Assembly: GCA_013815385.1 (NCBI GenBank)
Contig: JACDGL010000005.1
Coordinates: 1 to 64,000, forward strand
Reading direction: 5' to 3'
DNA: 64,000 nucleotides
Source of the DNA: Taibaiella sp.
Lineage (GTDB): Bacteria; Bacteroidota; Bacteroidia; Chitinophagales; Chitinophagaceae
Below, piece after piece: positions 1 through 64,000 of the stretch. The first letter of the stretch is position 1, and each line of letters opens with the position of its first letter. The notes beneath the pieces were generated by a model that was not told where the DNA came from, searched no databases, and saw only the letters and a list, made by a program, of their open reading frames with translations. Position numbers and translations under genes: made by a program.

Positions 1-66
1 GTATTTGGCGTAGTAATGGTTTGTTATTATTTTTACTACGTTTGAATAGCCCCATATTTTTGTGTT

Positions 67-834
67 TTGGTCGTTCTTAACCAAAGGTATGGACGCTATT
101 CAGGCAAAAAAGTTTCGGATAGTTGTGTTAAAGAATATAACCCTGTTTTCTGGGCTTTCATTTATTGGGCCGATATTATATATACTTATATTGCCCTGGG
201 TATTTACCTGTCCTTTAAATATTTCGATGAACATACGCGATTATTGCAAGCAGAAAATATACGCAGAGCAATAGAATTAAAACAATTAAACGAGCAACTC
301 AATCCTCACTTTCTTTTTAACTCACTTAATAATATCTACAGCCATCTGTTACGTAATTCCTCTGATGGACGGGAATTAGTGCTCAAATTAAGTGAGCTGA
401 TGCGTTACATATTGGATAGTAGTAAACGCAACACGACACTTTTACGTGATGAAATAGCATTTATTGAAAACTACATTGCATTTGAAAATGAAAGATTGGG
501 TAATCGTTGCAGAACATTATACAGCAAAGATATCCAAGACATGGAGTTTAAAATTGTGCCTCTTGTTCTGTTCAATTTTATAGAAAATGCTTTTAAGCAT
601 GGTACAACGTCCATCCACACGTCGGAAATTGTAATAAATATCATTGCCGATAGTGCATCATTAAATTTATTTATTTCAAATGATATCTGTGAACCCATTT
701 TGGCATCTACAAAAACGGGATTAGACAATACCTTACGACGATTGGAGCTACTCTACCCAGGTCGCCATATTCTTGATATTACCCGCCCAGATAAAAAGTA
801 TTGTGTGTCCCTGGAATTAAAAAACATTGTATGA
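67..834 (+). CDS. LytS-family sensor histidine kinase, N-terminus broken or upstream
   Basis: Sensor kinase of the LytS/YehU type (His_kinase domain, PF06580), expected to phosphorylate the LytTR regulator that follows. The kinase core is clear: a dimerisation/phospho-acceptor motif LNPHFLFNSLNNIY near residues 78-91 and an N-box-like NFIENAFKHG near 170. One membrane segment (FWAFIYWADIIYTYIALGIYL, split here as FWAFIYWADII then YTYIALGIYL) lies near residues 28-48. The only in-frame start after the upstream stop is TTG at 67. Upstream, the same frame reads as another membrane segment (VFGVVMVCYYFYYV) until a TGA at 43-45, so the true N-terminus probably lies left of the window and the gene may be interrupted. 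It overlaps the regulator by four bases (ATGA). Product class is well supported; the start is not. Confidence 0.8.
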   Translation: MVVLNQRYGRYSGKKVSDSCVKEYNPVFWAFIYWADIIYTYIALGIYLSFKYFDEHTRLLQAENIRRAIELKQLNEQLNPHFLFNSLNNIYSHLLRNSSDGRELVLKLSELMRYILDSSKRNTTLLRDEIAFIENYIAFENERLGNRCRTLYSKDIQDMEFKIVPLVLFNFIENAFKHGTTSIHTSEIVINIIADSASLNLFISNDICEPILASTKTGLDNTLRRLELLYPGRHILDITRPDKKYCVSLELKNIV

Positions 835-1547
835 TGATGAAATGTATCATTGTTGATGATGAAATGGGCGCACATCACATATTAGAAGAATATGTGGCCA
901 GATTAGACTATGCTGAAATTACAGGCAAATTCACTAATGCTATTGAAGCATTTCACTTTATAAAACATGTTAAGGTTGATGTGCTTTTATTGGATATAAA
1001 CATGCCACAGGTTAGCGGTTTCGGATTACTTGAAATGCTCGAGAGCAAGCCCCTTGTAATATTTACTACCGCTTATTCTGATTATGCATTAAAAGGTTTT
1101 GAGTATAATGCTGTTGACTATCTGCATAAACCCATACGTTTTGAGCGATTTGTCATAGCTATGGAAAAAGCGCAGAAATGGTACGGAATGCAGAAAACAA
1201 ATACCACTGCTGAATATATTGAACTGAAAGTAGATGGTCGACTTATAACAATTCAAACAAGTAACATCCTTTATATCGAGAGCAAGGGTAACTATATAAA
1301 ATTATATACCCAAACTGATGAGGTAATAGTCCTGATGACTATGAATGAAATGGAAGATAAATTACCCAGAAATATTTTTATTCGGGTTCATAAGTCTTAT
1401 ATCATTAATGTGGTTAAAATACGAGAAGTAGAAAATGAAAAGGTCTTAATAGCTAACGCTTTGCTGCCAATAGGCAAAACTTATAAAAAATATTTTATCG
1501 AGTTCCTTAAATCGAGTTCCTTAAAAGCTTACCATAATTCTGCATAA
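831..1547 (+). CDS. LytTR-family two-component response regulator
   Basis: DNA-binding response regulator of 238 aa, partner of the preceding kinase. The receiver domain (about 1-120) has the acidic VDDE cluster near 8-11, phospho-acceptor Asp55 in LLLDINMP, Thr79/80 and Lys100 in YLHKPIRF. A LytTR DNA-binding domain (about 130-230) follows, with LKVDGRLITIQTSNILYIES and IRVHKSYIIN. Three ATGs stand in a row at 831, 834 and 837; 831 overlaps the kinase stop and gives translational coupling. The last codons lie in a 14-bp tandem duplication that changes the C-terminal reading frame. The pair is AT-rich compared with the housekeeping genes of the window, and target genes are not apparent nearby. 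Confidence 0.9.
   Translation: MMMKCIIVDDEMGAHHILEEYVARLDYAEITGKFTNAIEAFHFIKHVKVDVLLLDINMPQVSGFGLLEMLESKPLVIFTTAYSDYALKGFEYNAVDYLHKPIRFERFVIAMEKAQKWYGMQKTNTTAEYIELKVDGRLITIQTSNILYIESKGNYIKLYTQTDEVIVLMTMNEMEDKLPRNIFIRVHKSYIINVVKIREVENEKVLIANALLPIGKTYKKYFIEFLKSSSLKAYHNSA
1498..1525 (+). repeat. 14-bp perfect tandem duplication in the regulator's last codons
   Basis: The unit TCGAGTTCCTTAAA occurs twice head to tail at 1498-1511 and 1512-1525. Because 14 is not a multiple of three, removing one copy would make the LytTR protein end a few residues after FIEFLKS instead of at the present stop. It looks like a replication-slippage event. Confidence 0.9.
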
Positions 1548-1552
1548 AAGGT

Positions 1553-1818
1553 ATGACGAAATGTCGCGCACAAGCGACGTCTTTATAAATCTGCTTCCGA
1601 CCCCCTAGTCTAAGACGATTTGCTGAAGAATTGCAAAACTTTCCTTTCTCTTTATTATATATCTCTTCGGTCGTGTACTTCTTAATCCCTATTCTGAACT
1701 GCTGGCCCTTAATGTACACTGTAAGTTTTATGGGCCAAATAAGTCCATTTGCCATCGGTGTTCTTTTATCAACAAAGGCATAAACGGAACCTTTATTATT
1801 GCTATTATTGTTGGTCAT
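1553..1818 (-). pseudogene. Remnant of a tyrosine recombinase (integrase) N-terminus
   Basis: Reading from ATG at 1818, the translation begins with about 50 residues resembling the N-terminal arm-type DNA-binding domain of Bacteroidota phage integrases: KLTVYIKGQQFRIGIKKYTT followed by EEIYNKEKGKF. After that the reading no longer looks like an integrase, and no SAM-like or catalytic domain (R...HxxR...Y) follows. The frame stays open only into the end of the response regulator. A near-identical 38-bp piece at 5161-5198 carries one extra base at this point, which suggests a frameshift here. The position next to a tRNA-Leu fragment fits an integrase at the end of an integrative element. The family assignment is by eye and moderate. 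Confidence 0.4.
1618..1654 (+). repeat. Degenerate repeat, copy A (other copy 5161-5198)
   Basis: This 37-bp stretch matches 5161-5198 at 35 of 38 aligned positions (two substitutions and one single-base gap). It lies inside the integrase-like remnant. Both copies read on the minus strand as a Lys/Gly-rich peptide leading into Lys-Phe, so both may derive from the same kind of recombinase gene. Confidence 0.7.
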
Positions 1819-2060
1819 TAAAATGATCTGCTTTATGCGAGTGTAGCAGATTTATTGATGCCGATGAAATGGTTAAGTAATTTTAGCGTTTGTTCCACAT
1901 ATCACAGGTTGTTAACCAGCACATAAAAAGTCTGGTAAAAAGAACTTGCACTTTAAATTGCACTGAACTCAACTCATCCTATTGCATCAGAATGATAGAT
2001 ACATAAATAATTTACATGGCAAAGTGCTTATTTCAATGCATTTGGAGCCTTTCTTAGCGC
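1819..2060. other. AT-rich spacer between integrase remnant and tRNA fragment
   Basis: No open frame, hairpin or promoter box was recognised here. The length and position would suit the attachment-proximal noncoding end of an integrative element. Confidence 0.4.
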
Positions 2061-2116
2061 GACTCAAAATCTGGTTATCGAAAGGTAGTGCAGGTTCGAT
2101 TCCTGTTTCGGGCACC
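2061..2116 (+). pseudogene. 3' half of a tRNA-Leu (CAA), probable attachment-site scar
   Basis: From the anticodon loop onward the sequence is tRNA-like. CTCAAAA carries a CAA anticodon and is followed by TCTGG, which fits the 3' side of an anticodon stem. A long variable arm (GTTATCGAAAGGTAGT), a T-arm GCAGG-TTCGATT-CCTGT at 2090-2106 and an acceptor 3' strand TTCGGGC at 2107-2113 with discriminator A follow. The expected 5' acceptor strand (GCCCGAA) and D-arm are absent upstream, so this is not a functional tRNA. A 3' tRNA half is the usual leftover at the far end of an element integrated into a tRNA gene; with this orientation the element would lie to the left. A terminator hairpin follows at once. 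Confidence 0.7.
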
Positions 2117-2121
2117 TAAAT

Positions 2122-2174
2122 GAGAGCGGAGAAAGAGAGTGGAGAGCGTTCAGACTTTCTCCGCTCTCCTTTTT
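2122..2174 (+). terminator. Rho-independent terminator after the tRNA-Leu fragment
   Basis: Perfect 14-bp inverted repeat (GAGAGCGGAGAAAG at 2122-2135, complement at 2155-2168), 19-nt loop, followed by CTTTTT. A second, interleaved pairing is possible: AGAGTGGAG in the loop can pair with CTCCACTCT about 35 bases further on. It probably belonged to the original tRNA transcript. Confidence 0.8.
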
Positions 2175-2340
2175 ACCTCCACTCTCGCTCTGTTTCTTCT
2201 CTCTTTTATATAAAATCAGGAGATTTAGTTCCACTCCGATTTAGTCGGAGATATACGCCGATCTGAAATATTTTTATAGTTTTGAGAATACTACGCTCAA
2301 CGGGGCTATTTTGTAGTGAAATCAAAAAACGAATCGAATT

Positions 2341-3060
2341 ATGAAAAAATATTTAGCGGAATTTATCGGCACATTTGCCTTAGTATTATTTGGCTGCGGG
2401 GCAGCAGTAGTGGCAGGCAAAACCATTCCCGTAACCATTGCCGATGCGCCTACGGGCATAGGACTGCTGGGCATATCGCTGGCATTCGGCCTTACGGTGG
2501 TGGTGATGGCTTATGCCATCGGGCCCATATCAGGCTGCCACATCAATCCCGCCATAACTATATCCATGCTGGTCGCCAAAAAAATAGGCGCGCGGGATGC
2601 CGTGGGTTATATAGTGGCGCAGTTTGCGGGCGCAGTGGTGGCCGCGCTGGCCCTGCTCGCCATCCAGAAAGACGCGCCCGGCTTTAAAATGGGCGAATGG
2701 GCGCTGGGGTCGAACGGCTGGGGGCCGGGCTATCTCGGGAGTTATACCACCACTGCTGCCTTCATCGTGGAGGCATTGCTCACCTTCATATTCTTATTCG
2801 TCATTTTTGCAACCACCTCCAAGGCCGGGAACACCAATATGAGCGGCCTTGCCATAGGGCTTACGCTAGTGCTGATACACCTCGTGGCCATACCCATAAC
2901 GGGCACCTCCGTAAACCCTGCCCGCAGCTTTGGTCCCGCCATACTTGCCGGCGGCAAGGCGCTACAGCAGTTGTGGTTGTTTATGACCGCCCCCATAACC
3001 GGCGGCATTTTGGCGGCACTGGTATGGCGTGGGCTTTTTGAGCCTAAGGAAAATGCGTAA
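2341..3060 (+). CDS. aqpZ: Aquaporin Z
   Basis: Inner-membrane water channel of 239 aa, the normal size for the family, with six membrane helices and two half-helices. Both NPA motifs are present: HINPAI (Asn-Pro-Ala 69-71) and SVNPARS (192-194). Arg195 and the His in LIHLVAIPITG match the selectivity-filter pattern of water-specific AqpZ rather than glycerol facilitators. The start ATG sits just after AATCGAATT. The gene is markedly more GC-rich than its neighbours on both sides and appears to stand alone. A small hairpin (CTCCGA/TCGGAG, 2234-2250) lies in its upstream region. Confidence 0.95.
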   Translation: MKKYLAEFIGTFALVLFGCGAAVVAGKTIPVTIADAPTGIGLLGISLAFGLTVVVMAYAIGPISGCHINPAITISMLVAKKIGARDAVGYIVAQFAGAVVAALALLAIQKDAPGFKMGEWALGSNGWGPGYLGSYTTTAAFIVEALLTFIFLFVIFATTSKAGNTNMSGLAIGLTLVLIHLVAIPITGTSVNPARSFGPAILAGGKALQQLWLFMTAPITGGILAALVWRGLFEPKENA

Positions 3061-3156
3061 ATAGCCGATGTGCTGACAAGTCATAATAAGGTGCATAATC
3101 AACCGTATTATTAACGCATTTACAATGTTTGCTAGAAAAAATGTTTGACGAAAAAT

Positions 3157-3199
3157 AATAATAATCGCAACCGCTAAAGTCAGCATTGCGATTATTATT
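3157..3199 (-). terminator. Terminator of the SDR gene
   Basis: Perfect 14-bp inverted repeat (AATAATAATCGCAA at 3157-3170, complement at 3186-3199) with a 15-nt loop. Read on the minus strand it ends in a T-rich run (ATTATTATTATTTTT), 68 bp after the SDR stop. It also separates that gene from convergent aqpZ. Confidence 0.65.
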
Positions 3200-3266
3200 C
3201 CCATTGTTCTCTTTATTCCTAGTGCAATAAATTGCATAATTAGTATTGCTGATACTATTGAATCTT

Positions 3267-4049
3267 TTAGATTGATTTGGAGCCTAAAAAAGCAGCAGTG
3301 ACATTTTTTGCCAACTGATTAAAAATAAGATTTGGTGCAAGCCGGCTCATGATCCTGACTACACTGGATATACCGGGATAAATTTCAAATTTTCCCGATT
3401 GCATTCCTTTTATCGCAACACCGACTAATTTGTCAGGTTGCATAAGATATTTACTGTCCAAATCGTCAGTAAATTTATCAATCAAAGGGGTGTTGGCTCC
3501 AGGGGCAATCAATTCAAATACTTTTACTGATGTGTATTTTAATTGCACCCTCAATGATCTTGTATAAGAACGGAGCCCGGATTTTGTTGCTCCATAAATT
3601 GGCGAAGTAGGAAATGGTACCAATACCAATGCTGAAGTAACATTTAGAATGGCAGCAGTTTTTTTTGTTTTGAGGTGCGGTAAGAATTGATGCACCATAC
3701 GAATAGGCCCTGAGAGATTAATATCAATTTCACGAGTAATATCTTCTAAGTCAATTGAGGTATCATGTAAATTAATTTTTCGCATCTCACCTGCATTGTT
3801 GATCAAAATATTGAGGTCAGGGAATTGTTTTACAACTTCCTCATAGAGTTGAATAATCGCTTTGGGGTCGCTTACATCGCTCTTAAAAACATGAACTTTA
3901 GGAAAGTGTTTTTTTACTTCATCAAGTTTTGATTGATTTCTTCCTGTAATAATTACAGTGTTATCCAAGTTGAGCAATTGGCAGGCAAATTCTAAACCGA
4001 AGCCACTTGTTCCGCCTGTGATCAGAATTGTGTTTTTACTTATTTCCAT
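3267..4049 (-). CDS. Short-chain dehydrogenase/reductase
   Basis: Classical SDR oxidoreductase of 260 aa acting on an unknown substrate with NAD(P). The Rossmann nucleotide-binding motif is TGGTSGFG (11-18), followed by INNAG (83-87). The catalytic set is Ser139, Tyr152 and Lys156 in the order S...YGATK. The sequence resembles the DltE-like/uncharacterised oxidoreductase branch of Bacteroidota and Firmicutes. The gene follows the AraC regulator on the same strand after 101 bp. That gap holds a perfect palindrome and a TAnnTTTG box, so it is probably the regulator's target. AT-rich. Substrate cannot be inferred. Confidence 0.9.
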   Translation of the reverse strand: MEISKNTILITGGTSGFGLEFACQLLNLDNTVIITGRNQSKLDEVKKHFPKVHVFKSDVSDPKAIIQLYEEVVKQFPDLNILINNAGEMRKINLHDTSIDLEDITREIDINLSGPIRMVHQFLPHLKTKKTAAILNVTSALVLVPFPTSPIYGATKSGLRSYTRSLRVQLKYTSVKVFELIAPGANTPLIDKFTDDLDSKYLMQPDKLVGVAIKGMQSGKFEIYPGISSVVRIMSRLAPNLIFNQLAKNVTAAFLGSKSI

Positions 4050-4076
4050 CTTACTTTTTATCTAATAATGATGGAA

Positions 4077-4134
4077 CAAAAGTACCATAATATGGCGGTC
4101 AGCTGTTTGCAAATATCAATCTGATATTTGCAAA
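4077..4134 (-). promoter_or_regulatory. Probable operator palindrome and -7 box of the SDR gene
   Basis: TTTGCAAATATCA at 4106-4118 and its exact complement at 4122-4134 form a 13-bp perfect inverted repeat with a 3-bp spacer. On the minus strand TACTTTTG (4084-4077) matches the Bacteroidota -7 box TAnnTTTG, about 28 bases before the SDR ATG. The palindrome lies around the expected -33 region. No T-run follows it in either direction, which argues against a terminator. Binding by the adjacent AraC regulator is an inference. Confidence 0.55.
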
Positions 4135-4150
4135 ATTCAAAGTATTTGAA

Positions 4151-5056
4151 TTAAGAACGGAAAACTAAAGGGGTTTGTGATGTTTGTTTCTTAAAGAAGT
4201 TGGAGAAGTGCGATACTTCTTCAAACCCTAAACTATTTGATATTTCAGAAACATTCCAGTCGGTTTGTTTCAATAAAATTTTGGCTTCCTGGATTACTCT
4301 GTTAGTTATGAGCTCAGTAGTAGTTTTACCTGTCTTGTCTTTGAGTATTTTATTCAAATGGTTTACATGAACAGCTAATCCATCAGCATAATCCTTAGCT
4401 GTTCGCAAATTTAGTTTTTGCAGTTGTGATTCAATTGGAAATTGCCGTTCTAATAATTCAATGAACAATGAAGTAATTCTGTCTGCTGCGTTATGGGTGG
4501 GATAGAGTGCCGTAGCAGGTTGCATTTTTTGTCCGTAGTGAATTAACTCCAAAACATAGTTCCGTATTAGGTCGTATTTATAAACGTAATCTGATGCTAA
4601 TTCCTTGTGCATCTTCTCAAAAATGAAATTAATTTCTTTTACTTCATTAGGGTTTGGTTGGAAAACCGGATAACCACCCACCTTGAAAATGGGTAAATCA
4701 TCTAACACAACACCACTTTTATTTCTTACTAAAAATTCGTCAGTAAAAATGCAGAAGTAGCCTGATTGTTTTTCGTTTTGGGGTAAATAGTTGTAAGGTA
4801 CCTTTGGAGTTGAAAAAAGGATTGCCGATTTTTCTATTTCAATTACTTTGTCAGCATACTCTACCCTGTTTTTACCTATCATCAAACTGATCTTGTAATA
4901 AGCCCTTCGGTTGTAAGGCATGGTGTGCTTTGCCTTAAAGTTGGCTATAACATCGGCTATGCTAAAAATATTAAAATGCCCAATTTCCTTGCTTATTCCT
5001 TCGGGGATAAGGTTTGAGGTGTCTTTGTAAAAGTCTTCAATAGTAGCCGGTTTCAT
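4151..5056 (-). CDS. AraC-family transcriptional regulator
   Basis: Regulator of 301 aa. The N-terminal two thirds look like a cupin-type sensing domain. The C-terminal 100 residues hold the AraC double helix-turn-helix, with LKQTDWNVSEISNSLGFEEV and HFSNFFKKQTSQTPLVFR as the second helix pair. This layout (sensing domain, then HTH) is typical of Bacteroidota regulators that control an adjacent oxidoreductase, here the SDR gene 101 bp downstream. Its own -7 box lies at 5091-5084. The inducer cannot be inferred. Confidence 0.92.
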   Translation of the reverse strand: MKPATIEDFYKDTSNLIPEGISKEIGHFNIFSIADVIANFKAKHTMPYNRRAYYKISLMIGKNRVEYADKVIEIEKSAILFSTPKVPYNYLPQNEKQSGYFCIFTDEFLVRNKSGVVLDDLPIFKVGGYPVFQPNPNEVKEINFIFEKMHKELASDYVYKYDLIRNYVLELIHYGQKMQPATALYPTHNAADRITSLFIELLERQFPIESQLQKLNLRTAKDYADGLAVHVNHLNKILKDKTGKTTTELITNRVIQEAKILLKQTDWNVSEISNSLGFEEVSHFSNFFKKQTSQTPLVFRS

Positions 5057-5083
5057 ACTTTCTATTTGCGAAATTCAAAGATA

Positions 5084-5091
5084 CAAAGGTA
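5084..5091 (-). promoter_or_regulatory. -7 box of the AraC regulator gene
   Basis: TACCTTTG on the minus strand matches TAnnTTTG exactly and sits about 28 bases before the ATG at 5056. No convincing TTTG -33 box was found at normal spacing. Confidence 0.45.
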
Positions 5092-5160
5092 TTTAAAAAT
5101 GAGGAGAGAGAGAACTATACCTTATTCCGGTTCCCCACGTCCATCTCTAAATGCAATGCA

Positions 5161-5198
5161 ATTTGCTCAAGAATTGCAAAAACTTTCCTTTCCCTTTA
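5161..5198 (+). repeat. Degenerate repeat, copy B (other copy 1618-1654)
   Basis: Matches 1618-1654 at 35 of 38 aligned positions. It lies in the 340-bp gap between the AraC and ArsR regulators (5057-5395), where no real gene is evident. This copy has the extra base that would restore a different reading frame in the integrase-like remnant. Confidence 0.7.
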
Positions 5199-5330
5199 GC
5201 CGTTCCTGCCGATTGCCCCTATACTCGCTCGATAAAGATCACAAATAAAAAACTCACTGCATTCCTTGAAAAATCCGAACGCATCCAAAGTAGCCACTAC
5301 TGAAACCACCAGAATGGCAGAGTGTAAAAA

Positions 5331-5383
5331 TATATTTGCGCAATCATCTGATTGCATCTATATTTGCAATCACTTAATTGCAA
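5331..5383 (+). promoter_or_regulatory. Promoter and paired operators of the ArsR operon
   Basis: A -33 TTTG (5335-5338) and a -7 TATATTTG (5359-5366) are separated by 20 bp, the Bacteroidota arrangement. A perfect palindrome GCAATCA-TC-TGATTGC (5340-5355) lies between the boxes. A second one, TTGCAAT-CACTTA-ATTGCAA (5364-5383), covers the expected transcription start. Both share the half-site TTGCAAT/GCAAT(C). Position and symmetry fit binding by a dimeric ArsR protein and autorepression, which is inferred. Confidence 0.65.
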
Positions 5384-5395
5384 AAAGAGAAAATA

Positions 5396-5734
5396 ATGGA
5401 GATCAGACGAGATGTATTTCAGGCAATAGCAGACCCAACGCGCAGGGCTATATTAGGTTTAATCGCATTACAGGCAATGACGCCCAATGCTATTGCAGAA
5501 CATTTTAATTCGAGCAGGCAGGCGGTTTCAAAGCATATACAAATACTTACTGAGTGCCAGCTTGTGAAGCAACAACAAACAGGTAGGGAGATTTATTATC
5601 ACTTAAATCCGCAAAAGATGAAAGAGGTAGCCGACTGGCTAAAGCCCTTCCAAAAAACATGGGAAGAACGCTTTGATAAGCTGGATAAATTATTACTAAA
5701 AATGCAACCTAATAATAAAAACAAATCAAAATGA
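5396..5734 (+). CDS. ArsR-family transcriptional regulator
   Basis: Small winged helix-turn-helix repressor, 112 aa. [11 protein letters not shown] near residues 12-22 is the typical ArsR start, and [20 protein letters not shown] is the recognition helix region. It lacks an obvious metal-binding CxC motif, so it is probably of the subgroup paired with AHSA1/SRPBCC proteins rather than a metal sensor. ATG 5396 was chosen because it precedes the conserved [14 protein letters not shown] and sits 30 bases after the -7 box. The stop overlaps the next ATG (ATGA), indicating an operon with the AHSA1 gene. Confidence 0.92.
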
Positions 5735-6213
5735 GTGAAACCAAACTAACAAAGATCATAGCCGAGCACGGCTCACAAGAACTATTTATATACCGCGAGT
5801 TTGACGCACCCAAAGAACTGGTCTACCGTGCGTTTACAGAGCCCGACCTAATTGTCCAATGGCTGGGGGCCGAAAACTGGCGAATCGACCAATACGAGCA
5901 TAAAAGCGGTGGCAGATGGCGGTTTGTGTATAAAGGTGAAATGGGCGAGTTTGCCATGCGTGGCATAATGCATGAATTAGCACAGGACGAAAGGCTTATC
6001 CGCACATTCGAGATGGAAGGATTACCTGAAAAAGGACATGTGTCATTAGAGATAGCCCTATTTGAATCAGCAGGTGAACGGAAAACGAAACTAACCCTGC
6101 ATACCATATATAGTTCCGTAGCCGACCGTGATGGTAGCAAGTCGGCAATAGAGAAGAATGTTACAGATCACCATCTCCGAATGGACCAATTGTTCAAAAA
6201 AATTATACAATAA
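5731..6213 (+). CDS. SRPBCC/AHSA1-domain protein
   Basis: START-like fold protein of 160 aa in the AHSA1 (activator of Hsp90 ATPase homologue 1-like) family. These proteins have a hydrophobic cavity and unknown ligands in bacteria. Landmarks are [23 protein letters not shown] near the N-terminus, GGRWRF near 50, and a C-terminal amphipathic helix. It is translationally coupled to the ArsR repressor, a very common pair in Bacteroidota and Actinobacteria, which suggests that its expression is controlled by that repressor. Confidence 0.92.
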
Positions 6214-6225
6214 GAAGCATTAGCT

Positions 6226-6672
6226 ATGAGATCAGTAATCAACAAAGCAAACAGGGATGAATTGATAAGCCGTATCAATACACTGAATGAGCACAGCAAG
6301 GCGCAGTGGGGCAAAATGAATGTCTGGCAGATGTTAAAGCATTGCACGCTCTGCGAAGAAATGTACTTGGGCAATAAGAAATACAAGCGCACATTCTTGG
6401 GTTATCTATTCGGACTTATTGCGCTGAAAGGCATGTTGAAAGATGAGCGTCCTATAAAAAGGAATGCGCCAACGTCCCCCAACTTTATAGTAACGGAAAC
6501 TACAGGCGATGTGTTAGCAGAAAAGACAAAATGGATAAGTCTCATTGAGTCATACGCAGACTTTTCAGATGACAACTTTGAGCACTGGTTCTTTGGTAAG
6601 ATGACAACAGAGCAAGTTGGGTATTTTGCATACAAGCATACCGACCATCACCTGCGACAATTCGGAGCTTAA
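6226..6672 (+). CDS. DUF1569-domain (DinB-like fold) protein
   Basis: Protein of 148 aa resembling the DUF1569 family, a four-helix DinB/YfiT-like fold. It has GKMNVWQMLKH near the N-terminus, KGMLKDERPIKRNAPTSP in the middle, and the C-terminal YKHTDHHLRQFG motif whose histidines are the likely metal site. It follows the AHSA1 gene after 12 bp on the same strand, so it is probably the third gene of the ArsR operon. The function is not known. Confidence 0.85.
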   Translation: MRSVINKANRDELISRINTLNEHSKAQWGKMNVWQMLKHCTLCEEMYLGNKKYKRTFLGYLFGLIALKGMLKDERPIKRNAPTSPNFIVTETTGDVLAEKTKWISLIESYADFSDDNFEHWFFGKMTTEQVGYFAYKHTDHHLRQFGA

Positions 6673-6763
6673 TTGGATTTCACCTGTTGTGATTAGCTGG
6701 ATTCCGCAAAGAGAATTTTAAGACTTATTTATTGTAATAATGTATTAAGCAGATTTTATTCAA

Positions 6764-6964
6764 ATGGTAGAAGTATTCAAAACAAACGTTCAAAAAAATA
6801 ATGAAGCAAAAATGCTTCTCAAACAACTTATTTGTCGTTTACCAAATCATATAATAAACTTTGACTTATCTGATTGTGATAAAATTTTAAGAGTCAAAGG
6901 AGATCATTTTCAATCGCAGGGAATTATTGACCTAATAAATATAATTTTAAATGTGAAGTTTTAG
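6764..6964 (+). CDS. Conserved small protein, probable ferredoxin-like fold
   Basis: A 66-residue protein. It begins VEVFKTNVQ and contains FDLSDCDKILRVKG, a pattern I recognise from short Bacteroidota hypothetical proteins thought to have an HMA-like beta-alpha-beta fold. It is AT-rich, stands alone between the DUF1569 gene and the amidohydrolase, and has no signal peptide. No function can be given. Confidence 0.65.
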   Translation: MVEVFKTNVQKNNEAKMLLKQLICRLPNHIINFDLSDCDKILRVKGDHFQSQGIIDLINIILNVKF

Positions 6965-6989
6965 AGTAAAAAATGAATATTGCATTATC

Positions 6990-8126
6990 ATGCCAGGAAA
7001 AGAAAAATTAGTTACCAGGGTCATTGCCCTTGAAGAAGCTTTTCTGCATCCCAAACTTCGTGCATTGTATGAACCTTCTTATGTTAAGCAACTCGACTTG
7101 ATCAAGGATCGCCTTACTGATGTCGGCCCAAAACGAATTAAGCGTATGGATGCTGCAGGAATTGATTTACAAATACTCTCGCATGTCTCACCTGGTGTAC
7201 AGAATCTTGATTGTGATACAGCTATCAGTTTATCAAAAGAAATCAATGATTGGCTATTTGAAATAATTAGACATTATCCAACACGTTTTGCCGCATTTGC
7301 CATGCTTCCTACCCAATCTCCACATGAGGCTGCAAAGGAATTGGAAAGAACAGTAACAAAGTATGGATTTAAAGGAGCATTGATCAATGGCCATACACAC
7401 GGAATTTATCTTGATGATGATTCTTTCTCGCCGCTTTTAGAATGTGCCCAGGCGTTGGATGTGCCGATATATATTCATCCAACTGATCCGCCACAGGCAA
7501 TCACCGATATTTATTATAAAGACTATCCAGCTATGGTAACTGGAGGATGGGGCTGGCAGGTAGAGACTGGGACGCATCTTCTAAGATTGATGTGTGGTGG
7601 CATTTTTGACAGGTACCCACGCCTGAAGATTATTATTGGACACATGGGAGAATTAATCCCATATAATTTACAGCGTATCAACAAAGCTCTTACATTGGGG
7701 AATTGGCTTATTGCAGGTCAATCAAAAGCTGTTGGAACAGGGACGCAGAAAGCAATGCAAAAAAGTGTATTTTACTATATGCGTAATAACGTCTTTATTA
7801 CCACGAGTGGTGTCTTTGATCATGCGGCTTTAAATTGCGCTTTAGCTGAATTAGGTATTGACAATATCTTGTTTTCGGTAGATGATCCCTTTGGGGACAA
7901 TTTCGAAGCTATGGAATTTCTAAATACTGCTCAATTATCAAAAAATGATAAGGAAAAGCTTGCGCATAGAAACGCTGAACGAATCCTGAAACTTTCATCT
8001 AATATATATTCCAGTAACGAATCAAACTCATTAATTTTTCCTCGTTTAAAATCTTCCATTTTTACTTTTAAAGCGAAGGTCAAGTCCAAAATTGGACGTA
8101 TGGTATTATCGTTTTTAGTGAAATGA
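6990..8126 (+). CDS. Amidohydrolase-2 family metal-dependent decarboxylase/hydrolase
   Basis: TIM-barrel amidohydrolase (PF04909), 378 aa. The N-terminal IALEEAF matches the metal-ligand motif of the 2,3-dihydroxybenzoate/gamma-resorcylate decarboxylase branch. The other expected ligands are present: His in YIHPTDPP, His in IIIGHMGE and Asp in FSVDDPFGDN. A plausible reaction is non-oxidative decarboxylation of an aromatic acid; hydrolysis cannot be excluded. The last 50 residues (after RILKLSSN) go beyond the family core and are basic. The gene is AT-rich and sits between accessory genes with no obvious pathway partners. Confidence 0.85.
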   Translation: MPGKEKLVTRVIALEEAFLHPKLRALYEPSYVKQLDLIKDRLTDVGPKRIKRMDAAGIDLQILSHVSPGVQNLDCDTAISLSKEINDWLFEIIRHYPTRFAAFAMLPTQSPHEAAKELERTVTKYGFKGALINGHTHGIYLDDDSFSPLLECAQALDVPIYIHPTDPPQAITDIYYKDYPAMVTGGWGWQVETGTHLLRLMCGGIFDRYPRLKIIIGHMGELIPYNLQRINKALTLGNWLIAGQSKAVGTGTQKAMQKSVFYYMRNNVFITTSGVFDHAALNCALAELGIDNILFSVDDPFGDNFEAMEFLNTAQLSKNDKEKLAHRNAERILKLSSNIYSSNESNSLIFPRLKSSIFTFKAKVKSKIGRMVLSFLVK

Positions 8127-8449
8127 AGCATTGATTCCACTATCTTAAAAATGAAGAAAGCGCCATGACAGTATTTCATCTTACCCAAATAAACTCTGCT
8201 ATTTTCACTAAGAGTATTAATCCTGGCAATTCGTTTCTAGTTGTTTTGTCAAATATTGTTTTCACAATAATTTTGTTGGTTTAATCTTATCATACATTTA
8301 ACTGTTTTCAGGCATTCCAGTTTTACCTGCGCGTTCTATTTTCTGAATAATGTCTCAATTAATAGTTTGAAATTGTACGTTACTTTTCATTGTTTAAAAA
8401 TAATTTTAAATGTTACGCTGTACATCAGTATAACAAATGAATGCACCCA
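8127..8449. other. Noncoding AT-rich gap
   Basis: 323 bp between the amidohydrolase and the convergent T9SS cargo gene. No credible gene, hairpin terminator or promoter box was found. Confidence 0.5.
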
Positions 8450-9703
8450 TTAGTAATTTACCGAAAGCTTACCGGAGACAAGATCGCCATATAGTGAAAA
8501 TGCCCTGTATATATATATACCTGGAGGCAGATTGATAATTACTTTATTATTCTTAAATATATAATGACCAATATTCCTGCCATCCATATTATACACATTC
8601 ATCTGATCAAAAGGATCATTGCCTACAGATATAAAAGAAATGTTGCTGCCTTGCTCTGCTACCTTTAGCATGCTGCTGTGGCCTACATTATTTATACCAG
8701 TCATCCCTATGTGCACAGTGCCTGTCTGCGTTTCTGTAAAGCAACTGTTTGAAACTGTGTGACTGGTTATATACGAACCACTACTACTATAGGTATGTAC
8801 CGGATCGCTAGCTGTATTGTGAGCGCCATCGCCAAATGTCCATTCATTATTGGCAACAATTGGGTTACCTGCTATAAAAGTGACTGTATTCGCAGACAGC
8901 GAGTAGCTGAAACCGGCATATGGGTAATGGCCATACTGCTGCCACTGTATAAGGCTATCCATTGTTACCTTGTCTGCTATGTGTTGTAAAATGGCTGCGT
9001 CTGCTGATAAGACACCACCAAGATAAGAGGATCCTGTAGTCCGTTTATGAAATATAGAGCTATACAGTACACATGTCTGCAGGTAAGAACCGGTAAGCGC
9101 AGGGTGAACATTGTCGGACTGATAAAGCCCGATTGAAGGAAAGCTGTCTCTCACAACCTTCCATGCAGCACCTACCGGGGCTACTATAGCATTATTGTCC
9201 TTTGTCATTTGCAAATAACTTTCTCTCAAACGGAGTTGCATGCCATCATAGGTACAAATGAACGGATAAATAGCACAGTTGGCCCGGTCGCCATCTGCAT
9301 GGCCCCATGTCATCATAAACATTGTCTGGGTACAGCTATCATTGGTGCGTATCATGCTATCAAGCTTATGCGCATAGGGATAAACCTGAGTGTCTACCTG
9401 GGAGGGTGAAAAGGAAGGTAGCTCACTTTGCTCCTGCAACACTACCATGTCCCATTGCTGCGAGAATATCAATGAGATCGTAGGCGCATAGGAGCAGTGC
9501 TCTTCGAATGTGTATCCTCCAGGGTCGGACTGGCTGAATACCAATGTATCGCCCATTGCTGCTGCTAAAGATTGCAACATCGCAGGCATACTATTCGTGT
9601 AGGTATAGCTGTTGCCAATAAATAATATTTTTCGTGTGGTAGCATCGGATGTCCATGAAAACAGCAAAATGGTTATAAACAGTAATTTTTTAAAATGATG
9701 CAT
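8450..9703 (-). CDS. Secreted SGNH-type hydrolase with PKD domain and T9SS tail
   Basis: Protein of 417 aa. It has a signal peptide (about 1-21), then an SGNH-like domain (about 24-245) with ILFIGNSYTYTNSMPAML as block I and SDNVHPALTG carrying the catalytic Asp-x-x-His of block V. A PKD domain follows at about 260-335 (WTFGDGAHNTASDPVHTY), and a C-terminal T9SS type A sorting domain fills the last 75 residues. Such proteins are exported by the type IX system and act at the cell surface or outside. The substrate is unknown; an esterase or acetylhydrolase on polysaccharide is a family-level guess. First of five minus-strand T9SS cargo genes. Confidence 0.85.
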   Translation of the reverse strand: MHHFKKLLFITILLFSWTSDATTRKILFIGNSYTYTNSMPAMLQSLAAAMGDTLVFSQSDPGGYTFEEHCSYAPTISLIFSQQWDMVVLQEQSELPSFSPSQVDTQVYPYAHKLDSMIRTNDSCTQTMFMMTWGHADGDRANCAIYPFICTYDGMQLRLRESYLQMTKDNNAIVAPVGAAWKVVRDSFPSIGLYQSDNVHPALTGSYLQTCVLYSSIFHKRTTGSSYLGGVLSADAAILQHIADKVTMDSLIQWQQYGHYPYAGFSYSLSANTVTFIAGNPIVANNEWTFGDGAHNTASDPVHTYSSSGSYITSHTVSNSCFTETQTGTVHIGMTGINNVGHSSMLKVAEQGSNISFISVGNDPFDQMNVYNMDGRNIGHYIFKNNKVIINLPPGIYIYRAFSLYGDLVSGKLSVNY

Positions 9704-9857
9704 AGGGATATATTTTAGAGTTTGTATTATTTACAAATTCATCAATGACAATGGCTTTTAGCAAATTATGTAAGACGGGATAAATATCGTTTTGGGTTGG
9801 TCAAAAATGGATAAAAAGTAGAGCGCCTATGTAAGTATTGCTAATGAGATATGTTTT

Positions 9858-11339
9858 TTATTCTTTTACAAACTTCCTTATTACAACACCATTCATCTTA
9901 ATAAAATAGACGCCCTGTGGCAGATCGCTTACATTTACCTGGACATTCGGGGTATTATACTGCCTGCTAAAAACAGTTCTGGCAGCAGCATCGTATATCT
10001 CTATATTGGCAATATTATCATGAGCGGTAACTGTCAATATGTTACTGGCAGGATTAGGGTAAATAACCATGCTACTATTTAGAGCCAGAGGAGCGACGCC
10101 CGTTATGGAGGTTCTATATTTTGCTACATAGGAAGGATAGGTGTAATCAGTATGCATTCGCGTAGGTGAAAGCCAGGGTACAATGACAGTAGTATCTGTA
10201 AAAGCACCCGCTGCATAAATATTGCCATTTGCATCGGAGCAAATAGAGTATATGGCTTGGTTGGCATTTAAAGCATTTACACCAATACCAGTATTGCTCC
10301 AGGTTGTTCCATCCCATTTTGCTACATAGCACGGATGTATTGTATCCCTGGTATAAACAATTCCGGTAGTCAGGTCTAAGTTCGGTTTGATCAGGTTAAC
10401 TGTAGTATCGGTAAAGCTACCTGTGGTATATAAATTCCCCTGCCCATCAAGGCATAGAGAAAAGATTATATTGTTGGCTTTTAAAGAATTTGCGCCTGTG
10501 CCTAACTCTGACCAGGTAGTGCCATCCCATTTGGCAACATAATATTTGTGGTTGCTATTTGTAAACCACCCCGTCGCATATAAATTGCCAGCAGCGTCTT
10601 CCGCCAACGCCTCTATATTTTCTCCATGATAATAGTTAAACGCAACGGCACCGCCTACTTCTGACCAGTTGGTGCCATCCCACTTTGCCACATATAGATC
10701 GGCCTTGGTAACACTAGCATTATTCGAAAAAGCTCCGGCAACATATATGTGGTCTAGTGTATCAACGACCATACAATTAATATATGCATTTGCATTGAGG
10801 CTATGACTGCCTGTTCCCACCTCACTCCACCTTACGCCATCCCATTTAGCCACAAAATACCTATATGAAGCATCATGAAAACCACCTGCGGCATAGAGAT
10901 TTCCGTGCCTGTCTGTAGCAATAGCAGATATATCTGAAGCAACAGGGAAGCCTGTACCTACAGGGCTCCAGTATGCGCCGTCCCACCGGGCTACATAATA
11001 ACCAGCTAAGGATTGGCTGAACGCAGGGGCATATACATTGCCTGCTATGTCAGCAAAAACGGTCTTGATTTGCCCCGCAGATGGATCCAGTGAAGATGAA
11101 CCATGACCTAATTCATTCCATGATGTACCATCCCATTTATATACAGAATGGCCTCCGGAATCATCGATAAGCTCTCCACATGTATATATATTACCATGGA
11201 TATCAGTACACCCGGCATACAGGCTGCCCCCGGCTACATTAAGTCCATGGATTCCTATGCCTACTTTCTGCCAACTCTGAGCTGCGCTGTTAATTATGAA
11301 TGCCGGTAAACAAATAAGTATAAAGCAAATTTTTTTCAT
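9858..11339 (-). CDS. T9SS-exported beta-propeller-like repeat protein
   Basis: Secreted protein of 493 aa. ATG 11339 was chosen because it gives a proper signal peptide (MKKICFILICLPAFIINSAAQ, cut after Ala-Gln); longer reading upstream has no signal character. The body carries about eight tandem repeats of roughly 45-55 residues with the pattern GNLYAAG-F ... YVAKWDGT-WSEVGTG ... LNAN, as in propeller proteins. The last 75 residues are a T9SS type A sorting domain (SSMVIYPNPASNILTV ... GVYFIKMNG). A TAnnTTTG box (TATATTTG) lies at 11391-11384 on the minus strand. Binding partner unknown. Confidence 0.85.
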   Translation of the reverse strand: MKKICFILICLPAFIINSAAQSWQKVGIGIHGLNVAGGSLYAGCTDIHGNIYTCGELIDDSGGHSVYKWDGTSWNELGHGSSSLDPSAGQIKTVFADIAGNVYAPAFSQSLAGYYVARWDGAYWSPVGTGFPVASDISAIATDRHGNLYAAGGFHDASYRYFVAKWDGVRWSEVGTGSHSLNANAYINCMVVDTLDHIYVAGAFSNNASVTKADLYVAKWDGTNWSEVGGAVAFNYYHGENIEALAEDAAGNLYATGWFTNSNHKYYVAKWDGTTWSELGTGANSLKANNIIFSLCLDGQGNLYTTGSFTDTTVNLIKPNLDLTTGIVYTRDTIHPCYVAKWDGTTWSNTGIGVNALNANQAIYSICSDANGNIYAAGAFTDTTVIVPWLSPTRMHTDYTYPSYVAKYRTSITGVAPLALNSSMVIYPNPASNILTVTAHDNIANIEIYDAAARTVFSRQYNTPNVQVNVSDLPQGVYFIKMNGVVIRKFVKE

Positions 11340-11383
11340 GTTTTGAGGATTTATAGGGGTTGAATAATATAGGTTTGACATTT

Positions 11384-11391
11384 CAAATATA
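11384..11391 (-). promoter_or_regulatory. -7 box of the 9858-11339 cargo gene
   Basis: TATATTTG on the minus strand, 45 bases before ATG 11339. This supports that start over the longer reading beginning at 11459. No clear -33 box. Confidence 0.35.
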
Positions 11392-11526
11392 CTTTTTTGA
11401 AACCATCGTTGAATTTTATGTACAAATAAAGATTGGCTAATTGAACAAATACTTGGCATTTGACAAGAAATGAGCCTATACTCTTTTTTTATTTCATTTC
11501 CGCTTTCCGCCTAACTTTACCGAATC

Positions 11527-12714
11527 ATGAATCTATACACTACCCAGGGTCCTATTACCATAACTTGTCATAAACGCATTGCACCTTACCTGGAACAGGA
11601 AGTAAAAGACCTGGGATTTACCGTTGAGGAAACATTTGTGACAGGGGTACGCCTCACCGGCACCATTAACGATTGCATACGCCTGAACCTGAACCTGCGC
11701 TGTGCCAGCCAGGTATTATACAGCCTGAAGAAATTTGAGGCTCAGAATGCGGACGATGTATATAAAAACCTGCAAAATTACCAGTGGGAAAATGTACTCC
11801 CCGACCCCGGCTTTTTCTCCGTGACCAGCAATGTGCTAAACGACACTATCAATAACAGTATGTATGCCAACCTGCGGGTGAAGGATGCAATAGTAGATAG
11901 GATACGTGAGAAAAGAGGCAGCCGCCCCTCAACAGGTGCAGAACTGACCGGAGCCGTGATACACCTATTCTGGAAGAACGACGATGCAGAAGTATTTATT
12001 GATACATCGGGCGACTCACTTGCAAGGCATGGGTACCGCAAAATACCGGGCCGAGCACCAATGCTGGAAGCGCTGGCATCAGCTACCATATATGCAACAC
12101 GCTGGGACAGGCTATCGCCCTTTGTGAATCCCATGTGCGGTTCGGGCACTGTGGCGATAGAAGCTGCACTGATAGCCACCAATACCCGGCCGGGCTTATT
12201 CAGGCTTAACTATGCTTTTATGCACCTGGCAGGATATGACAAGGAAGTGTATGAGCAAGAAATGGAAACGCTGAATAAACAGATAACAGATGTACCCGGA
12301 CTGGCGATCGTAGCCACCGACTACAGTGAAGTGGCCATTGCCAATGCCCGCAAAAATGCTGTGGCAGCGGGTGTTGCCGATCTTATCCAATTTTCTATTT
12401 GCGATTTTGAGACAACAGATGTGCCGCAAGGGAAAGGCGGTGTCATGTTCATGAACCCTGAGTATGGTGAACGCCTCGGCGAGGAATCGGAGCTGGAAGC
12501 CACCTACAAACGCATTGGTGATTTTATGAAGAAAAAGTGCGGCGGGTACTTTGGCTATGTATTCACCGGCAACCTGGAGCTGGCCAAAAAAATAGGGTTA
12601 AAGGCAAAAAGGAGAATAGAATTTTATACAAGCACCATCGACTGCAGGCTAATGGAATTTGAATTGTATGATGGTAGCAGAAGAGTGGCACGGCCTGTAA
12701 ATGACGAGGCGTAA
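11527..12714 (+). CDS. rlmL: THUMP-domain class I RNA methyltransferase (RlmL-type)
   Basis: SAM-dependent methyltransferase of 395 aa, of the type that makes m2G2445 in 23S rRNA. A THUMP RNA-binding domain occupies about 1-160. The Rossmann methyltransferase part follows, with FVNPMCGSGTVAIEAAL as SAM motif I (about 200-216), IVATDYSEVAIANARKN as motif II, and MNPEYGERLG as the catalytic NPxY-like motif. Glu replaces the more usual second Pro, as I recall for Bacteroidota members. Only the RlmL half of the E. coli RlmKL fusion is present. Single gene, divergent from the upstream cargo gene. Confidence 0.88.
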   Translation: MNLYTTQGPITITCHKRIAPYLEQEVKDLGFTVEETFVTGVRLTGTINDCIRLNLNLRCASQVLYSLKKFEAQNADDVYKNLQNYQWENVLPDPGFFSVTSNVLNDTINNSMYANLRVKDAIVDRIREKRGSRPSTGAELTGAVIHLFWKNDDAEVFIDTSGDSLARHGYRKIPGRAPMLEALASATIYATRWDRLSPFVNPMCGSGTVAIEAALIATNTRPGLFRLNYAFMHLAGYDKEVYEQEMETLNKQITDVPGLAIVATDYSEVAIANARKNAVAAGVADLIQFSICDFETTDVPQGKGGVMFMNPEYGERLGEESELEATYKRIGDFMKKKCGGYFGYVFTGNLELAKKIGLKAKRRIEFYTSTIDCRLMEFELYDGSRRVARPVNDEA

Positions 12715-12863
12715 CGGTAATGCAGGCATGAGGATACGGTAGGTATAAGAGCACGTCCATCCAGATTAGCATTCGGGATAAAGACAGATATATTATCTCC
12801 CGGCTAAGACTGCCGATAAATCTTTATTTATGTATATCTGTAAAATGGACGTACCTTAACCCC

Positions 12864-13109
12864 ATGAAACTAAAAGTATTCTCGGAAGATATTATGCTAT
12901 CTAATTATAGGTACCTGGCTACCCTTAGGCAAATAGAAAATTCCAGATATTCTTTGATCGTAACAGGCACAAAAAATGAAAGCCGAGGTATTTTTAAATA
13001 CGAGGTCACTATAGATTGCATCAATGATCCTGTATTTGACGGGAATGTACCGCAGAATATAAAAACAGCGACCTTTGCTCTGTGCAAGAAGGCCTGCCAG
13101 AAAGTCTAA
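12864..13109 (+). CDS. Small hypothetical protein
   Basis: Predicted 81-residue soluble protein, unrecognised. It contains alternating beta-like stretches (YSLIVTGTKNE, YEVTIDCIND) and a C-terminal Cys-rich helix (ALCKKACQKV). It stands alone on the plus strand between rlmL and the convergent kelch gene. It may be a real small gene, judging from its clean start and length, but there is no family evidence. Confidence 0.45.
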   Translation: MKLKVFSEDIMLSNYRYLATLRQIENSRYSLIVTGTKNESRGIFKYEVTIDCINDPVFDGNVPQNIKTATFALCKKACQKV

Positions 13110-13141
13110 TCTAATAGCACCTGATAATTTAAGCTTACCCT

Positions 13142-14392
13142 TTACTTAATTAACACGGTTCTGCCCAGTAAGTTACCTGCTTTGGTTATCTCTATTAAAT
13201 ATTGCCCATAAGCAAGCGGCGTGATATCTAATATATTATTTGCAGGCAAGCCGCCCTCCATTAACTTTTGGCCCATTATGTTGTAGATAGTAAATGTGCA
13301 GTTTTTAGGAATAGAATTACCTGTAAAGCTAATATGCACTTTATTAATAGCAGGATTTGGATAACAGGAAATAGTGTTCACGTCCGCACTTACCCAGGCT
13401 ACTGAAGCAGGCAGAGAAAATTCCCACCAATCCTGGTAATACATACCCCCTGTGGAGGTATTGATCCCTGTACCCAGATACGTTTTGCCATTACTAAGTG
13501 TGCCTGATATTAAATAAGACCTGGCAGGCATAGGAGAAGGAGGCAAGGCGGTCCATACATCAGTAACCGGATCATAGACGAAAAAATCATGAAAGTCGGT
13601 ATCACCCAGTAATTCGCCCATACCACAGTATGCCTTATTATTTATCACAAAACTAATACCGCCCAGCCTTCCCAGCACAGGGAAATCTGCTACCCTACTC
13701 CAGTTATCTGCTGCAGGGTCATATGAATAGGTAAAGCGGGGGAATTTAATATCAAAGATTCCGGCATGTACAATACTATCTATCTCCCCTCCCGATATAT
13801 AGCCTTTGCTGCCAATGCTAAAAGAAAACGGTAACAGCAGATAGCTTGAGTCGTATGGCAGATTCCTTTTCTTTGTCCATACATCGGTAGCAGGATCGTA
13901 TTCCCAAAAATCGTTTTTAGGAACTCGGTGAGGATCGATGGATTGGGTATCCAACCCACCGCCTACATAAGCTTTATTGCCAATAACAAAGCAACTGGCA
14001 TAAGACCTGATGCCGCCCGGAAAATCTGCTTTTTGAGCCCATGTACGGCTGGTGGGATCATACTGCCAAAGGTCCTTTTTAAAGTGAGTACTGTCGTTGC
14101 CCAGCGCTATGTAGCCTTTACCACCTATAGCAAACGCAATCCCGTTTTCCCGCGCATCTACTATACCAGGCGTATTGCCTATCCGCAACCAGGTATCAGT
14201 GGGTGCGTAGTACCTAAAGAACGACCTATCGCCCGCTCCGCCAACATATATAGTATCATTTATAGTAAATGAAAAAGCGCCAGCGGTAAGGCCATCTATA
14301 AAATCTCCTTTTTTAACCCAGTTTTGAGCAATACAATAATGGCTACATACAAGACAACCAAGCACCAATAGATAAGAGCAGACCTTTTTCAT
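13142..14392 (-). CDS. T9SS-exported kelch-repeat protein
   Basis: Secreted 416-aa protein. The signal peptide (about 1-22) ends in CIAQ. Six or so kelch repeats of about 50 residues follow, each with the GKGYI/NKAYVGGG turn and a later YDPATDVWTKK strand, predicting a beta-propeller like that of galactose oxidase. The last 70 residues are a T9SS sorting domain (ISCYPNPAINKVHISF ... YLIEITKAG). No catalytic residues of galactose oxidase (Cys-Tyr cofactor) are evident. Probably a binding protein on the surface. Confidence 0.9.
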   Translation of the reverse strand: MKKVCSYLLVLGCLVCSHYCIAQNWVKKGDFIDGLTAGAFSFTINDTIYVGGAGDRSFFRYYAPTDTWLRIGNTPGIVDARENGIAFAIGGKGYIALGNDSTHFKKDLWQYDPTSRTWAQKADFPGGIRSYASCFVIGNKAYVGGGLDTQSIDPHRVPKNDFWEYDPATDVWTKKRNLPYDSSYLLLPFSFSIGSKGYISGGEIDSIVHAGIFDIKFPRFTYSYDPAADNWSRVADFPVLGRLGGISFVINNKAYCGMGELLGDTDFHDFFVYDPVTDVWTALPPSPMPARSYLISGTLSNGKTYLGTGINTSTGGMYYQDWWEFSLPASVAWVSADVNTISCYPNPAINKVHISFTGNSIPKNCTFTIYNIMGQKLMEGGLPANNILDITPLAYGQYLIEITKAGNLLGRTVLIK

Positions 14393-14568
14393 TTTACTAA
14401 CATTTCCCTATTGACGTATCTATTATAACTGTCGTTAGTATAAAAACAAATATCCCCCTAAAAGGGTGGTGTGGCAATTATTACCTAAAGACATGCAGTA
14501 AGGATAATCTGTAATTCCTATTTTCCTAAATATTAAGTGATTATTTCTTTATGTTTATAACTTAGAGC

Positions 14569-15105
14569 ATGAAGAAGACCTTCTTTATATTATTCCTGAT
14601 CGCCCATAACTGTATGGGCCAAACTTACATGTCATTAGTTCCTTGTCTCACCAATAGCCCAGGTACCCTGGGAGAAAAGGCAAATATATCTTTTGAAGTA
14701 GGCAGGCAATGGGATGTATTTAGCCTGGGTGTTGATATTGGACGTACCAGCCTCGGCAAGGTAGATGGCAAAGACACAACCATATACCTAGAGGTACGGC
14801 CAAACCTCAACATTTTTCAGCAGGGAAAGTTTACCAATACCTTTACTCCGGGTATCGGATACATCTTTGGAGCTGAAGAGAATTTCATGACTGAGCTTAC
14901 TAGCGGCATAGAATACGCTTATAACGACAAACTGCACTTTAATATTTACTTCGGACAATATTTTTACAGCGGCAAGGTAAGCGCGAGCAATGTTACCTTT
15001 TTCGGATTATCTGTGATGTATTATTTCTTACCTACAAAAACAGGGGCAATATTTAAAAGAGAACCGGGTGAAGGTAAAGACAAGACAAAAAAAGGGAAAG
15101 GGTAA
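14569..15105 (+). CDS. Putative outer-membrane beta-barrel protein
   Basis: 178-aa protein with a signal peptide (about 1-18, ending NCMGQ) and alternating hydrophobic strands (FSLGVDIGRTSLGKV, FTPGIGYIFG, HFNIYFGQYFY, FFGLSVMYYFL) as in small outer-membrane barrels. The C-terminal 20 residues are a Lys/Gly-rich tail (EGKDKTKKGKG) that would lie outside the barrel. Convergent with the next cargo gene, 12 bp apart. Function unknown. Confidence 0.6.
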   Translation: MKKTFFILFLIAHNCMGQTYMSLVPCLTNSPGTLGEKANISFEVGRQWDVFSLGVDIGRTSLGKVDGKDTTIYLEVRPNLNIFQQGKFTNTFTPGIGYIFGAEENFMTELTSGIEYAYNDKLHFNIYFGQYFYSGKVSASNVTFFGLSVMYYFLPTKTGAIFKREPGEGKDKTKKGKG

Positions 15106-15117
15106 AAGCAGCATCAC

Positions 15118-16836
15118 TTACTTTTTCACTAATGTCTTATATAACCGGCCACCATCAGCGGATGCTAATTGCAATAAATAGGTGCCGGCATGCAGTCGAT
15201 CCAAATAAATTGTTTCTTTATTATTGCTTATCAATCCGGTACAGACTTGCCTGCCAGTAAGATCAAATATCTTGTACAGAGTAATGCCGTGAAGTCCTTC
15301 TATTGTAATGTTATCCTCCATAGGGATGGGAAATATAACCACCTCATTCAATGAAGGAAAGCTTTTTATACTAGTACTGCTATCTACTTCGCAGTTTGGA
15401 CGACCAAACTTTGCTATAAAAAAATCTGTTTCACCGCCGCTGCTATGTAAATTTTCAGAGGCTACTATAATGTTGCTTTGAAACTGACCGCCAGCGTAAT
15501 AGTTACCGTAATTATCCACTCCTAAAGAGGTGGGATAGGCATCTCCACCGGCAAGAGTATCCACTCCTATCACTAATCCGGAATGCGCATTTATCGTGGC
15601 AATAAAAATATGATAGCCACTAGTATTCCTGGTATAACTATCCCAACTGAATCTACCCGGATAATCTCCTATTACCGCTACAGTATCACCAAAAAGAGCC
15701 ACGCTACTTCCTTCACTTGCTGCATCAGTTGATGCATTGGTAGCCCATATATTATCGCCATTACTATCCAGCTTAATCAAAAAGGGCGACGCTACCGATG
15801 AAAGCCCAAAGCTGTTATGGAATGTAGCTCCATTAAATGTATATCCTGGTGCTGTAGCACCTGTAATGTAAATATATCCCTGAGGGTCTACCAGCGGTCG
15901 GTTAGCCACTCCCCCATAGCCAGCTGAATCGTTATTTTGTTTTGTCCATTTGTTTATGCCCGCATTATCAAACGCGCCTAAATAGAGGCAGTAACTAACT
16001 TTGGTGGCTCCAAATTTATACACAGAAGAGCCTGACGGGAAGTGCGTACCCCCAATATAATACAAGTCCCTTTTTGCATCCCAAGTCATATGTATATTCT
16101 GCAACACATTTGGGACAGAATAGGTTATCTGCATGCTATGACCTGTTATAAATTTGCCATTCCTATCATATTTCATCAGATACAGGCCCGGGGAAGTAAC
16201 TATATATATACCCCCCACGTATGCTCCGGGCGGCAACATACATAGTAAGGCCGTATTGCCTGCCTTATCTGCATCCATATCTATAGGTACAGTTGTTACG
16301 ATAGCGCCTGTTGAAACGGTATCAGACTGCGGCATCCTTATCCATTTATAAGCACCAGATGTATCGTACTTTAAGATGAAGAGCGATTTATTAGTCTCTG
16401 TGATCAGCGTATCACTATCTATGTATGCCGGTCCTACACCATGAATTACCTGCATATATCCTGCTATATAAACACCACCGAGGGTATCGGCTTTTATGCT
16501 TTGTGCAGCATTATCTGCGCTTAGGCTGCCTATTACTTTGCTCCACCGATAAGTGCCATCACATTTAAAGCTGGCGATGCTGATATTCTGGTATCCATAT
16601 CCTGTTTTTGCATGCCCATCTATATCCGGTGAATAGCCAAATACGTTGGCAAGGACATATAAATTTCCCCATTTATCGGTAGCTATATCAATTACATTTT
16701 CCGTACTTCCGTATATTCCGGTACTAACAGAGCCACCGCCCCTTTTTCCCCACTGCCAACTTTGCGCCCGGCCAGAATAGAAAGTAGAAAGCATAAATAA
16801 AGTGAAAAATAATGCGGGTAGTAATAATCTTTTCAT
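15118..16836 (-). CDS. T9SS-exported SBBP-like repeat protein
   Basis: Secreted 572-aa protein: signal peptide (about 1-24), then repeated blades of the SBBP/NHL-like kind (GNLYVLANVFG, GGVYIAGYMQV, GYIYITGATAP, GNYYAGGQFQ) each followed by DxxIAKF-type strands. A T9SS sorting domain fills the last 75 residues (VVIFPIPMEDNITIEG ... GTYLLQLAS). The sorting-domain start reads FPIPM where FPNPM is usual. It probably folds as a propeller. Ligand unknown. Confidence 0.85.
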   Translation of the reverse strand: MKRLLLPALFFTLFMLSTFYSGRAQSWQWGKRGGGSVSTGIYGSTENVIDIATDKWGNLYVLANVFGYSPDIDGHAKTGYGYQNISIASFKCDGTYRWSKVIGSLSADNAAQSIKADTLGGVYIAGYMQVIHGVGPAYIDSDTLITETNKSLFILKYDTSGAYKWIRMPQSDTVSTGAIVTTVPIDMDADKAGNTALLCMLPPGAYVGGIYIVTSPGLYLMKYDRNGKFITGHSMQITYSVPNVLQNIHMTWDAKRDLYYIGGTHFPSGSSVYKFGATKVSYCLYLGAFDNAGINKWTKQNNDSAGYGGVANRPLVDPQGYIYITGATAPGYTFNGATFHNSFGLSSVASPFLIKLDSNGDNIWATNASTDAASEGSSVALFGDTVAVIGDYPGRFSWDSYTRNTSGYHIFIATINAHSGLVIGVDTLAGGDAYPTSLGVDNYGNYYAGGQFQSNIIVASENLHSSGGETDFFIAKFGRPNCEVDSSTSIKSFPSLNEVVIFPIPMEDNITIEGLHGITLYKIFDLTGRQVCTGLISNNKETIYLDRLHAGTYLLQLASADGGRLYKTLVKK

Positions 16837-17024
16837 ATAGGGTTAATAATTACTCCCTTAAATCTAATATATAGGATCAATATTTCAATGGTTGTAATCT
16901 TTTGTTGCGATACAATAATTATAGAAATAAGAGATGCCCTTCAAATTTTGAAGCTAGTAGTAACTCTTAATTAATAAATAGGAATAAAAGATAGATTTCT
17001 ATGAGCGATGCGTTAATAGATATT

Positions 17025-19829
17025 CTATTTTTTTACCAACATTTTAGTAACGACACTGCTGTTTTCCTCTTTTACTGAAATGTAATAGATGCCTGATGGA
17101 ATATTGGCAGTATTAATCTGCATAAGCCGTTCATAAGTTTGTTGTGCGATTACCACCTGGCCAAGTGTATTATGTACTAAGATATTACGAAGGCCGGCAG
17201 TATTAAAACTAATAGCGAGTAATTCGTCGACAGGGTTTGGATAAATAGTAAAACTATTTTGTACGCCTTGTAGGTTTGCAACTGTAAGTGGAGGCTGATT
17301 AGTTAGCCTGCCTACAAAGGCATCGTAGTTATAATACCCCGGTGTGAGTAAAGATGTAACGGTTATCTTACCGAACTTAGCAGTGTTATTAAAAGACCCG
17401 GCAATTGCAATAGTTGTGTCTGTGTTATCTACTGCAATAGCATTCCCGAAGTCCGCGTGTCCGCTAGCGTTAGTAACCCATATAGCGTTGCCGGAAGTAT
17501 CAAATTTTGCAATAAAAATATCTGTATAATCAGCAGCAGGCAAAGCGGTACCGCCTATTGTCAAATTACCACCATAATTGCCTATAATGTACGGATCGCC
17601 AGATACATCCGATGCAATCCCGGTTGTAGCATCATTAGTGCTGTTCCCGAAACGCTTCTGCCACAGGCGTGTACCGGTACCCGAATATTTTTCAATAAAT
17701 GCATCCTGCAGGGCTACTACCCCTGTGCCCGTGCTATAAATAGCATCCAGATAATTACCGGCTACATATGCATTGCCTGCATTATCAGTAGCAATGCCAT
17801 TACCACAGGAATAATTAGTGAGCGTTGACGTTCCCACGGCTGTGCCTGCATTATCAAGCCGGAACCACAATAAATTGCCTGCGGGATCGTACTTGCTTAC
17901 AAATACCCTATCATTGCCCGATGGCGTTTGCATTACCTGGTGCGCGCCATACCAGGCCGTAGTATCTGTAAGCAGGAATGGTGCCTGCGCAGCAATAGTC
18001 TGTGCCATTTTTATATTACCTGCCGGGTTGGGGTGTACGTTATCATAATTATAGATGGCTTTCATGTAGGTGGTAGCCGTATCCACTAACGCGCTATAAA
18101 AATCAACTACAGTCAGCGAATAAGTTGCAGCTACTGCCCTGATACGCCTGATGTATGGATCAACTCTTGTGCCTCCCAACGGGAGCAAAGTAGCCAGTAC
18201 AGGAATGATACCATGATTTCTGAAACAAGTGACAAGATTAACGAGGTTAGTCTGGTATTGGTTAGTATCTACTCCCGCATTGGCATCATTGGTGCCAATC
18301 TTCATACACACATATTTAGGATGCAGGCTTACTATTTCTGTAGTATCATATAACACGTTAATTGACTGATCTCCCGCACCAGCATTGGTAGCATATAGAT
18401 AAGGACTAGTATTGTATAAAACATCCTGGTAGCGATGCCCCTTACCGCCCGAATAATAGCCTGTAGTTATACTATTACCCACAAAGACTGTTAGCGGATC
18501 ATAATTTTCAGTACTGCTTAATTTGAAATTATAAACATTTTCAGTGCCTCCTAAAAAATACATACCATAGTACCCATTGTTAGGCATTATAAAATTTGTA
18601 GTGGGCGGTCCTACTGTGTATCTGTAACCTTTAGATATCCTGTAGTGCTTTGTATAATTAATAATGGTTGCAGAAAATGTATCGTAGCTTCTCTGAATTG
18701 CTACATTAATAGAATCGCCGATAGAAACAGCGTAGCCAATACTGGAATCAATGGCGCCAGAATAATTAAACAGAATTATCCTGTTACTATCTGTAATTGA
18801 CAACGGAAAATTTGCTACAAAGTAAACGTTACAAAACCTTGCAAGCCCTACACCTTTGCCACCGGTAATTACTTTCACATTGGACTCTACCTTGAAATTT
18901 TCCATGTCAGTAAAATAGTTGTAATAGATAAAATTGTAAAAGGAATTGTTCCCTCCCGTAGCCTGCATAGCTGTGCCTGTAAAATTAAGTGTGACATTAG
19001 GTATGTAGGAGTAAAAATTAGCCGGGAGAGAGGGATTATTAAATTGCTGATCTATAATTGTACCCAATTGTTTGGTACCATACGCAGTATTGCCACTTAT
19101 TTTGCCGGTAGCAAAAATATTACCTGCAGCATCAGTAGCAAGGGCAGTGGTAAGGCAATTGTCAGTTGATTTGCCCGCATTGGCCCATAACAGTGTCCCA
19201 CTGTTCGTGTACTTAGCAAGAAATGTATTGGTGTTACCACCTCTTAAAATAGTGCCGGAGAAATCTGCATATTGCTGAAAATAGCCGCCTATAATTGGAT
19301 TCCCTCCGGGATCAAGTGTAAGTGCAAGGGCTTTTACCATACCCACAGAACGGATACTTTGCGACCATTGGTAGGTACCATCTGGCGCATAGCGGGCAAG
19401 GAACCCGTTACTACCATTTCGGCTATCATTAGTTAAAGAATCAGCAGATGAAAAATGAATTGCCTGGCTATTCATATTGCCTGTTACATAGATATTATCA
19501 TTTGCATCTATGACCACACCTTTTGCTTCATCACTACCCTGCCCCTGTATCGTCTTTACCCAGAGAAGATTCCCTGCTGAATCGTATTTTGCTACAAAAG
19601 CACTACCGGCCAATGAGCCCGGTAAAACAACAGTCCCAAACATACTATTGGCAGAGTATACCCCGGCAGCAATAATATTATTATGATGATCATAGGCAAC
19701 AGTGGTACCGGCATTATTAACATTATTATTCTCTCCTGCTTTTTGTACCCATTTGTATGTTTGTGCTTGCAAAGAGAACGCACATAATAAGAAAAACATT
19801 AACAGGTAACCAAGTCTCTTTATATTCAT
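17025..19829 (-). CDS. T9SS-exported propeller with inserted SGNH hydrolase module
   Basis: 934-aa secreted protein. In order: signal peptide (1-22); SBBP-like repeats (about 25-255) with FVAKYDSAGNLLWVK-type strands; a beta-rich, jelly-roll-like domain (about 258-440); an SGNH hydrolase domain (about 445-630) with block I VFVGNSITTG, block II Gly in GAGDQS, block III GTND and block V DNVHPN; more SBBP-like repeats (about 640-850); T9SS sorting domain (SFTIYPNPVDELLAI ... KMLVKK). The hydrolase module interrupts a repeat between GNTAYGTKQLG and the matching GNDRVFVSKYD strand. All SGNH catalytic elements (Ser, Gly, Asn, Asp-His) appear present, so esterase activity is likely. Confidence 0.88.
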   Translation of the reverse strand: MNIKRLGYLLMFFLLCAFSLQAQTYKWVQKAGENNNVNNAGTTVAYDHHNNIIAAGVYSANSMFGTVVLPGSLAGSAFVAKYDSAGNLLWVKTIQGQGSDEAKGVVIDANDNIYVTGNMNSQAIHFSSADSLTNDSRNGSNGFLARYAPDGTYQWSQSIRSVGMVKALALTLDPGGNPIIGGYFQQYADFSGTILRGGNTNTFLAKYTNSGTLLWANAGKSTDNCLTTALATDAAGNIFATGKISGNTAYGTKQLGTIIDQQFNNPSLPANFYSYIPNVTLNFTGTAMQATGGNNSFYNFIYYNYFTDMENFKVESNVKVITGGKGVGLARFCNVYFVANFPLSITDSNRIILFNYSGAIDSSIGYAVSIGDSINVAIQRSYDTFSATIINYTKHYRISKGYRYTVGPPTTNFIMPNNGYYGMYFLGGTENVYNFKLSSTENYDPLTVFVGNSITTGYYSGGKGHRYQDVLYNTSPYLYATNAGAGDQSINVLYDTTEIVSLHPKYVCMKIGTNDANAGVDTNQYQTNLVNLVTCFRNHGIIPVLATLLPLGGTRVDPYIRRIRAVAATYSLTVVDFYSALVDTATTYMKAIYNYDNVHPNPAGNIKMAQTIAAQAPFLLTDTTAWYGAHQVMQTPSGNDRVFVSKYDPAGNLLWFRLDNAGTAVGTSTLTNYSCGNGIATDNAGNAYVAGNYLDAIYSTGTGVVALQDAFIEKYSGTGTRLWQKRFGNSTNDATTGIASDVSGDPYIIGNYGGNLTIGGTALPAADYTDIFIAKFDTSGNAIWVTNASGHADFGNAIAVDNTDTTIAIAGSFNNTAKFGKITVTSLLTPGYYNYDAFVGRLTNQPPLTVANLQGVQNSFTIYPNPVDELLAISFNTAGLRNILVHNTLGQVVIAQQTYERLMQINTANIPSGIYYISVKEENSSVVTKMLVKK

Positions 19830-19943
19830 AAACCAGCAGATGAATCAGGAATATCGTCAAGATAAGAAAAAATGAATATTATTCCTTGAAATAAGACGTG
19901 TATAAAGAACAGGTTTTTATACTTTTATTCAAATTCAAACCTT

Positions 19944-21074
19944 ATGAAGGTCGTTGCTGCTACAATACTTTTATTGTCCCTACCTATTTATAATTATGCA
20001 CAGGAGGCGCAACCAAAGCATGACCATATACCACTACAAAAAATAACAGATACATCAAGGTCGGTAAAACCCAAAGGTCTTGCCTATGCAGATGAGGTAC
20101 ATTTTAAAAATATGCGGCAACTGACAACAGGGGGAGATAATGCAGAAGCATACTTCGGGTTTGACAACGAGCATATAACCTTTCAGCGCACAAACCCTAA
20201 AGAGCATTTGTTGTGCGACCAGATCTTTTATGGCGCTATACCAAAAAAAAGCGCAGCGCCATTTACCTACAAAATGGTAAGCACCGGCAAAGGCCGCACT
20301 ACCTGTGCTTATCTGATGCCCGATAAAAAACATTTCCTTTACGCATCTACCTACAAAGGATCAGAATACTGCCCACCAATGCCTGACCGCGCGGCTATAA
20401 AAAAATATGTGTGGCCTATCTATGACAGCTATGATATTTATATAGCGACACTGGATGGCAAGATCGTGAAGGAATTAACCAATACTCCCGGCTATGATGC
20501 AGAGGCAACTATATCACCCAAAAAAGACAAAATAGTATTTACCAGCATGCGCAATGGCGACCTGGATATATACACAATGAACCTGGACGGCACCAATGTG
20601 AAACAGATCACCAATACGCTGGGCTATGATGGGGGCGCCTGTTTCTCGCCCGATGGTAAAAAAATAGTATGGCGCGCATCAAGGCCTACAACTCCTGAAG
20701 ACATAAAGGAATATAAAGCGCTGATGGCACAGGGACTGGTAATGCCCATAAAAATGGAGGTTTTTATTGCTAATGCGGATGGGAGTGATGTACACCAGGT
20801 CACTAACCTGGGTAAAGCTAATTGGGCACCCGCCTTTACGCCCGATGGGAAACGCATAGTATTTGCAAGTGACTATGAATATGAAAGGGGATTTCCTTTT
20901 AACCTATACCTTATAAATACAGATGGTACCGGGCTCCAGCGCATTAGCCACGATGGCAGCTTCGACGCGTTTCCTATGTTCTCACCAGATGGTAAGAAAT
21001 TTATCTTCAGCAGCAACCGAAACAATGGTGGCGGACATGATACGAATGTGTTTGTGTGTGACTGGGTGGAGTAG
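19944..21074 (+). CDS. TolB-like (PD40) beta-propeller protein
   Basis: 376-aa protein with a signal peptide ending NYAQE and several PD40/WD40-like repeats: AEATISPKKDKIVFTS, GACFSPDGKKIVWRA, APAFTPDGKRIVFASD and AFPMFSPDGKKFIFSSN. These fold as a propeller like the TolB C-terminal domain. In Bacteroidota such stand-alone proteins are periplasmic and of unknown role; it is not TolB itself, since no tol-pal genes are nearby. The N-terminal part (30-160) has no recognised domain. Followed by crcB after 42 bp on the same strand. Confidence 0.85.
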   Translation: MKVVAATILLLSLPIYNYAQEAQPKHDHIPLQKITDTSRSVKPKGLAYADEVHFKNMRQLTTGGDNAEAYFGFDNEHITFQRTNPKEHLLCDQIFYGAIPKKSAAPFTYKMVSTGKGRTTCAYLMPDKKHFLYASTYKGSEYCPPMPDRAAIKKYVWPIYDSYDIYIATLDGKIVKELTNTPGYDAEATISPKKDKIVFTSMRNGDLDIYTMNLDGTNVKQITNTLGYDGGACFSPDGKKIVWRASRPTTPEDIKEYKALMAQGLVMPIKMEVFIANADGSDVHQVTNLGKANWAPAFTPDGKRIVFASDYEYERGFPFNLYLINTDGTGLQRISHDGSFDAFPMFSPDGKKFIFSSNRNNGGGHDTNVFVCDWVE

Positions 21075-21116
21075 GAAATCAATAGTAAAAGTCAAAAAAA
21101 GCTAAACAATAAACAG

Positions 21117-21488
21117 ATGCTCCGAAATTTTTTGATGGTGGGCTTAGGGGGCGCGGCCGGAAGTATGGCCCGGTATGGTATAGGCTACGGCATAAACCGT
21201 ATCATAAAGACTGAGTTCCCTTTTGGTATTTTCACGATCAACCTGGCCGGATGCCTGCTTATAGGGATATTGTTCGGCCTGGCGCAACGCAATACTTACC
21301 TGCAGGATGTTGGCTGGTCGCTGCTGGCTGTCGGCTTTTGCGGCGGTTTCACCACTTTTTCCTCATTTGCCCTGGATAATATTTCACTGGCAGGAAAGCA
21401 GCATACGGGACTAGCAATACTCTACACCCTACTAAGTGTGGTGATAGGGATAGCACTATGCCGGGCAGGAATGTGGCTAGCCAGATAG
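21117..21488 (+). CDS. crcB: Fluoride ion channel CrcB/Fluc
   Basis: Small four-helix inner-membrane protein of 123 aa that exports fluoride as a dual-topology dimer. Family signatures are GGAAGSMARYGIG near the N-terminus, FGIFTINLAGCLLIG (N in TM2) and GFCGGFTTFSSFALD (the Phe-box and Na+-site loop). There is no room for, and no sign of, a fluoride riboswitch in the 42-bp gap upstream. Confidence 0.95.
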   Translation: MLRNFLMVGLGGAAGSMARYGIGYGINRIIKTEFPFGIFTINLAGCLLIGILFGLAQRNTYLQDVGWSLLAVGFCGGFTTFSSFALDNISLAGKQHTGLAILYTLLSVVIGIALCRAGMWLAR

Positions 21489-21557
21489 CCCCTTATTACC
21501 TGTTTTTGAATAATCCCCGCGGGTTTGCTAATTTAGCACCGCAATACCAGTTTCCTC

Positions 21558-22811
21558 ATGATAGAGATCAAAGTTCCTACAGTTGGCGAATCGATAAGTG
21601 AAGTAACATTAGTAAAATGGTTGAAAAAAGACGGTGACTACGTGAACCGTGATGAACTATTGTGCGAACTGGAATCTGAGAAAGCAACCTTTGAGCTGAA
21701 TGCTGAACAGGCAGGGATACTCCATATAGTAGCTCAGGAAAACGCTACCCTGGCTATAGGCGATGTAGCCTGCAAAATAGATGAAACGGCAGCAGCCCCT
21801 GCTGCAAAAGCTACGCCTGAAGCCCCTAAAAAAGAAGAAAAGCAAGCCACAGCAAAAACTCCGCCTGCAACAGAAAAACCGTCAGAAGAATCAAAAACTA
21901 ATAAAACGACTGGCGCCTCTGCTACTGACGTAAAAGCCACCCCTGTAGCACAGGCCATCATGGCCGACAAACAGGTAAAAAGCGCTGATGTAAAGGGTAC
22001 AGGTGCAAAAGGTCGCATCATGAAGCAGGATGTATTGGAGGCGTTGAGTCACCCTGGCAAAAAGGGCGGAAGCGACGCTTTTACCCGCCAGGACAGGAGG
22101 GAGAAGATGAGCAACCTGCGAAAAACAGTATCGCGCAGGCTGGTAGAAGCTAAGAACAGCACGGCCATGCTCACCACATTTAATGAGGTGGACATGACCC
22201 GTATAATGGATATACGCAAGCAGTATAAAGATAAATTCAAAGAGGCTCATGGTGTGAACCTGGGCTTTATGTCCTTTTTCACAAAGGCTTGCTGTATAGC
22301 GCTTACCGAATGGCCATCAGTAAATGCTTATATAGACGGAGAAGAACTGGTATACCATGAATATTGCGATATATCAATTGCAGTATCGGCTCCCAAAGGG
22401 CTTGTAGTACCGGTAATACGAAATGCTGAAAGCCTGGGCATGGCGGAGATAGAAACCACGGTTATAGACCTGGCCACCAAGGCACGCAACAATAAGCTGA
22501 CAATAGAAGAAATGACCGGCGGCACATTCACTATAACTAATGGTGGTGTATTTGGCTCGCTTATGTCCACTCCTATCATCAATATACCACAAAGCGCCAT
22601 TTTGGGTATGCACAAGATACAGGAGCGCCCTATGGCTATAAACGGAAAAGTGGAAGTAAGGCCCATGATGTATCTGGCGCTTAGCTACGACCATCGTATC
22701 ATTGATGGCCGTGAATCAGTTAGCTTCCTGGTGCGCGTGAAGGAGCTACTTGAAAATCCTGAATTGCTTCTCTTTGGGCAAGATCCTATGAAAACCTTGC
22801 TGGAAATGTAA
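21558..22811 (+). CDS. odhB: 2-oxoglutarate dehydrogenase E2, dihydrolipoyl succinyltransferase
   Basis: E2 component of the 2-oxoglutarate dehydrogenase complex (TCA cycle), 417 aa. The lipoyl domain occupies 1-75 with the modified Lys in ESEKATFEL (about residue 43). A flexible Ala/Pro/Lys/Thr-rich linker follows, then a peripheral-subunit-binding domain ([20 protein letters not shown]) at about 130-165. The catalytic domain carries the active-site motif [10 protein letters not shown] near the C-terminus. The E1 gene odhA lies 3.9 kb downstream with recQ in between, which is unusual. No lipoamide dehydrogenase gene is seen here. Confidence 0.95.
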
Positions 22812-23021
22812 TTCCCATCTCTGTTTTTCCTTTTACTGTTTACAAAATAACGGGCTGTAAATGCGGTGCGCAATCCTATTGATCTGTTTCTCCTGTAAAC
22901 CGATAAAGCACCCTATTTTATAAATTTCAAAAAACATAATGAAATCGCTATTGATTAACAGGAAATTTTTATATTTTGCCTCATCCATAAGCCCATACTT
23001 AATTCACATAAAAAAAACTGC

Positions 23022-23720
23022 ATGAAGAAACTTATAGTTATGATCATTGCCTTAATACCCCTGACTGTAAATGCCCAATACTGGGAATTTGGTTTGGGTG
23101 GCGGAGTTAGCCAGAATGGCGCACCAAGTAGCAATATGTACTACAAGGCCGACCAATCTACTATTAACTACGCGGCAAGCACCAAATTGGCATATGTATT
23201 TCATTATGGCTTTAAGGTAGGCCTGCAGGCTAATGTCTCAGAACTATCAGGGACCTCCTCAACTACCTATACCAGCATATATGGCGGTACAATAGGTGGA
23301 GATGATAAGCGCTTTGTATATTCCAAAGTGACCACCGCACTATGCCTGACCGTGAATAAATCCTTTTTCATTGGCAGACATGAACTTTACCTGGGCGCAG
23401 CCGCAGGATGGGGCGTGGGGCGCAACTCACATAGCCATACTGAGAACGAGTCTTACATAGCACCGGATGGTGGAAACGGTTTTACCTATGGAGGGCAGAT
23501 AGGTTATGTATTTAATCTTAATGACCAGTGGGGGTTGAATATAGAAGTGGCACCGCGTATGTACACCCTGAAGTATGATGCGGAAGCTCCTCTTATAGCA
23601 CCACACGAGGAGTTGAATTATACTATATTGGCATATCCTGTAACCGTGGGCATACATTACCGGTTCCCTTATAATATTGTCAGCAATATGGAGCGTTTTA
23701 ATTTCCGCAGAGAAGACTAA
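23022..23720 (+). CDS. Putative outer-membrane beta-barrel protein
   Basis: 232-aa protein with a signal peptide (about 1-18, ending TVNAQ) and many amphipathic beta-strands with aromatic ends (YWEFGLGGGVSQNG, LAYVFHYGFKVGLQANV, LYLGAAAGWGVG, YGGQIGYVFNL, VTVGIHYRFPY). It resembles outer-membrane protein beta-barrel-domain (PF13505/PF13568) proteins. Located between odhB and recQ, ending in a strong terminator, hence probably its own transcription unit. No specific function. Confidence 0.7.
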   Translation: MKKLIVMIIALIPLTVNAQYWEFGLGGGVSQNGAPSSNMYYKADQSTINYAASTKLAYVFHYGFKVGLQANVSELSGTSSTTYTSIYGGTIGGDDKRFVYSKVTTALCLTVNKSFFIGRHELYLGAAAGWGVGRNSHSHTENESYIAPDGGNGFTYGGQIGYVFNLNDQWGLNIEVAPRMYTLKYDAEAPLIAPHEELNYTILAYPVTVGIHYRFPYNIVSNMERFNFRRED

Positions 23721-23741
23721 GTCATTTTCTACAAATACGTT

Positions 23742-23775
23742 AAATAAAATAGCGCCCGGGCGCTATTTTATTTTG
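23742..23775 (+). terminator. Bidirectional-type terminator between barrel gene and recQ
   Basis: A 16-bp perfect palindrome centred at 23757/23758 (AAATAAAATAGCGCCC and its complement) followed by T-rich sequence. It ends 21 bp after the barrel protein's stop codon begins to be cleared and 26 bp before the recQ ATG. Confidence 0.85.
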
Positions 23776-23783
23776 TGGTAATC

Positions 23784-23791
23784 TATCTTTG
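23784..23791 (+). promoter_or_regulatory. -7 box candidate for recQ
   Basis: TATCTTTG matches TAnnTTTG. It lies just 9 bases before ATG 23801, which would give a leader of only a few bases. The nearest TTTG upstream is too close to be a -33 box, so this is a weak candidate. Confidence 0.3.
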
Positions 23792-23800
23792 GCCGGCACG

Positions 23801-25963
23801 ATGATACAGTATACAACAGGACAATTGGCAGGAGCTTTAAAGCATTATTTTGGCTATGATGATTTCAGGCTGGAGCAGGAGCATATTATAAGAACTGTAT
23901 TGGCTGGCAGGGATGTATTGGCTATAATGCCTACCGGCGGCGGAAAATCCATATGCTATCAGCTCCCTGCTTTGCTGCTAGATGGGCTAACCATAGTCGT
24001 TTCCCCGCTTATAGCGCTGATGAAAGACCAGGTGGATGCATTACATGCAGCTGGTATTGAGGCTGCCTTCATTAATTCATCACAGACCGCAGCACAGCAG
24101 CAAACAATACTGCAAAAAATAAAGAACAATAGCCTGAAACTGTTATATGCAGCTCCTGAAAGGTTGATGAACGATCAATCATTTTTCAGCTTGCTGAAAG
24201 AAATAAAACCAGTGCTATTTGCAATAGATGAAGCACACTGCATTTCGCAATGGGGGCACGATTTCCGTCAGGAATACCTGCAACTGGCAACCATAAAAAA
24301 GAATTTCCCAGGTACACCGGTAATAGCACTTACCGCCAGCGCTGATGGAGTAACGCAAAATGATATTGCCGATAAACTGGCCCTGCAAAACCCTAAGAAG
24401 TATGTTTCTTCATTTAACCGGCCAAATATCTACTACTACGTACGGCCTAAAAAAAATACTACAGGGCATGTAATTGATTACATAAAACAACACCCAGACG
24501 ATTGCGGTATTGTGTATGCATTATCGCGTAAGGCAACAGAAGAGATAGCGGCGCAGATAGCTAATAATGGCATTAAAACAGCATACTATCATGCAGGAAT
24601 GAGTTCAGAAGAGCGTTCCAGAGTACAGGAGGCATTCCAGCGGGATGAGGTGAGGGTGATCGTAGCTACCATAGCATTTGGTATGGGCATAGATAAATCG
24701 AACGTGCGGTATGTGATACATTATGATGTACCTAAGAATATAGAAGGCTACTACCAGGAAACAGGTAGGGCTGGGCGTGATGGATTAAAAAGTGATGCAA
24801 TACTTTTTTACTCTGTAGCAGATATCATCAAACTGAAAAACTTTGTGATAGTAGATGGTAACCAGCAACAGACCGCTGTAGCCATTAAGAAGCTGAACCT
24901 GATGCAGGAGTTTTGCGAGAGCGAAGGATGCCGCAGGCAGTATTTAATGCAATATTTTGGCGAAGCCGCACCTGCATACTGCGGCAGCTGCGACTATTGC
25001 TTATCGAGCCTGGAACAAAAGGATATGACAGTAGATGCGCAGAAACTATTATCTGCCATAGCCCGAACAGGAGAAAGATTTGGCGCAGGCTATGTTATTG
25101 ATTTCCTGCGAGGCTCTGAGAGTGAAAAAATATATACTGCACATAAAGAGCTAAAAACTTATGGCATAGGCAAGCATCTGAAAAAGGATGAATGGAACTG
25201 GCTGGTAAAACAAATGCTGCGTCTAAAGATGCTGGGCCGCACGGAGGATACCTATAGCACCCTTCAACTAAATGATGTAAGCAGGGATATACTACAGGGC
25301 AGGCTACAGGTACAACTGGTGATGAAGAAAGAGGACAAAGAAAAACCGGAAGATGCTGTTACCACCTATGATGCGGCGCTAATGAAAGAGTTGCGAAGTG
25401 TACGTACAGCACTCGCAGAAGAAGAAAATGTACCGCCCTATATCATAATAGCAGACAATGCACTTAGTGAAATGGCGAGTTATCTGCCCCAGTCTTATGA
25501 AGAGCTAAAGGGTATAAGCGGCTTTGGCGATTATAAAATATCGAAGTATGGTGCGGCCTTTATGAAAGTGCTGCAACAGCATGCGCGTGCGGGCAGCCTG
25601 GAATCAAAGATGCATCTGAAAGCACCTAAAAAGGAAAGAAAAACTACTATAACCAAAGCCAGTGGCCCCACCAATACCCAGCACACATCACTACAACTAT
25701 ATAATGAGGGATTGAGCGTGGCGGAAATAGCCGCGCAACGCAACCTGAGCCCGATAACAGTGGAAGGACACCTGGCAGTTTTTGTAATAACTGGCGAGCT
25801 GGAGATAACTAAACTGGTAAGCGCCGAAAAACTGGCATATATGCAACCCTTTATAAAAACAGCAGGTAGCAAAGGATTACTAAAACCATTAAAAGACCTG
25901 CTTGGCGATGACTATACCTATGGCGAAATACGGCTGGCAATGGCTTACTATAATAAACAATAG
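23801..25963 (+). CDS. recQ: ATP-dependent DNA helicase RecQ
   Basis: 720-aa superfamily 2 helicase unwinding DNA 3' to 5' in recombination repair. Walker A MPTGGGKS and the DExH box IDEAHCISQWGHDFR are in the first RecA domain; IGMGID/TGRAGRDG-type motifs V-VI (FGMGIDKSNVRYVIH, QETGRAGRDG) are in the second. Zn-binding cysteines CESEGCRRQYL ... CGSCDYC follow in the RQC region. An HRDC domain lies at about 520-600 and a C-terminal helix-turn-helix (SLQLYNEGLSVAEIAAQRNL, HTH_40-like) at about 630-720. ATG 23801 was preferred over TTG four codons earlier. Confidence 0.95.
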   Translation: MIQYTTGQLAGALKHYFGYDDFRLEQEHIIRTVLAGRDVLAIMPTGGGKSICYQLPALLLDGLTIVVSPLIALMKDQVDALHAAGIEAAFINSSQTAAQQQTILQKIKNNSLKLLYAAPERLMNDQSFFSLLKEIKPVLFAIDEAHCISQWGHDFRQEYLQLATIKKNFPGTPVIALTASADGVTQNDIADKLALQNPKKYVSSFNRPNIYYYVRPKKNTTGHVIDYIKQHPDDCGIVYALSRKATEEIAAQIANNGIKTAYYHAGMSSEERSRVQEAFQRDEVRVIVATIAFGMGIDKSNVRYVIHYDVPKNIEGYYQETGRAGRDGLKSDAILFYSVADIIKLKNFVIVDGNQQQTAVAIKKLNLMQEFCESEGCRRQYLMQYFGEAAPAYCGSCDYCLSSLEQKDMTVDAQKLLSAIARTGERFGAGYVIDFLRGSESEKIYTAHKELKTYGIGKHLKKDEWNWLVKQMLRLKMLGRTEDTYSTLQLNDVSRDILQGRLQVQLVMKKEDKEKPEDAVTTYDAALMKELRSVRTALAEEENVPPYIIIADNALSEMASYLPQSYEELKGISGFGDYKISKYGAAFMKVLQQHARAGSLESKMHLKAPKKERKTTITKASGPTNTQHTSLQLYNEGLSVAEIAAQRNLSPITVEGHLAVFVITGELEITKLVSAEKLAYMQPFIKTAGSKGLLKPLKDLLGDDYTYGEIRLAMAYYNKQ

Positions 25964-26081
25964 AAACCAGACATAGCACAATTAAAAAAGAGCCGTATTG
26001 AAAACAATATAGCCCTTTAATACAATTTTAGAATGCAGTCTCTTATATAACCCGGTAACGGGATAATGCAATACTAAATAC

Positions 26082-26420
26082 TTACAGATATGGAAATTCA
26101 GGAAATGTATAGCTCACATCCCTGGTCTTAGCGTAGTTGCGGATGTGGGTATGGTGTATATCATTAGGGTCTTCCTGATGGTGCCCTATCACCAGCACAT
26201 CATAAAAAGGCCCCGAATAGCCAAGCAAAGACTCCTTGGTAATCTTTTTCTGGGTTTTGTAATTGTAAATGAAAACATCTTTATTCTCTTCATCAAACGG
26301 GGCTACTGCTACATGCTTAATAGATACCCCAGAGCCAGTGTGGTACTCGGTGCCTAATAAATGAGAAAAATCTTTGCAGATAGTACTCGCTTGTTCGAAA
26401 CTAAACGGTTTGGGGCGCAT
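26082..26420 (-). CDS. Hypothetical protein, 112 aa
   Basis: Unrecognised soluble protein. It has no signal peptide or membrane segment. It contains an alternating beta region (KHVAVAPFDEENKDVFIYNY) and a His-rich stretch (GHHQEDPNDIHHTHIRNY) that might bind metal. Single minus-strand gene between recQ and odhA. The clean ATG and length favour a true gene, but no family was recalled. Confidence 0.55.
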   Translation of the reverse strand: MRPKPFSFEQASTICKDFSHLLGTEYHTGSGVSIKHVAVAPFDEENKDVFIYNYKTQKKITKESLLGYSGPFYDVLVIGHHQEDPNDIHHTHIRNYAKTRDVSYTFPEFPYL

Positions 26421-26743
26421 ATACTTGATTGTTTAATGGTTAACAACGCAATGGCAATCCACAAAACCAGGCTAAAGAACTAAATACGGGGTAATAACTC
26501 CTACGCATTAAAGAAAATCCTTGGGGGTATAAACTTCACACCTAACGCACAATAATTTTTCTTCTTTAAAATTACATTTTTTTATATCAAAAGCAATGTG
26601 TTTGAAAATATAGTTCCATATGGGTAGAAAATGAGGATTATTCAAGGTTTTGTGGGTGTGAGGAATTAATTTTGCGGTGCTGCAGGAATATAGTGGAGCG
26701 AAGTATCAATTAAGAACAGCATACCTAATTACAAATCAAAGCA
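26421..26743. other. Noncoding region upstream of odhA
   Basis: 323 bp. AT-rich, no open frame of note. A TAATTTTG box at 26667-26674 is the likely -7 element for odhA. Nothing else was recognised. Confidence 0.4.
26667..26674 (+). promoter_or_regulatory. -7 box of odhA
   Basis: TAATTTTG fits TAnnTTTG and leaves a leader of about 65 bases before the ATG at 26744. A TTTG stands only 14 bp upstream, shorter than the usual spacing. Confidence 0.35.
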
Positions 26744-29542
26744 ATGGAAGATTTTTCGTACGTGATGGGATCGCACCCTGCCTATATTGAAGCACTATAT
26801 AATGACTACCAGAAAGATGCTGCCAGTGTAGATCCGGAACTGAAAAAATTCTTCGAAGGCTTTGATTTTGCTATTACCAAAACTAACAGCAGCTCTAATG
26901 GTACTGCGACCGGTGATAAGGCCCCAGTTAGCAATGAGCAGCTGGCTAAAGAATTTGGAGTATTCCAACTGATACGGGCTTACCGCAAACGGGGGCACCT
27001 GGTAGCAACTACTAACCCTATACGTGCGCGAAAAGACCGTAAGGCACAGCTAGACCTTCAATATTTTGGGCTTGGGGACGCAGACCTGGATACTCAATAC
27101 AGCGCCGGTGCAGTAATAGGATTAGGCAAGGCAAAACTCAGCGATATAGTTGCGCACCTGAAAAAATTGTACACAGGTGACATAGGAATTGAGTACACCT
27201 ATATCAATGATACTGAAAAATGCGGTTGGGTACAGCAGCAGTTTGAACAGATGATGCAGCAGGACCTATCGATCCCGCAGAAAAAACGTGTACTGGAAAA
27301 ACTGAATGAAGGCGTAATTTTTGAGAAATTCCTGAATACAAAATATATAGGGCAGAAGCGTTTTGGACTGGAAGGCGGAGAAAGCACCATTCCGGCACTG
27401 GATACCATTATTAACGATGCTGCAGATGCCGGTGTATTGGAGGTAGTGATAGGTATGGCACATCGTGGCAGGCTGAATATACTAGCCAACACCTTGAAAA
27501 AAACTTACGAGCATATATTCTCTGAATTTGAAGGGAATATGCCACCGGATATGACAATGGGCAGTGGCGATGTAAAATACCATCTAGGCTTTAACTCAAA
27601 TATCAAGACACCTAATGGTAAAGAAATCAATATACAACTGGCACCAAATCCCTCACACTTGGAGGCGGTAGATCCGGTTGTAGCGGGATACGCACGTTCT
27701 AAAGCAGATACTTTATATAATAAAGAGTATCATAAAGTGATGCCCATACTGATACATGGAGACAGTGCAGTAGCCGGGCAGGGGGTGATCTATGAGCTGC
27801 TACAGATGAGCAAGCTGGAAGGATACTATACCGGTGGCACACTACACTTTGTTATCAATAATCAGATAGGTTTTACTACAGACTTTGACGATGCCCGCAG
27901 CGCTGACTACTGCACCAGCCTGGCAGCAATGGTACAGGCACCTGTGCTGCATGTGAATGGGGATGACCCTGAAGCAGTTGTAAAAGCTTCTTCATTCGCG
28001 GTAGCTTACCGACAGAAGTATAATGAAGATATTTTCATAGATATGGTGTGCTATCGCCTGCATGGCCATAATGAGGGAGACGAACCTAAGTTTACCCAGC
28101 CACAGCTTTATGCACTGATAGATAAGCACCCTAATCCCCGGGAAGTATATACCCAGTATCTTCTGAATCACGGCGAGCCGGATGCGCAAACGCTGGCCAA
28201 GGAAATGGAGAAGAGCTTCTGGGACGACTTGCAGCAACGCCTTGATGAAGTAAAGCAAAAGCCACTGCCCTATACCTACCAGAAACCTGAACTATGGTGG
28301 AAGGAGCTGCGTACTGCTAAAGCAGAAGACTTTGACCAATCACCCGTTACTGCTATCAAACCGGAATCTTTTAAATTATTGTTTGATAAGCTGATGCAAT
28401 GGCCTGCTGATTTTAAGCCATTACGAAAAGTGGAGAAACTGTTACAGGACAAGGTGAAATTATTTAAAGCAGAAAATAAAGTAGACTGGGCAACTGGCGA
28501 ACTAATGGCATATGGAAGCCTGTTGCTCGATAAATATAATGTGCGACTGAGCGGAGAAGATGTAAAACGGGGCACCTTTAGCCACCGGCATGCTGTTATT
28601 TATGATGAAACGACGAATACAGCTTATAACCGCCTTAACCACTTTACTGATAAACAGGGGTTGCTACACATATATAACTCCCTGCTAAGCGAATTTGCCG
28701 TGCTGGGTTTTGAGTATGGATATGCGATGGCCAACCCGAATAATCTGGTGATATGGGAAGCGCAATACGGCGATTTTGCCAATGGCGCCCAAACAATTAT
28801 AGACCAATACATAAGCAGCGCTGAGCAGAAATGGGCGTATATGAATGGGTTGGTAATGTTGCTGCCTCACGGATATGAAGGCGGCGGTCCCGAACACAGC
28901 AGTGCACGTATGGAACGCTTCCTGCAGATGTGCGCTGAGTACAATATGATCATTACTAATATCACTACCTCATCCAATTTCTTTCATGGCATGCGCAGGC
29001 AATTGGCATGGCAGTTCCGCAAACCAATGATCAACTTTGCTCCAAAAGCTAACCTGCGCCACGTACGCGCATCCTCGCCTATGGAAGAATTTACCAATGG
29101 TGGATTTAAGGAGGTAATAGATGATCCGTATAGAAAGGACGCAAAAACGGTGAAGAAAGTACTATTGTGCAGTGGGAAGATGTACTTTGACCTGAGCGAA
29201 AAACAAATTACCGAAAATCGTACAGACGTTGCCATAGTGCGTATGGAACAGATATACCCAACACCGCTACAGCAACTGAATACCCTTCGGGAAAAATACA
29301 AAAAAGCAGAATGGACCTGGGTGCAGGAAGAACCACTGAACATGGGTGCGGCTACCTTCCTGAAGATAAACCTGGTTGATACCTTCCCGATGAATATCAT
29401 TGGCAGACCTGCAAGCGCGTCTACCGCTACGGGATTCTCCAAGAAACATACTCAGGAACAACAACAACTGATAGAAAAAGCATTCGAAGGCAGCGAGGGT
29501 AAAACTGCAAAGACTGTGGCAAGCATGGCCAATGAGAAATAA
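26744..29542 (+). CDS. odhA: 2-oxoglutarate dehydrogenase E1 component
   Basis: Thiamine-diphosphate-dependent E1 of the TCA-cycle complex that decarboxylates 2-oxoglutarate and succinylates the E2 lipoyl group; 932 aa, full length. The N-terminal segment (SYVMGSHPAYIEALYNDYQ) is the E2-binding part. GMAHRGRLNILAN (substrate His region), GDSAVAGQGVIYEL and INNQIGFTT mark the ThDP/Mg domain. The C-terminal transketolase-like domains include GYAMANPNNLVIWEAQYGDF and SSARMERFLQM. The gene is alone on the plus strand, apart from odhB. Confidence 0.96.
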   Translation: MEDFSYVMGSHPAYIEALYNDYQKDAASVDPELKKFFEGFDFAITKTNSSSNGTATGDKAPVSNEQLAKEFGVFQLIRAYRKRGHLVATTNPIRARKDRKAQLDLQYFGLGDADLDTQYSAGAVIGLGKAKLSDIVAHLKKLYTGDIGIEYTYINDTEKCGWVQQQFEQMMQQDLSIPQKKRVLEKLNEGVIFEKFLNTKYIGQKRFGLEGGESTIPALDTIINDAADAGVLEVVIGMAHRGRLNILANTLKKTYEHIFSEFEGNMPPDMTMGSGDVKYHLGFNSNIKTPNGKEINIQLAPNPSHLEAVDPVVAGYARSKADTLYNKEYHKVMPILIHGDSAVAGQGVIYELLQMSKLEGYYTGGTLHFVINNQIGFTTDFDDARSADYCTSLAAMVQAPVLHVNGDDPEAVVKASSFAVAYRQKYNEDIFIDMVCYRLHGHNEGDEPKFTQPQLYALIDKHPNPREVYTQYLLNHGEPDAQTLAKEMEKSFWDDLQQRLDEVKQKPLPYTYQKPELWWKELRTAKAEDFDQSPVTAIKPESFKLLFDKLMQWPADFKPLRKVEKLLQDKVKLFKAENKVDWATGELMAYGSLLLDKYNVRLSGEDVKRGTFSHRHAVIYDETTNTAYNRLNHFTDKQGLLHIYNSLLSEFAVLGFEYGYAMANPNNLVIWEAQYGDFANGAQTIIDQYISSAEQKWAYMNGLVMLLPHGYEGGGPEHSSARMERFLQMCAEYNMIITNITTSSNFFHGMRRQLAWQFRKPMINFAPKANLRHVRASSPMEEFTNGGFKEVIDDPYRKDAKTVKKVLLCSGKMYFDLSEKQITENRTDVAIVRMEQIYPTPLQQLNTLREKYKKAEWTWVQEEPLNMGAATFLKINLVDTFPMNIIGRPASASTATGFSKKHTQEQQQLIEKAFEGSEGKTAKTVASMANEK

Positions 29543-29592
29543 GGTATTACTTATTAAATTGTACAAACAACAAAAGTGGCGGGGTATATTGT

Positions 29593-29600
29593 TACTTTTG
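29593..29600 (+). promoter_or_regulatory. -7 box of the ACP/ketosynthase cluster
   Basis: TACTTTTG matches TAnnTTTG, 19 bases before the ACP ATG. It suggests the trio has its own promoter rather than reading through from odhA. Confidence 0.4.
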
Positions 29601-29618
29601 CTACGATCATAACTGACT

Positions 29619-29876
29619 ATGGAAGACCTTAAAAGCACGCTGAAACAACAAATTATAGATTCGCTGAACCTACAGGGAATGAAGCCTGAAGACATAGATG
29701 ATAATGCCCCCCTGTTTGGCGAAGGTCTGGGACTGGACAGCATCGACTCCCTGGAGCTTATGGTGCTGATGGAAAGGAATTATGGTATAAAAATAGAAGA
29801 TGCACGTGACGGGCGGAAAGTGCTGGAATCTGTACAGTCTATGGCAGAATATATACAGGCTAACCGAAAATTATAG
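29619..29876 (+). CDS. Acyl carrier protein, secondary-metabolism type
   Basis: 85-aa acyl carrier protein. The phosphopantetheine attachment site is Ser41 in GLGLDSIDSLEL. Helices before and after are typical (EDLKSTLKQQIIDSLNL; ESVQSMAEYIQANRK). The isoleucine after the Ser and the overall sequence differ from the primary FabF/AcpP pair and resemble ACPs of aryl polyene or dialkylresorcinol type clusters of Bacteroidota. It is followed after 10 bp by a ketosynthase gene on the same strand. Confidence 0.88.
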   Translation: MEDLKSTLKQQIIDSLNLQGMKPEDIDDNAPLFGEGLGLDSIDSLELMVLMERNYGIKIEDARDGRKVLESVQSMAEYIQANRKL

Positions 29877-29886
29877 TCCTACACTG

Positions 29887-31098
29887 ATGGCAGAAAAAAT
29901 AGTAGTTACTGCTATTGGCATAATATCAGCCCTTGGCTATGGGCAGGAAGAGCACATAGCAGCATTACGCAGCAGCAAAAGCGGTATGCGCTATCCCAGA
30001 TATCTTCAATCAGTACATGCTAAAGAATTTGTAGTTGGAGAAGCAGATAAAAGTGATAAAGATCTAGCTGCGCTGATGGATCTGCCCACTTCTGGTAACG
30101 GATACACCCGTACCACTCTGCTGGCACTTACTGCCGTTAAAGACCTGCTGAAAAATACAGATATAGAACTATTGCATAAAGAACGCACTGCATTCATCAA
30201 TGCGGATACAGTGGGCGGCATGTGCAGCGTAGAAAATATGTACATGGACTTTATAGGCCCTGATACAAAGCCGGAAAACCTGGAATACATAGATACACTG
30301 GATTGCAGCGATAGTACACGCCGTATAAGTAAATATTATAAGATAAAACCTTTTGAAGCAACTATAAGCACTGCCTGCTCCTCATCGGCTAATGCACTGA
30401 TACTGGGGCACCGTATGATAACGCAGGGGCTGGTGAAAAGAGCTATTTGCGGGGGCTGCGATGCACTCAGCCGCTTTACCCTTAACGGCTTTAATTCGTT
30501 AAAGAATGTAGATCGGAATCTTTGCCGCCCATTCGACCAAAACCGTATGGGACTAAACCTGGGCGAAGGTGCCGGGTACCTGATGCTGGAAACTGAGGCT
30601 TCGGCAAATGAGCGGGGTGCAGAAATACTGGCTGTCTTTAGTGGCTATGCCAATAGTAATGATGCCTACCACCCCACTGCACCTTCACCACATGGCGAAG
30701 GGGCCTACCGCACCATGAAGGAAGCCATAGAAAAAGCGGGCTTGCGTACCGGGGATATCAGCTATATAAATGCACATGGCACAGCAACACAAAACAATGA
30801 CCAATCGGAAGGGGAGGCTATAGAAACATTGTTCACCGATAACATTCCATATTTTAGCTCTACCAAGCCCTATACCGGGCATACGTTAGCTGCAGCGGGT
30901 GTTATTGAGGCTATTCTAAGTATATACGGAATGCAGCAAAGCTTTATTATTCCCAATTTGAATTTTGAGACCCGTATGGAAGGGATGAGCCTGCAGCCCA
31001 CAGCCACGCTAAAAGAAAATATAAACATAGCCCATATACTCAGTAACTCATTCGGCTTTGGAGGGAATAATGTCTCTCTGGTATTCAGCAAATCATGA
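29887..31098 (+). CDS. Beta-ketoacyl-ACP synthase, active (KAS II type)
   Basis: 403-aa thiolase-fold condensing enzyme. It carries the catalytic Cys164 in STACSSSANALI, the first His in INAHGTATQNND and the second His in KPYTGHTLAAAG, so the Cys-His-His triad is complete. It extends an acyl chain on ACP using malonyl-ACP. ATG 29887 was chosen because the longer reading overlaps the ACP gene. Ends in ATGA overlap with the next gene. The neighbours point to a role in a specialised acyl product rather than general fatty-acid synthesis. Confidence 0.92.
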   Translation: MAEKIVVTAIGIISALGYGQEEHIAALRSSKSGMRYPRYLQSVHAKEFVVGEADKSDKDLAALMDLPTSGNGYTRTTLLALTAVKDLLKNTDIELLHKERTAFINADTVGGMCSVENMYMDFIGPDTKPENLEYIDTLDCSDSTRRISKYYKIKPFEATISTACSSSANALILGHRMITQGLVKRAICGGCDALSRFTLNGFNSLKNVDRNLCRPFDQNRMGLNLGEGAGYLMLETEASANERGAEILAVFSGYANSNDAYHPTAPSPHGEGAYRTMKEAIEKAGLRTGDISYINAHGTATQNNDQSEGEAIETLFTDNIPYFSSTKPYTGHTLAAAGVIEAILSIYGMQQSFIIPNLNFETRMEGMSLQPTATLKENINIAHILSNSFGFGGNNVSLVFSKS

Positions 31099-32165
31099 AG
31101 CAGCCAATCTATATAAAGTCAGCATGTGCTATCTCTCCCCAACATTCTTTTAATAAAGAAGAATTTGGAAAGCCCTGGACATCTGCTGATACTAATCTGC
31201 TGCAGGCCATACAACCAGACCACTCCCAATATATATCGCCTGTAGCCATCAGGCGCATGAGCAAGCTATTGAAAATGGGTATCAGCAGCGGCATGCAGTG
31301 TGTAAAGGAAGCCGGCATTAATGAGATACATGGTATCATAACAGGAACGGGACAAGGAAGCACACTGGACATGGAACAGTTCCTGAAGGATATGATAAGG
31401 CTGAACGAAGAAGCACTGAACCCCACTTACTTTATCCAGAGCACTAACAATTCCGTTAATGGCTGGCTGGCCATGCTAACTAAATGCACCGCCTATAACC
31501 AGACCTATGTGCACCGGGGCCTATCCTTCGATCTCGCGTTGTTTGATGCTATGCTGATGCTGAATGAAACAACTGCAACCAAGTACCTGCTGGTAGGTGG
31601 CTTTGACAATATGACCGATGAATATTACATCATAAAAGATAAGATCGGCTACTGGAAAAAAGACAGGATAAACAGCCTGGAGCTTTTGCTGCATAACCGG
31701 AGCGCAGGTACTATTGCCGGTGAAGGTTCCGCCTTTGTTACCGTTACGAATAACCCTGAGGATACCATGTGTGCCTTGCATAGCATCGAATTGCTACCTG
31801 ATGCAGATGCTGCAGAAACAGCACTGACCATAAATAATATATTGCAGGCCAATAACTTAAGCCCGGATGATATAGATACAATAGTATGCGGTATGAACGG
31901 GGATAAGGATAACCAACTCTTTTTTGATACGATACTAGCAGACTATCCCAATGCTACCATAGCAGCATACAAGCATCTGTGCGGGGAATACGATACAGCA
32001 TCAGCTTTTGGTACATGGGTTACAGCCACCATCATCAAAAACAACCATGTCCCGGAAGAATTAATTGTAAAACGTAACGTGCAAAAAAAGATACAAAATG
32101 CACTGTACTGCAATCGCACATTGCTTAACCAGACAACTATAATGCTGCTAAGCAACAACCAATAA
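31095..32165 (+). CDS. Ketosynthase-like protein lacking the active-site cysteine
   Basis: 356-aa thiolase-fold protein of the ketoacyl-synthase-2 kind. Where an active KS has Cys it reads IQSTNNSVNGWLAML, and neither catalytic His motif is evident. By analogy to type II PKS and aryl polyene systems it may act as a chain-length factor pairing with the upstream KS, to which it is coupled by a 4-bp overlap. No chain-modifying enzymes (KR, DH, acyltransferase) follow, since the next gene is on the opposite strand. Function inferred. Confidence 0.75.
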   Translation: MKQPIYIKSACAISPQHSFNKEEFGKPWTSADTNLLQAIQPDHSQYISPVAIRRMSKLLKMGISSGMQCVKEAGINEIHGIITGTGQGSTLDMEQFLKDMIRLNEEALNPTYFIQSTNNSVNGWLAMLTKCTAYNQTYVHRGLSFDLALFDAMLMLNETTATKYLLVGGFDNMTDEYYIIKDKIGYWKKDRINSLELLLHNRSAGTIAGEGSAFVTVTNNPEDTMCALHSIELLPDADAAETALTINNILQANNLSPDDIDTIVCGMNGDKDNQLFFDTILADYPNATIAAYKHLCGEYDTASAFGTWVTATIIKNNHVPEELIVKRNVQKKIQNALYCNRTLLNQTTIMLLSNNQ

Positions 32166-32196
32166 AGCGCTCGAATTAAAGTGATTTTTTAGGGGA

Positions 32197-33024
32197 TCAG
32201 GAAGATACCTTACCCAGTACATAGATATTTGCCATAGTAGGCGTGGGGTTGCCACCTTCTTTCTCAAGTGATATAGCAAATGCCTCTCCCTCTTTCACCT
32301 GCATTGGTAATTTTTGTACCATATCATTTGCCACTATCGCATTTGACAATACACCCATATCTACAGGCTTACCTTTTTGCATTACCCACATCTGGTATTG
32401 CATACCTTTTGGTGGCAGTGGGAGCTTCTGTATAGCCAGGTATGCATCGCCCTTGTCTTTGCTCCAGTAAACAGTCGCTGCCATTGGGTGCCCCTTCTGC
32501 ATACTGCGCATCAGCACAGGCTGCATATTGGCATCCGCCAGCATATCATTTTCGCTACGGTACTGGCTCACCTGCGCAGCAAGTACCTGCTGTTGTGCCT
32601 GAATAACATTTACCTTTTTCTGCAAAGCAATCTCCTGCTCCTGAACATGATTACGCTGACTTAAAAGCACGATATTCGCCAAGGTACTACCTACCAACGC
32701 TACCAGAACAGCAGCACGTTGCCACCCTGCCATACCGGTTGAGCCAACAGGAACAAGTGGTATGACTTTAGTTGCAGCAGGTTTTGCAGTTTCGTGTTGT
32801 TGACCCTGTATAGCATTCCAGATCTGCTCTTGCATAAAAACCGGTGGCTCTTCGGCATTCAGTTCCGCAAAATGTTGTATACCCGTTTCTATTGCAGACA
32901 CTTCAGCAGACAACTCAGGATACAATGCAATATTGGCCTCTACTTCAGCAGTTTCCTGCTGTGATAGGGCGCCCAGCATGTATGCTTCCAATATGCCTGA
33001 TTCTATGTATTCCTGCGTGTTCAC
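32197..33024 (-). CDS. RskA-type anti-sigma factor
   Basis: 275-aa membrane protein predicted to hold the cognate ECF sigma factor inactive. The N-terminal zinc-finger-like cytoplasmic part begins NTQEYIESGILEAYMLGALS. A membrane segment lies at about 105-125 (AAVLVALVGSTLANIVLL), followed by a coiled coil (QEQEIALQKKVNVIQAQQQ) and an RskA periplasmic domain (KGMQYQMWVMQKGKPVDMGVL) at about 170-275. It starts with GTG 33024, 6 bp after the sigma gene, so the two form an operon. Signal unknown. Confidence 0.9.
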   Translation of the reverse strand: MNTQEYIESGILEAYMLGALSQQETAEVEANIALYPELSAEVSAIETGIQHFAELNAEEPPVFMQEQIWNAIQGQQHETAKPAATKVIPLVPVGSTGMAGWQRAAVLVALVGSTLANIVLLSQRNHVQEQEIALQKKVNVIQAQQQVLAAQVSQYRSENDMLADANMQPVLMRSMQKGHPMAATVYWSKDKGDAYLAIQKLPLPPKGMQYQMWVMQKGKPVDMGVLSNAIVANDMVQKLPMQVKEGEAFAISLEKEGGNPTPTMANIYVLGKVSS

Positions 33025-33030
33025 TATTTC

Positions 33031-33546
33031 TTATATGCTAAAATTCTTTCTTAATAACTGCAAAGCGTGCCTCATACGGGTCTTTACCGTACCAAGCGGT
33101 ATCTCCAGGTTTTTTGATATTTCGTCCAGTGTAAAGCCTTTAAAATAAGCCAGGTTTACTATGGTCTGATATTCCGGCTTCAGGCCAGCTACCATCTTTT
33201 GTAAACCAATGGTATCGGTCGACTGCTCCATTTTCAAACTCCGCTCCATATTATTTACGATCTCTTCACCTGTGCGGATTTTTCCCTTCATTATTTCGCC
33301 CTTTGAGCGCAATTTATCTATCGCAGCATTGCGGGCTATATTGATCATCCAGGTATAAATACGGCCTTTCTCAGGATTAAATTGGGAAATATTGCTCCAA
33401 ATTTTTACAAAAACCTCCTGGAGCACATCCTGTGCGGTTTGCGGATCGTAAACGACTTTATTTACTACCCCATATAATACCGCCGAATACTGGCGATAGA
33501 GGTAGTTGAATGCATCCCTGCTCTGCTGCTTTAACAGGAGGATCAA
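33031..33546 (-). CDS. ECF-type RNA polymerase sigma factor
   Basis: Sigma-70 family, 171 aa from the TTG at 33546. Region 2 has AQDVLQEVFVKIWSNISQF and GRIYTWMINIARNAAIDKLRS; region 4 has LKPEYQTIVNLAYFKGFTLDEISKNLEIPLGTVKTRM. Paired with the RskA-like anti-sigma gene downstream. The start is uncertain: the frame stays open through 33588 with residues PTVTLYSEEEL that look like the true N-terminus of such sigma factors, but no ATG, GTG or TTG precedes them. Candidates are CTG 33579 or ATT 33582/33585. Confidence 0.92.
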   Translation of the reverse strand: MILLLKQQSRDAFNYLYRQYSAVLYGVVNKVVYDPQTAQDVLQEVFVKIWSNISQFNPEKGRIYTWMINIARNAAIDKLRSKGEIMKGKIRTGEEIVNNMERSLKMEQSTDTIGLQKMVAGLKPEYQTIVNLAYFKGFTLDEISKNLEIPLGTVKTRMRHALQLLRKNFSI

Positions 33547-33610
33547 TTCTTCTTCGCTATATAAGGTAACTGTGGGCAGAATAATGGGTTAATCAGCGGC
33601 TAAAATACAT

Positions 33611-34189
33611 TTATTTTGGAAATAACATCCGGTAATCGGTCTTTACCTTTCCGGCGCTTATATCATCCAGTTTCTTTTTGATTAACCTTCTCTTAAGTTG
33701 CGGCAGGTAATCGATAAACAATTTACCGTCTATGTGGTCGTACTCGTGCAGTATCACCCTGGCCGTAACGCCATCAAATTCTTCTTCGTGCTCTTTAAAA
33801 TGTTCGTCCATGTAGCGCATCCGTACATTTTCGGGGCGGTGTACATCTTCGCGGATCTTGGGGATACTCAGGCAACCTTCATTATAGGCCCATGGCTCAC
33901 CTGTTTCCTCTATTTTATGTGCATTGATGAACACCTTCTTTATTCCCTTTTCTGTTGCGTATTTCCTTTTCTCTTCTTCATCAAAACCATCCACTATCTG
34001 TATGGTATCTATCACAAAAAGACGAATTGGTTTATTGACCTGTGGTGCAGCCACACCTACACCCGAGCTGTGGTACATGGTTTCCCACATATCTGCTATG
34101 AATTTTTTCAGACCAGGATGATCGGGAGCAATATCATCGCAAACTTTGCGCAGTACAGGGTGGCCATATGCTACTATAGGTAGTATCAT
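33611..34189 (-). CDS. def: Peptide deformylase
   Basis: 192-aa metalloenzyme that removes formyl from initiator Met of new proteins. All three family motifs are present: GVGVAAPQV (GxGLAAPQ with Val for Leu), EGCLS with the Cys ligand, and HEYDHIDG with both His ligands and the catalytic Glu (HEYDH for HEFDH). It lies just downstream of ruvX on the same strand, with its own promoter in the ruvX 3' end. Confidence 0.96.
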   Translation of the reverse strand: MILPIVAYGHPVLRKVCDDIAPDHPGLKKFIADMWETMYHSSGVGVAAPQVNKPIRLFVIDTIQIVDGFDEEEKRKYATEKGIKKVFINAHKIEETGEPWAYNEGCLSIPKIREDVHRPENVRMRYMDEHFKEHEEEFDGVTARVILHEYDHIDGKLFIDYLPQLKRRLIKKKLDDISAGKVKTDYRMLFPK

Positions 34190-34229
34190 GAATCTTCTTT
34201 AAAATCTACTTTCTTAAAAATAAGGAGTG

Positions 34230-34259
34230 CAAAGGTACGTAATTCAGAGGCTTTGCAAA
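34230..34259 (-). promoter_or_regulatory. Promoter of def
   Basis: On the minus strand a -33 TTTG (34259-34256) and a -7 TACCTTTG (34237-34230) are separated by 18 bp. They overlap the end of ruvX. The predicted start site is about 35 bases before the def ATG. Confidence 0.55.
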
Positions 34260-34654
34260 TACTCCTGCAGCATAATAACCGCACTTACCGCATCTATCAG
34301 CTCTTTTTTCTCCCTGTCTTTCTTTTTAAGGCCCATCTGCGCTATAGCTTGCGAGGCCATGCGCGAGGTAAGGCGTTCATCTACTTTCTCTACCGCCATA
34401 CCAGGAAAAACATTGGCAAATTTTCCTAAAAATTTCTCTACTAAAGGGGTCGCATCTGTAGCGGAATTATCAAAATTTAGCGGATAACCGACCAGTACTT
34501 TTTCCACCTGCTCTGCCTGCATGTATTTTTTTAGAAAGCCTATCAGCTCGCCTGTATCTACAGTATCGAGGGGGGTAGCAATTATTTTTAATGGGTCGGT
34601 AACGGCAATGCCGGTGCGTTTCTTACCATAATCCAATGCCAGTATGCGAGCCAA
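34244..34654 (-). CDS. ruvX: Holliday junction resolvase-like RuvX/YqgF
   Basis: 136-aa RNase H-like nuclease, also linked to 16S rRNA 5' processing. Landmarks are ILALDYGKKRTGIAVTD (first catalytic Asp), VEKVLVGYPLNFDNSA, VEKVDERLTS (catalytic Glu) and a C-terminal DAVSAVIMLQEYL (last Asp). There is no ATG in frame; TTG 34654 gives MARILALDYG, matching the usual N-terminus of the family, so TTG is taken as the start. It lies 17 bp after dnaG, on the same strand. Confidence 0.93.
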   Translation of the reverse strand: MARILALDYGKKRTGIAVTDPLKIIATPLDTVDTGELIGFLKKYMQAEQVEKVLVGYPLNFDNSATDATPLVEKFLGKFANVFPGMAVEKVDERLTSRMASQAIAQMGLKKKDREKKELIDAVSAVIMLQEYLQSL

Positions 34655-34671
34655 TTGCAGTTTTGTTTTTT

Positions 34672-36609
34672 TTAACGCCTGTTGATCTTTATAGCCACAG
34701 TACCATGTTTTTTCACAATCTCCCGTTCCATTTTTTTCAGGTCCATGAAGCTTTGTTGTAATGCAGACTGGCGCTGTGGGTCTTTTTCTTCATTTATCTT
34801 TTTACTTATCTCCTCTTCCATTATCATTATCTTCTTAAACTCAAAATAAGATAACGTACTATCCACATCATCTATATAGTTAAGGTCGCCATTCAGTGTA
34901 TCAATACCATAGCTTTCCTTCCATTTTGGGCTGATGTCATTTTTTGTATGCAGCAGCGAGGCCATTCTATGCTGTACTATCGCATCAGGGAAATTGGTAA
35001 AATAGTTCATTGCAGGTACCGTACGGTGCGTGTGGGCATAGGTAAAATAGCTATCGTACACTTGCCTTACCAAGGCACTCTCAATAAGATCAGGATCCAC
35101 ACGGTCCTGCACTAAGGCAGAAACACTATCATAACCTTCGTACACCATTCCGCCATATTCTATCAGTACACGCAGCAATTGCCATTCCTGTTCTTCCTCT
35201 CCTGCCTGTTCTTTTACCTGTTGCTCTTCCTGTTGCGGCAGCATTTCTGGGGCAGGCATTACTTCTTCCCGCCTGTGCTGTCTTTTATCCTGGTCTACCC
35301 GCTCGCGTATATACTTGTTTACCAGGTTCACCATGCCCGATTCATCCACGCTCAGCTTGCGCGAAGCCTCGCGTATATAATGATCCTGCAATGCAAAATC
35401 TTCTGCCTTATTGATACGGGCTATGCTTTCTGCTACCTCATTTACCAGCTTTGATCTTTTTACAGGGTCAGTGCCCGCATCCGCAATACCCACCTGTATC
35501 CTGAAGCCAATAATATCCTGCTTGTGGCTGCTTACATATTCATGAAACCTGGAAACACCTGATTTCTGTATAAAGCTATCCGGATCTTCCCCATCCGGGA
35601 GCAATACCAACTGCACATTAAAGCTTTGCCCCAGCGCCATATCCAGGCCGCGCAAGGCGGCCTTGATACCTGCTGCATCACCATCGTAAAGGATAGTAAG
35701 GTTTCTTGTCAGCTGGCCTATAAGGCGCAACTGATCTTCTGTAAGTGAAGTACCGCTACTTGCCACTACATTCTCCACCCCGCCCTGGTGCAGCGATACT
35801 ACATCAGTATAACCCTCTACGAGGAAGCATTCGTCCTGCTTGCCTATAGACTGGCGCGCCTGGTACATGCCATACAGCACACGGCTCTTGATGTACAATT
35901 CATTCTCCGGCGTATTAATGTATTTCGGCGCCTTGTCATTGCTTTTGAGGATACGGGCGCCAAAGCCCAGTACACGCCCGGTCATGCTCTGGATCGGGAA
36001 AATAACACGCCCACGATAGGCATCGTAATGGATACCGTTCCTATCCTTTACCAGGCCAGCCTTTTGCAGTATCTCTGATTGGTAGCCTTTTTGTGTTGCT
36101 GCCCTGTAAAAGCTATCGGATGCCTCGGGGCTGTAGCCTAGGCGAAAGCGCTCAATTATCTCTTTACGAAAGCCACGCTGCTTAAAATAAGACAAGCCAA
36201 TAGCCTGCCCCTCCTCCGTATTCAGTAATATATCTGTGAAGTAACCCGCAGCATATTCATTTAATATACGCAGGCTTTCTTCTGCCAGCTGCTGTTGCTG
36301 TTGTTCCGGTGTGCGTTCTGATTCTTCCAGCGTTATCTTGTAAAAATCGGCCAGCCATCTTATAGATTCAGGATAAGTAAGTTTTTCATGCTCCTGGATA
36401 AAGGTGACTACATTGCCCCCTTTACCACAGCCAAAACACTTGTATATGCCTTTGGGCTGGGAAACATAGAAGGAGGGGGTCTTTTCGTTATGGAAAGGGC
36501 AATTGGCAATAAAATTGGCCCCTCTTTTCTTTAAACGCACAAACTGCCCGATGATCTCGACAATATCGGCCCGATTTAAGATTTCCTGTATAGAGCCGGC
36601 AGCTATCAT
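34672..36609 (-). CDS. dnaG: DNA primase
   Basis: 645-aa primase synthesising RNA primers for replication. The CHC2 zinc finger is at about 38-70 (CPFHNEKTPSF ... CFGCGKGGNV). The TOPRIM catalytic domain has ECFLVEGYTDVVSL and ILYDGDAAG at about 255-315. The C-terminal third holds a Gln/Glu-rich linker (PQQEEQQVKEQAGEEEQE) and a DnaB-interaction domain. First gene of a minus-strand run dnaG-ruvX-def. Confidence 0.97.
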   Translation of the reverse strand: MIAAGSIQEILNRADIVEIIGQFVRLKKRGANFIANCPFHNEKTPSFYVSQPKGIYKCFGCGKGGNVVTFIQEHEKLTYPESIRWLADFYKITLEESERTPEQQQQQLAEESLRILNEYAAGYFTDILLNTEEGQAIGLSYFKQRGFRKEIIERFRLGYSPEASDSFYRAATQKGYQSEILQKAGLVKDRNGIHYDAYRGRVIFPIQSMTGRVLGFGARILKSNDKAPKYINTPENELYIKSRVLYGMYQARQSIGKQDECFLVEGYTDVVSLHQGGVENVVASSGTSLTEDQLRLIGQLTRNLTILYDGDAAGIKAALRGLDMALGQSFNVQLVLLPDGEDPDSFIQKSGVSRFHEYVSSHKQDIIGFRIQVGIADAGTDPVKRSKLVNEVAESIARINKAEDFALQDHYIREASRKLSVDESGMVNLVNKYIRERVDQDKRQHRREEVMPAPEMLPQQEEQQVKEQAGEEEQEWQLLRVLIEYGGMVYEGYDSVSALVQDRVDPDLIESALVRQVYDSYFTYAHTHRTVPAMNYFTNFPDAIVQHRMASLLHTKNDISPKWKESYGIDTLNGDLNYIDDVDSTLSYFEFKKIMIMEEEISKKINEEKDPQRQSALQQSFMDLKKMEREIVKKHGTVAIKINRR

Positions 36610-36764
36610 GTTGCTAAGTTATTAAAAAGTGCAGGGATAATAAGATGTATTGACCAGCAGAAGTATTAACGAATTTACAATCCGTACCAAGCGGATAAGT
36701 AGCCTGATAATCTGCCGGTGGACAGGCTCCCCTCGTATTTTGAAAAAGGAGTGTTTTGAGATTG

Positions 36765-36866
36765 AAACTTCCTCAAACTTCCGTTATCACTTTTTAGTAT
36801 ATCATTTATAGGTAAGGTTTTGATGCGGAAACTTCCGCCGGAAGTTTGAGTTGGGAACGGAAGTTT
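36765..36866. repeat. Cluster of five AAACTTCC/GGAAGTTT sites
   Basis: The 8-mer AAACTTCC occurs at 36765, 36775 and 36829, and its complement GGAAGTTT at 36840 and 36859, all within 102 bp. Longer pairings exist: CTCAAACTTCCG (36772-36783) with 36839-36850, and AAACTTCCGTT (36775-36785) with 36856-36866. The middle sites form AAACTTCC-GCC-GGAAGTTT. It could be a folded RNA, a repeated protein-binding site or an interspersed palindromic element. Confidence 0.8.
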
Positions 36867-36986
36867 GGAGGGATTTGACGGGGAGGTTTTTTATCTATTT
36901 TTATAATATGGTGCATGTTTATAGCGCTTAATGATACAAATTACGACAGTGGTATAAGAAGGGAGGGGAAATTATGTATGGCACTG

Positions 36987-37024
36987 CAGATACTGTAGTA
37001 TGCTACAGCAGATAGTGTAGTATG
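36987..37024. repeat. 16-bp direct repeat pair with internal hairpin
   Basis: CAGATACTGTAGTATG (36987-37002) and CAGATAGTGTAGTATG (37009-37024) differ at one base and are 6 bp apart. The first copy also takes part in a 6-bp inverted repeat CTGTAG-TATG-CTACAG (36993-37008). Confidence 0.7.
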
Positions 37025-37397
37025 ATAAACCCAGCGGCCCTACCTAACCCTATACAAAAGGCCCTTTCTCTTGTCCTTCCTGTTTATGGCCTGTACTACC
37101 CCGCTGTATAAGTACAGGTATTTACAGTAAACCTGTTAGCCACCGGGGCTGTTTGTAAAATAGGCAAATAAATAAAATAATTGTTATGTAATTGTTCGAA
37201 AAAATGGTAAATTTATATTGAGCGTAAGTAATATATGCGCGGTTAACCCCTATCCTAAAAGTTTCTTACCTGCCAAGGGCACCCAGCGGCACTTATCTGA
37301 CTTTAGAAATATGCTCTTCAGCATGCGGTTGCCTGATACTCCTGGTAAAGATTAATTGAAGTACTGATTTTTTTAAGCTTTCTAAAATCTAACGGCC

Positions 37398-37643
37398 ATG
37401 AAATGGATGCCGTTCACTCCCGCCTCCCACCAACAGTTGATGAATGAAGGATACACGCACATTATTGTAAAGAAAAAAGTATCCTGCACACAACTTTGGC
37501 TGAACAACCGAAAAGACCTGCAATTCCTGGAAGCATCGCGAGCGGAACAGGAACCGTATAATAATTGCGCGCCAATATCTTCCCCAATAGTATCTGACCT
37601 TTTTAAAAATGATCATACTGACTACTATGTAGTAGTAAGATAA
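37398..37643 (+). CDS. Small hypothetical protein, 81 aa
   Basis: Unrecognised soluble protein. MKWMPFTPASHQQLMNEGYTH at the N-terminus (given here as MKWMPFTPASH then QQLMNEGYTH) and IIVKKKVSCTQLWLNNRKDL follow each other. It ends 8 bp before the stop of the convergent minus-strand gene. The reading frame is clean and the position plausible, but evidence for expression is lacking. Confidence 0.45.
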   Translation: MKWMPFTPASHQQLMNEGYTHIIVKKKVSCTQLWLNNRKDLQFLEASRAEQEPYNNCAPISSPIVSDLFKNDHTDYYVVVR

Positions 37644-37651
37644 GGGCGAGA

Positions 37652-38569
37652 TCAGTATTTAAATTGAGTAGTGAATTTTACACGTTCCCGCTTTCTGGTA
37701 AATACATGCCAGTTGCCATCATATTCTATAGAGGTTGGCAATAGCCTGCGCCCAACCTGGTGTGTGCGTACATGCATGTGTACATCAAAATCGTACAGGA
37801 AGGTGTGGTAGGATAGAGAATAATCGCGGGCCACAATGGAATAATCCTTCTTACGAAACCAGGTGCTTAATTCATTATACACTACATTTTTCTCCTCCCC
37901 CGTTTTTGGTATTGCTTTGAACACATAACAGGGTTGCCCGTCATACTCTTCTGAAAGCAATTTAAAGTCGTACCGTTTTGCTACATCGGCATCAAATATC
38001 GCAGCTTTATCGCCCATTAACGGAACACCTGTTATGTGCCCCCCGGGATTGAATATTAATTGTTTTAATTGCGATTTTGCTTTTTCCAGGCTCCCCTTCC
38101 CATGCTCATCCAGCTTGCCGCTTACTATATCATTTTCGCCGCATACCGTATCAATTGTAAAAAAAAGATAGGCATATAATTCTGCTGTATAGTAATTGTA
38201 TTTACGGTTCCTTTTATAAAAATCGCCGGTAACCTTTTCGTCCAGCACCTTCATACTGCGGCAGCCTTTGCTGGCCACCTGGTGCGTATGGCTAAAAAGT
38301 GATGCCTGAACTTTTTCATTTTTATCATATATCCGTATATCATTCACCGCATTATAAGATACAAGGTTCATTGACCGGAAAGCTTTGTAAAAAGTAGTAT
38401 CGTGCTGTACGCGCCGTATAAATCCTTTTACATCCCATCCGCCCCTGGCAGCTTTTACTACCACTTCATCCATCTGTATCGGATATTTAAAAATGCTGGA
38501 ATCGCGATGCTGGGCAGCGCAATGCAGGGAAGCAAGCAGCACAAGAAAACAAAGGAATTTAGTCTGCAT
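37652..38569 (-). CDS. Secreted hypothetical protein downstream of ispD
   Basis: 305-aa protein with a signal peptide (1-19, ending HCAAQ). The sequence MDEVVVKAARGGWDVKGFIRRV near residue 32 recalls the plug-like or carboxypeptidase-regulatory start of Bacteroidota outer-membrane proteins. The rest has beta-rich stretches typical of periplasmic lipocalin or LolA-like folds (YDGQPCYVFKAIPKTG, YNELSTWFRKKDYSIV). It overlaps the ispD stop by 11 bp on the same strand, so it is cotranscribed with ispD, although no functional link is evident. Function unknown. Confidence 0.75.
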   Translation of the reverse strand: MQTKFLCFLVLLASLHCAAQHRDSSIFKYPIQMDEVVVKAARGGWDVKGFIRRVQHDTTFYKAFRSMNLVSYNAVNDIRIYDKNEKVQASLFSHTHQVASKGCRSMKVLDEKVTGDFYKRNRKYNYYTAELYAYLFFTIDTVCGENDIVSGKLDEHGKGSLEKAKSQLKQLIFNPGGHITGVPLMGDKAAIFDADVAKRYDFKLLSEEYDGQPCYVFKAIPKTGEEKNVVYNELSTWFRKKDYSIVARDYSLSYHTFLYDFDVHMHVRTHQVGRRLLPTSIEYDGNWHVFTRKRERVKFTTQFKY

Positions 38570-39251
38570 CAGGATATCTTGCTTTTAGCATAGTCTCCGC
38601 CACCAGCATATCTTCAGTGGTGGTCATTTTTATATTGCTTCTTTCCCCCTCTATCAGGAATACCTCCCCGCCATTACTTTCTACCACTGTAGCCTCATCT
38701 GTGAATGAAGGCTGGTAGTATTGCCGGAAAGCAGGTAGCAGGATATCCGATCGAAACGTTTGTGGTGTCTGTATGATCCGCATATACTCCCTGTCCACAG
38801 GCCTGCTGCCATCATCTTCCATCACCCTTAGGCTGTCCGGCACCTTAATGGCCGGGATGGCACTACCTTTTTCTAATGCCTGTGTATGGCAGCGGTGTAT
38901 GAGATCGCTGCTTACTAACGGACGCACCCCATCGTGCACGAAAATGATGCTGTTATCACAAACTGCTTTCAGGCCATTCTGCACACTGTGGAACCGGGTC
39001 TCCCCGCCTACCAAAATGGTCATATCCAGCCGCTCAGGAAACGCCAGTAGTACCATCTGCGCATAGCTAAGCTGGTTGTGCGGCAACACCAGTATAATAT
39101 GTATATCAGGCAATGTGCTGACGAATGCCTGTATAGTATGGTATAGCACGGGCTTATTGTGCAAGGGCAAAAACTGCTTTGGCAATGCACTACCCATGCG
39201 TACGCCTTTACCGCCTGCCACGATCACCGCAAATTTTTCACTATAGCCCAT
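38559..39251 (-). CDS. ispD: 2-C-methyl-D-erythritol 4-phosphate cytidylyltransferase
   Basis: Third step of the MEP isoprenoid pathway: transfers CMP from CTP to MEP. 230 aa, the family norm. VIVAGGKGVRMGSALPKQFLPL (split here as VIVAGGKGVRMG then SALPKQFLPL) is the nucleotide-binding loop with the catalytic Arg/Lys. FVHDGVRPLVS and QTPQTFR are the other hallmarks; FTDEATVVES is the C-terminal motif. ATG 39251 was chosen because the frame upstream lacks IspD character. Confidence 0.95.
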   Translation of the reverse strand: MGYSEKFAVIVAGGKGVRMGSALPKQFLPLHNKPVLYHTIQAFVSTLPDIHIILVLPHNQLSYAQMVLLAFPERLDMTILVGGETRFHSVQNGLKAVCDNSIIFVHDGVRPLVSSDLIHRCHTQALEKGSAIPAIKVPDSLRVMEDDGSRPVDREYMRIIQTPQTFRSDILLPAFRQYYQPSFTDEATVVESNGGEVFLIEGERSNIKMTTTEDMLVAETMLKARYPDAD

Positions 39252-39300
39252 ACATCGTAACTTCAAAAAAAGGAATACCCCACAAAAAAACACCATAATA

Positions 39301-39654
39301 ATGGGAATGCAAAGAAAACAACTGCGCATAGCAGCAGTTATGGTTGTTGTAATTGCCGGCACGCAGGCCAAAGCACAGACCGTTTTTGCTACCGACCATA
39401 AAAATGATGCAGAGGTAAGGGTATTTGTGGCCGAATACCAACATGACGCAGATCTGGTAGTATATAAAACAAAGTACAAGGCCGATGCAGAAGGCAATAA
39501 GGGCCTGTGGTACTTTTCAGAATATAAGAATGACGCAAAGAAAACAATCTTCTTCACACCCTACAAGACAGATGCAAGCCTCATTATCTACTTTACTGAA
39601 CACCCAGGTGATGCCGGCTGGAAGCATAAGGGTAAGGAGTACCTGATGTACTAA
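39301..39654 (+). CDS. DUF6150-family repeat protein, secreted
   Basis: 117-aa protein: signal peptide (about 1-25, ending AKAQ), then five short repeats of about 18 residues with the pattern V(F/Y)xxxYxxDADL (FATDHKNDAEVRVF, VAEYQHDADLVVY, KTKYKADAEGNKG, FSEYKNDAKKTIF, FTPYKTDASLIIY), ending in GDAGWKHKGKEY. This fits the DUF6150 family, likely a small all-beta solenoid in the periplasm. Divergent from ispD by 49 bp; its end overlaps the stop of the convergent transporter gene by 4 bp. Function unknown. Confidence 0.85.
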   Translation: MGMQRKQLRIAAVMVVVIAGTQAKAQTVFATDHKNDAEVRVFVAEYQHDADLVVYKTKYKADAEGNKGLWYFSEYKNDAKKTIFFTPYKTDASLIIYFTEHPGDAGWKHKGKEYLMY

Positions 39655-41147
39655 TGCACTTCGTGCATCAACTTACGTACCAATGGTGAAATGGCTATTA
39701 ACACCACCCCTGCAATGAGCGCATATACGGCCAGGTGTTTATATCCATCTGTATAAGAGATAAGCTTCTCTGTTAATGAAGCTTTTTCATTGACCGTAGC
39801 CATACCTGCCCCTAATATACCGGCGGCATACTGCCCATAAGCGCTTGCCAGGAACCACATACCCATCATTACCCCATGCAAAGGCTGCGGTGACAGTTTG
39901 GTCATAATAGACAGCCCTATGGGAGAAAGGCATAATTCGCCTAATGTAATAACCAGGTATGCAAGTGTAAATACATTAAGGGAGGTCATACCATGACTAT
40001 CTGCAAAGAACCGGGTATAGAAAAACACATAGAACGCAAGGCTAAGAAAAAGAAAACCCAGTCCAAACTTCACCACTGTATTTGGCTCCAGTTTTCGCCG
40101 GCTGAGCCATAGCCATAATAGCCCAACTAATGGAGAAAGAATGATGACAAATAACGAATTAGAAGCATTGTTAACCGCATTGGGATCTGTAGTAACGCCA
40201 AGGAGATTGTGCTTTACATTGTACAAAGCAAACAGGCTTAGTGACCCCCCACTTTGCTCGAAGAAAGCCCAGAAGAAAATAGAGAAGATGATAAATATCA
40301 TTGCCGCCAATAGTTTCTGCCGTTCCGTATTGTTGTACTTGAACATTTCATAAACAATGTAGATCAATGTAAGCGGCCCTACGGTGTACATGAAAATATC
40401 AGTATAGACAGAATTAGAAACAAGCAATAAAATTAAAGGTATGGCAAGCAACGAGCCTATGTAAACCATCCAGTCGTAGGAACGGTGCCTTGCCACAGAC
40501 ACTTTACCAACCAGTGGAGAAAGGCCGATAGGCCCAAGTGTGCGCTTGGTGAAAATAAAAATTCCGAGACCAAGTATCATACCGATACCAGCGAGTGAAA
40601 AAGCAGCGTTCCAGGAATAGCTTTTAGCAACATAGATGCAGAGATAACCACCCAGTAATGCACCTATATTGATACCAGAATAAAATAATCCAAAACCGGC
40701 ATCGCGGCGCGGGTCGCCGCTCTTATATAGCCTGCCGACCATGGTAGAAATATTAGGCTTAAAAAAGCCCGTTCCCACTATGGTAAAACTTATGCCTATG
40801 TAATAAAGATGCTCCGGAGAAAACGCAAGGATAAAACTGCCTACTATCATCAACAGCCCACCCCAGAAGATCGACTTCCTGAAACCCAATATCTTATCTG
40901 CAAACAACCCTCCGACAAATGCCATGGTATATACAAATGCCTGTATGGCTCCGTACTTCAGGTTTGCTTCCTTTTCTGACAACAAAAGCTTTTCGACCAT
41001 GAAGATGGTAAGCATACCACGCATACCATAAAAAGAAAACCGTTCCCACATTTCTGAAAGGAACAACAGCCATAGCTGCTTTGGATACTTGCCAGCGAAG
41101 TTTTGTATCTTTTCTAATTCTGCTTCTCCCTGTTGTGTAGCTTCCAT
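39651..41147 (-). CDS. POT/PTR2-family peptide:H+ symporter
   Basis: 498-aa inner-membrane transporter of the major facilitator superfamily, proton-dependent oligopeptide type. The hallmark FLSEMWERFSFYGMRGML (ExxERFxYYG) is near residue 30; GTGFFKPNISTMVG and DAGFGLFYSGINIGALLG (PTR2 signatures) are near 120-165; FWAFFEQSGGSLSLFA lies in helix 7 or so. It imports di- and tripeptides. ATG 41147 (MEATQQGEAEL) was preferred over the upstream TTG. Single gene. Confidence 0.93.
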   Translation of the reverse strand: MEATQQGEAELEKIQNFAGKYPKQLWLLFLSEMWERFSFYGMRGMLTIFMVEKLLLSEKEANLKYGAIQAFVYTMAFVGGLFADKILGFRKSIFWGGLLMIVGSFILAFSPEHLYYIGISFTIVGTGFFKPNISTMVGRLYKSGDPRRDAGFGLFYSGINIGALLGGYLCIYVAKSYSWNAAFSLAGIGMILGLGIFIFTKRTLGPIGLSPLVGKVSVARHRSYDWMVYIGSLLAIPLILLLVSNSVYTDIFMYTVGPLTLIYIVYEMFKYNNTERQKLLAAMIFIIFSIFFWAFFEQSGGSLSLFALYNVKHNLLGVTTDPNAVNNASNSLFVIILSPLVGLLWLWLSRRKLEPNTVVKFGLGFLFLSLAFYVFFYTRFFADSHGMTSLNVFTLAYLVITLGELCLSPIGLSIMTKLSPQPLHGVMMGMWFLASAYGQYAAGILGAGMATVNEKASLTEKLISYTDGYKHLAVYALIAGVVLIAISPLVRKLMHEVH

Positions 41148-41260
41148 AAGTTGGTTTATATACAGAACTGCCAATTTAATGTTTATTTCTTACTACCCTC
41201 TTTTCTAACGCATAAAAATGGTGCGCAGGAAAGGAATCTATTCTCAGAAACAAAAAAAAT

Positions 41261-41280
41261 AAGGCAGCCTTAGCTGCCTT
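41261..41280 (-). terminator. Terminator of smc
   Basis: AAGGCAGC-CTTA-GCTGCCTT hairpin 26 bp after the smc stop. On the minus strand it is followed by ATTTTTTTT, a classical intrinsic terminator. The sequence lies between smc and the POT transporter gene. Confidence 0.85.
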
Positions 41281-41305
41281 ATAATTGATATAATAGTATG
41301 TGCTA

Positions 41306-44300
41306 TTAATTTAGACTTCTAAAATCTACTGGTACCAGCTTGCTGACACCGGGTTCCTGCATGGTAACACCGTAGATCACATCTACAGAGGCCATTGTCT
41401 GCTTGTTATGCGTCACGATGATGAATTGCGAGTTATCAGAAAACTTGCGGATCATCTGTGTGAATTTGCCCACGTTAGCATCATCGAGTGGCGCATCCAC
41501 TTCATCGAGGATACAGAATGGGGCCGGCTTGATGAGATAAATAGCGAACAGGAATGCTGTGGAGGTGAGTGTCTTCTCCCCACCTGATAGCTGTGTTAAT
41601 GTACTAGGCTTCTTTCCTTTTGGCTGCGCATAGATCTCTATACCACTATCTGCACTATTGTCCGGATCAGTAAGGCGCAGATCGCAACTGTCATCTTCTG
41701 TAAACAGGGCTTTGAATACCTGCACAAAGTTCTCCCGAACCAGATCAAATGTTTCGCGGAATTTGGCATTTGCTGTATTCTCCACTTCCTCAATAGTAGC
41801 AAGTAAAGATTCGCGGGCGCTCACCAGGTCATTGCGTTGCTCTACAATAAAATCATTGCGCGATTTCATTTCGGTATAAGCCTCGATAGCAGTGGGATTG
41901 ACCTCGCCCATATTCTCGAGGCGTTTTTTCATGCGCTCGGTTTCTGCAGTAAGTTCATCAACGCCCTGTACGCCGTAACGAGGCTCGTCCAGTATTTTTT
42001 CAAGGGTTACCTTGAACTCTATGCTGAGTCGTTCGTTCATACCGGCAAGCTTCAGCTTCATATCATTCAGCTTATCCTTGATACTGTTAAGTAATGTTTC
42101 GGCATGTTCTTTTTCGCGGCGTTTCTGGTTAAGGTTCCCTTCCTGGGCAGAGATGGCATTGCGCATCTCATAGTAAGAACGGTCTTTCTCATTCAGATCG
42201 CGTTCGTCTGTTTCTTTACGTTTCAACAGGTCATATAGCTCATTATCACCCACGTGCAGTTGTTTCTCTGTTTCCGCCAGCTGCGTGCTTGTCTGCTGCA
42301 ACTGTTCGCTATTGGCAGTTATCTGCCGGGTAAGATCGCCAAGTTGGTTGGTACGGAAAGTGGCTTCCTGCTTCAGCCCTTCCAGCTTGCTTTGCTGGCG
42401 GGTATATTGCAGGTTTTGCTGGTTATATTGTTGCGTTGCGTCATTGAAATCCTTTTCTACCGCGCGGAAATCGTTGTCTGCATTCTGGATATTCTGTAGG
42501 AGTGCCTGTAATTCGGCGGTTATCTTTTCCAGCTCTTTCCGCGTATCGTTGATGCCGGAAGAAGTTTGCTCCAACTGCTGTCTCAGATCTTGCAGACGCT
42601 TTTCACCTGTCTGGTTAAGTTGCTCAAAATTTTCTACACGATTGCCGAGATTGAGTGTGTGGTTCTGCAAGCGGTTAATATCCTGGCGCGATTGCTCGAT
42701 GGCTTTATCATTCAGCTCCTGATTGAAACCTGTGATAAGCGTTTGCGTATCAGATATATGCTGCTTCAGCTGTGAAGTAGTTTTCGTAAGTTCATCTATT
42801 TCCTTAGACAGGCGTTCCAGGTTTTTGGCGCGGCCTATCTTATTGCCCTCGAATACCCCGATAGAGCCACCACCTAACGTATACCGGCCACGTACCATCT
42901 TGCCGCTCTTCTGCACCAGCACACTGCCATTCTGCAAACTGATAGAAGAAGGGTCTGTATCATCTGCTGAAATATACACATGCCCTAGCAGGTGCTGTGC
43001 AAGTGTGCGATATTGCTCATCTACATTCACAACACTAAGGGCAGGGATCGTATTGTCAGGTGCTGCATGTGCAGCCGGCATGTAATCCTTAAAGTTGCTA
43101 AGGATAAAAAAGTTAGCCTTCCCCTTTTTATTTGTTTCTAACAGGCGTACAGCTTTTGTAGCTTCCTCCATGTTATCCACTATATAATAGTTCAGGTAAC
43201 TATCGAGCAGGTTTTCCAGTGCGGTGCGGTATTCATTCTGCACTACAAATACATCTGATAAAAGGGGAGCATTTGCATTAGCGCTCCAATCCTTATTCTT
43301 ACTAAGAAATTTGATACTATCAGGGTAACCTTCCAGGCTTTCTACCAGTGACTTTAGGAGGGCATGTTCATTACGGCGGGAATCAAGCTTGCGATTTTCC
43401 TCAACCAGATTAGCGCGCAACTTTTCCATCTGCTCCTGGCTCTCTAATATCTTTCCCTTTACTTCCTCGTGCTTTGTTACCAGCTTTGTAAGGCCCTCAT
43501 TCTTTTCCTTCAGCTGTTGTTGTGCGGTTTCCCGTTCAGTATCCAATTGCTTTATCTGATTGGCACGTTGGTTGCGTTCGTCATCTACCTGCTGTATGCT
43601 GCGCTGCAGGTTCATAACTGATGTATCGGCAACCGCCACCTTCTTTTCAGCCTCAAACTGCCTGCGCTGTCCTTGCTGGTGTTCGTTACGAAGTTGCTCA
43701 ACCACCGTTTTTTTCTGGTCGAACATGCTGCGCTTTTCATCAACGCTCTTACGCAGTACTTCCAGTTCACCGCGTAGCTGTTCCAGCAAAGTATTTTCGT
43801 CTGTTATCTGCTTATTCGCAAAGGCGATCGATTCTTCCAGTTTTTGCAGCTGAGTGCCTGCACCTGAGAGAAATTCACCAATATTTTTTTCACGCTCTTT
43901 CAGGTGATCGAAACGCTGTGCCGCAAGCTTTTTATCGCTTTCCAGCTGTCGTACCCGGTTTACCAGCTCATTGAATTGTTTCTGCAAGCCATTCAATTCC
44001 TGCTCCCGTTGTATCAGCTTCACCTTATCATGCTCTACGGCAGCCTCTTCAGTGGCCACTACAGCTTCCAGACCAGCTTTACGGTCCGTTTCCTGGTCGT
44101 GCTGCTCGTTCAGTATCTTATATTGATCATTGAAATGCTCCAGCGACGCCTTTGCCAGTTCAATGCTAACTTCTTTGTATTCCCCTTTTACCTGAAAATA
44201 TTTCTCTGCTTTCTTCGCCTGATTCTCGAGCGTGCGAAGGTTATTGCCTATCTCGAACAACAGATCTTCTATACGGTTCAGATCCTGCTCTGTAGCATCC

Positions 44301-44842
44301 AGCTTCAGCTTTGCTTCACGCTTACGGGTCTTGTAGATAGATATACCTGCTGCCTGCTCCAACATACGGCGGCGGGCACCATCCTTATCCTTTATTATAT
44401 CATCTACCATGCCCAGCTCTATAATGGCGTAAGAATCGGTACTGACACCTGTATCAAGGAACAGGTTGGTTATATCCTTAAGGCGGCAGGTAACATCATT
44501 GAGCCGATATTCGCTTTCGCCATTCTTATAAAACTTACGTGTAATGGTTACAGTAGTAAATTCAGTAGGTAACAGGTTGCGTGTATTCTCAAAAGTGAGC
44601 GATACCTCGGCCATGCCAGAACCTGTGCGCGTGCGGGAACCATTGAAGATGAGATCCTCTAGATTCTCCGAGCGTAAAGCCTTTATCTTATGCTCACCAA
44701 TAACCCAGCGGATGGCATCAACAATATTAGACTTGCCGCAGCCATTTGGGCCTACGATACCTGTAATGGGATTATCCAGTAACACATGGGTCTTATCTGC
44801 AAAAGATTTGAACCCTTTTATTTCCAACGACTTTAACCGCAA
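41306..44842 (-). CDS. smc: Chromosome segregation protein SMC
   Basis: 1178-aa condensin ATPase. The N-terminal head has Walker A GIVGPNGCGKSNIVDA (about 28-43). Long coiled coils at about 170-500 and 670-1020 flank a hinge (about 510-660). The C-terminal head has the ABC signature TLTQLSGGEKTLTSTAF and Walker B FCILDEVDAPLDDANV. There is no ATG at the right place; TTG 44842 gives MRLKSLEIKGFKSFADKTH, the family N-terminus, so TTG is the start. Ends at a strong terminator. Confidence 0.97.
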   Translation of the reverse strand: MRLKSLEIKGFKSFADKTHVLLDNPITGIVGPNGCGKSNIVDAIRWVIGEHKIKALRSENLEDLIFNGSRTRTGSGMAEVSLTFENTRNLLPTEFTTVTITRKFYKNGESEYRLNDVTCRLKDITNLFLDTGVSTDSYAIIELGMVDDIIKDKDGARRRMLEQAAGISIYKTRKREAKLKLDATEQDLNRIEDLLFEIGNNLRTLENQAKKAEKYFQVKGEYKEVSIELAKASLEHFNDQYKILNEQHDQETDRKAGLEAVVATEEAAVEHDKVKLIQREQELNGLQKQFNELVNRVRQLESDKKLAAQRFDHLKEREKNIGEFLSGAGTQLQKLEESIAFANKQITDENTLLEQLRGELEVLRKSVDEKRSMFDQKKTVVEQLRNEHQQGQRRQFEAEKKVAVADTSVMNLQRSIQQVDDERNQRANQIKQLDTERETAQQQLKEKNEGLTKLVTKHEEVKGKILESQEQMEKLRANLVEENRKLDSRRNEHALLKSLVESLEGYPDSIKFLSKNKDWSANANAPLLSDVFVVQNEYRTALENLLDSYLNYYIVDNMEEATKAVRLLETNKKGKANFFILSNFKDYMPAAHAAPDNTIPALSVVNVDEQYRTLAQHLLGHVYISADDTDPSSISLQNGSVLVQKSGKMVRGRYTLGGGSIGVFEGNKIGRAKNLERLSKEIDELTKTTSQLKQHISDTQTLITGFNQELNDKAIEQSRQDINRLQNHTLNLGNRVENFEQLNQTGEKRLQDLRQQLEQTSSGINDTRKELEKITAELQALLQNIQNADNDFRAVEKDFNDATQQYNQQNLQYTRQQSKLEGLKQEATFRTNQLGDLTRQITANSEQLQQTSTQLAETEKQLHVGDNELYDLLKRKETDERDLNEKDRSYYEMRNAISAQEGNLNQKRREKEHAETLLNSIKDKLNDMKLKLAGMNERLSIEFKVTLEKILDEPRYGVQGVDELTAETERMKKRLENMGEVNPTAIEAYTEMKSRNDFIVEQRNDLVSARESLLATIEEVENTANAKFRETFDLVRENFVQVFKALFTEDDSCDLRLTDPDNSADSGIEIYAQPKGKKPSTLTQLSGGEKTLTSTAFLFAIYLIKPAPFCILDEVDAPLDDANVGKFTQMIRKFSDNSQFIIVTHNKQTMASVDVIYGVTMQEPGVSKLVPVDFRSLN

Positions 44843-44864
44843 AACATAAAATATTTAGGGAGAA

Positions 44865-44887
44865 GGTCAAAAATAGTTGTTTTGACC
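44865..44887 (-). promoter_or_regulatory. smc promoter region with 8-bp palindrome
   Basis: On the minus strand TATTTTTG (44875-44868) matches the -7 box, about 26 bases before the TTG start of smc. An inverted repeat GGTCAAAA-N7-TTTTGACC (44865-44887) covers the box, so it could be an operator. Confidence 0.45.
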
Positions 44888-44994
44888 TATTATGTTACCG
44901 GAATTTATACACACCTAATTTTTAATATGTTAATACCCATTTTCTTTATACCGTACAGGGGGTTATCCTATATATTTATTGAACTACAATCCCC

Positions 44995-45002
44995 TATCTT
45001 TG
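44995..45002 (+). promoter_or_regulatory. -7 box of the lipoprotein gene
   Basis: TATCTTTG matches TAnnTTTG, 22 bases before ATG 45024. No good -33 box. Confidence 0.35.
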
Positions 45003-45023
45003 CGTGTTTCCTAAAAAAGACCG

Positions 45024-46082
45024 ATGAAGCAATTTTTTCTGCCTGTATTGTGCGCCATGGTAGCGGTGCTGAGTTTTAGCAGTTGTTCTGAGAACTTTGA
45101 TGTGGCTGCCCCTTATAAAAATATTACAGTGGTATACGGCCTGCTTGATGTAAATGATACTGCACATTACGTACGCATACAAAAGGGCTTTATGGACCAG
45201 ACCAAAAGCGCCCTTACAATGGCTAAGGTGGCAGACTCCAGCTTTTACCCTAACCTTACTGTGAAAGTAGAAGAAATGAGCGGCAGCAGCATACGCAATA
45301 CTTATACCCTTACCCGGGTAGACCTGACTGCTGAAGGATACCCTAAAGATTCGGGAACATTTTTTACTACTCCTAACTACGCTTATAAATTTAAAGCTCC
45401 CCTAAGTCCTGACTTCGTGTACCGGCTTGTGATCACTAATCCAGCTACGGGCGAAACGGACTCAGCAGATGCACCAGTAATATCGAACGACCCAAATGCC
45501 TACAGCTTAGCAGGGCCTTTCACTACCAGCAATGCCTACCTCGATATAGAGCACACTTCACCTAACTCAACTACTTTACTGGCAGCGGGTACATACCCTC
45601 CTAATGCGTATATAGTAGAGACACAAATAAAGTTTCACTATTACGACAGCAACCTTATAACAGGAGCCGAAACGCCGAAATCAGCTATATTTTCTTTTGG
45701 GGAAGTATCCGGAGCACCGGGCGGATCATTCGTGTACAAGGTAAAAAATGTAGATATCTATAGCGCTATGGCCAGCGCCATAGGCCCGCCTGCCAACAGT
45801 AATATAGTTAGAATGCTGGATAGCAGCGAACTGTATATTTACAGTGCATCGCAGGAATTTCTAAATTATCTGAATATATCTGCCACTCAAAACTCAGGCC
45901 TGACAGGACAGGAAGTGAAGACTGCCTATACTAATATACGCGGAGCCAATGTGGTAGGGCTGTTTGCAGGGCGCAGCTTTATCCGGGACAGCATTGTTGG
46001 TTTCAGCAGGCAATCAGTTGATTCATTGCGTATTAACCCAATTACTGCCGGGCTGCAAATACGCGGGATTAGCAATCATTGA
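45024..46082 (+). CDS. Conserved lipoprotein of unknown function
   Basis: 352-aa lipoprotein. The signal ends in the lipobox LSFSSC, giving Cys21 as the lipidated residue, and acidic residues do not follow directly. The body is beta-rich: TVVYGLLDVNDTAHYVRIQKGF at about 35-56 (split as TVVYGLLDVND then TAHYVRIQKGF) resembles surface lipoproteins of Bacteroidota seen near gliding or T9SS genes. No catalytic motif. Divergent from smc and followed by a terminator, so a single-gene unit. Confidence 0.8.
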   Translation: MKQFFLPVLCAMVAVLSFSSCSENFDVAAPYKNITVVYGLLDVNDTAHYVRIQKGFMDQTKSALTMAKVADSSFYPNLTVKVEEMSGSSIRNTYTLTRVDLTAEGYPKDSGTFFTTPNYAYKFKAPLSPDFVYRLVITNPATGETDSADAPVISNDPNAYSLAGPFTTSNAYLDIEHTSPNSTTLLAAGTYPPNAYIVETQIKFHYYDSNLITGAETPKSAIFSFGEVSGAPGGSFVYKVKNVDIYSAMASAIGPPANSNIVRMLDSSELYIYSASQEFLNYLNISATQNSGLTGQEVKTAYTNIRGANVVGLFAGRSFIRDSIVGFSRQSVDSLRINPITAGLQIRGISNH

Positions 46083-46106
46083 CATTATTACATACAAATT
46101 ATATTC

Positions 46107-46140
46107 AAAATGCCTTAATGTTAGTTCATTAAGGCATTTT
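46107..46140 (+). terminator. Terminator after the lipoprotein gene
   Basis: Perfect 14-bp inverted repeat AAAATGCCTTAATG (46107-46120) with complement at 46127-46140, 6-nt loop, ending in TTTT. Confidence 0.85.
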
Positions 46141-46259
46141 AGTTACGTATTGACAGTATTGCTGACAATATTACTGATGCGGCCTGTGTGGCATATGTAT
46201 TGAAGTGTAGTTAGTAGCAAATAAATTAAGAATTAAAATACATTATTTAACTGTTAACT

Positions 46260-48167
46260 ATGGGAAAAATCATTGGGATTGACTTAGGCACTACTAACTC
46301 CTGCGTATCTGTAATGGAAGGCAACGAGCCGGTAGTAATAGCAAATGACGAAGGCCGCCGCACCACCCCGTCGGTAGTAGCCTTTCTGAAGAATGGAGAA
46401 CGTAAGATAGGAGACCCTGCAAAGCGCCAGGCAATCACTAACCCTGTCAACACGATCATGTCCATAAAACGCTTTATGGGCCGCAGATTTGATGAGGTAA
46501 CGAGTGAAATCGACCACTTTACCTACAAAGTGGTGAAGGGTGATAACAACACCCCCCGTGTAGATATAGACGGACGCATGTACACACCGCAGGAAATATC
46601 TGCGATGATACTGCAGAAGATGAAAAAGACCGCAGAAGACTTTCTGGGCCAGGAAGTAACCGAAGCGGTGATAACCGTACCTGCATATTTTAATGATGCG
46701 CAGCGCCAGGCAACCAAAGAAGCGGGCGAAATAGCCGGCCTGAATGTGCGCCGTATCATTAACGAACCAACTGCTGCTGCACTGGCTTACGGGCTTGATA
46801 AACAGCACAAAGACAGCAAAATAGCCGTGTTTGACCTTGGTGGCGGTACATTTGACGTATCGGTACTGGAACTGGGTGATGGCGTATTTGAAGTAAAATC
46901 GACCAATGGTGATACGCACCTGGGCGGTGATGACTTTGATAAGGTAATAATGGATTGGCTGGCTGAAGAATTTAAGAAAGACGAAGCCATAGACCTGCGC
47001 AAAGACCCTATGGCATGGCAGCGCCTGAAAGAAGCTGCTGAAAAAGCTAAAATAGAACTTTCCTCATCGCAGGAAACTGAAATAAACCTCCCCTATGTAA
47101 CTGCTGTAGATGGCGCGCCCAAGCACCTAGTTCGTAAAATGAGCCGTGCTAAATTTGAGCAACTGTCTGATAAACTGGTAGAACGTACTCTGGAACCCTG
47201 CCGCAAAGCATTGAAAGATGCCGGCCTTAACCCATCTGATATAGATGAGATAATACTGGTAGGCGGTTCTACACGTATACCTAAAGTGCAGGAAGTAGTT
47301 GAAAAATTCTTTGGTAAAAAACCAAATAAGAGCGTAAACCCTGATGAAGTGGTAGCAGTAGGTGCAGCCATACAAGGCGGCGTACTGAGCGGAGACGTGA
47401 AAGATGTGTTGCTGCTGGATGTAACCCCACTATCTCTTGGTATAGAAACTATGGGCGGTGTAATGACCCGTCTGATAGAATCGAATACTACTATACCGAC
47501 AAAGAAAAGCGAAACATTCTCTACCGCCAGCGATAATCAGCCAAGCGTGGAAATTAACGTGATACAGGGCGAACGCCCGATGGCTAAGGATAATAAATCC
47601 CTGGGGCGCTTTATACTGGATGGCATACCGCCCGCACCACGTGGCGTACCACAGGTGGAAGTGATATTTGATATAGATGCTAACGGTATACTGCATGTAA
47701 CTGCTAAGGATAAGGGTACCGGAAAGCAACAGAACATACGCATAGAAGCGGGCAGCGGACTAAGCAAAGAAGAGATAGAACGCATGAAGAATGAGGCCAA
47801 GGTGAATGAGGAAGATGATAAGAAAGTGCGTGAACGTGTAGAAAAACTGAATATGGCAGATGGCCTTGTATTCAACTCAGAAAAACAACTGAAGGAATAC
47901 GGAGAAAAAATACCTGAAGCTGAAAAATCTACCATCGAAGCTGCTATAGCCAAACTTAAGGACGCACACAAAAGTGAAGACCTGGATGGTATAGATAAAG
48001 CAATGGAAGAGCTTAATACCGCATGGCAGGCCGCAAGCCAGCACATGTACAGTGCAGGAAATGAAACTCCAGGCGCAGATGGCGGACAGCAACACCAACA
48101 GCATACCGAAAACCCGGCCGGCGCTGAAGGCAGTGTAGCAGATGCTGAATACGAAGAAGTAAAGTAA
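46260..48167 (+). CDS. dnaK: Molecular chaperone DnaK (Hsp70)
   Basis: 635-aa chaperone. ATPase domain 1-385 with [52 protein letters not shown] and [13 protein letters not shown]. Linker [16 protein letters not shown] and the substrate-binding domain with [19 protein letters not shown] follow, then a helical lid and a tail ending DAEYEEVK, the family C-terminus. No dnaJ or grpE is seen next to it. A hairpin after the stop (48192-48218) may end the transcript. Confidence 0.98.
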
Positions 48168-48191
48168 AATTGGTTAGTATAAATAAGGATG

Positions 48192-48218
48192 ATAATGGCC
48201 GGTATTACCGGCCATTAT
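48192..48218 (+). terminator. Possible terminator of dnaK (overlaps GNAT remnant stop)
   Basis: ATAATGGCCGGT-ATT-ACCGGCCATTAT: a 12-bp perfect inverted repeat 25 bp after the dnaK stop. No T-run follows directly (TGTGTGCGG), so termination is less sure. Confidence 0.55.
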
Positions 48219-48379
48219 TGTGTGCGGCAGAATGATTTTTTTGCTTTTGTGAGTGCTAAAAAAACCAGCCAGTTTGCAAAGTGTAAATTTTCTTCCTCAG
48301 TAAAGAACGGAGGCGTATTGCTGTGGCATATAGCTATGCAAGCTTCCCTATGTTCCGGTTTATAGTTTTCACAATGCAT
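48215..48379 (-). pseudogene. Truncated GNAT N-acetyltransferase, N-terminal part only
   Basis: A 54-codon frame from ATG 48379. Its start reads ENYKPEHREACIAICHSNTP followed by PFFTEEENLHFANWL, which resembles the N-terminal beta-1/alpha-1 region of Bacteroidota GNAT enzymes (the SNTPxFFxxEE motif). The acetyl-CoA-binding part (Q/RxxGxG/A) is missing and the frame ends at the dnaK terminator hairpin. It sits 11 bp downstream of the DinB gene on the same strand. The loss may have come from a frameshift in a T7 run followed by deletion. Short, so moderately sure. Confidence 0.5.
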
Positions 48380-48390
48380 ATTTATTGATG

Positions 48391-48870
48391 TCAGTTGAAA
48401 ATAGATAGGTCGGTAGCAGGTATATCCTTTATCCCTGATTGCCTTAACATGGTTACCAATTGCCCACGATGATAAGTAGCGTGATTAAAGACATGGTTCA
48501 GGATCTTTGAAGGTGGATACATATGTTGGACTTCATCTCTTAAGAAACTAATATTCTCGCGTAATATGCCTTCCTCAGCGGTTTCAGTATAGTTTATCAG
48601 CGCCTTGGATGACTGCTGCCAGAGGATACATGCTTCCTGGAAATTGCCTTGAAAAGCGCCTGGTGCCCACACTGGTTTGTCTTTTAATTGGAGGCGTTGC
48701 AACCAAAGGTCTTCCGCACCCCAGGAATGATATGCTGTAAGCCTGATGCTCGGGAAACTACTGGAGATAACAGCATCTAAAAGGTTATCACCTATTGTTG
48801 TCAATATATTTATCAGTTCTTTATTGGCCCATTGGTTATACCGGGCATAGTGCAATAATGTTTCCTTCAT
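48391..48870 (-). CDS. DinB-family protein
   Basis: 159-aa four-helix-bundle protein of the DinB/YfiT superfamily, some members of which are metal-dependent thiol transferases. The probable metal ligands are His in TAYHSWGAEDLWL and the pair in NHVFNHATYHRGQL. ATG 48870 gives the typical start MKETLLHYARYNQWAN. Divergent from the PLP-enzyme gene with 42 bp between starts. Function unknown; the class is stress-associated. Confidence 0.88.
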   Translation of the reverse strand: MKETLLHYARYNQWANKELINILTTIGDNLLDAVISSSFPSIRLTAYHSWGAEDLWLQRLQLKDKPVWAPGAFQGNFQEACILWQQSSKALINYTETAEEGILRENISFLRDEVQHMYPPSKILNHVFNHATYHRGQLVTMLRQSGIKDIPATDLSIFN

Positions 48871-48879
48871 CTTAAAGCA

Positions 48880-48887
48880 TAACTTTG
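48880..48887 (+). promoter_or_regulatory. -7 box of the Cys/Met PLP-enzyme gene
   Basis: TAACTTTG fits TAnnTTTG, 25 bases before ATG 48913, within the 42-bp divergent gap. Confidence 0.4.
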
Positions 48888-48912
48888 TACCTAAAATTAG
48901 CAAGTTTTTACC

Positions 48913-50142
48913 ATGTCTGATAACCATGCTTTAGGGTTTGAAACTATCTGCATTCACGGTGGCCACACCCCTGAAAATAACCGTGCGCACCTTACACCGA
49001 TCTATGCGAGCAGCACTTATACTTTTGATAGTGCAGAGCAGGCCATCGCCGTATTTAAAGGACAGGAAGAGGGGTATATCTACGGACGGTTCGGCAACCC
49101 GACAATTAACGAGGCAGAGGAACGCATAGCCATGCTGGAAGCATACGGCCTGAAAGATAAAGAGGGGAACCAACTGAAGCTGAAGGCGATACTGCACTCT
49201 TCGGGTATGGCTGCGGTGAGCACTATGCTTCTTAGCAATCTGCAGGCGGGGGATAAGATAATTACCCATCACTCCCTCTATGGCGGTACTCAGGAAATGA
49301 TAGATAAGATATTGCCTGGGCTAGGTATTGAATCGATCATAGTAGATTTTCATAAGCATGATGAAGTAGTAAAAAAAATAAAGGGGGATAAGCAGATAAA
49401 GCTGATGTACCTGGAGACACCGGCCAACCCTACACTACAGTGCATAGACCTGGAGGTATTATCGGGGATTGGCAAGGAGCATGGACTGATAGTATGTGCC
49501 GACAATACATTTGCCACGCCTTACCTGCAACAGCCATTTAAGTACCAGGTAGATTTTGTGATGCACTCCACCACAAAATTTCTGAACGGGCATGGCACCG
49601 CAGTAGGGGGAATAGTAATAGGCAGGGACCTGGAACACATGAACACCAGGGTAACAAAAATGCACCGCCTGCTGGGTGGCAACAGCAACGCCTTTGAGGC
49701 TTACCTGCTGACCAATGGCCTGCGGACCTTCAGCATACGTATGGAGCGGCATTGCAGCAACGCACAGAAGGTAGCAGAATATTTAAACAATCATAAAGGG
49801 GTAGCGCATGTAAACTTTCCGGGACTGGAAAGCCACCCCGACCATGCCATAGCGCTAAAGCAAATGCGAAACGCAGGGGCTGTACTGAGCTTCGAGCTGA
49901 AAGGCGGATTTGAAGCGGGTGTGCAATTCATCAATAAACTAAAAGTATGTACCAGCGCAGTATCACTTGGCACCTGCGATACGCTGGTGTCTCATCCTGC
50001 CTCCACTACGCATGTGGGGGTGCCGCGGGAAAAGCGGTTAACATTTGGTATAACAGATGGGCTGATAAGAATGAGCGTGGGAATTGAGACCATAGAAGAT
50101 ATTATTAATGACTTAAACCAGGCCATCAAACTGATTAGCTAA
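48913..50142 (+). CDS. Trans-sulfuration PLP enzyme (cystathionine gamma-synthase/Met gamma-lyase family)
   Basis: 409-aa Cys/Met metabolism PLP-dependent enzyme. The PLP lysine is Lys222 in HSTTKFLNGHGTAVGG. YGRFGNPT (about 57-64) is the substrate/PLP phosphate motif, SSGMAAVSTMLLS the helix under the cofactor, and YLETPANPTLQ the next landmark. Members act on homoserine esters, cystathionine or methionine, and the exact reaction cannot be told from sequence alone. Its last codons read ...Leu-Ile-Ser-stop inside an 8-bp tandem repeat. Confidence 0.92.
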   Translation: MSDNHALGFETICIHGGHTPENNRAHLTPIYASSTYTFDSAEQAIAVFKGQEEGYIYGRFGNPTINEAEERIAMLEAYGLKDKEGNQLKLKAILHSSGMAAVSTMLLSNLQAGDKIITHHSLYGGTQEMIDKILPGLGIESIIVDFHKHDEVVKKIKGDKQIKLMYLETPANPTLQCIDLEVLSGIGKEHGLIVCADNTFATPYLQQPFKYQVDFVMHSTTKFLNGHGTAVGGIVIGRDLEHMNTRVTKMHRLLGGNSNAFEAYLLTNGLRTFSIRMERHCSNAQKVAEYLNNHKGVAHVNFPGLESHPDHAIALKQMRNAGAVLSFELKGGFEAGVQFINKLKVCTSAVSLGTCDTLVSHPASTTHVGVPREKRLTFGITDGLIRMSVGIETIEDIINDLNQAIKLIS

Positions 50143-50210
50143 TTAGCTGATTAGCTGATTTTAATAATTTGCAGAACAAATTAAAGCACAAACAAGCAAT
50201 TAGCTAATTT
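50133..50210. repeat. Left flank: RATTAGCT tandem repeats
   Basis: Three and a half head-to-tail copies of RATTAGCT (GATTAGCT, AATTAGCT, GATTAGCT, GATT) at 50133-50160. Another AATTAGCTAATT follows at about 50199-50209, just before the four-helix gene. The PLP-enzyme stop codon (AGC TAA) lies inside the first copies. Confidence 0.85.
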
Positions 50211-50217
50211 TCATATT

Positions 50218-50586
50218 ATGCAGACTGAACTAAAGAATAAAAACATTGTATTACAGCTTTCTTTTGAACTTGCAATAGATGTTATACAATATTGCGCTTT
50301 ACTGGATGAATTGAAAAAATGGTCCTTATCAAATCAAATGATGCGTGCAGCATTGTCCATTGGCGCTAATATTAAAGAAGCTCAAAACGCAGAGAGTAAA
50401 AATGATTTTATTCATAAAATGAAAATAGCTGCCAAGGAAGCAGATGAACTGGAATATTATTTTGAAATATGTAATGCTGTTACTGGCCTACCAACAATTA
50501 ATGACTTACTTCTTAAAACGCAAACCGTTTGCAAAATTTTAAATAAAATTATTGGCACTTCAAAAGCAAATCAAATCACAAGCTAA
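50218..50586 (+). CDS. Four-helix-bundle protein (23S rRNA intervening-sequence type)
   Basis: 122-aa all-helical protein of the family found in 23S rRNA intervening sequences and elsewhere (S23/IVP, PF05635). Landmarks are LSFELAIDVIQYC, SNQMMRAALSIGANIKEAQNAES and DFIHKMKIAAKEADELEYYFEI. The gene is far more AT-rich than its neighbours and is bounded on both sides by AGCTAATT repeats. Its stop (AGC TAA) falls inside the right repeat just as the previous gene's stop falls inside the left one. It has no known biochemical function. Confidence 0.9.
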   Translation: MQTELKNKNIVLQLSFELAIDVIQYCALLDELKKWSLSNQMMRAALSIGANIKEAQNAESKNDFIHKMKIAAKEADELEYYFEICNAVTGLPTINDLLLKTQTVCKILNKIIGTSKANQITS

Positions 50587-50597
50587 TTAGCTAATTA
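50581..50597. repeat. Right flank: AGCTAATTAGCTAATTA
   Basis: Two copies of AGCTAATT directly before the thiolase ATG at 50597, matching the repeats at 50133-50210. It contains the stop codon of the four-helix gene. Confidence 0.85.
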
Positions 50598-51793
50598 TGA
50601 GTAATGTGTATGTAATTGATGCGATACGGACACCTATAGGGAAGTATGGTGAGAGCCTGGCAAGTGTACGACCTGATGACCTGCTGGCTTTAGTGATCAA
50701 AACACTGGTGGAGCGTAATCCGGGTATTGATGTAAATGCAATAGAAGATGTAATAGCAGGCGCTGCCAACCAGGCGGGGGAAGATAACCGCAATGTGGCA
50801 CGTATGGCAGCACTGCTGGCAGGATTACCCGTTACCGTAGGCGGCAACACTGTGAACCGCTTATGCGCATCCGGTTTGCAGGCTATAATGGATGCAAGCA
50901 GAGCCATAATGTGCGGTGATGGGGAAATAATGATAGCAGGCGGCGTGGAGAGTATGACCCGCACACCATTTGTAATGGCTAAGGCAGGCTCGCCATATGA
51001 ACGTAGCCCTGAAATATTTGATACCACGCTTGGCTGGCGGTTTATCAATAAAAAGCTTAGCGAACTATACTACCCCTATACCATGGGGGAAACCGCTGAG
51101 AATGTAGCTGAACGGTGGAATGTGACAAGAGAAGAGCAGGACCAGTTTGCCTACAACAGTCAGGAAAAATATGCAGCAGCGGCAGCCTCAGGGAAATTTA
51201 CAGAGGAGATAGTACCAGTAACAATAGACCTGGGGAAAGGTAAGACCAATATATTCTCAGTAGATGAACACCCGCGGCAAACACCACTGGAAAAACTGGC
51301 TGCACTGAAACCTGCATTTAAAAAAAATGGTAGTGTTACCGCTGCCAACTCAAGCGGGATCAATGACGGTGCAGCGGCTTTATTACTTGCATCAGAAGGA
51401 GCAGTGAAGAAATACAACCTGAAACCAATAGCAAAAATAAAAGCGATGGCCATAGCAGGGGTAGACCCTGCCCTGATGGGTGTAGGCCCAGTGCCTGCCA
51501 CGCTGAAAGCGCTAAAGCGCGCGGGACTACAGATAGGCGATATAGACCTGGTAGAACTGAACGAGGCATTTGCATCGCAGAGCATAGCCTGTATACGCGA
51601 CCTGGCGCTCGAATCAGCCAGGGTGAATGTGAATGGTGGCGCCATAGCGCTTGGGCATCCTTTAGGTTGCAGCGGAGCGCGCATATCTACCACCCTGCTT
51701 TATGAAATGCGCAGGCGCAATGCAAAGTATGGGCTGGCTACTATGTGTATTGGGGTTGGGCAGGGTGCAGCTATTATTTATGAAATGGTTTAG
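50597..51793 (+). CDS. Acetyl-CoA acyltransferase (thiolase)
   Basis: 398-aa thiolase catalysing CoA-dependent cleavage or condensation of 3-oxoacyl-CoA. Nucleophile Cys90 in VNRLCASGLQAIMD; GGAIALGHPLGCSGAR carries the His; the C-terminal Cys is in MCIGVGQGAA. Sequence character is close to the 3-oxoadipyl-CoA/acetyl-CoA acyltransferase group (PcaF-like), but the substrate is not certain. It starts 10 bp after the four-helix gene, right at the repeat, so its native upstream region has probably been displaced. Confidence 0.93.
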   Translation: MSNVYVIDAIRTPIGKYGESLASVRPDDLLALVIKTLVERNPGIDVNAIEDVIAGAANQAGEDNRNVARMAALLAGLPVTVGGNTVNRLCASGLQAIMDASRAIMCGDGEIMIAGGVESMTRTPFVMAKAGSPYERSPEIFDTTLGWRFINKKLSELYYPYTMGETAENVAERWNVTREEQDQFAYNSQEKYAAAAASGKFTEEIVPVTIDLGKGKTNIFSVDEHPRQTPLEKLAALKPAFKKNGSVTAANSSGINDGAAALLLASEGAVKKYNLKPIAKIKAMAIAGVDPALMGVGPVPATLKALKRAGLQIGDIDLVELNEAFASQSIACIRDLALESARVNVNGGAIALGHPLGCSGARISTTLLYEMRRRNAKYGLATMCIGVGQGAAIIYEMV

Positions 51794-51796
51794 TTG

Positions 51797-52507
51797 ATGA
51801 AATACTTTGTCACCATCCTACTTTCAACTTTGTCCTTTTTTCTAAAGGCTCAGGGTTATAATATTAAATATTCAAGCCTAACGGGAGAAAAAGAGAATGA
51901 GTGGTCAGGGAACGTGAGCAAATCCTATCGTTTTAAGAATGGGAATTTGCTAAAGGTTGCAGGATGGGTTGAAGTGAAGGGGCGAGACACTACTATTTCA
52001 GAATTTCATCTTATCGATTGGTCTGCTAACGATACTATTTTCTTTTGGGGCGCAGTTCATTCTTGCACGATATCTAAATTTAATGACACCTTATTAATAT
52101 CGGAACTTTATTGGCTAGCTATTGACAGCAATTTACAGTTAATACAAAAGCCATTTTTTGTCAATGAATACTACTATGATAAAAACCGTTTGTGTTCAAA
52201 AAAATACTTTAGAAACGACTTCCCGAGATACAATTTGAGGCAAATTAAAATTGTACTTGATCAATTTAATAAATCTTTCAAAAAAGAAAATAGTGAGGAA
52301 ACTCTTTTGCTTGCATACCAACTTTTCTGGGCCTATGTATCAGGTAGTAAACAAGCGGAAGAATATTTGGGGAAATTTGAAAATAAATATGGCCCATATA
52401 AGGGTCATTTCTCTGGCTATATTGCGGAAGACTGGGATCATGTCTGGAGGACTTATCTTTATTATAAAGAATTAAACACTAAAAGCATTGACCTACCAGA
52501 AAATTGA
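51797..52507 (+). CDS. Hypothetical protein, AT-rich
   Basis: 236-aa protein with a probable signal peptide (about 1-19, MKYFVTILLSTLSFFLKAQG), indicating export. No domain was recognised. It contains Tyr/Trp/Asp-rich stretches (YIAEDWDHVWRTYLYYKEL). Codons are strongly AT-biased compared with the thiolase before and the decarboxylase after. Its 3' end overlaps the next gene by 20 bp. ATG 51797 follows the thiolase stop by 3 bp. Likely a recent arrival. Confidence 0.7.
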   Translation: MKYFVTILLSTLSFFLKAQGYNIKYSSLTGEKENEWSGNVSKSYRFKNGNLLKVAGWVEVKGRDTTISEFHLIDWSANDTIFFWGAVHSCTISKFNDTLLISELYWLAIDSNLQLIQKPFFVNEYYYDKNRLCSKKYFRNDFPRYNLRQIKIVLDQFNKSFKKENSEETLLLAYQLFWAYVSGSKQAEEYLGKFENKYGPYKGHFSGYIAEDWDHVWRTYLYYKELNTKSIDLPEN

Positions 52508-53486
52508 CATCCACACCCACATTATGCCGGAGCATATTCCGGATTGGTTCAAAAAATATGGATATGGGGAGTTCATCCATTTAGAGCATCATAAGCCTTG
52601 CTGTGCCAGGATGATTAAGGGCGATAAGGTATTCCGGGAAGTGGAGCAGAACTGCTGGGACACTACCGTGCGCATGAAGGAAATGGATATGACCGAAGTA
52701 GGGATGCAGGTGCTCAGTACTATACCTGTACTATTCAACTACTGGGCTAAGCCGGAGCATGGCCTGGAAACAGCGCGCTTCTTTAATGACCATATAGCAC
52801 ATTGTGTAGCGCAGCACCCCACCCGCTTTATGGGTATAGGTACCGTGCCTATGCAGGATATGGATATGGCTATAAAAGAGATGGAGCGATGTGTAAGGGT
52901 ACTGAAAATGCCGGGGCTGGAATTAGGGTCAAACATCAATTCCAAAAACCTGAGCGACCCCTATTTTGAGCCATTCTGGAAGGCTGCTGAAGAACTGGGC
53001 TGTTGCCTGTTCATACACCCGTGGGAGATGATGGGCGAGAAAGAAATGCAGAAATACTGGTTGCCCTGGCTGGTGGGTATGCCTGCAGAAACAAGCCGCG
53101 CTATCTGCTCTATGATCTTCAGCGGGGTATTGGAGCGCTATCCTAAGTTGCGTGTGGCATTTGCCCATGGGGGCGGTAGTTTTCCATTGACCATTGGCAG
53201 GATAGAGCATGGCTTTAATGTACGCCCTGACCTATGCGCTGTAGACAACAAAGAGGATCCGCGAAGCTATATTGGTAAATTCTGGATAGATTCACTAGTA
53301 CACGACCCCAAAGCGCTGGACTTTATAATAGATGTGATGGGGGCGGATAAGATATGCCTCGGCAGCGATTATCCTTTTCCGCTGGGCGAGCATCACCCCG
53401 GTAAGCTGATAGAAGAGCATATACAGGATAAACACTTAAGGGAGCAACTGCTCTATAAGAATGCGATGGCATGGTTAAAGGGTTAA
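52488..53486 (+). CDS. ACMSD-type amidohydrolase
   Basis: 332-aa metal-dependent decarboxylase of the amidohydrolase-2 family, most like 2-amino-3-carboxymuconate-6-semialdehyde decarboxylase of tryptophan (kynurenine) breakdown. Metal ligands: HTH in KIDIHTHIMPEH, His in LFIHPWEMMG, His in FAHGGGSFP, Asp in CLGSDYPFPLG. HHKPCCARMI is a family-specific stretch. The only usable start upstream of the HTH motif is TTG 52488, overlapping the previous gene, since a stop lies a few codons before. Kynurenine-pathway partners are not seen here. Confidence 0.88.
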   Translation: MTYQKIDIHTHIMPEHIPDWFKKYGYGEFIHLEHHKPCCARMIKGDKVFREVEQNCWDTTVRMKEMDMTEVGMQVLSTIPVLFNYWAKPEHGLETARFFNDHIAHCVAQHPTRFMGIGTVPMQDMDMAIKEMERCVRVLKMPGLELGSNINSKNLSDPYFEPFWKAAEELGCCLFIHPWEMMGEKEMQKYWLPWLVGMPAETSRAICSMIFSGVLERYPKLRVAFAHGGGSFPLTIGRIEHGFNVRPDLCAVDNKEDPRSYIGKFWIDSLVHDPKALDFIIDVMGADKICLGSDYPFPLGEHHPGKLIEEHIQDKHLREQLLYKNAMAWLKG

Positions 53487-53538
53487 AGGGGTGCTTACTT
53501 CAGGGAAATGCACTAACTTTATTTATAATTTATTCCGG

Positions 53539-55869
53539 ATGAAAACCCTGTCCTATCTATTTCTTCCTATCCTTTTATTTACCTCATTTCATTCGTTTGC
53601 ACAATACCAGGGGCGCACTTACAAGCCCGATAGCAGTATAAAGGTATTTGGCACAGACGGTACAGAGAAAACACTGGCGTGGTGTGGCGGGTTCGATAGG
53701 CCACAATTCAGCATGGGCGACCTGAACCATGATGGCAAGGCAGACCTGGTAGTATATGAGCGCAATATAGGTGTGCGTACCTTTATTAATACAGGTACCG
53801 GAGCAGGTGGAGTTAATTACCGGTATGACCCATCTTACGAAGTCAATTTTCCGGCGGTAGTCAATTATCTTTTCCTTGTAGATTATAACAGGGATGGTAT
53901 ACCCGACCTGGTGCAGCAGGGGATAGAAGGCGTACCCGGCTTTACTCTGTACAAAGGATATTATAACAGCAGCAACCAGCTGTGCTTTACTTATTACCAG
54001 CAGCTTTATTATTTTAATGATCCCAGCACCTCCTTTCACGCAAATGCTTATGTAAATCCAGGGGATATACCTGCTATTGTGGATGTAGATAATGACGGGG
54101 ATCTTGATTTTGTATCGTATGATGGTAACGGCGCAACAATAAACTACTATAGAAATATGCAGGTGGAACTAGGACTGCCGCCGGATAGTGTGCGTGTGAG
54201 CTTATGGGACTATTGCTGGGGGAAGATCCTGCAATCCTACCAGTTGTCTTATAAAATGCCTTATAACTGTAATAATTCGGGGCTGCACCGAACTACAGGT
54301 ACCGAACGTAAAACCCATACCGGCAATGCCATATGCCTTGTAGATATGGATGGTGACGGAGATAAAGACTACCTGGGTGGCAACGTCTCTTTCCCGTATG
54401 TAGTATACTGTAACAACGGACGCATACCCTATAATAGCTCCGGGCCGGACAGCATGGTAACACAGGACACCATGTGGCAAAGCGGCGGCCATACACTCAA
54501 TATGCCTTTGTGGCCTGCAACCTACAACGTAGACATCAACCAGGATGGCAAAGCTGACCTGCTAATATCCCCTAACAGCTTATCGCAAAATTACCATTGC
54601 ATTGCTTATTACCAGAATACCGGCACTGCATCAGTTCCTTCTTTCACTTACCAGGGAGATACTTTTCTGGTTGATAAAACTATAGACCTGGGCAGCGGGG
54701 CATACCCCCTATTCTTTGATTATGATAAGGATGGCAAGCCTGATCTTTTTATAGGCTCTGATGGGTATTACCAGCTTAACGGAACTTACCGCAGCCGTAT
54801 ATCTTACTATCGCAATACCAGCACGCCGGGGCATCCTTCCCTTACATTGCAGACAACAGACTTTCTGAATATAGATACCTTCCAGTTTACCGGTAGTTCG
54901 CTGGCAACGGGAGACGTAAACAATGATGGCAAGACCGACCTTCTTATCGGCCATCCGGACGGCACCATCTCTCTGTTTATTAATAACGCATCATCTAATA
55001 CAGTAACCCCCAAATGGCAGATATACCAGACCGCACTCAAAAACGCTTCGGGCACCGTTATTAATGTAGGTGGGCATGCTGCCCCATTTATGTATGACCT
55101 GAATAAGGATGGCAAGCCCGACCTCATATGCGGCGAATACGGGGGTTCGCTACAGTATTTCCGCAACGTTAGCGACAGTACCGGGAAAGTAGCATTGCAG
55201 CTTATCAACGACCATTTAAGCAGTATAAGAGTAGATGCCGGAATAGGCGGTTATTACAGCGTGCCTTATATAGGCAAGGTAGATACTACAGGAAAGGATT
55301 TCTTACTCGTAGGCAGCAATTCAGGCGCTATTTACCGCTACGATGGATTCCAGGCAGGCAATGATACCGGAACCTATACTATGCTCGATTCTATGTATGG
55401 CGATATAGATACCACTTACCTGCTACTGCATAATAATTCCACTTACCAGACCGGGGTCTATAACGGAATGCGATCTGCGCCGGCACTGGCAGATATAGAT
55501 GGGGATGGCCTGCTGGAAATGGTAGTGGGCGATGTAATGGGAGGGCTAAAACTATATAAAAATGACACTACGGCAACACCTCCGCCGCCGGCAATAGTGA
55601 GCAATACCCTTACCCCTGCCTATGAGGTGAAAATTTATCCTAACCCGGCGAAAAACAGACTGTACCTGTCCTGGACAAAGGATTTTGCCTCAGGCGCTAC
55701 ACTGGTAGATATTATTAATGTTTCCGGACAAACCATATTGTCCCATTCCATTAACACCGGGGTAATGGGCGCGGATATAAATGTTTCCGCTCTATCGTCC
55801 GGTCTGTATGTATGCATCCTGCGCTCGGGCGGCAATGTGTACCGCGCCAAGTTTACCATAATACAATAG
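53539..55869 (+). CDS. T9SS-exported FG-GAP/VCBS repeat protein
   Basis: 776-aa secreted protein. Signal peptide 1-21 (ending SFAQ). About nine FG-GAP repeats with Ca2+-loop motifs DxNxDGxxD (GDLNHDGKADLVVYE, DYNRDGIPDLVQQG, DVDNDGDLDFVSYD, DMDGDGDKDYLGG, DINQDGKADLLIS, DYDKDGKPDLFIGS, DVNNDGKTDLLIG, DLNKDGKPDLICGE) forming an integrin-like propeller. T9SS sorting domain in the last 75 residues (VKIYPNPAKNRLYLSW ... YRAKFTI). ATG 53539 chosen for the signal peptide. Adhesion or binding role inferred. Confidence 0.92.
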   Translation: MKTLSYLFLPILLFTSFHSFAQYQGRTYKPDSSIKVFGTDGTEKTLAWCGGFDRPQFSMGDLNHDGKADLVVYERNIGVRTFINTGTGAGGVNYRYDPSYEVNFPAVVNYLFLVDYNRDGIPDLVQQGIEGVPGFTLYKGYYNSSNQLCFTYYQQLYYFNDPSTSFHANAYVNPGDIPAIVDVDNDGDLDFVSYDGNGATINYYRNMQVELGLPPDSVRVSLWDYCWGKILQSYQLSYKMPYNCNNSGLHRTTGTERKTHTGNAICLVDMDGDGDKDYLGGNVSFPYVVYCNNGRIPYNSSGPDSMVTQDTMWQSGGHTLNMPLWPATYNVDINQDGKADLLISPNSLSQNYHCIAYYQNTGTASVPSFTYQGDTFLVDKTIDLGSGAYPLFFDYDKDGKPDLFIGSDGYYQLNGTYRSRISYYRNTSTPGHPSLTLQTTDFLNIDTFQFTGSSLATGDVNNDGKTDLLIGHPDGTISLFINNASSNTVTPKWQIYQTALKNASGTVINVGGHAAPFMYDLNKDGKPDLICGEYGGSLQYFRNVSDSTGKVALQLINDHLSSIRVDAGIGGYYSVPYIGKVDTTGKDFLLVGSNSGAIYRYDGFQAGNDTGTYTMLDSMYGDIDTTYLLLHNNSTYQTGVYNGMRSAPALADIDGDGLLEMVVGDVMGGLKLYKNDTTATPPPPAIVSNTLTPAYEVKIYPNPAKNRLYLSWTKDFASGATLVDIINVSGQTILSHSINTGVMGADINVSALSSGLYVCILRSGGNVYRAKFTIIQ

Positions 55870-55959
55870 GGTTTACCCGACAACAATTTTGTGCGGGAAA
55901 TGTGCATAAATGGTTCTGTGTGGGTGCTTAATACACTCTTTATACTCAGTACTTTAGAC

Positions 55960-55967
55960 TATTTTTG
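55960..55967 (+). promoter_or_regulatory. -7 box of parAB
   Basis: TATTTTTG matches TAnnTTTG, 43 bases before parA ATG 56010. No TTTG at -33. Confidence 0.35.
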
Positions 55968-56009
55968 CACATCTACTTTTTTGGGTATAAGAGGAAGTAT
56001 ATTATAATA

Positions 56010-56828
56010 ATGGCAAAAGTAATAGCAATAGCGAATCAGAAGGGAGGGGTGGGAAAGACCACAACGGCTATAAATGTAGCTGCGAGCCTTGCAGTGCTTG
56101 AATATAAAACCCTGCTTATAGATGCTGATCCGCAGGCTAACAGCACTACCGGAAATGGGTTTGACCTGAAGAATATACAGGTAAGCCTTTATGACTGCAT
56201 GGTGAATGATACCCCTGCCCAACGAGTGATACTGGAAACGGAAACACCTAACCTGCATATAATGCCATCGCACCTGGACCTGGTGGGTGCTGAGATAGAA
56301 CTGATACACCATCCTAACCGCGAGCATGTAATGAAAAAGATGCTGGAGCCGATCGTATCAAAATACGATTTCATTATCATCGACTCCTCCCCTTCGCTGG
56401 GCCTGATAACCATCAACGGGCTTACTGCCGCTGACAGCGTTATTATACCTGTACAATGCGAATATTTTGCGCTTGAAGGGCTGGGTAAATTATTAAACAC
56501 TATTAAGATAGTACAGACCCGCATAAACCCTGAGCTGAAAATAGAAGGCATATTGATGACTATGTACGATGGCCGCCTTCGCCTCTCCAACCAGGTAGTG
56601 GAAGAGATCAAGAATCACTTTGGCACCCTTGTATTTGATACCATAATACACCGTAATACTCGGCTGGGCGAGGCGCCAAGCTTTGGCAAACCTGCGCTGC
56701 TCTATGATGCAGACAGTACAGGTGCTATTAACTACCTTAACCTTGCCAAGGAGATATTGCAGAAAAACAATATGACCAAAATAAAAAACGAAGATAAAAT
56801 ATTTGATGAGCATGTCGCAGACCAATAG
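56010..56828 (+). CDS. parA: Chromosome partitioning ATPase ParA/Soj
   Basis: 272-aa Walker-type ATPase. The deviant Walker A IANQKGGVGKTTTAINVA (9-26), switch IDADPQANSTTG (about 40-51) and FIIIDSSPSLGLI are clear. It drives origin segregation together with ParB. ATG 56010 is the usual family start; the upstream reading from 55965 is not conserved. Overlaps parB by 17 bp. Confidence 0.96.
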   Translation: MAKVIAIANQKGGVGKTTTAINVAASLAVLEYKTLLIDADPQANSTTGNGFDLKNIQVSLYDCMVNDTPAQRVILETETPNLHIMPSHLDLVGAEIELIHHPNREHVMKKMLEPIVSKYDFIIIDSSPSLGLITINGLTAADSVIIPVQCEYFALEGLGKLLNTIKIVQTRINPELKIEGILMTMYDGRLRLSNQVVEEIKNHFGTLVFDTIIHRNTRLGEAPSFGKPALLYDADSTGAINYLNLAKEILQKNNMTKIKNEDKIFDEHVADQ

Positions 56829-57720
56829 GAAGCAGGAACTTGGCAAAGGCATCCGTGCCCTGCTAAGCAACATAGATGAGGAGCTGAATGGAAATATAGA
56901 TGCGGTACCTGCCGCTTCTGGTCATAATGCCGGTACCATTACCCGTATATCGCTGGAGCAGATAATTGTAAACCCCAAGCAGCCCCGCCGCGATTTTGAT
57001 GAGCAGGCATTGCAGGAGTTATCCAACAGTATCAGGCTGCACGATGTGATACAGCCTGTAACGGTCATCCGCATCAACCCTACCAAGTACCAACTGATAT
57101 CAGGCGAACGCAGGCTGCGTGCCAGCAAACTTGCCGGGCTGAAAGATATACCAGCGTATATACGTACCGCAGATGGCCAGCAACTGCTGGAAATGGCATT
57201 GCTCGAGAACCTGCAAAGGGAAAACCTGAATGCTATGGAAATAGCGCTCAGCTACCAGCGCCTGATGGAAGAATGCGATCTTACGCAGGAGCAATTAGCT
57301 GAGCGGATGAATAAAGAGCGCAGCACGGTTGCCAATTATCTGCGCCTGCTACGCCTGCCACCAGACCTACAAAAAGCGGTACGTGACGGCCGCCTTACTA
57401 TGGGCCATGCACGTGCTATACTGGGACTTGACCAGGTAGACCAGCAACTGTATGTTTTCCGCGAAACACTGGAAAAAACACTCTCTGTACGCCAGGTGGA
57501 ACAACTGGTAAAAAATATGATAGAAGAGCGTTCCTCTTCTGTAGTGGCATCCCCCCAGGTACAGCTGCCACCCGCATATAAACGCATTGAGGATAACATG
57601 GCCTCACACTTCTCCACAAAAGTGAGGCTGAGCAGGAAAAAGAATGGCAAGGGCGCTGTTGTAATAGAGTTTTACAACAATGAAGACCTGGAGCGCATCA
57701 TGGGTAAAATGAATTTGTAA
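56812..57720 (+). CDS. parB: Chromosome partitioning protein ParB
   Basis: 302-aa parS-binding CTPase. N-terminal NRKQELGKGIRALLS interacts with ParA. The CTPase/ParB-N domain is at about 45-140, with the GERRLRASKLAG motif near 98-109 and LLENLQRENLNAMEIALSYQ (split LLENLQRENL and NAMEIALSYQ). Helix-turn-helix DLTQEQLAERMNKERSTVAN at about 152-171, C-terminal dimerisation domain at the end. ATGs at 56806 and 56812 are both possible. No parS site was searched for successfully by eye. Confidence 0.95.
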   Translation: MSQTNRKQELGKGIRALLSNIDEELNGNIDAVPAASGHNAGTITRISLEQIIVNPKQPRRDFDEQALQELSNSIRLHDVIQPVTVIRINPTKYQLISGERRLRASKLAGLKDIPAYIRTADGQQLLEMALLENLQRENLNAMEIALSYQRLMEECDLTQEQLAERMNKERSTVANYLRLLRLPPDLQKAVRDGRLTMGHARAILGLDQVDQQLYVFRETLEKTLSVRQVEQLVKNMIEERSSSVVASPQVQLPPAYKRIEDNMASHFSTKVRLSRKKNGKGAVVIEFYNNEDLERIMGKMNL

Positions 57721-57748
57721 TCGTTACGAAGAAAATGCGGGCAGGATA

Positions 57749-58246
57749 ATGGAGGAAACGGAAATGATACCGCATAACTGGGAGCAACTGGCTCGCGAGC
57801 ACAGCAAGGCTTACAAACGCATGCTGGAAAAAGGCGACTGGAATAAAATGCTCCGCGCATTACCCACACTGCATGAAGAAGTATTCAGCAAGATTGATTG
57901 CCTTTCCTGCGCTAACTGCTGTAAGAATTATTCCCCCCGTTTTAAAAATCCGGATATCAAGCGCATAGCCAGAGTATTGGGTATGAAAGAAGGCACAATG
58001 GTGAGCACTTACCTGCGCCTGGATGAAGAGGGTGATTATGTAACAAGAACTAAACCCTGCCCGTTCTTAGGCACGGATAATGCCTGCAGTATATACGAAG
58101 ACCGACCCAGCGACTGCCGCAGATATCCCTATACTGATGAAGACGTATTGCTAAAACGAGTGCCGCTGACATTGAAGAATGCCACCGTATGCCCTGCCAC
58201 ATTTGCCGTACTGGAAAAACTCCAGGAAACCCAGCTTAGTAAATAG
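57749..58246 (+). CDS. YkgJ-type cysteine-cluster protein
   Basis: 165-aa protein with a zinc/iron-chelating cysteine cluster (CxxCCxxY, PF03692): CLSCANCCKNYSP at about 50-62 and PCPFLGTDNACSIYEDRPSDCRRYP in the middle (split PCPFLGTDNACSIY, then EDRPSDCRRYP). Eight or so cysteines are present, suggesting an Fe-S or metal centre. Follows parB by 28 bp on the same strand. Its C-terminus overlaps the convergent SPOR gene by 11 bp. Confidence 0.9.
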   Translation: MEETEMIPHNWEQLAREHSKAYKRMLEKGDWNKMLRALPTLHEEVFSKIDCLSCANCCKNYSPRFKNPDIKRIARVLGMKEGTMVSTYLRLDEEGDYVTRTKPCPFLGTDNACSIYEDRPSDCRRYPYTDEDVLLKRVPLTLKNATVCPATFAVLEKLQETQLSK

Positions 58247-59429
58247 ATACTTCTGTACTATTGAATTTCTTACTCAGCGAATCCAATATATGGTCTGTTC
58301 GGGAAGACGAACTGGTAACGGGCAAAATAATGTAGTAGTTAATTGAATCTCTTGTTAGCAAGCGTACGCGGTTGCCGCTATTTTGCAACTGCGTCAGCCT
58401 TATCTGTGCCTGCTCGGGTGTGTAAAATTTATTCAGTATTACATCATAGTGATAGGTTCTGCCTGTATTTACTTCCCTCTTTACAGGTTCCTCCGTATAA
58501 TTAGCAGGCGACCTGTCCGGTGTACCTAATTGTATATTGGGAGAGGTGGCCGCTGCCGCTGCTGTAGTAGTTGTATTAGCAGCAATATTGCCTGAGTTAT
58601 CAGCGGGCGCATAATTAACAGGCGCCGTTTGTGTGGGGTAAATAATAGTAGGGGCAACTGTACCCGGCTTCAACACGGTAAGTGGCATACCTGGCAGGCT
58701 AAGGATGTGCATACTATCCAGATTGCCGGTTACTATGGTTGCGGTATCAGCAGGCAGTGCAGCAGGCTCCGCAGCAGGTGTGGTACTTGTAGTGGTTTTT
58801 GTAGTAGTAGAATCCTTGATCTTATTCTTCTTATAAGATGCCATGCTTTTATGCAGATAGTTATATCCAAAATAAGCGCTTGCAAGAATTATAAGGGCTA
58901 AAAAGACCATGAATATAGCCTTTCCGGGATTGAACTTTGTTTTTTTCTGGTGCGGTAATCTTTCAGGAGTGGTATAATGTACCGGTGTTGATTTTGGCTG
59001 TAGCTGCACCGCTACGCCTCCTATTGGCTGGGCAGTCCGGGGTGTGCGGCTTGCTGGCAATGCAGGATAAGCTTGTAACAGCACAGGGTTAGTTTCAAAC
59101 TCAAATCCATACCCCTCATTTATTAATCTGCCAAGCGCAGGGATCTGCATCCCTTTACCGCTTTCCATATCCGCCAGTGTTTCCTGGCTAAAATATTGTA
59201 TTTCGTTCTTTGCCTGGTCTATCGGAATTGATTCATTATTAGCTATCAGCTGTGCAAGTCTGTTATCAGGTGCAGCAGCAGCATTCAATACGACCTCGTG
59301 CGCTGCATTGATAATAATAGCCCCATCAAAAGAAGCAGGTACCCTCTTTAATGTAAGGCTGCCAATACCATCCACATAGCATGACTGGTATTTTAAAATG
59401 CATAATCCTATGTACCTGTTTATATTCAT
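58236..59429 (-). CDS. HU-CCDC81 and SPOR-domain protein
   Basis: 397-aa inner-membrane protein. The N-terminal domain (about 1-115) fits the bacterial HU-CCDC81 pair (RLAQLIANNESIPIDQAKNE; FSQETLADMESGKGMQIPALG). A membrane helix AIFMVFLALIILASAYFGYN lies at about 170-190. A long Thr/Ala/Pro-rich periplasmic stretch follows, then a C-terminal SPOR domain (YHYDVILNKFYTPEQAQIRL ... YYIILPVTSSSSRTD) that binds denuded peptidoglycan at the division septum. Such proteins are conserved in Bacteroidota; a cell-division role is inferred. Confidence 0.88.
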   Translation of the reverse strand: MNINRYIGLCILKYQSCYVDGIGSLTLKRVPASFDGAIIINAAHEVVLNAAAAPDNRLAQLIANNESIPIDQAKNEIQYFSQETLADMESGKGMQIPALGRLINEGYGFEFETNPVLLQAYPALPASRTPRTAQPIGGVAVQLQPKSTPVHYTTPERLPHQKKTKFNPGKAIFMVFLALIILASAYFGYNYLHKSMASYKKNKIKDSTTTKTTTSTTPAAEPAALPADTATIVTGNLDSMHILSLPGMPLTVLKPGTVAPTIIYPTQTAPVNYAPADNSGNIAANTTTTAAAAATSPNIQLGTPDRSPANYTEEPVKREVNTGRTYHYDVILNKFYTPEQAQIRLTQLQNSGNRVRLLTRDSINYYIILPVTSSSSRTDHILDSLSKKFNSTEVSIY

Positions 59430-59497
59430 ATAGCTACTGCCCTTAGAAATATTTGAAGTGAAGATAGTTATATGTTGCGTTTTATAAAAGTTAGGTA

Positions 59498-61111
59498 TTA
59501 AAATTTTAGCCGCACGCCAGCGTAAATATTAAAACCGTATCCATTATATCCTAACCACCTTACATTAGGGCTGTTCAACAGATTATCTATCCGGGCAAAT
59601 ACAGATAAACGCCTGATAATATTATATTCTGTACCGCCTCCAATATTGAAAATACCGTTAATTGTTACAGTTTGCCCCATGTTATCGAGCGCCTTAATAT
59701 CGTTCAGCACATATAAATACGCTGTAATGCTGAGCTTAGGTACAGGTTGGAACAATACATCTCCCTTTACGCTAATACCCGGCAGATGCCAGGGCTGAGG
59801 CAGGGAACCATTATAATAGGTGTATGACGCTATATGCACGCCTGCTGAAAATGCATTTGCAACCTGGTAGCGTATGCCCCCCTGAAGTGAAAATGCTGTA
59901 AGGTGGTCTTCGTAAAGGATATTGAATTGTTTACCGTCGTAAGTGTTATTCAGGAAAATGGGAAGATCGCTGTATTGCCACCAGCTAATACGGCCTGTAA
60001 GTGCTATATGACTGCCTATACTGCCTTCACCCATCGCGTATACTTCATCTGTACGTGTTTGCCTTTGCGAGTAAGTATTGTAGATATATGGGTTATCAGT
60101 AGTTAGTTGTTCGTAAGTATTCTGTCGCAGTTTTGATTGCCATCCTGCTGTAATGGCTACGAGGTTTTTACCTATATGGTAAGTTGCTGCAATATCCGGT
60201 AAGATATAACTCCTGTATTGCCCTATAGCAGGTATAATATAAGCATATCCTGAAAAAGTAGTACTGGTGTAGCGTATGCCCGGTGCTATTGCAAATACGT
60301 TATTGCCATGGCTTTGTTTGTTTACGCTTAAGCTTGTGAGCGCCCCACTAATTGCGAGCTCCAACTGCAGGCTGCTATCTACGCTGTAGGAAAATGGGGC
60401 AGTAAAATTAAATGATGTTTCCGACGCCTTGAATTTATCGTTATAGGCAGATGCACTTATGGAAGGATGATAGAAGATATTTTTTACGTGAGCAGGTGTC
60501 ATATCTACCGCCAGCCGCGCACCTGTGAAAACCTGTTTTACAGAATCGCTGCTATGTTCGTACCGGTTATGATCATAACCATAGTAATACCAGGCGTTGC
60601 GCAATGCTGTAAGGCTGGCATGCCAGGTGTTATCTACAGTGTGCAGTGTGCCATCGGCCTGCAGATCGGTAAGTGATGTTTGCTGATACTTTATATTACC
60701 CTGTTGGGAGATGCTATGGAGGTGTAATGCTGTTTCATAATTATTGCCATGCACACTACCAATCCCAGCATCAAAATAAAGTGTAGAAAGATTGCCGCCA
60801 CCCAGCTTAAGGTAATTCTGATAAGGAGGCATTACTGTGTCTTTGCTTAGCGCTAATGGTTTTAACGGGAGGGAGCTATAAGTATAGTTCAGGTTTTGCT
60901 GTGGCACCACATAAGTAAATACAGGCCGCGATGTATCAGCAGGGGGCAGGCTGAAGGTAGCTTCCGGCTTCGGATGCTGTTTTATTTCCGGTTTGTAGGA
61001 TTGTATTATCTCTATAGTATTCGTCTTTATCACAGTATCTTTTTGTTGAGCAGATACTGTAATGGCGCCGGCCAATAGCAGGATAATGATATGTAAGGCA
61101 CTATTACGCAT
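59498..61111 (-). CDS. TonB-receptor-like outer-membrane beta-barrel
   Basis: 537-aa protein with a signal peptide (1-21, ending VSAQ). The rest is an outer-membrane barrel with alternating strands, ending in YGFNIYAGVRLKF, a terminal-Phe barrel signature. LKLGGGNLSTLYFDAGIGSV and SVFARIDNLLNSPNVRWLGY (TonB-receptor-like DNLLN turn) are visible. No plug domain is apparent. It follows the TPR gene by 6 bp on the same strand, suggesting an operon in which the TPR protein aids its function. Substrate unknown. Confidence 0.82.
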   Translation of the reverse strand: MRNSALHIIILLLAGAITVSAQQKDTVIKTNTIEIIQSYKPEIKQHPKPEATFSLPPADTSRPVFTYVVPQQNLNYTYSSLPLKPLALSKDTVMPPYQNYLKLGGGNLSTLYFDAGIGSVHGNNYETALHLHSISQQGNIKYQQTSLTDLQADGTLHTVDNTWHASLTALRNAWYYYGYDHNRYEHSSDSVKQVFTGARLAVDMTPAHVKNIFYHPSISASAYNDKFKASETSFNFTAPFSYSVDSSLQLELAISGALTSLSVNKQSHGNNVFAIAPGIRYTSTTFSGYAYIIPAIGQYRSYILPDIAATYHIGKNLVAITAGWQSKLRQNTYEQLTTDNPYIYNTYSQRQTRTDEVYAMGEGSIGSHIALTGRISWWQYSDLPIFLNNTYDGKQFNILYEDHLTAFSLQGGIRYQVANAFSAGVHIASYTYYNGSLPQPWHLPGISVKGDVLFQPVPKLSITAYLYVLNDIKALDNMGQTVTINGIFNIGGGTEYNIIRRLSVFARIDNLLNSPNVRWLGYNGYGFNIYAGVRLKF

Positions 61112-61117
61112 ATTCAG

Positions 61118-64000
61118 TTATTCTCCGGATAGTTTGCTTTTATGCTTGTCCAGTTTTTTTAATTCTTCCAGCTTGTTTATCGCTTCCTCTTTTAATTCAG
61201 GAATTGCAGCATGTTTTATAATACTTTGCAGGGTGGCCTTTGCATTAAAATAGTCTTTCTCCTTCGTCAATACATCTGCCAGCAATATATACGACCTGAT
61301 GATCCAGTAGTCGTATCCCGCTGATTGGCGTATACTGAAGTTGGCAGCAGTTTCTGCATCTTTAAGCTTGTCCTGGGTAAAATAAATTTCTGCAACGTGA
61401 TAACGGGCTTCAGCAGCCGTTTCGCTGTTCTTTGTTTTTTCTAATAGTTTATAGTCGGCCAGCGCTTCATCCGCCTTTCCATTGTGTTGCAGCACCTTTG
61501 CCTTGTACAGAATTGCAAGATCATCAGTTTCTTCATTTTTACCGGGCAGTGTACCCAGCGTATCAGCATAATTAGCGGCCATATCATACTTAGCTGCTGC
61601 ATAGCTGGCGGTCATTAATCCCTGGTACGCATAGTGCAGGTTCTCGTTACCAATAGCATTGTTGCGCAACTGTGTGTAATAACCAATTGCCGCGGTGTAA
61701 TCTTTTTGCTGGTAAGCAATGCCGCCTGCCCTTAGCGCACTGTTCTCAGAGAAATCGCTCCATGGAGATTGAAGTACAATATTATAATCCATCAGTGCAG
61801 ATTTGTAATCTTTTTTCTGGTAGTAACTCTCCGCACGATAGTAATGTGCCTTACCGGTAAAAATGCCCGCAGGATACTGGGCCAGGTACTGTGTAAACGC
61901 AAGTATTGCTTTATCCCACCGGCCACTGGTAAACTGTGCCTCTGCTGAAGCGTAGTAGGTTGTATCAGCAGCGCCGCTATCAGCAACGGGTAAATTATTT
62001 TCTTTTAATAAATTAGTATATTCTGTTGGCTTGCCTGCCTCTATATAGATATTCTTAAGCGCTTCCAATGCAGCTAGCCTTTCGGGTGATACCGGGTAAT
62101 CAGTAATAACTTTTTTATAGGCTGCAATAGCTTTATCTGCATTATCAGTTTGCTGGTATGCAAATGCCATCTTCAGCAAAGCTTTTGGGGCAAAGCTTTG
62201 TGTAGCGGCATCCTGGATGAGTGGCTGTAGCATGGCGATAGCCGCGGCATACTTCCCGACCTGTATATCTGTTACGCCCAATTCATAGCGGGCATTCGGC
62301 GCATATTTTGATATAGGTACCTGGCTGATAACAGATTGAAGCAACTGTGTTTTCTCATTATCCTTACCCTGCAATCCAAGCAATATAGCTTTCTGGTAAC
62401 GGGCATAGTCTGCATCTTCTCCCTTTGCGGCTATTATACGGTCATACAGCGCCTCTGCCCTGTTGTAGTCTTTCTGCATGAAGACTGCATCGGCTTCCCT
62501 CACCAGGGCTACTGTATTGGTGCTACTGTCTTCATTATCTATATGCTGTGCATGGCTGAAATAGTTTTGGGCATCTTTGTATTCATCAAGCTCCATCAGG
62601 GCATACCCGATAGTAAGGTTAGCATGTTGTACGGTGGCCGCATTGCTGAGCCTGTGTACTGCCTGAGGACGTATATCCTTTGATATAAAATCGCGGTTGT
62701 AGCTAACCGCATCTTTGTAATGGTGCATCCTGTATCCCAGTTCGCCCTTCCAGAATGTTGCTACCGCCTCATAATCCATATCTTCCGGATATTGAAGGGA
62801 TAGGGTGAGGAAACTGTCTGCTGCCTGTATATCGCCATTTCTCAATTGCTGCATCGCATAGCCATAAGTTACCTTTTGTGCTACCCTTTTGTAATGCTCA
62901 TCCTTTATAGATACATCCTGTAGCTGCACCAGTGCATCAGAATAATTACTGGTCCTTATTAGTAATCCGGATAGTAAGGTTTTTGCTTCATCATGATAAG
63001 GAGACGATGGGAAATTGTTTAATAATGTGTGCAGCGCATCCATTGCATTATCATCGTAGCCCATCTCATAAGAGAGCTTGATATACAGTATCAATGCAGC
63101 TTCCTGTTGCGCAGGATTGAAGCGCATATCAGCACATATAGCAAAGGCAGTGCGTGCACTCATTTTATCATTTGTATGCAGGTAACAGTCGCCCAGCAGG
63201 TACATTGCTGTCTGGCCCAACGAATCCTTTGCATCTCCCAGTGGTTTGAATTTATCTATTGCCTGTACCCATTGCTCTGTTTTGAAATAGCAATAGGCCA
63301 TTTCATAAAGATCTTCCTTTCTTATCTGCTCTATATTATTATAGTAGTATTCAAAATAGGGTAATGCCTCGCTGTACTTCTGGTCCTCAAACAGGCATTG
63401 TCCGGCAAGCAAATGCAACTCATTATCGTAGTATAATTTTTCAGGCCTTGCGATCAGCTCTTTCGAATAGACAAGCGCACGTTCATGCTCGCCGGTAAAA
63501 TAATATATCTCCGCTATATAGTATGGTACTATACTTTGGTATTCCTTCAGGTCTTTTATACGTTCAAAGCTTTGCAACGCATCCTTATAATTATTTTCAT
63601 TGTAGGCAAGCAGGCCATAATAATAATTACCGGGTATATAATACTTGCCCACTTGCAATTCTTTAATGGCACCTAATAATATAGTGGCTTTATCAAATTG
63701 ATGGTTATTAAAGTAGCAATACGCGAGTTCAAATTTTTCGTCTATCAGCTCTCTGTTACTTAGGTTGGCTATATCTGCTGTTTCGTAATAGGGTATTGCA
63801 GCAGCCAGTTCATTATGTATAAAGTAGTAGTGGGCTAATGCATATGCTATCCGATCATGATAAGCGCTGCTTGCCGTCTGCTTCAGAAACGCTATTGCTG
63901 TATCAGCGCATCCTTTACTATCGAGCTGTAATAGGGAGGAGCTGATATAATAAGCTGCCCTATTTGTTTCTTTGGCAAAGGGCCATTGTGGCGACCAATC
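61118..64000 (-). CDS. Large tetratricopeptide-repeat protein, N-terminus beyond window
   Basis: Open from the right edge to a stop at 61118-61120: 960 residues seen, 5' end missing. The frame remains open between 63659 and 64000 and gives more TPR sequence (AYALAHYYFIHNELAAAI; ELAYCYFNNHQFDKATILL), so a start near 63658 is wrong. More than fifteen TPR units of 34 residues occur (YYIAEIYYFTGEHERALVYS; ALVQLQDVS; YYRAESYYQKKDYKSALMDY). The C-terminus is Lys-rich (KLEELKKLDKHKSKLSGE). Probably a periplasmic scaffold for the following barrel protein; coupling is 6 bp. Confidence 0.9.
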   Translation of the reverse strand, partial: DWSPQWPFAKETNRAAYYISSSLLQLDSKGCADTAIAFLKQTASSAYHDRIAYALAHYYFIHNELAAAIPYYETADIANLSNRELIDEKFELAYCYFNNHQFDKATILLGAIKELQVGKYYIPGNYYYGLLAYNENNYKDALQSFERIKDLKEYQSIVPYYIAEIYYFTGEHERALVYSKELIARPEKLYYDNELHLLAGQCLFEDQKYSEALPYFEYYYNNIEQIRKEDLYEMAYCYFKTEQWVQAIDKFKPLGDAKDSLGQTAMYLLGDCYLHTNDKMSARTAFAICADMRFNPAQQEAALILYIKLSYEMGYDDNAMDALHTLLNNFPSSPYHDEAKTLLSGLLIRTSNYSDALVQLQDVSIKDEHYKRVAQKVTYGYAMQQLRNGDIQAADSFLTLSLQYPEDMDYEAVATFWKGELGYRMHHYKDAVSYNRDFISKDIRPQAVHRLSNAATVQHANLTIGYALMELDEYKDAQNYFSHAQHIDNEDSSTNTVALVREADAVFMQKDYNRAEALYDRIIAAKGEDADYARYQKAILLGLQGKDNEKTQLLQSVISQVPISKYAPNARYELGVTDIQVGKYAAAIAMLQPLIQDAATQSFAPKALLKMAFAYQQTDNADKAIAAYKKVITDYPVSPERLAALEALKNIYIEAGKPTEYTNLLKENNLPVADSGAADTTYYASAEAQFTSGRWDKAILAFTQYLAQYPAGIFTGKAHYYRAESYYQKKDYKSALMDYNIVLQSPWSDFSENSALRAGGIAYQQKDYTAAIGYYTQLRNNAIGNENLHYAYQGLMTASYAAAKYDMAANYADTLGTLPGKNEETDDLAILYKAKVLQHNGKADEALADYKLLEKTKNSETAAEARYHVAEIYFTQDKLKDAETAANFSIRQSAGYDYWIIRSYILLADVLTKEKDYFNAKATLQSIIKHAAIPELKEEAINKLEELKKLDKHKSKLSGE

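Follow-up and report, generated by a model that had tools for sequence, protein, structure and literature searches.

An SGNH hydrolase cassette inserted within one blade of a predicted T9SS-exported SBBP propeller in Taibaiella sp.

A 934-aa protein encoded in a Taibaiella sp. genome (assembly GCA_013815385.1) carries an SGNH hydrolase domain in the midst of a propeller built of SBBP repeats. This raises the question of how an enzyme can be accommodated inside a single repeat, whether the propeller still closes around it, and where the enzyme came from. The window, that is, the whole stretch of DNA analysed, comprises the first 64,000 nucleotides of contig JACDGL010000005.1. We show, by comparison of sequences, that a complete SGNH domain, its predicted catalytic residues included, interrupts one loop of a seven-unit propeller having the features of a T9SS cargo. 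Our full reading, to which we assign a probability of about 0.7, is that a T9SS-exported propeller carries a ready-made esterase cassette in blade 4 and would act as an extracellular deacylase. The gene and its parts are located as follows.

17025..19829, minus strand: whole gene, a 934-aa T9SS cargo with a seven-unit SBBP propeller and an inserted beta-sandwich/SGNH cassette
19764..19829, minus strand: putative signal peptide, about residues 1-22 (basic start, hydrophobic stretch and SLQAQ, by eye; helix 3-18 in the model)
19062..19760, minus strand: propeller part 1 (units 1-3 and the start of unit 4), residues 24-256, from blade HMM and model
19062..19169, minus strand: unit (blade) 4, first part, residues 221-256; HMM positions 5-39; strands 224-232, 238-244 and 248-250
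17925..19061, minus strand: insert, residues 257 to about 635, missing in PAR545, L307, L310 and every further SBBP protein compared
18498..19061, minus strand: inserted beta-sandwich (jelly-roll-like), residues 257-444, all-beta in the cassette model (pLDDT 30-88)
17979..18497, minus strand: SGNH/GDSL hydrolase domain, residues 445-617 (PF13472, 1.5e-17; Foldseek to 4rsh, TM 0.85 of target)
18471..18473, minus strand: Ser453, predicted nucleophile (GNSIT, block I)
18372..18374, minus strand: Gly486, predicted oxyanion-hole Gly (block II), assigned by sequence position
18288..18290, minus strand: Asn514, predicted oxyanion-hole Asn (GTND, block III)
18033..18044, minus strand: Asp596 and His599 (DNVHPN, block V), invariant in A6 and A7
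17925..17978, minus strand: return linker, about residues 618-635, mostly of low confidence in both models
17865..17924, minus strand: unit (blade) 4, second part, residues 636-655; HMM positions 37-60; SGNDRVFVSKYD matches SGDDVFIGKFD of L307
17292..17924, minus strand: propeller part 2 (rest of unit 4 and units 5-7), residues 636-846, from blade HMM and model
17034..17246, minus strand: T9SS type A sorting domain, residues 862-932 (PF18962, 8.9e-12; TIGR04183, 2.3e-11)
15118..16836, minus strand: neighbouring SBBP propeller T9SS cargo of 572 aa, without SGNH domain

Pfam recognizes the SBBP repeats (PF06739; 30.2 bits, cut-off 20.5) and Lipase_GDSL_2 (PF13472) at residues 449-605 (E 1.5e-17; 65.1 bits, curated cut-off 32.9), while no Pfam family scored above cut-off on the inserted beta-sandwich. 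Against the LipL53-family SBBP lipoprotein model (NF047494) the protein reached 119.4 bits, below the equivalog cut-off of 400. Its assignment as a T9SS type A cargo is based on the signal peptide, which was read from the sequence and not with a predictor, on the tail matching TIGR04183 and PF18962, and on the presence of a T9SS in the genome, where SprA was found with E 2.9e-156 and the type A sorting domain has 112 matches.

The propeller units were delimited with a blade HMM seeded with thirteen units from this protein and a paralogue, leaving out the split unit 4. Seven SBBP units were found, one of them split. The matches cover residues 36-90, 92-155, 158-215 and 221-255 in part 1 (AlphaFold2 pLDDT mostly 75-98) and 629-655, 671-723, 725-784 and 789-843 in part 2 (mostly 85-98). 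The two matches of unit 4 are separated by 373 residues and, since residues 221-255 correspond to model positions 5-39 and residues 629-655 to positions 37-60, the flanks of the insert are two complementary parts of one unit. Comparison with uninterrupted relatives gives an insert of about 379 residues, each edge being uncertain by about 2 residues; the preliminary description had located it correctly, at 17950-19055, though slightly short of the 17925-19061 found here. A scan of the genome collection and of whole genomes of the same family yielded 86 distinct SBBP proteins, in which 619 full units were counted; 60 of the proteins have exactly seven units, and the split unit is unique to the 934-aa protein. 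Other large inter-unit gaps (L047, L049, L053, L079) do not part complementary halves, most of them resembling degenerate units or spacers.

Propeller and cassette could not be aligned together by MAFFT, and two models were therefore built. For the full protein, AlphaFold2 was given an alignment of 35 uninterrupted propeller relatives, which biases the model toward closure; the insert, without alignment in this model, has pLDDT mostly below 50 and was modelled separately. Residues 24-250 and 640-843 form one propeller in the model, with pLDDT about 85-98. Unit 4 has strands 224-232, 238-244 and 248-250 before the insert and 631-633, 640-647 and 653-659 after it, so that the chain leaves and re-enters between the short strands 248-250 and 631-633 of the blade-4 hairpin. 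Because short hairpins occupy the equivalent place in other blades (62-64/67-69, 123-125/131-133, 756-758/761-763), the insert can be placed at the tip of this hairpin. A Foldseek alignment of the full model to CylK, whose propeller is single and seven-bladed, spans 848 columns with the gap counted (E 1.1e-17, TM 0.37 of query), both halves being superposed on that one propeller; by simple arithmetic, one half alone could reach a TM of only about 0.24. These models support closure of the propeller as a single ring around the insert, whose exit and return at nearly the same point would allow it to close like the uninterrupted paralogue. It had been proposed from the letters that the insertion falls between two strands of the same blade and that both halves can still close, and a structure prediction had been suggested as the check; the HMM halves and the AlphaFold2 model agree with both proposals. 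In CylK the loops between internal strands lie on the top face and are described as unusually long (PMC8916777); judged by strand order, the insertion loop would join blade strands two and three and, by analogy with CylK, would lie on the top face. The placement of the enzyme relative to the propeller is a low-confidence prediction.

Relatives of the propeller lacking the insert, for which a search had also been suggested, were found both within this genome and in sister genomes. The paralogue PAR545 (L002, G000:C30:283730-285331, 545 aa) matches residues 8-259 and 642-924 only, and its uninterrupted unit 4 reads WGSTVLGTPLTNIKNGWVAKLD where the 934-aa protein reads YGTKQLG, then the insert, then SGNDRVFVSKYD. 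L307, from another genome, is 40% identical over residues 2-253, with an uninterrupted unit 4 reading FGSTNYPHVSGDDVFIGKFD, and close relatives with an uninterrupted unit 4 are present in two other genomes. The flanks were joined artificially solely for this comparison of the empty site. In a tree of 56 propellers the 934-aa protein, with the insert omitted, clusters with L307, PAR545 and L310 with support of 100/99; as it nests among these three proteins, all without the insert, the insertion is, on phylogenetic grounds, the derived state. No orthologue carrying the insert was found among 100 relatives at E 1e-30, nor in 296 family genomes at 1e-12, where scoring covered the two best candidates of each genome, and a genome-wide pattern scan with the whole 934-aa protein returned no relative. 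The edges of the insert share no direct repeat (no common word of 7 or more), and synonymous codon usage, which is flank-like, gives no sign of foreign composition in the insert; the beta-sandwich part is AT-richer (0.349 GC). These repeat and composition tests revealed no trace of an insertion mechanism.

Two other explanations of the arrangement itself have to be weighed against an insertion into one closed propeller. The 379-residue insert physically parts the halves, and the protein might consist of two separate small propellers, or sheets, linked by the beta-sandwich and the SGNH domain. However, the halves amount to about 3.6 and 3.4 units where most relatives have seven, the flanks complete one unit, and the AlphaFold2 model is a single propeller with both halves on CylK; the complementary HMM halves, the single-propeller model and the CylK alignment rule this arrangement out, and we consider it extremely improbable. 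Equally slight is the probability that an assembly or sequencing artefact joined an SGNH gene into a propeller gene, as might be suspected of an arrangement found in no second genome. The gene is a single stop-free open frame within a 226-kb contig, both junctions are in frame at a loop, which a chance join would rarely achieve at both ends, and the insert, flank-like in its synonymous codon usage, occurs once in the genome.

The cassette was modelled alone with 38 relatives. The model shows an all-beta domain followed by the SGNH domain, the C-terminal part of which has pLDDT 94-98. The first domain is thus of the jelly-roll-like kind that had been read from the letters, an all-beta sandwich modelled with moderate confidence (pLDDT 30-88), and the SGNH blocks listed at that time (GNS, Gly, GTND, DNVHPN) were right: the predicted catalytic set is complete, with Ser453, Gly486 (by position only), Asn514, Asp596 and His599. 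Two-domain PDB matches found by Foldseek include the PVA esterase 9kr1, the carbohydrate esterase 7tog and the CE2 enzyme 2waa. As the rmsd is 12-15, it is the domain order that the cassette has in common with them, their relative domain placement not being established; for 2waa the same order goes with a Foldseek TM of 0.40, rmsd 12.2 and 11% identity, the jelly roll being moderately modelled. Among viral models, the whole cassette is matched best by the crAss001 tail fibre A0A385DV68 (396 columns, E 5.1e-20). A jelly roll followed by an SGNH domain is the defining layout of CE2 carbohydrate esterases (PMC2661963, PMC9487903), and acetyl esterase activity has been demonstrated for SGNH tail fibres (PMC13123978). 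From the CE2 domain order, the two-domain structural matches and the tail-fibre activity we infer a deacylase of carbohydrates or polymers, and the protein is likely to be an exported carbohydrate O-deacylase presented on the propeller face. A ready-made cassette, with an N-terminal beta-sandwich and a C-terminal SGNH domain, would have been inserted at the blade-4 hairpin tip; the enzyme would remove acyl (acetyl) groups from an extracellular carbohydrate or similar polymer, and the beta-sandwich and the propeller might help to bind the substrate or to position the active site.

Lipases, thioesterases and lysophospholipases are likewise found among SGNH enzymes. The enzyme could accordingly be a lipid or phospholipid hydrolase of the lipase or lysophospholipase type instead of a carbohydrate deacylase, and TesA-type enzymes are indeed among the Foldseek matches, together with a weak PRK10528 match far below the cut-off. 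We hold this to be unlikely, given that most of the two-domain PDB matches are esterases of carbohydrates or polymers and that SGNH tail fibres act on surface polysaccharides. Less probable still is a non-catalytic binding module mounted on the propeller: CtCE2 does bind cellulose at its active site (PMC2661963), but Ser453, Gly486, Asn514, Asp596 and His599 are all present in the insert.

Comparison of the insert with other proteins indicates that it is a pre-existing two-domain cassette, also found in tail-fibre-like and in stand-alone secreted proteins. By phmmer it matches L163 (E 7.6e-29), L193 (6.7e-17) and L024 (1.7e-14), all of them long proteins, two being clearly fibre-like by PHROGs tail families, and the beta-sandwich precedes the SGNH domain in tail-fibre-like proteins too. 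The gene of L163 adjoins those of a virion structural protein and a holin, that of L024 adjoins endolysin-like genes, and L086, which carries the cassette, adjoins portal, head protease and tape-measure genes; the viral sample was assembled via viral searches, and counts of sources in it carry little meaning. Two fibre-like proteins from genomes of the same family, L282 (G218) and L283 (G022), have a signal peptide together with the cassette and could be proteins that the bacteria export and that follow the architecture of phage fibres. The cassette also stands in propeller-free protein in G1246 and G1279. There, L336 (G1246) and L328/L337 (G1279) represent a stand-alone protein in which the cassette, sharing about 31% identity with the insert, precedes a weak fn3-like domain and a C-terminal tail. 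Separately, a 961-aa tail-fibre-like cassette gene (L249, G408:C7:174000-193000) adjoins two endolysin-like genes, which suggests a prophage. A tree of 11 cassettes has long branches and does not settle the donor. That the insert is a captured phage tail-fibre esterase, a virion surface-polysaccharide deacetylase that now serves the bacterium as a secreted or surface enzyme, the propeller top face offering a second surface for substrate binding, is a tentative idea to which we give a rather low probability.

Domain insertion into propellers is already known. The integrin alpha I (vWFA) domain (PMC12422189) is likewise a foreign domain in a seven-bladed propeller that closes and has insert-free relatives; it is a binding domain between blades 2 and 3, whereas here an enzyme lies within blade 4, and the likeness is one of arrangement. 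In the Vibrio cholerae sialidase, a type 2 Asp-box propeller (PMC2716378), blades of a single propeller are also interrupted by an inserted domain, but in that protein the propeller itself is catalytic, and the inserted domain is lectin-like. The C-terminal propeller of CylK (PMC8916777; 7fh7) is the closest solved relative of the propeller by sequence (E 2e-19) and by fold; CylK, which carries out Friedel-Crafts alkylation, has a second domain that is N-terminal and not inserted, and it has no SGNH domain. CE2 and other two-domain SGNH esterases (2waa, 7tog, 9kr1) share the N-terminal jelly-roll-like domain followed by SGNH, but stand outside any propeller and superpose weakly overall on the cassette (rmsd 12-15). 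SGNH phage tail fibres (crAss001 A0A385DV68, G7C gp63.1) likewise bear the cassette mid-way in a long structural protein, which is a virion-borne fibre and not a T9SS-exported propeller. No described case of SGNH combined with a propeller was found in open-access full text, most subscription papers being outside this scope, and an SGNH esterase within a blade appears to be undescribed; the preliminary description, which knew of no example, is borne out for this combination and not for propeller insertion in general.

The uninterrupted and the enzyme-bearing propeller constitute a natural before-and-after pair in one genome, and offer a convenient test of how a repeat protein tolerates a large in-frame insertion inside a repeat. 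The SBBP blade hairpin is marked out as a possible mounting site for T9SS-exported enzymes of about 380 residues, and the cassette links phage tail fibres with bacterial exported proteins. The gene also lies in a cluster of four propeller genes of three repeat types at 13142-21074 of the window: kelch (13142-14392), SBBP (15118-16836), SBBP with the SGNH insert (17025-19829) and PD40/WD40-like (19944-21074), the first three with T9SS tails.
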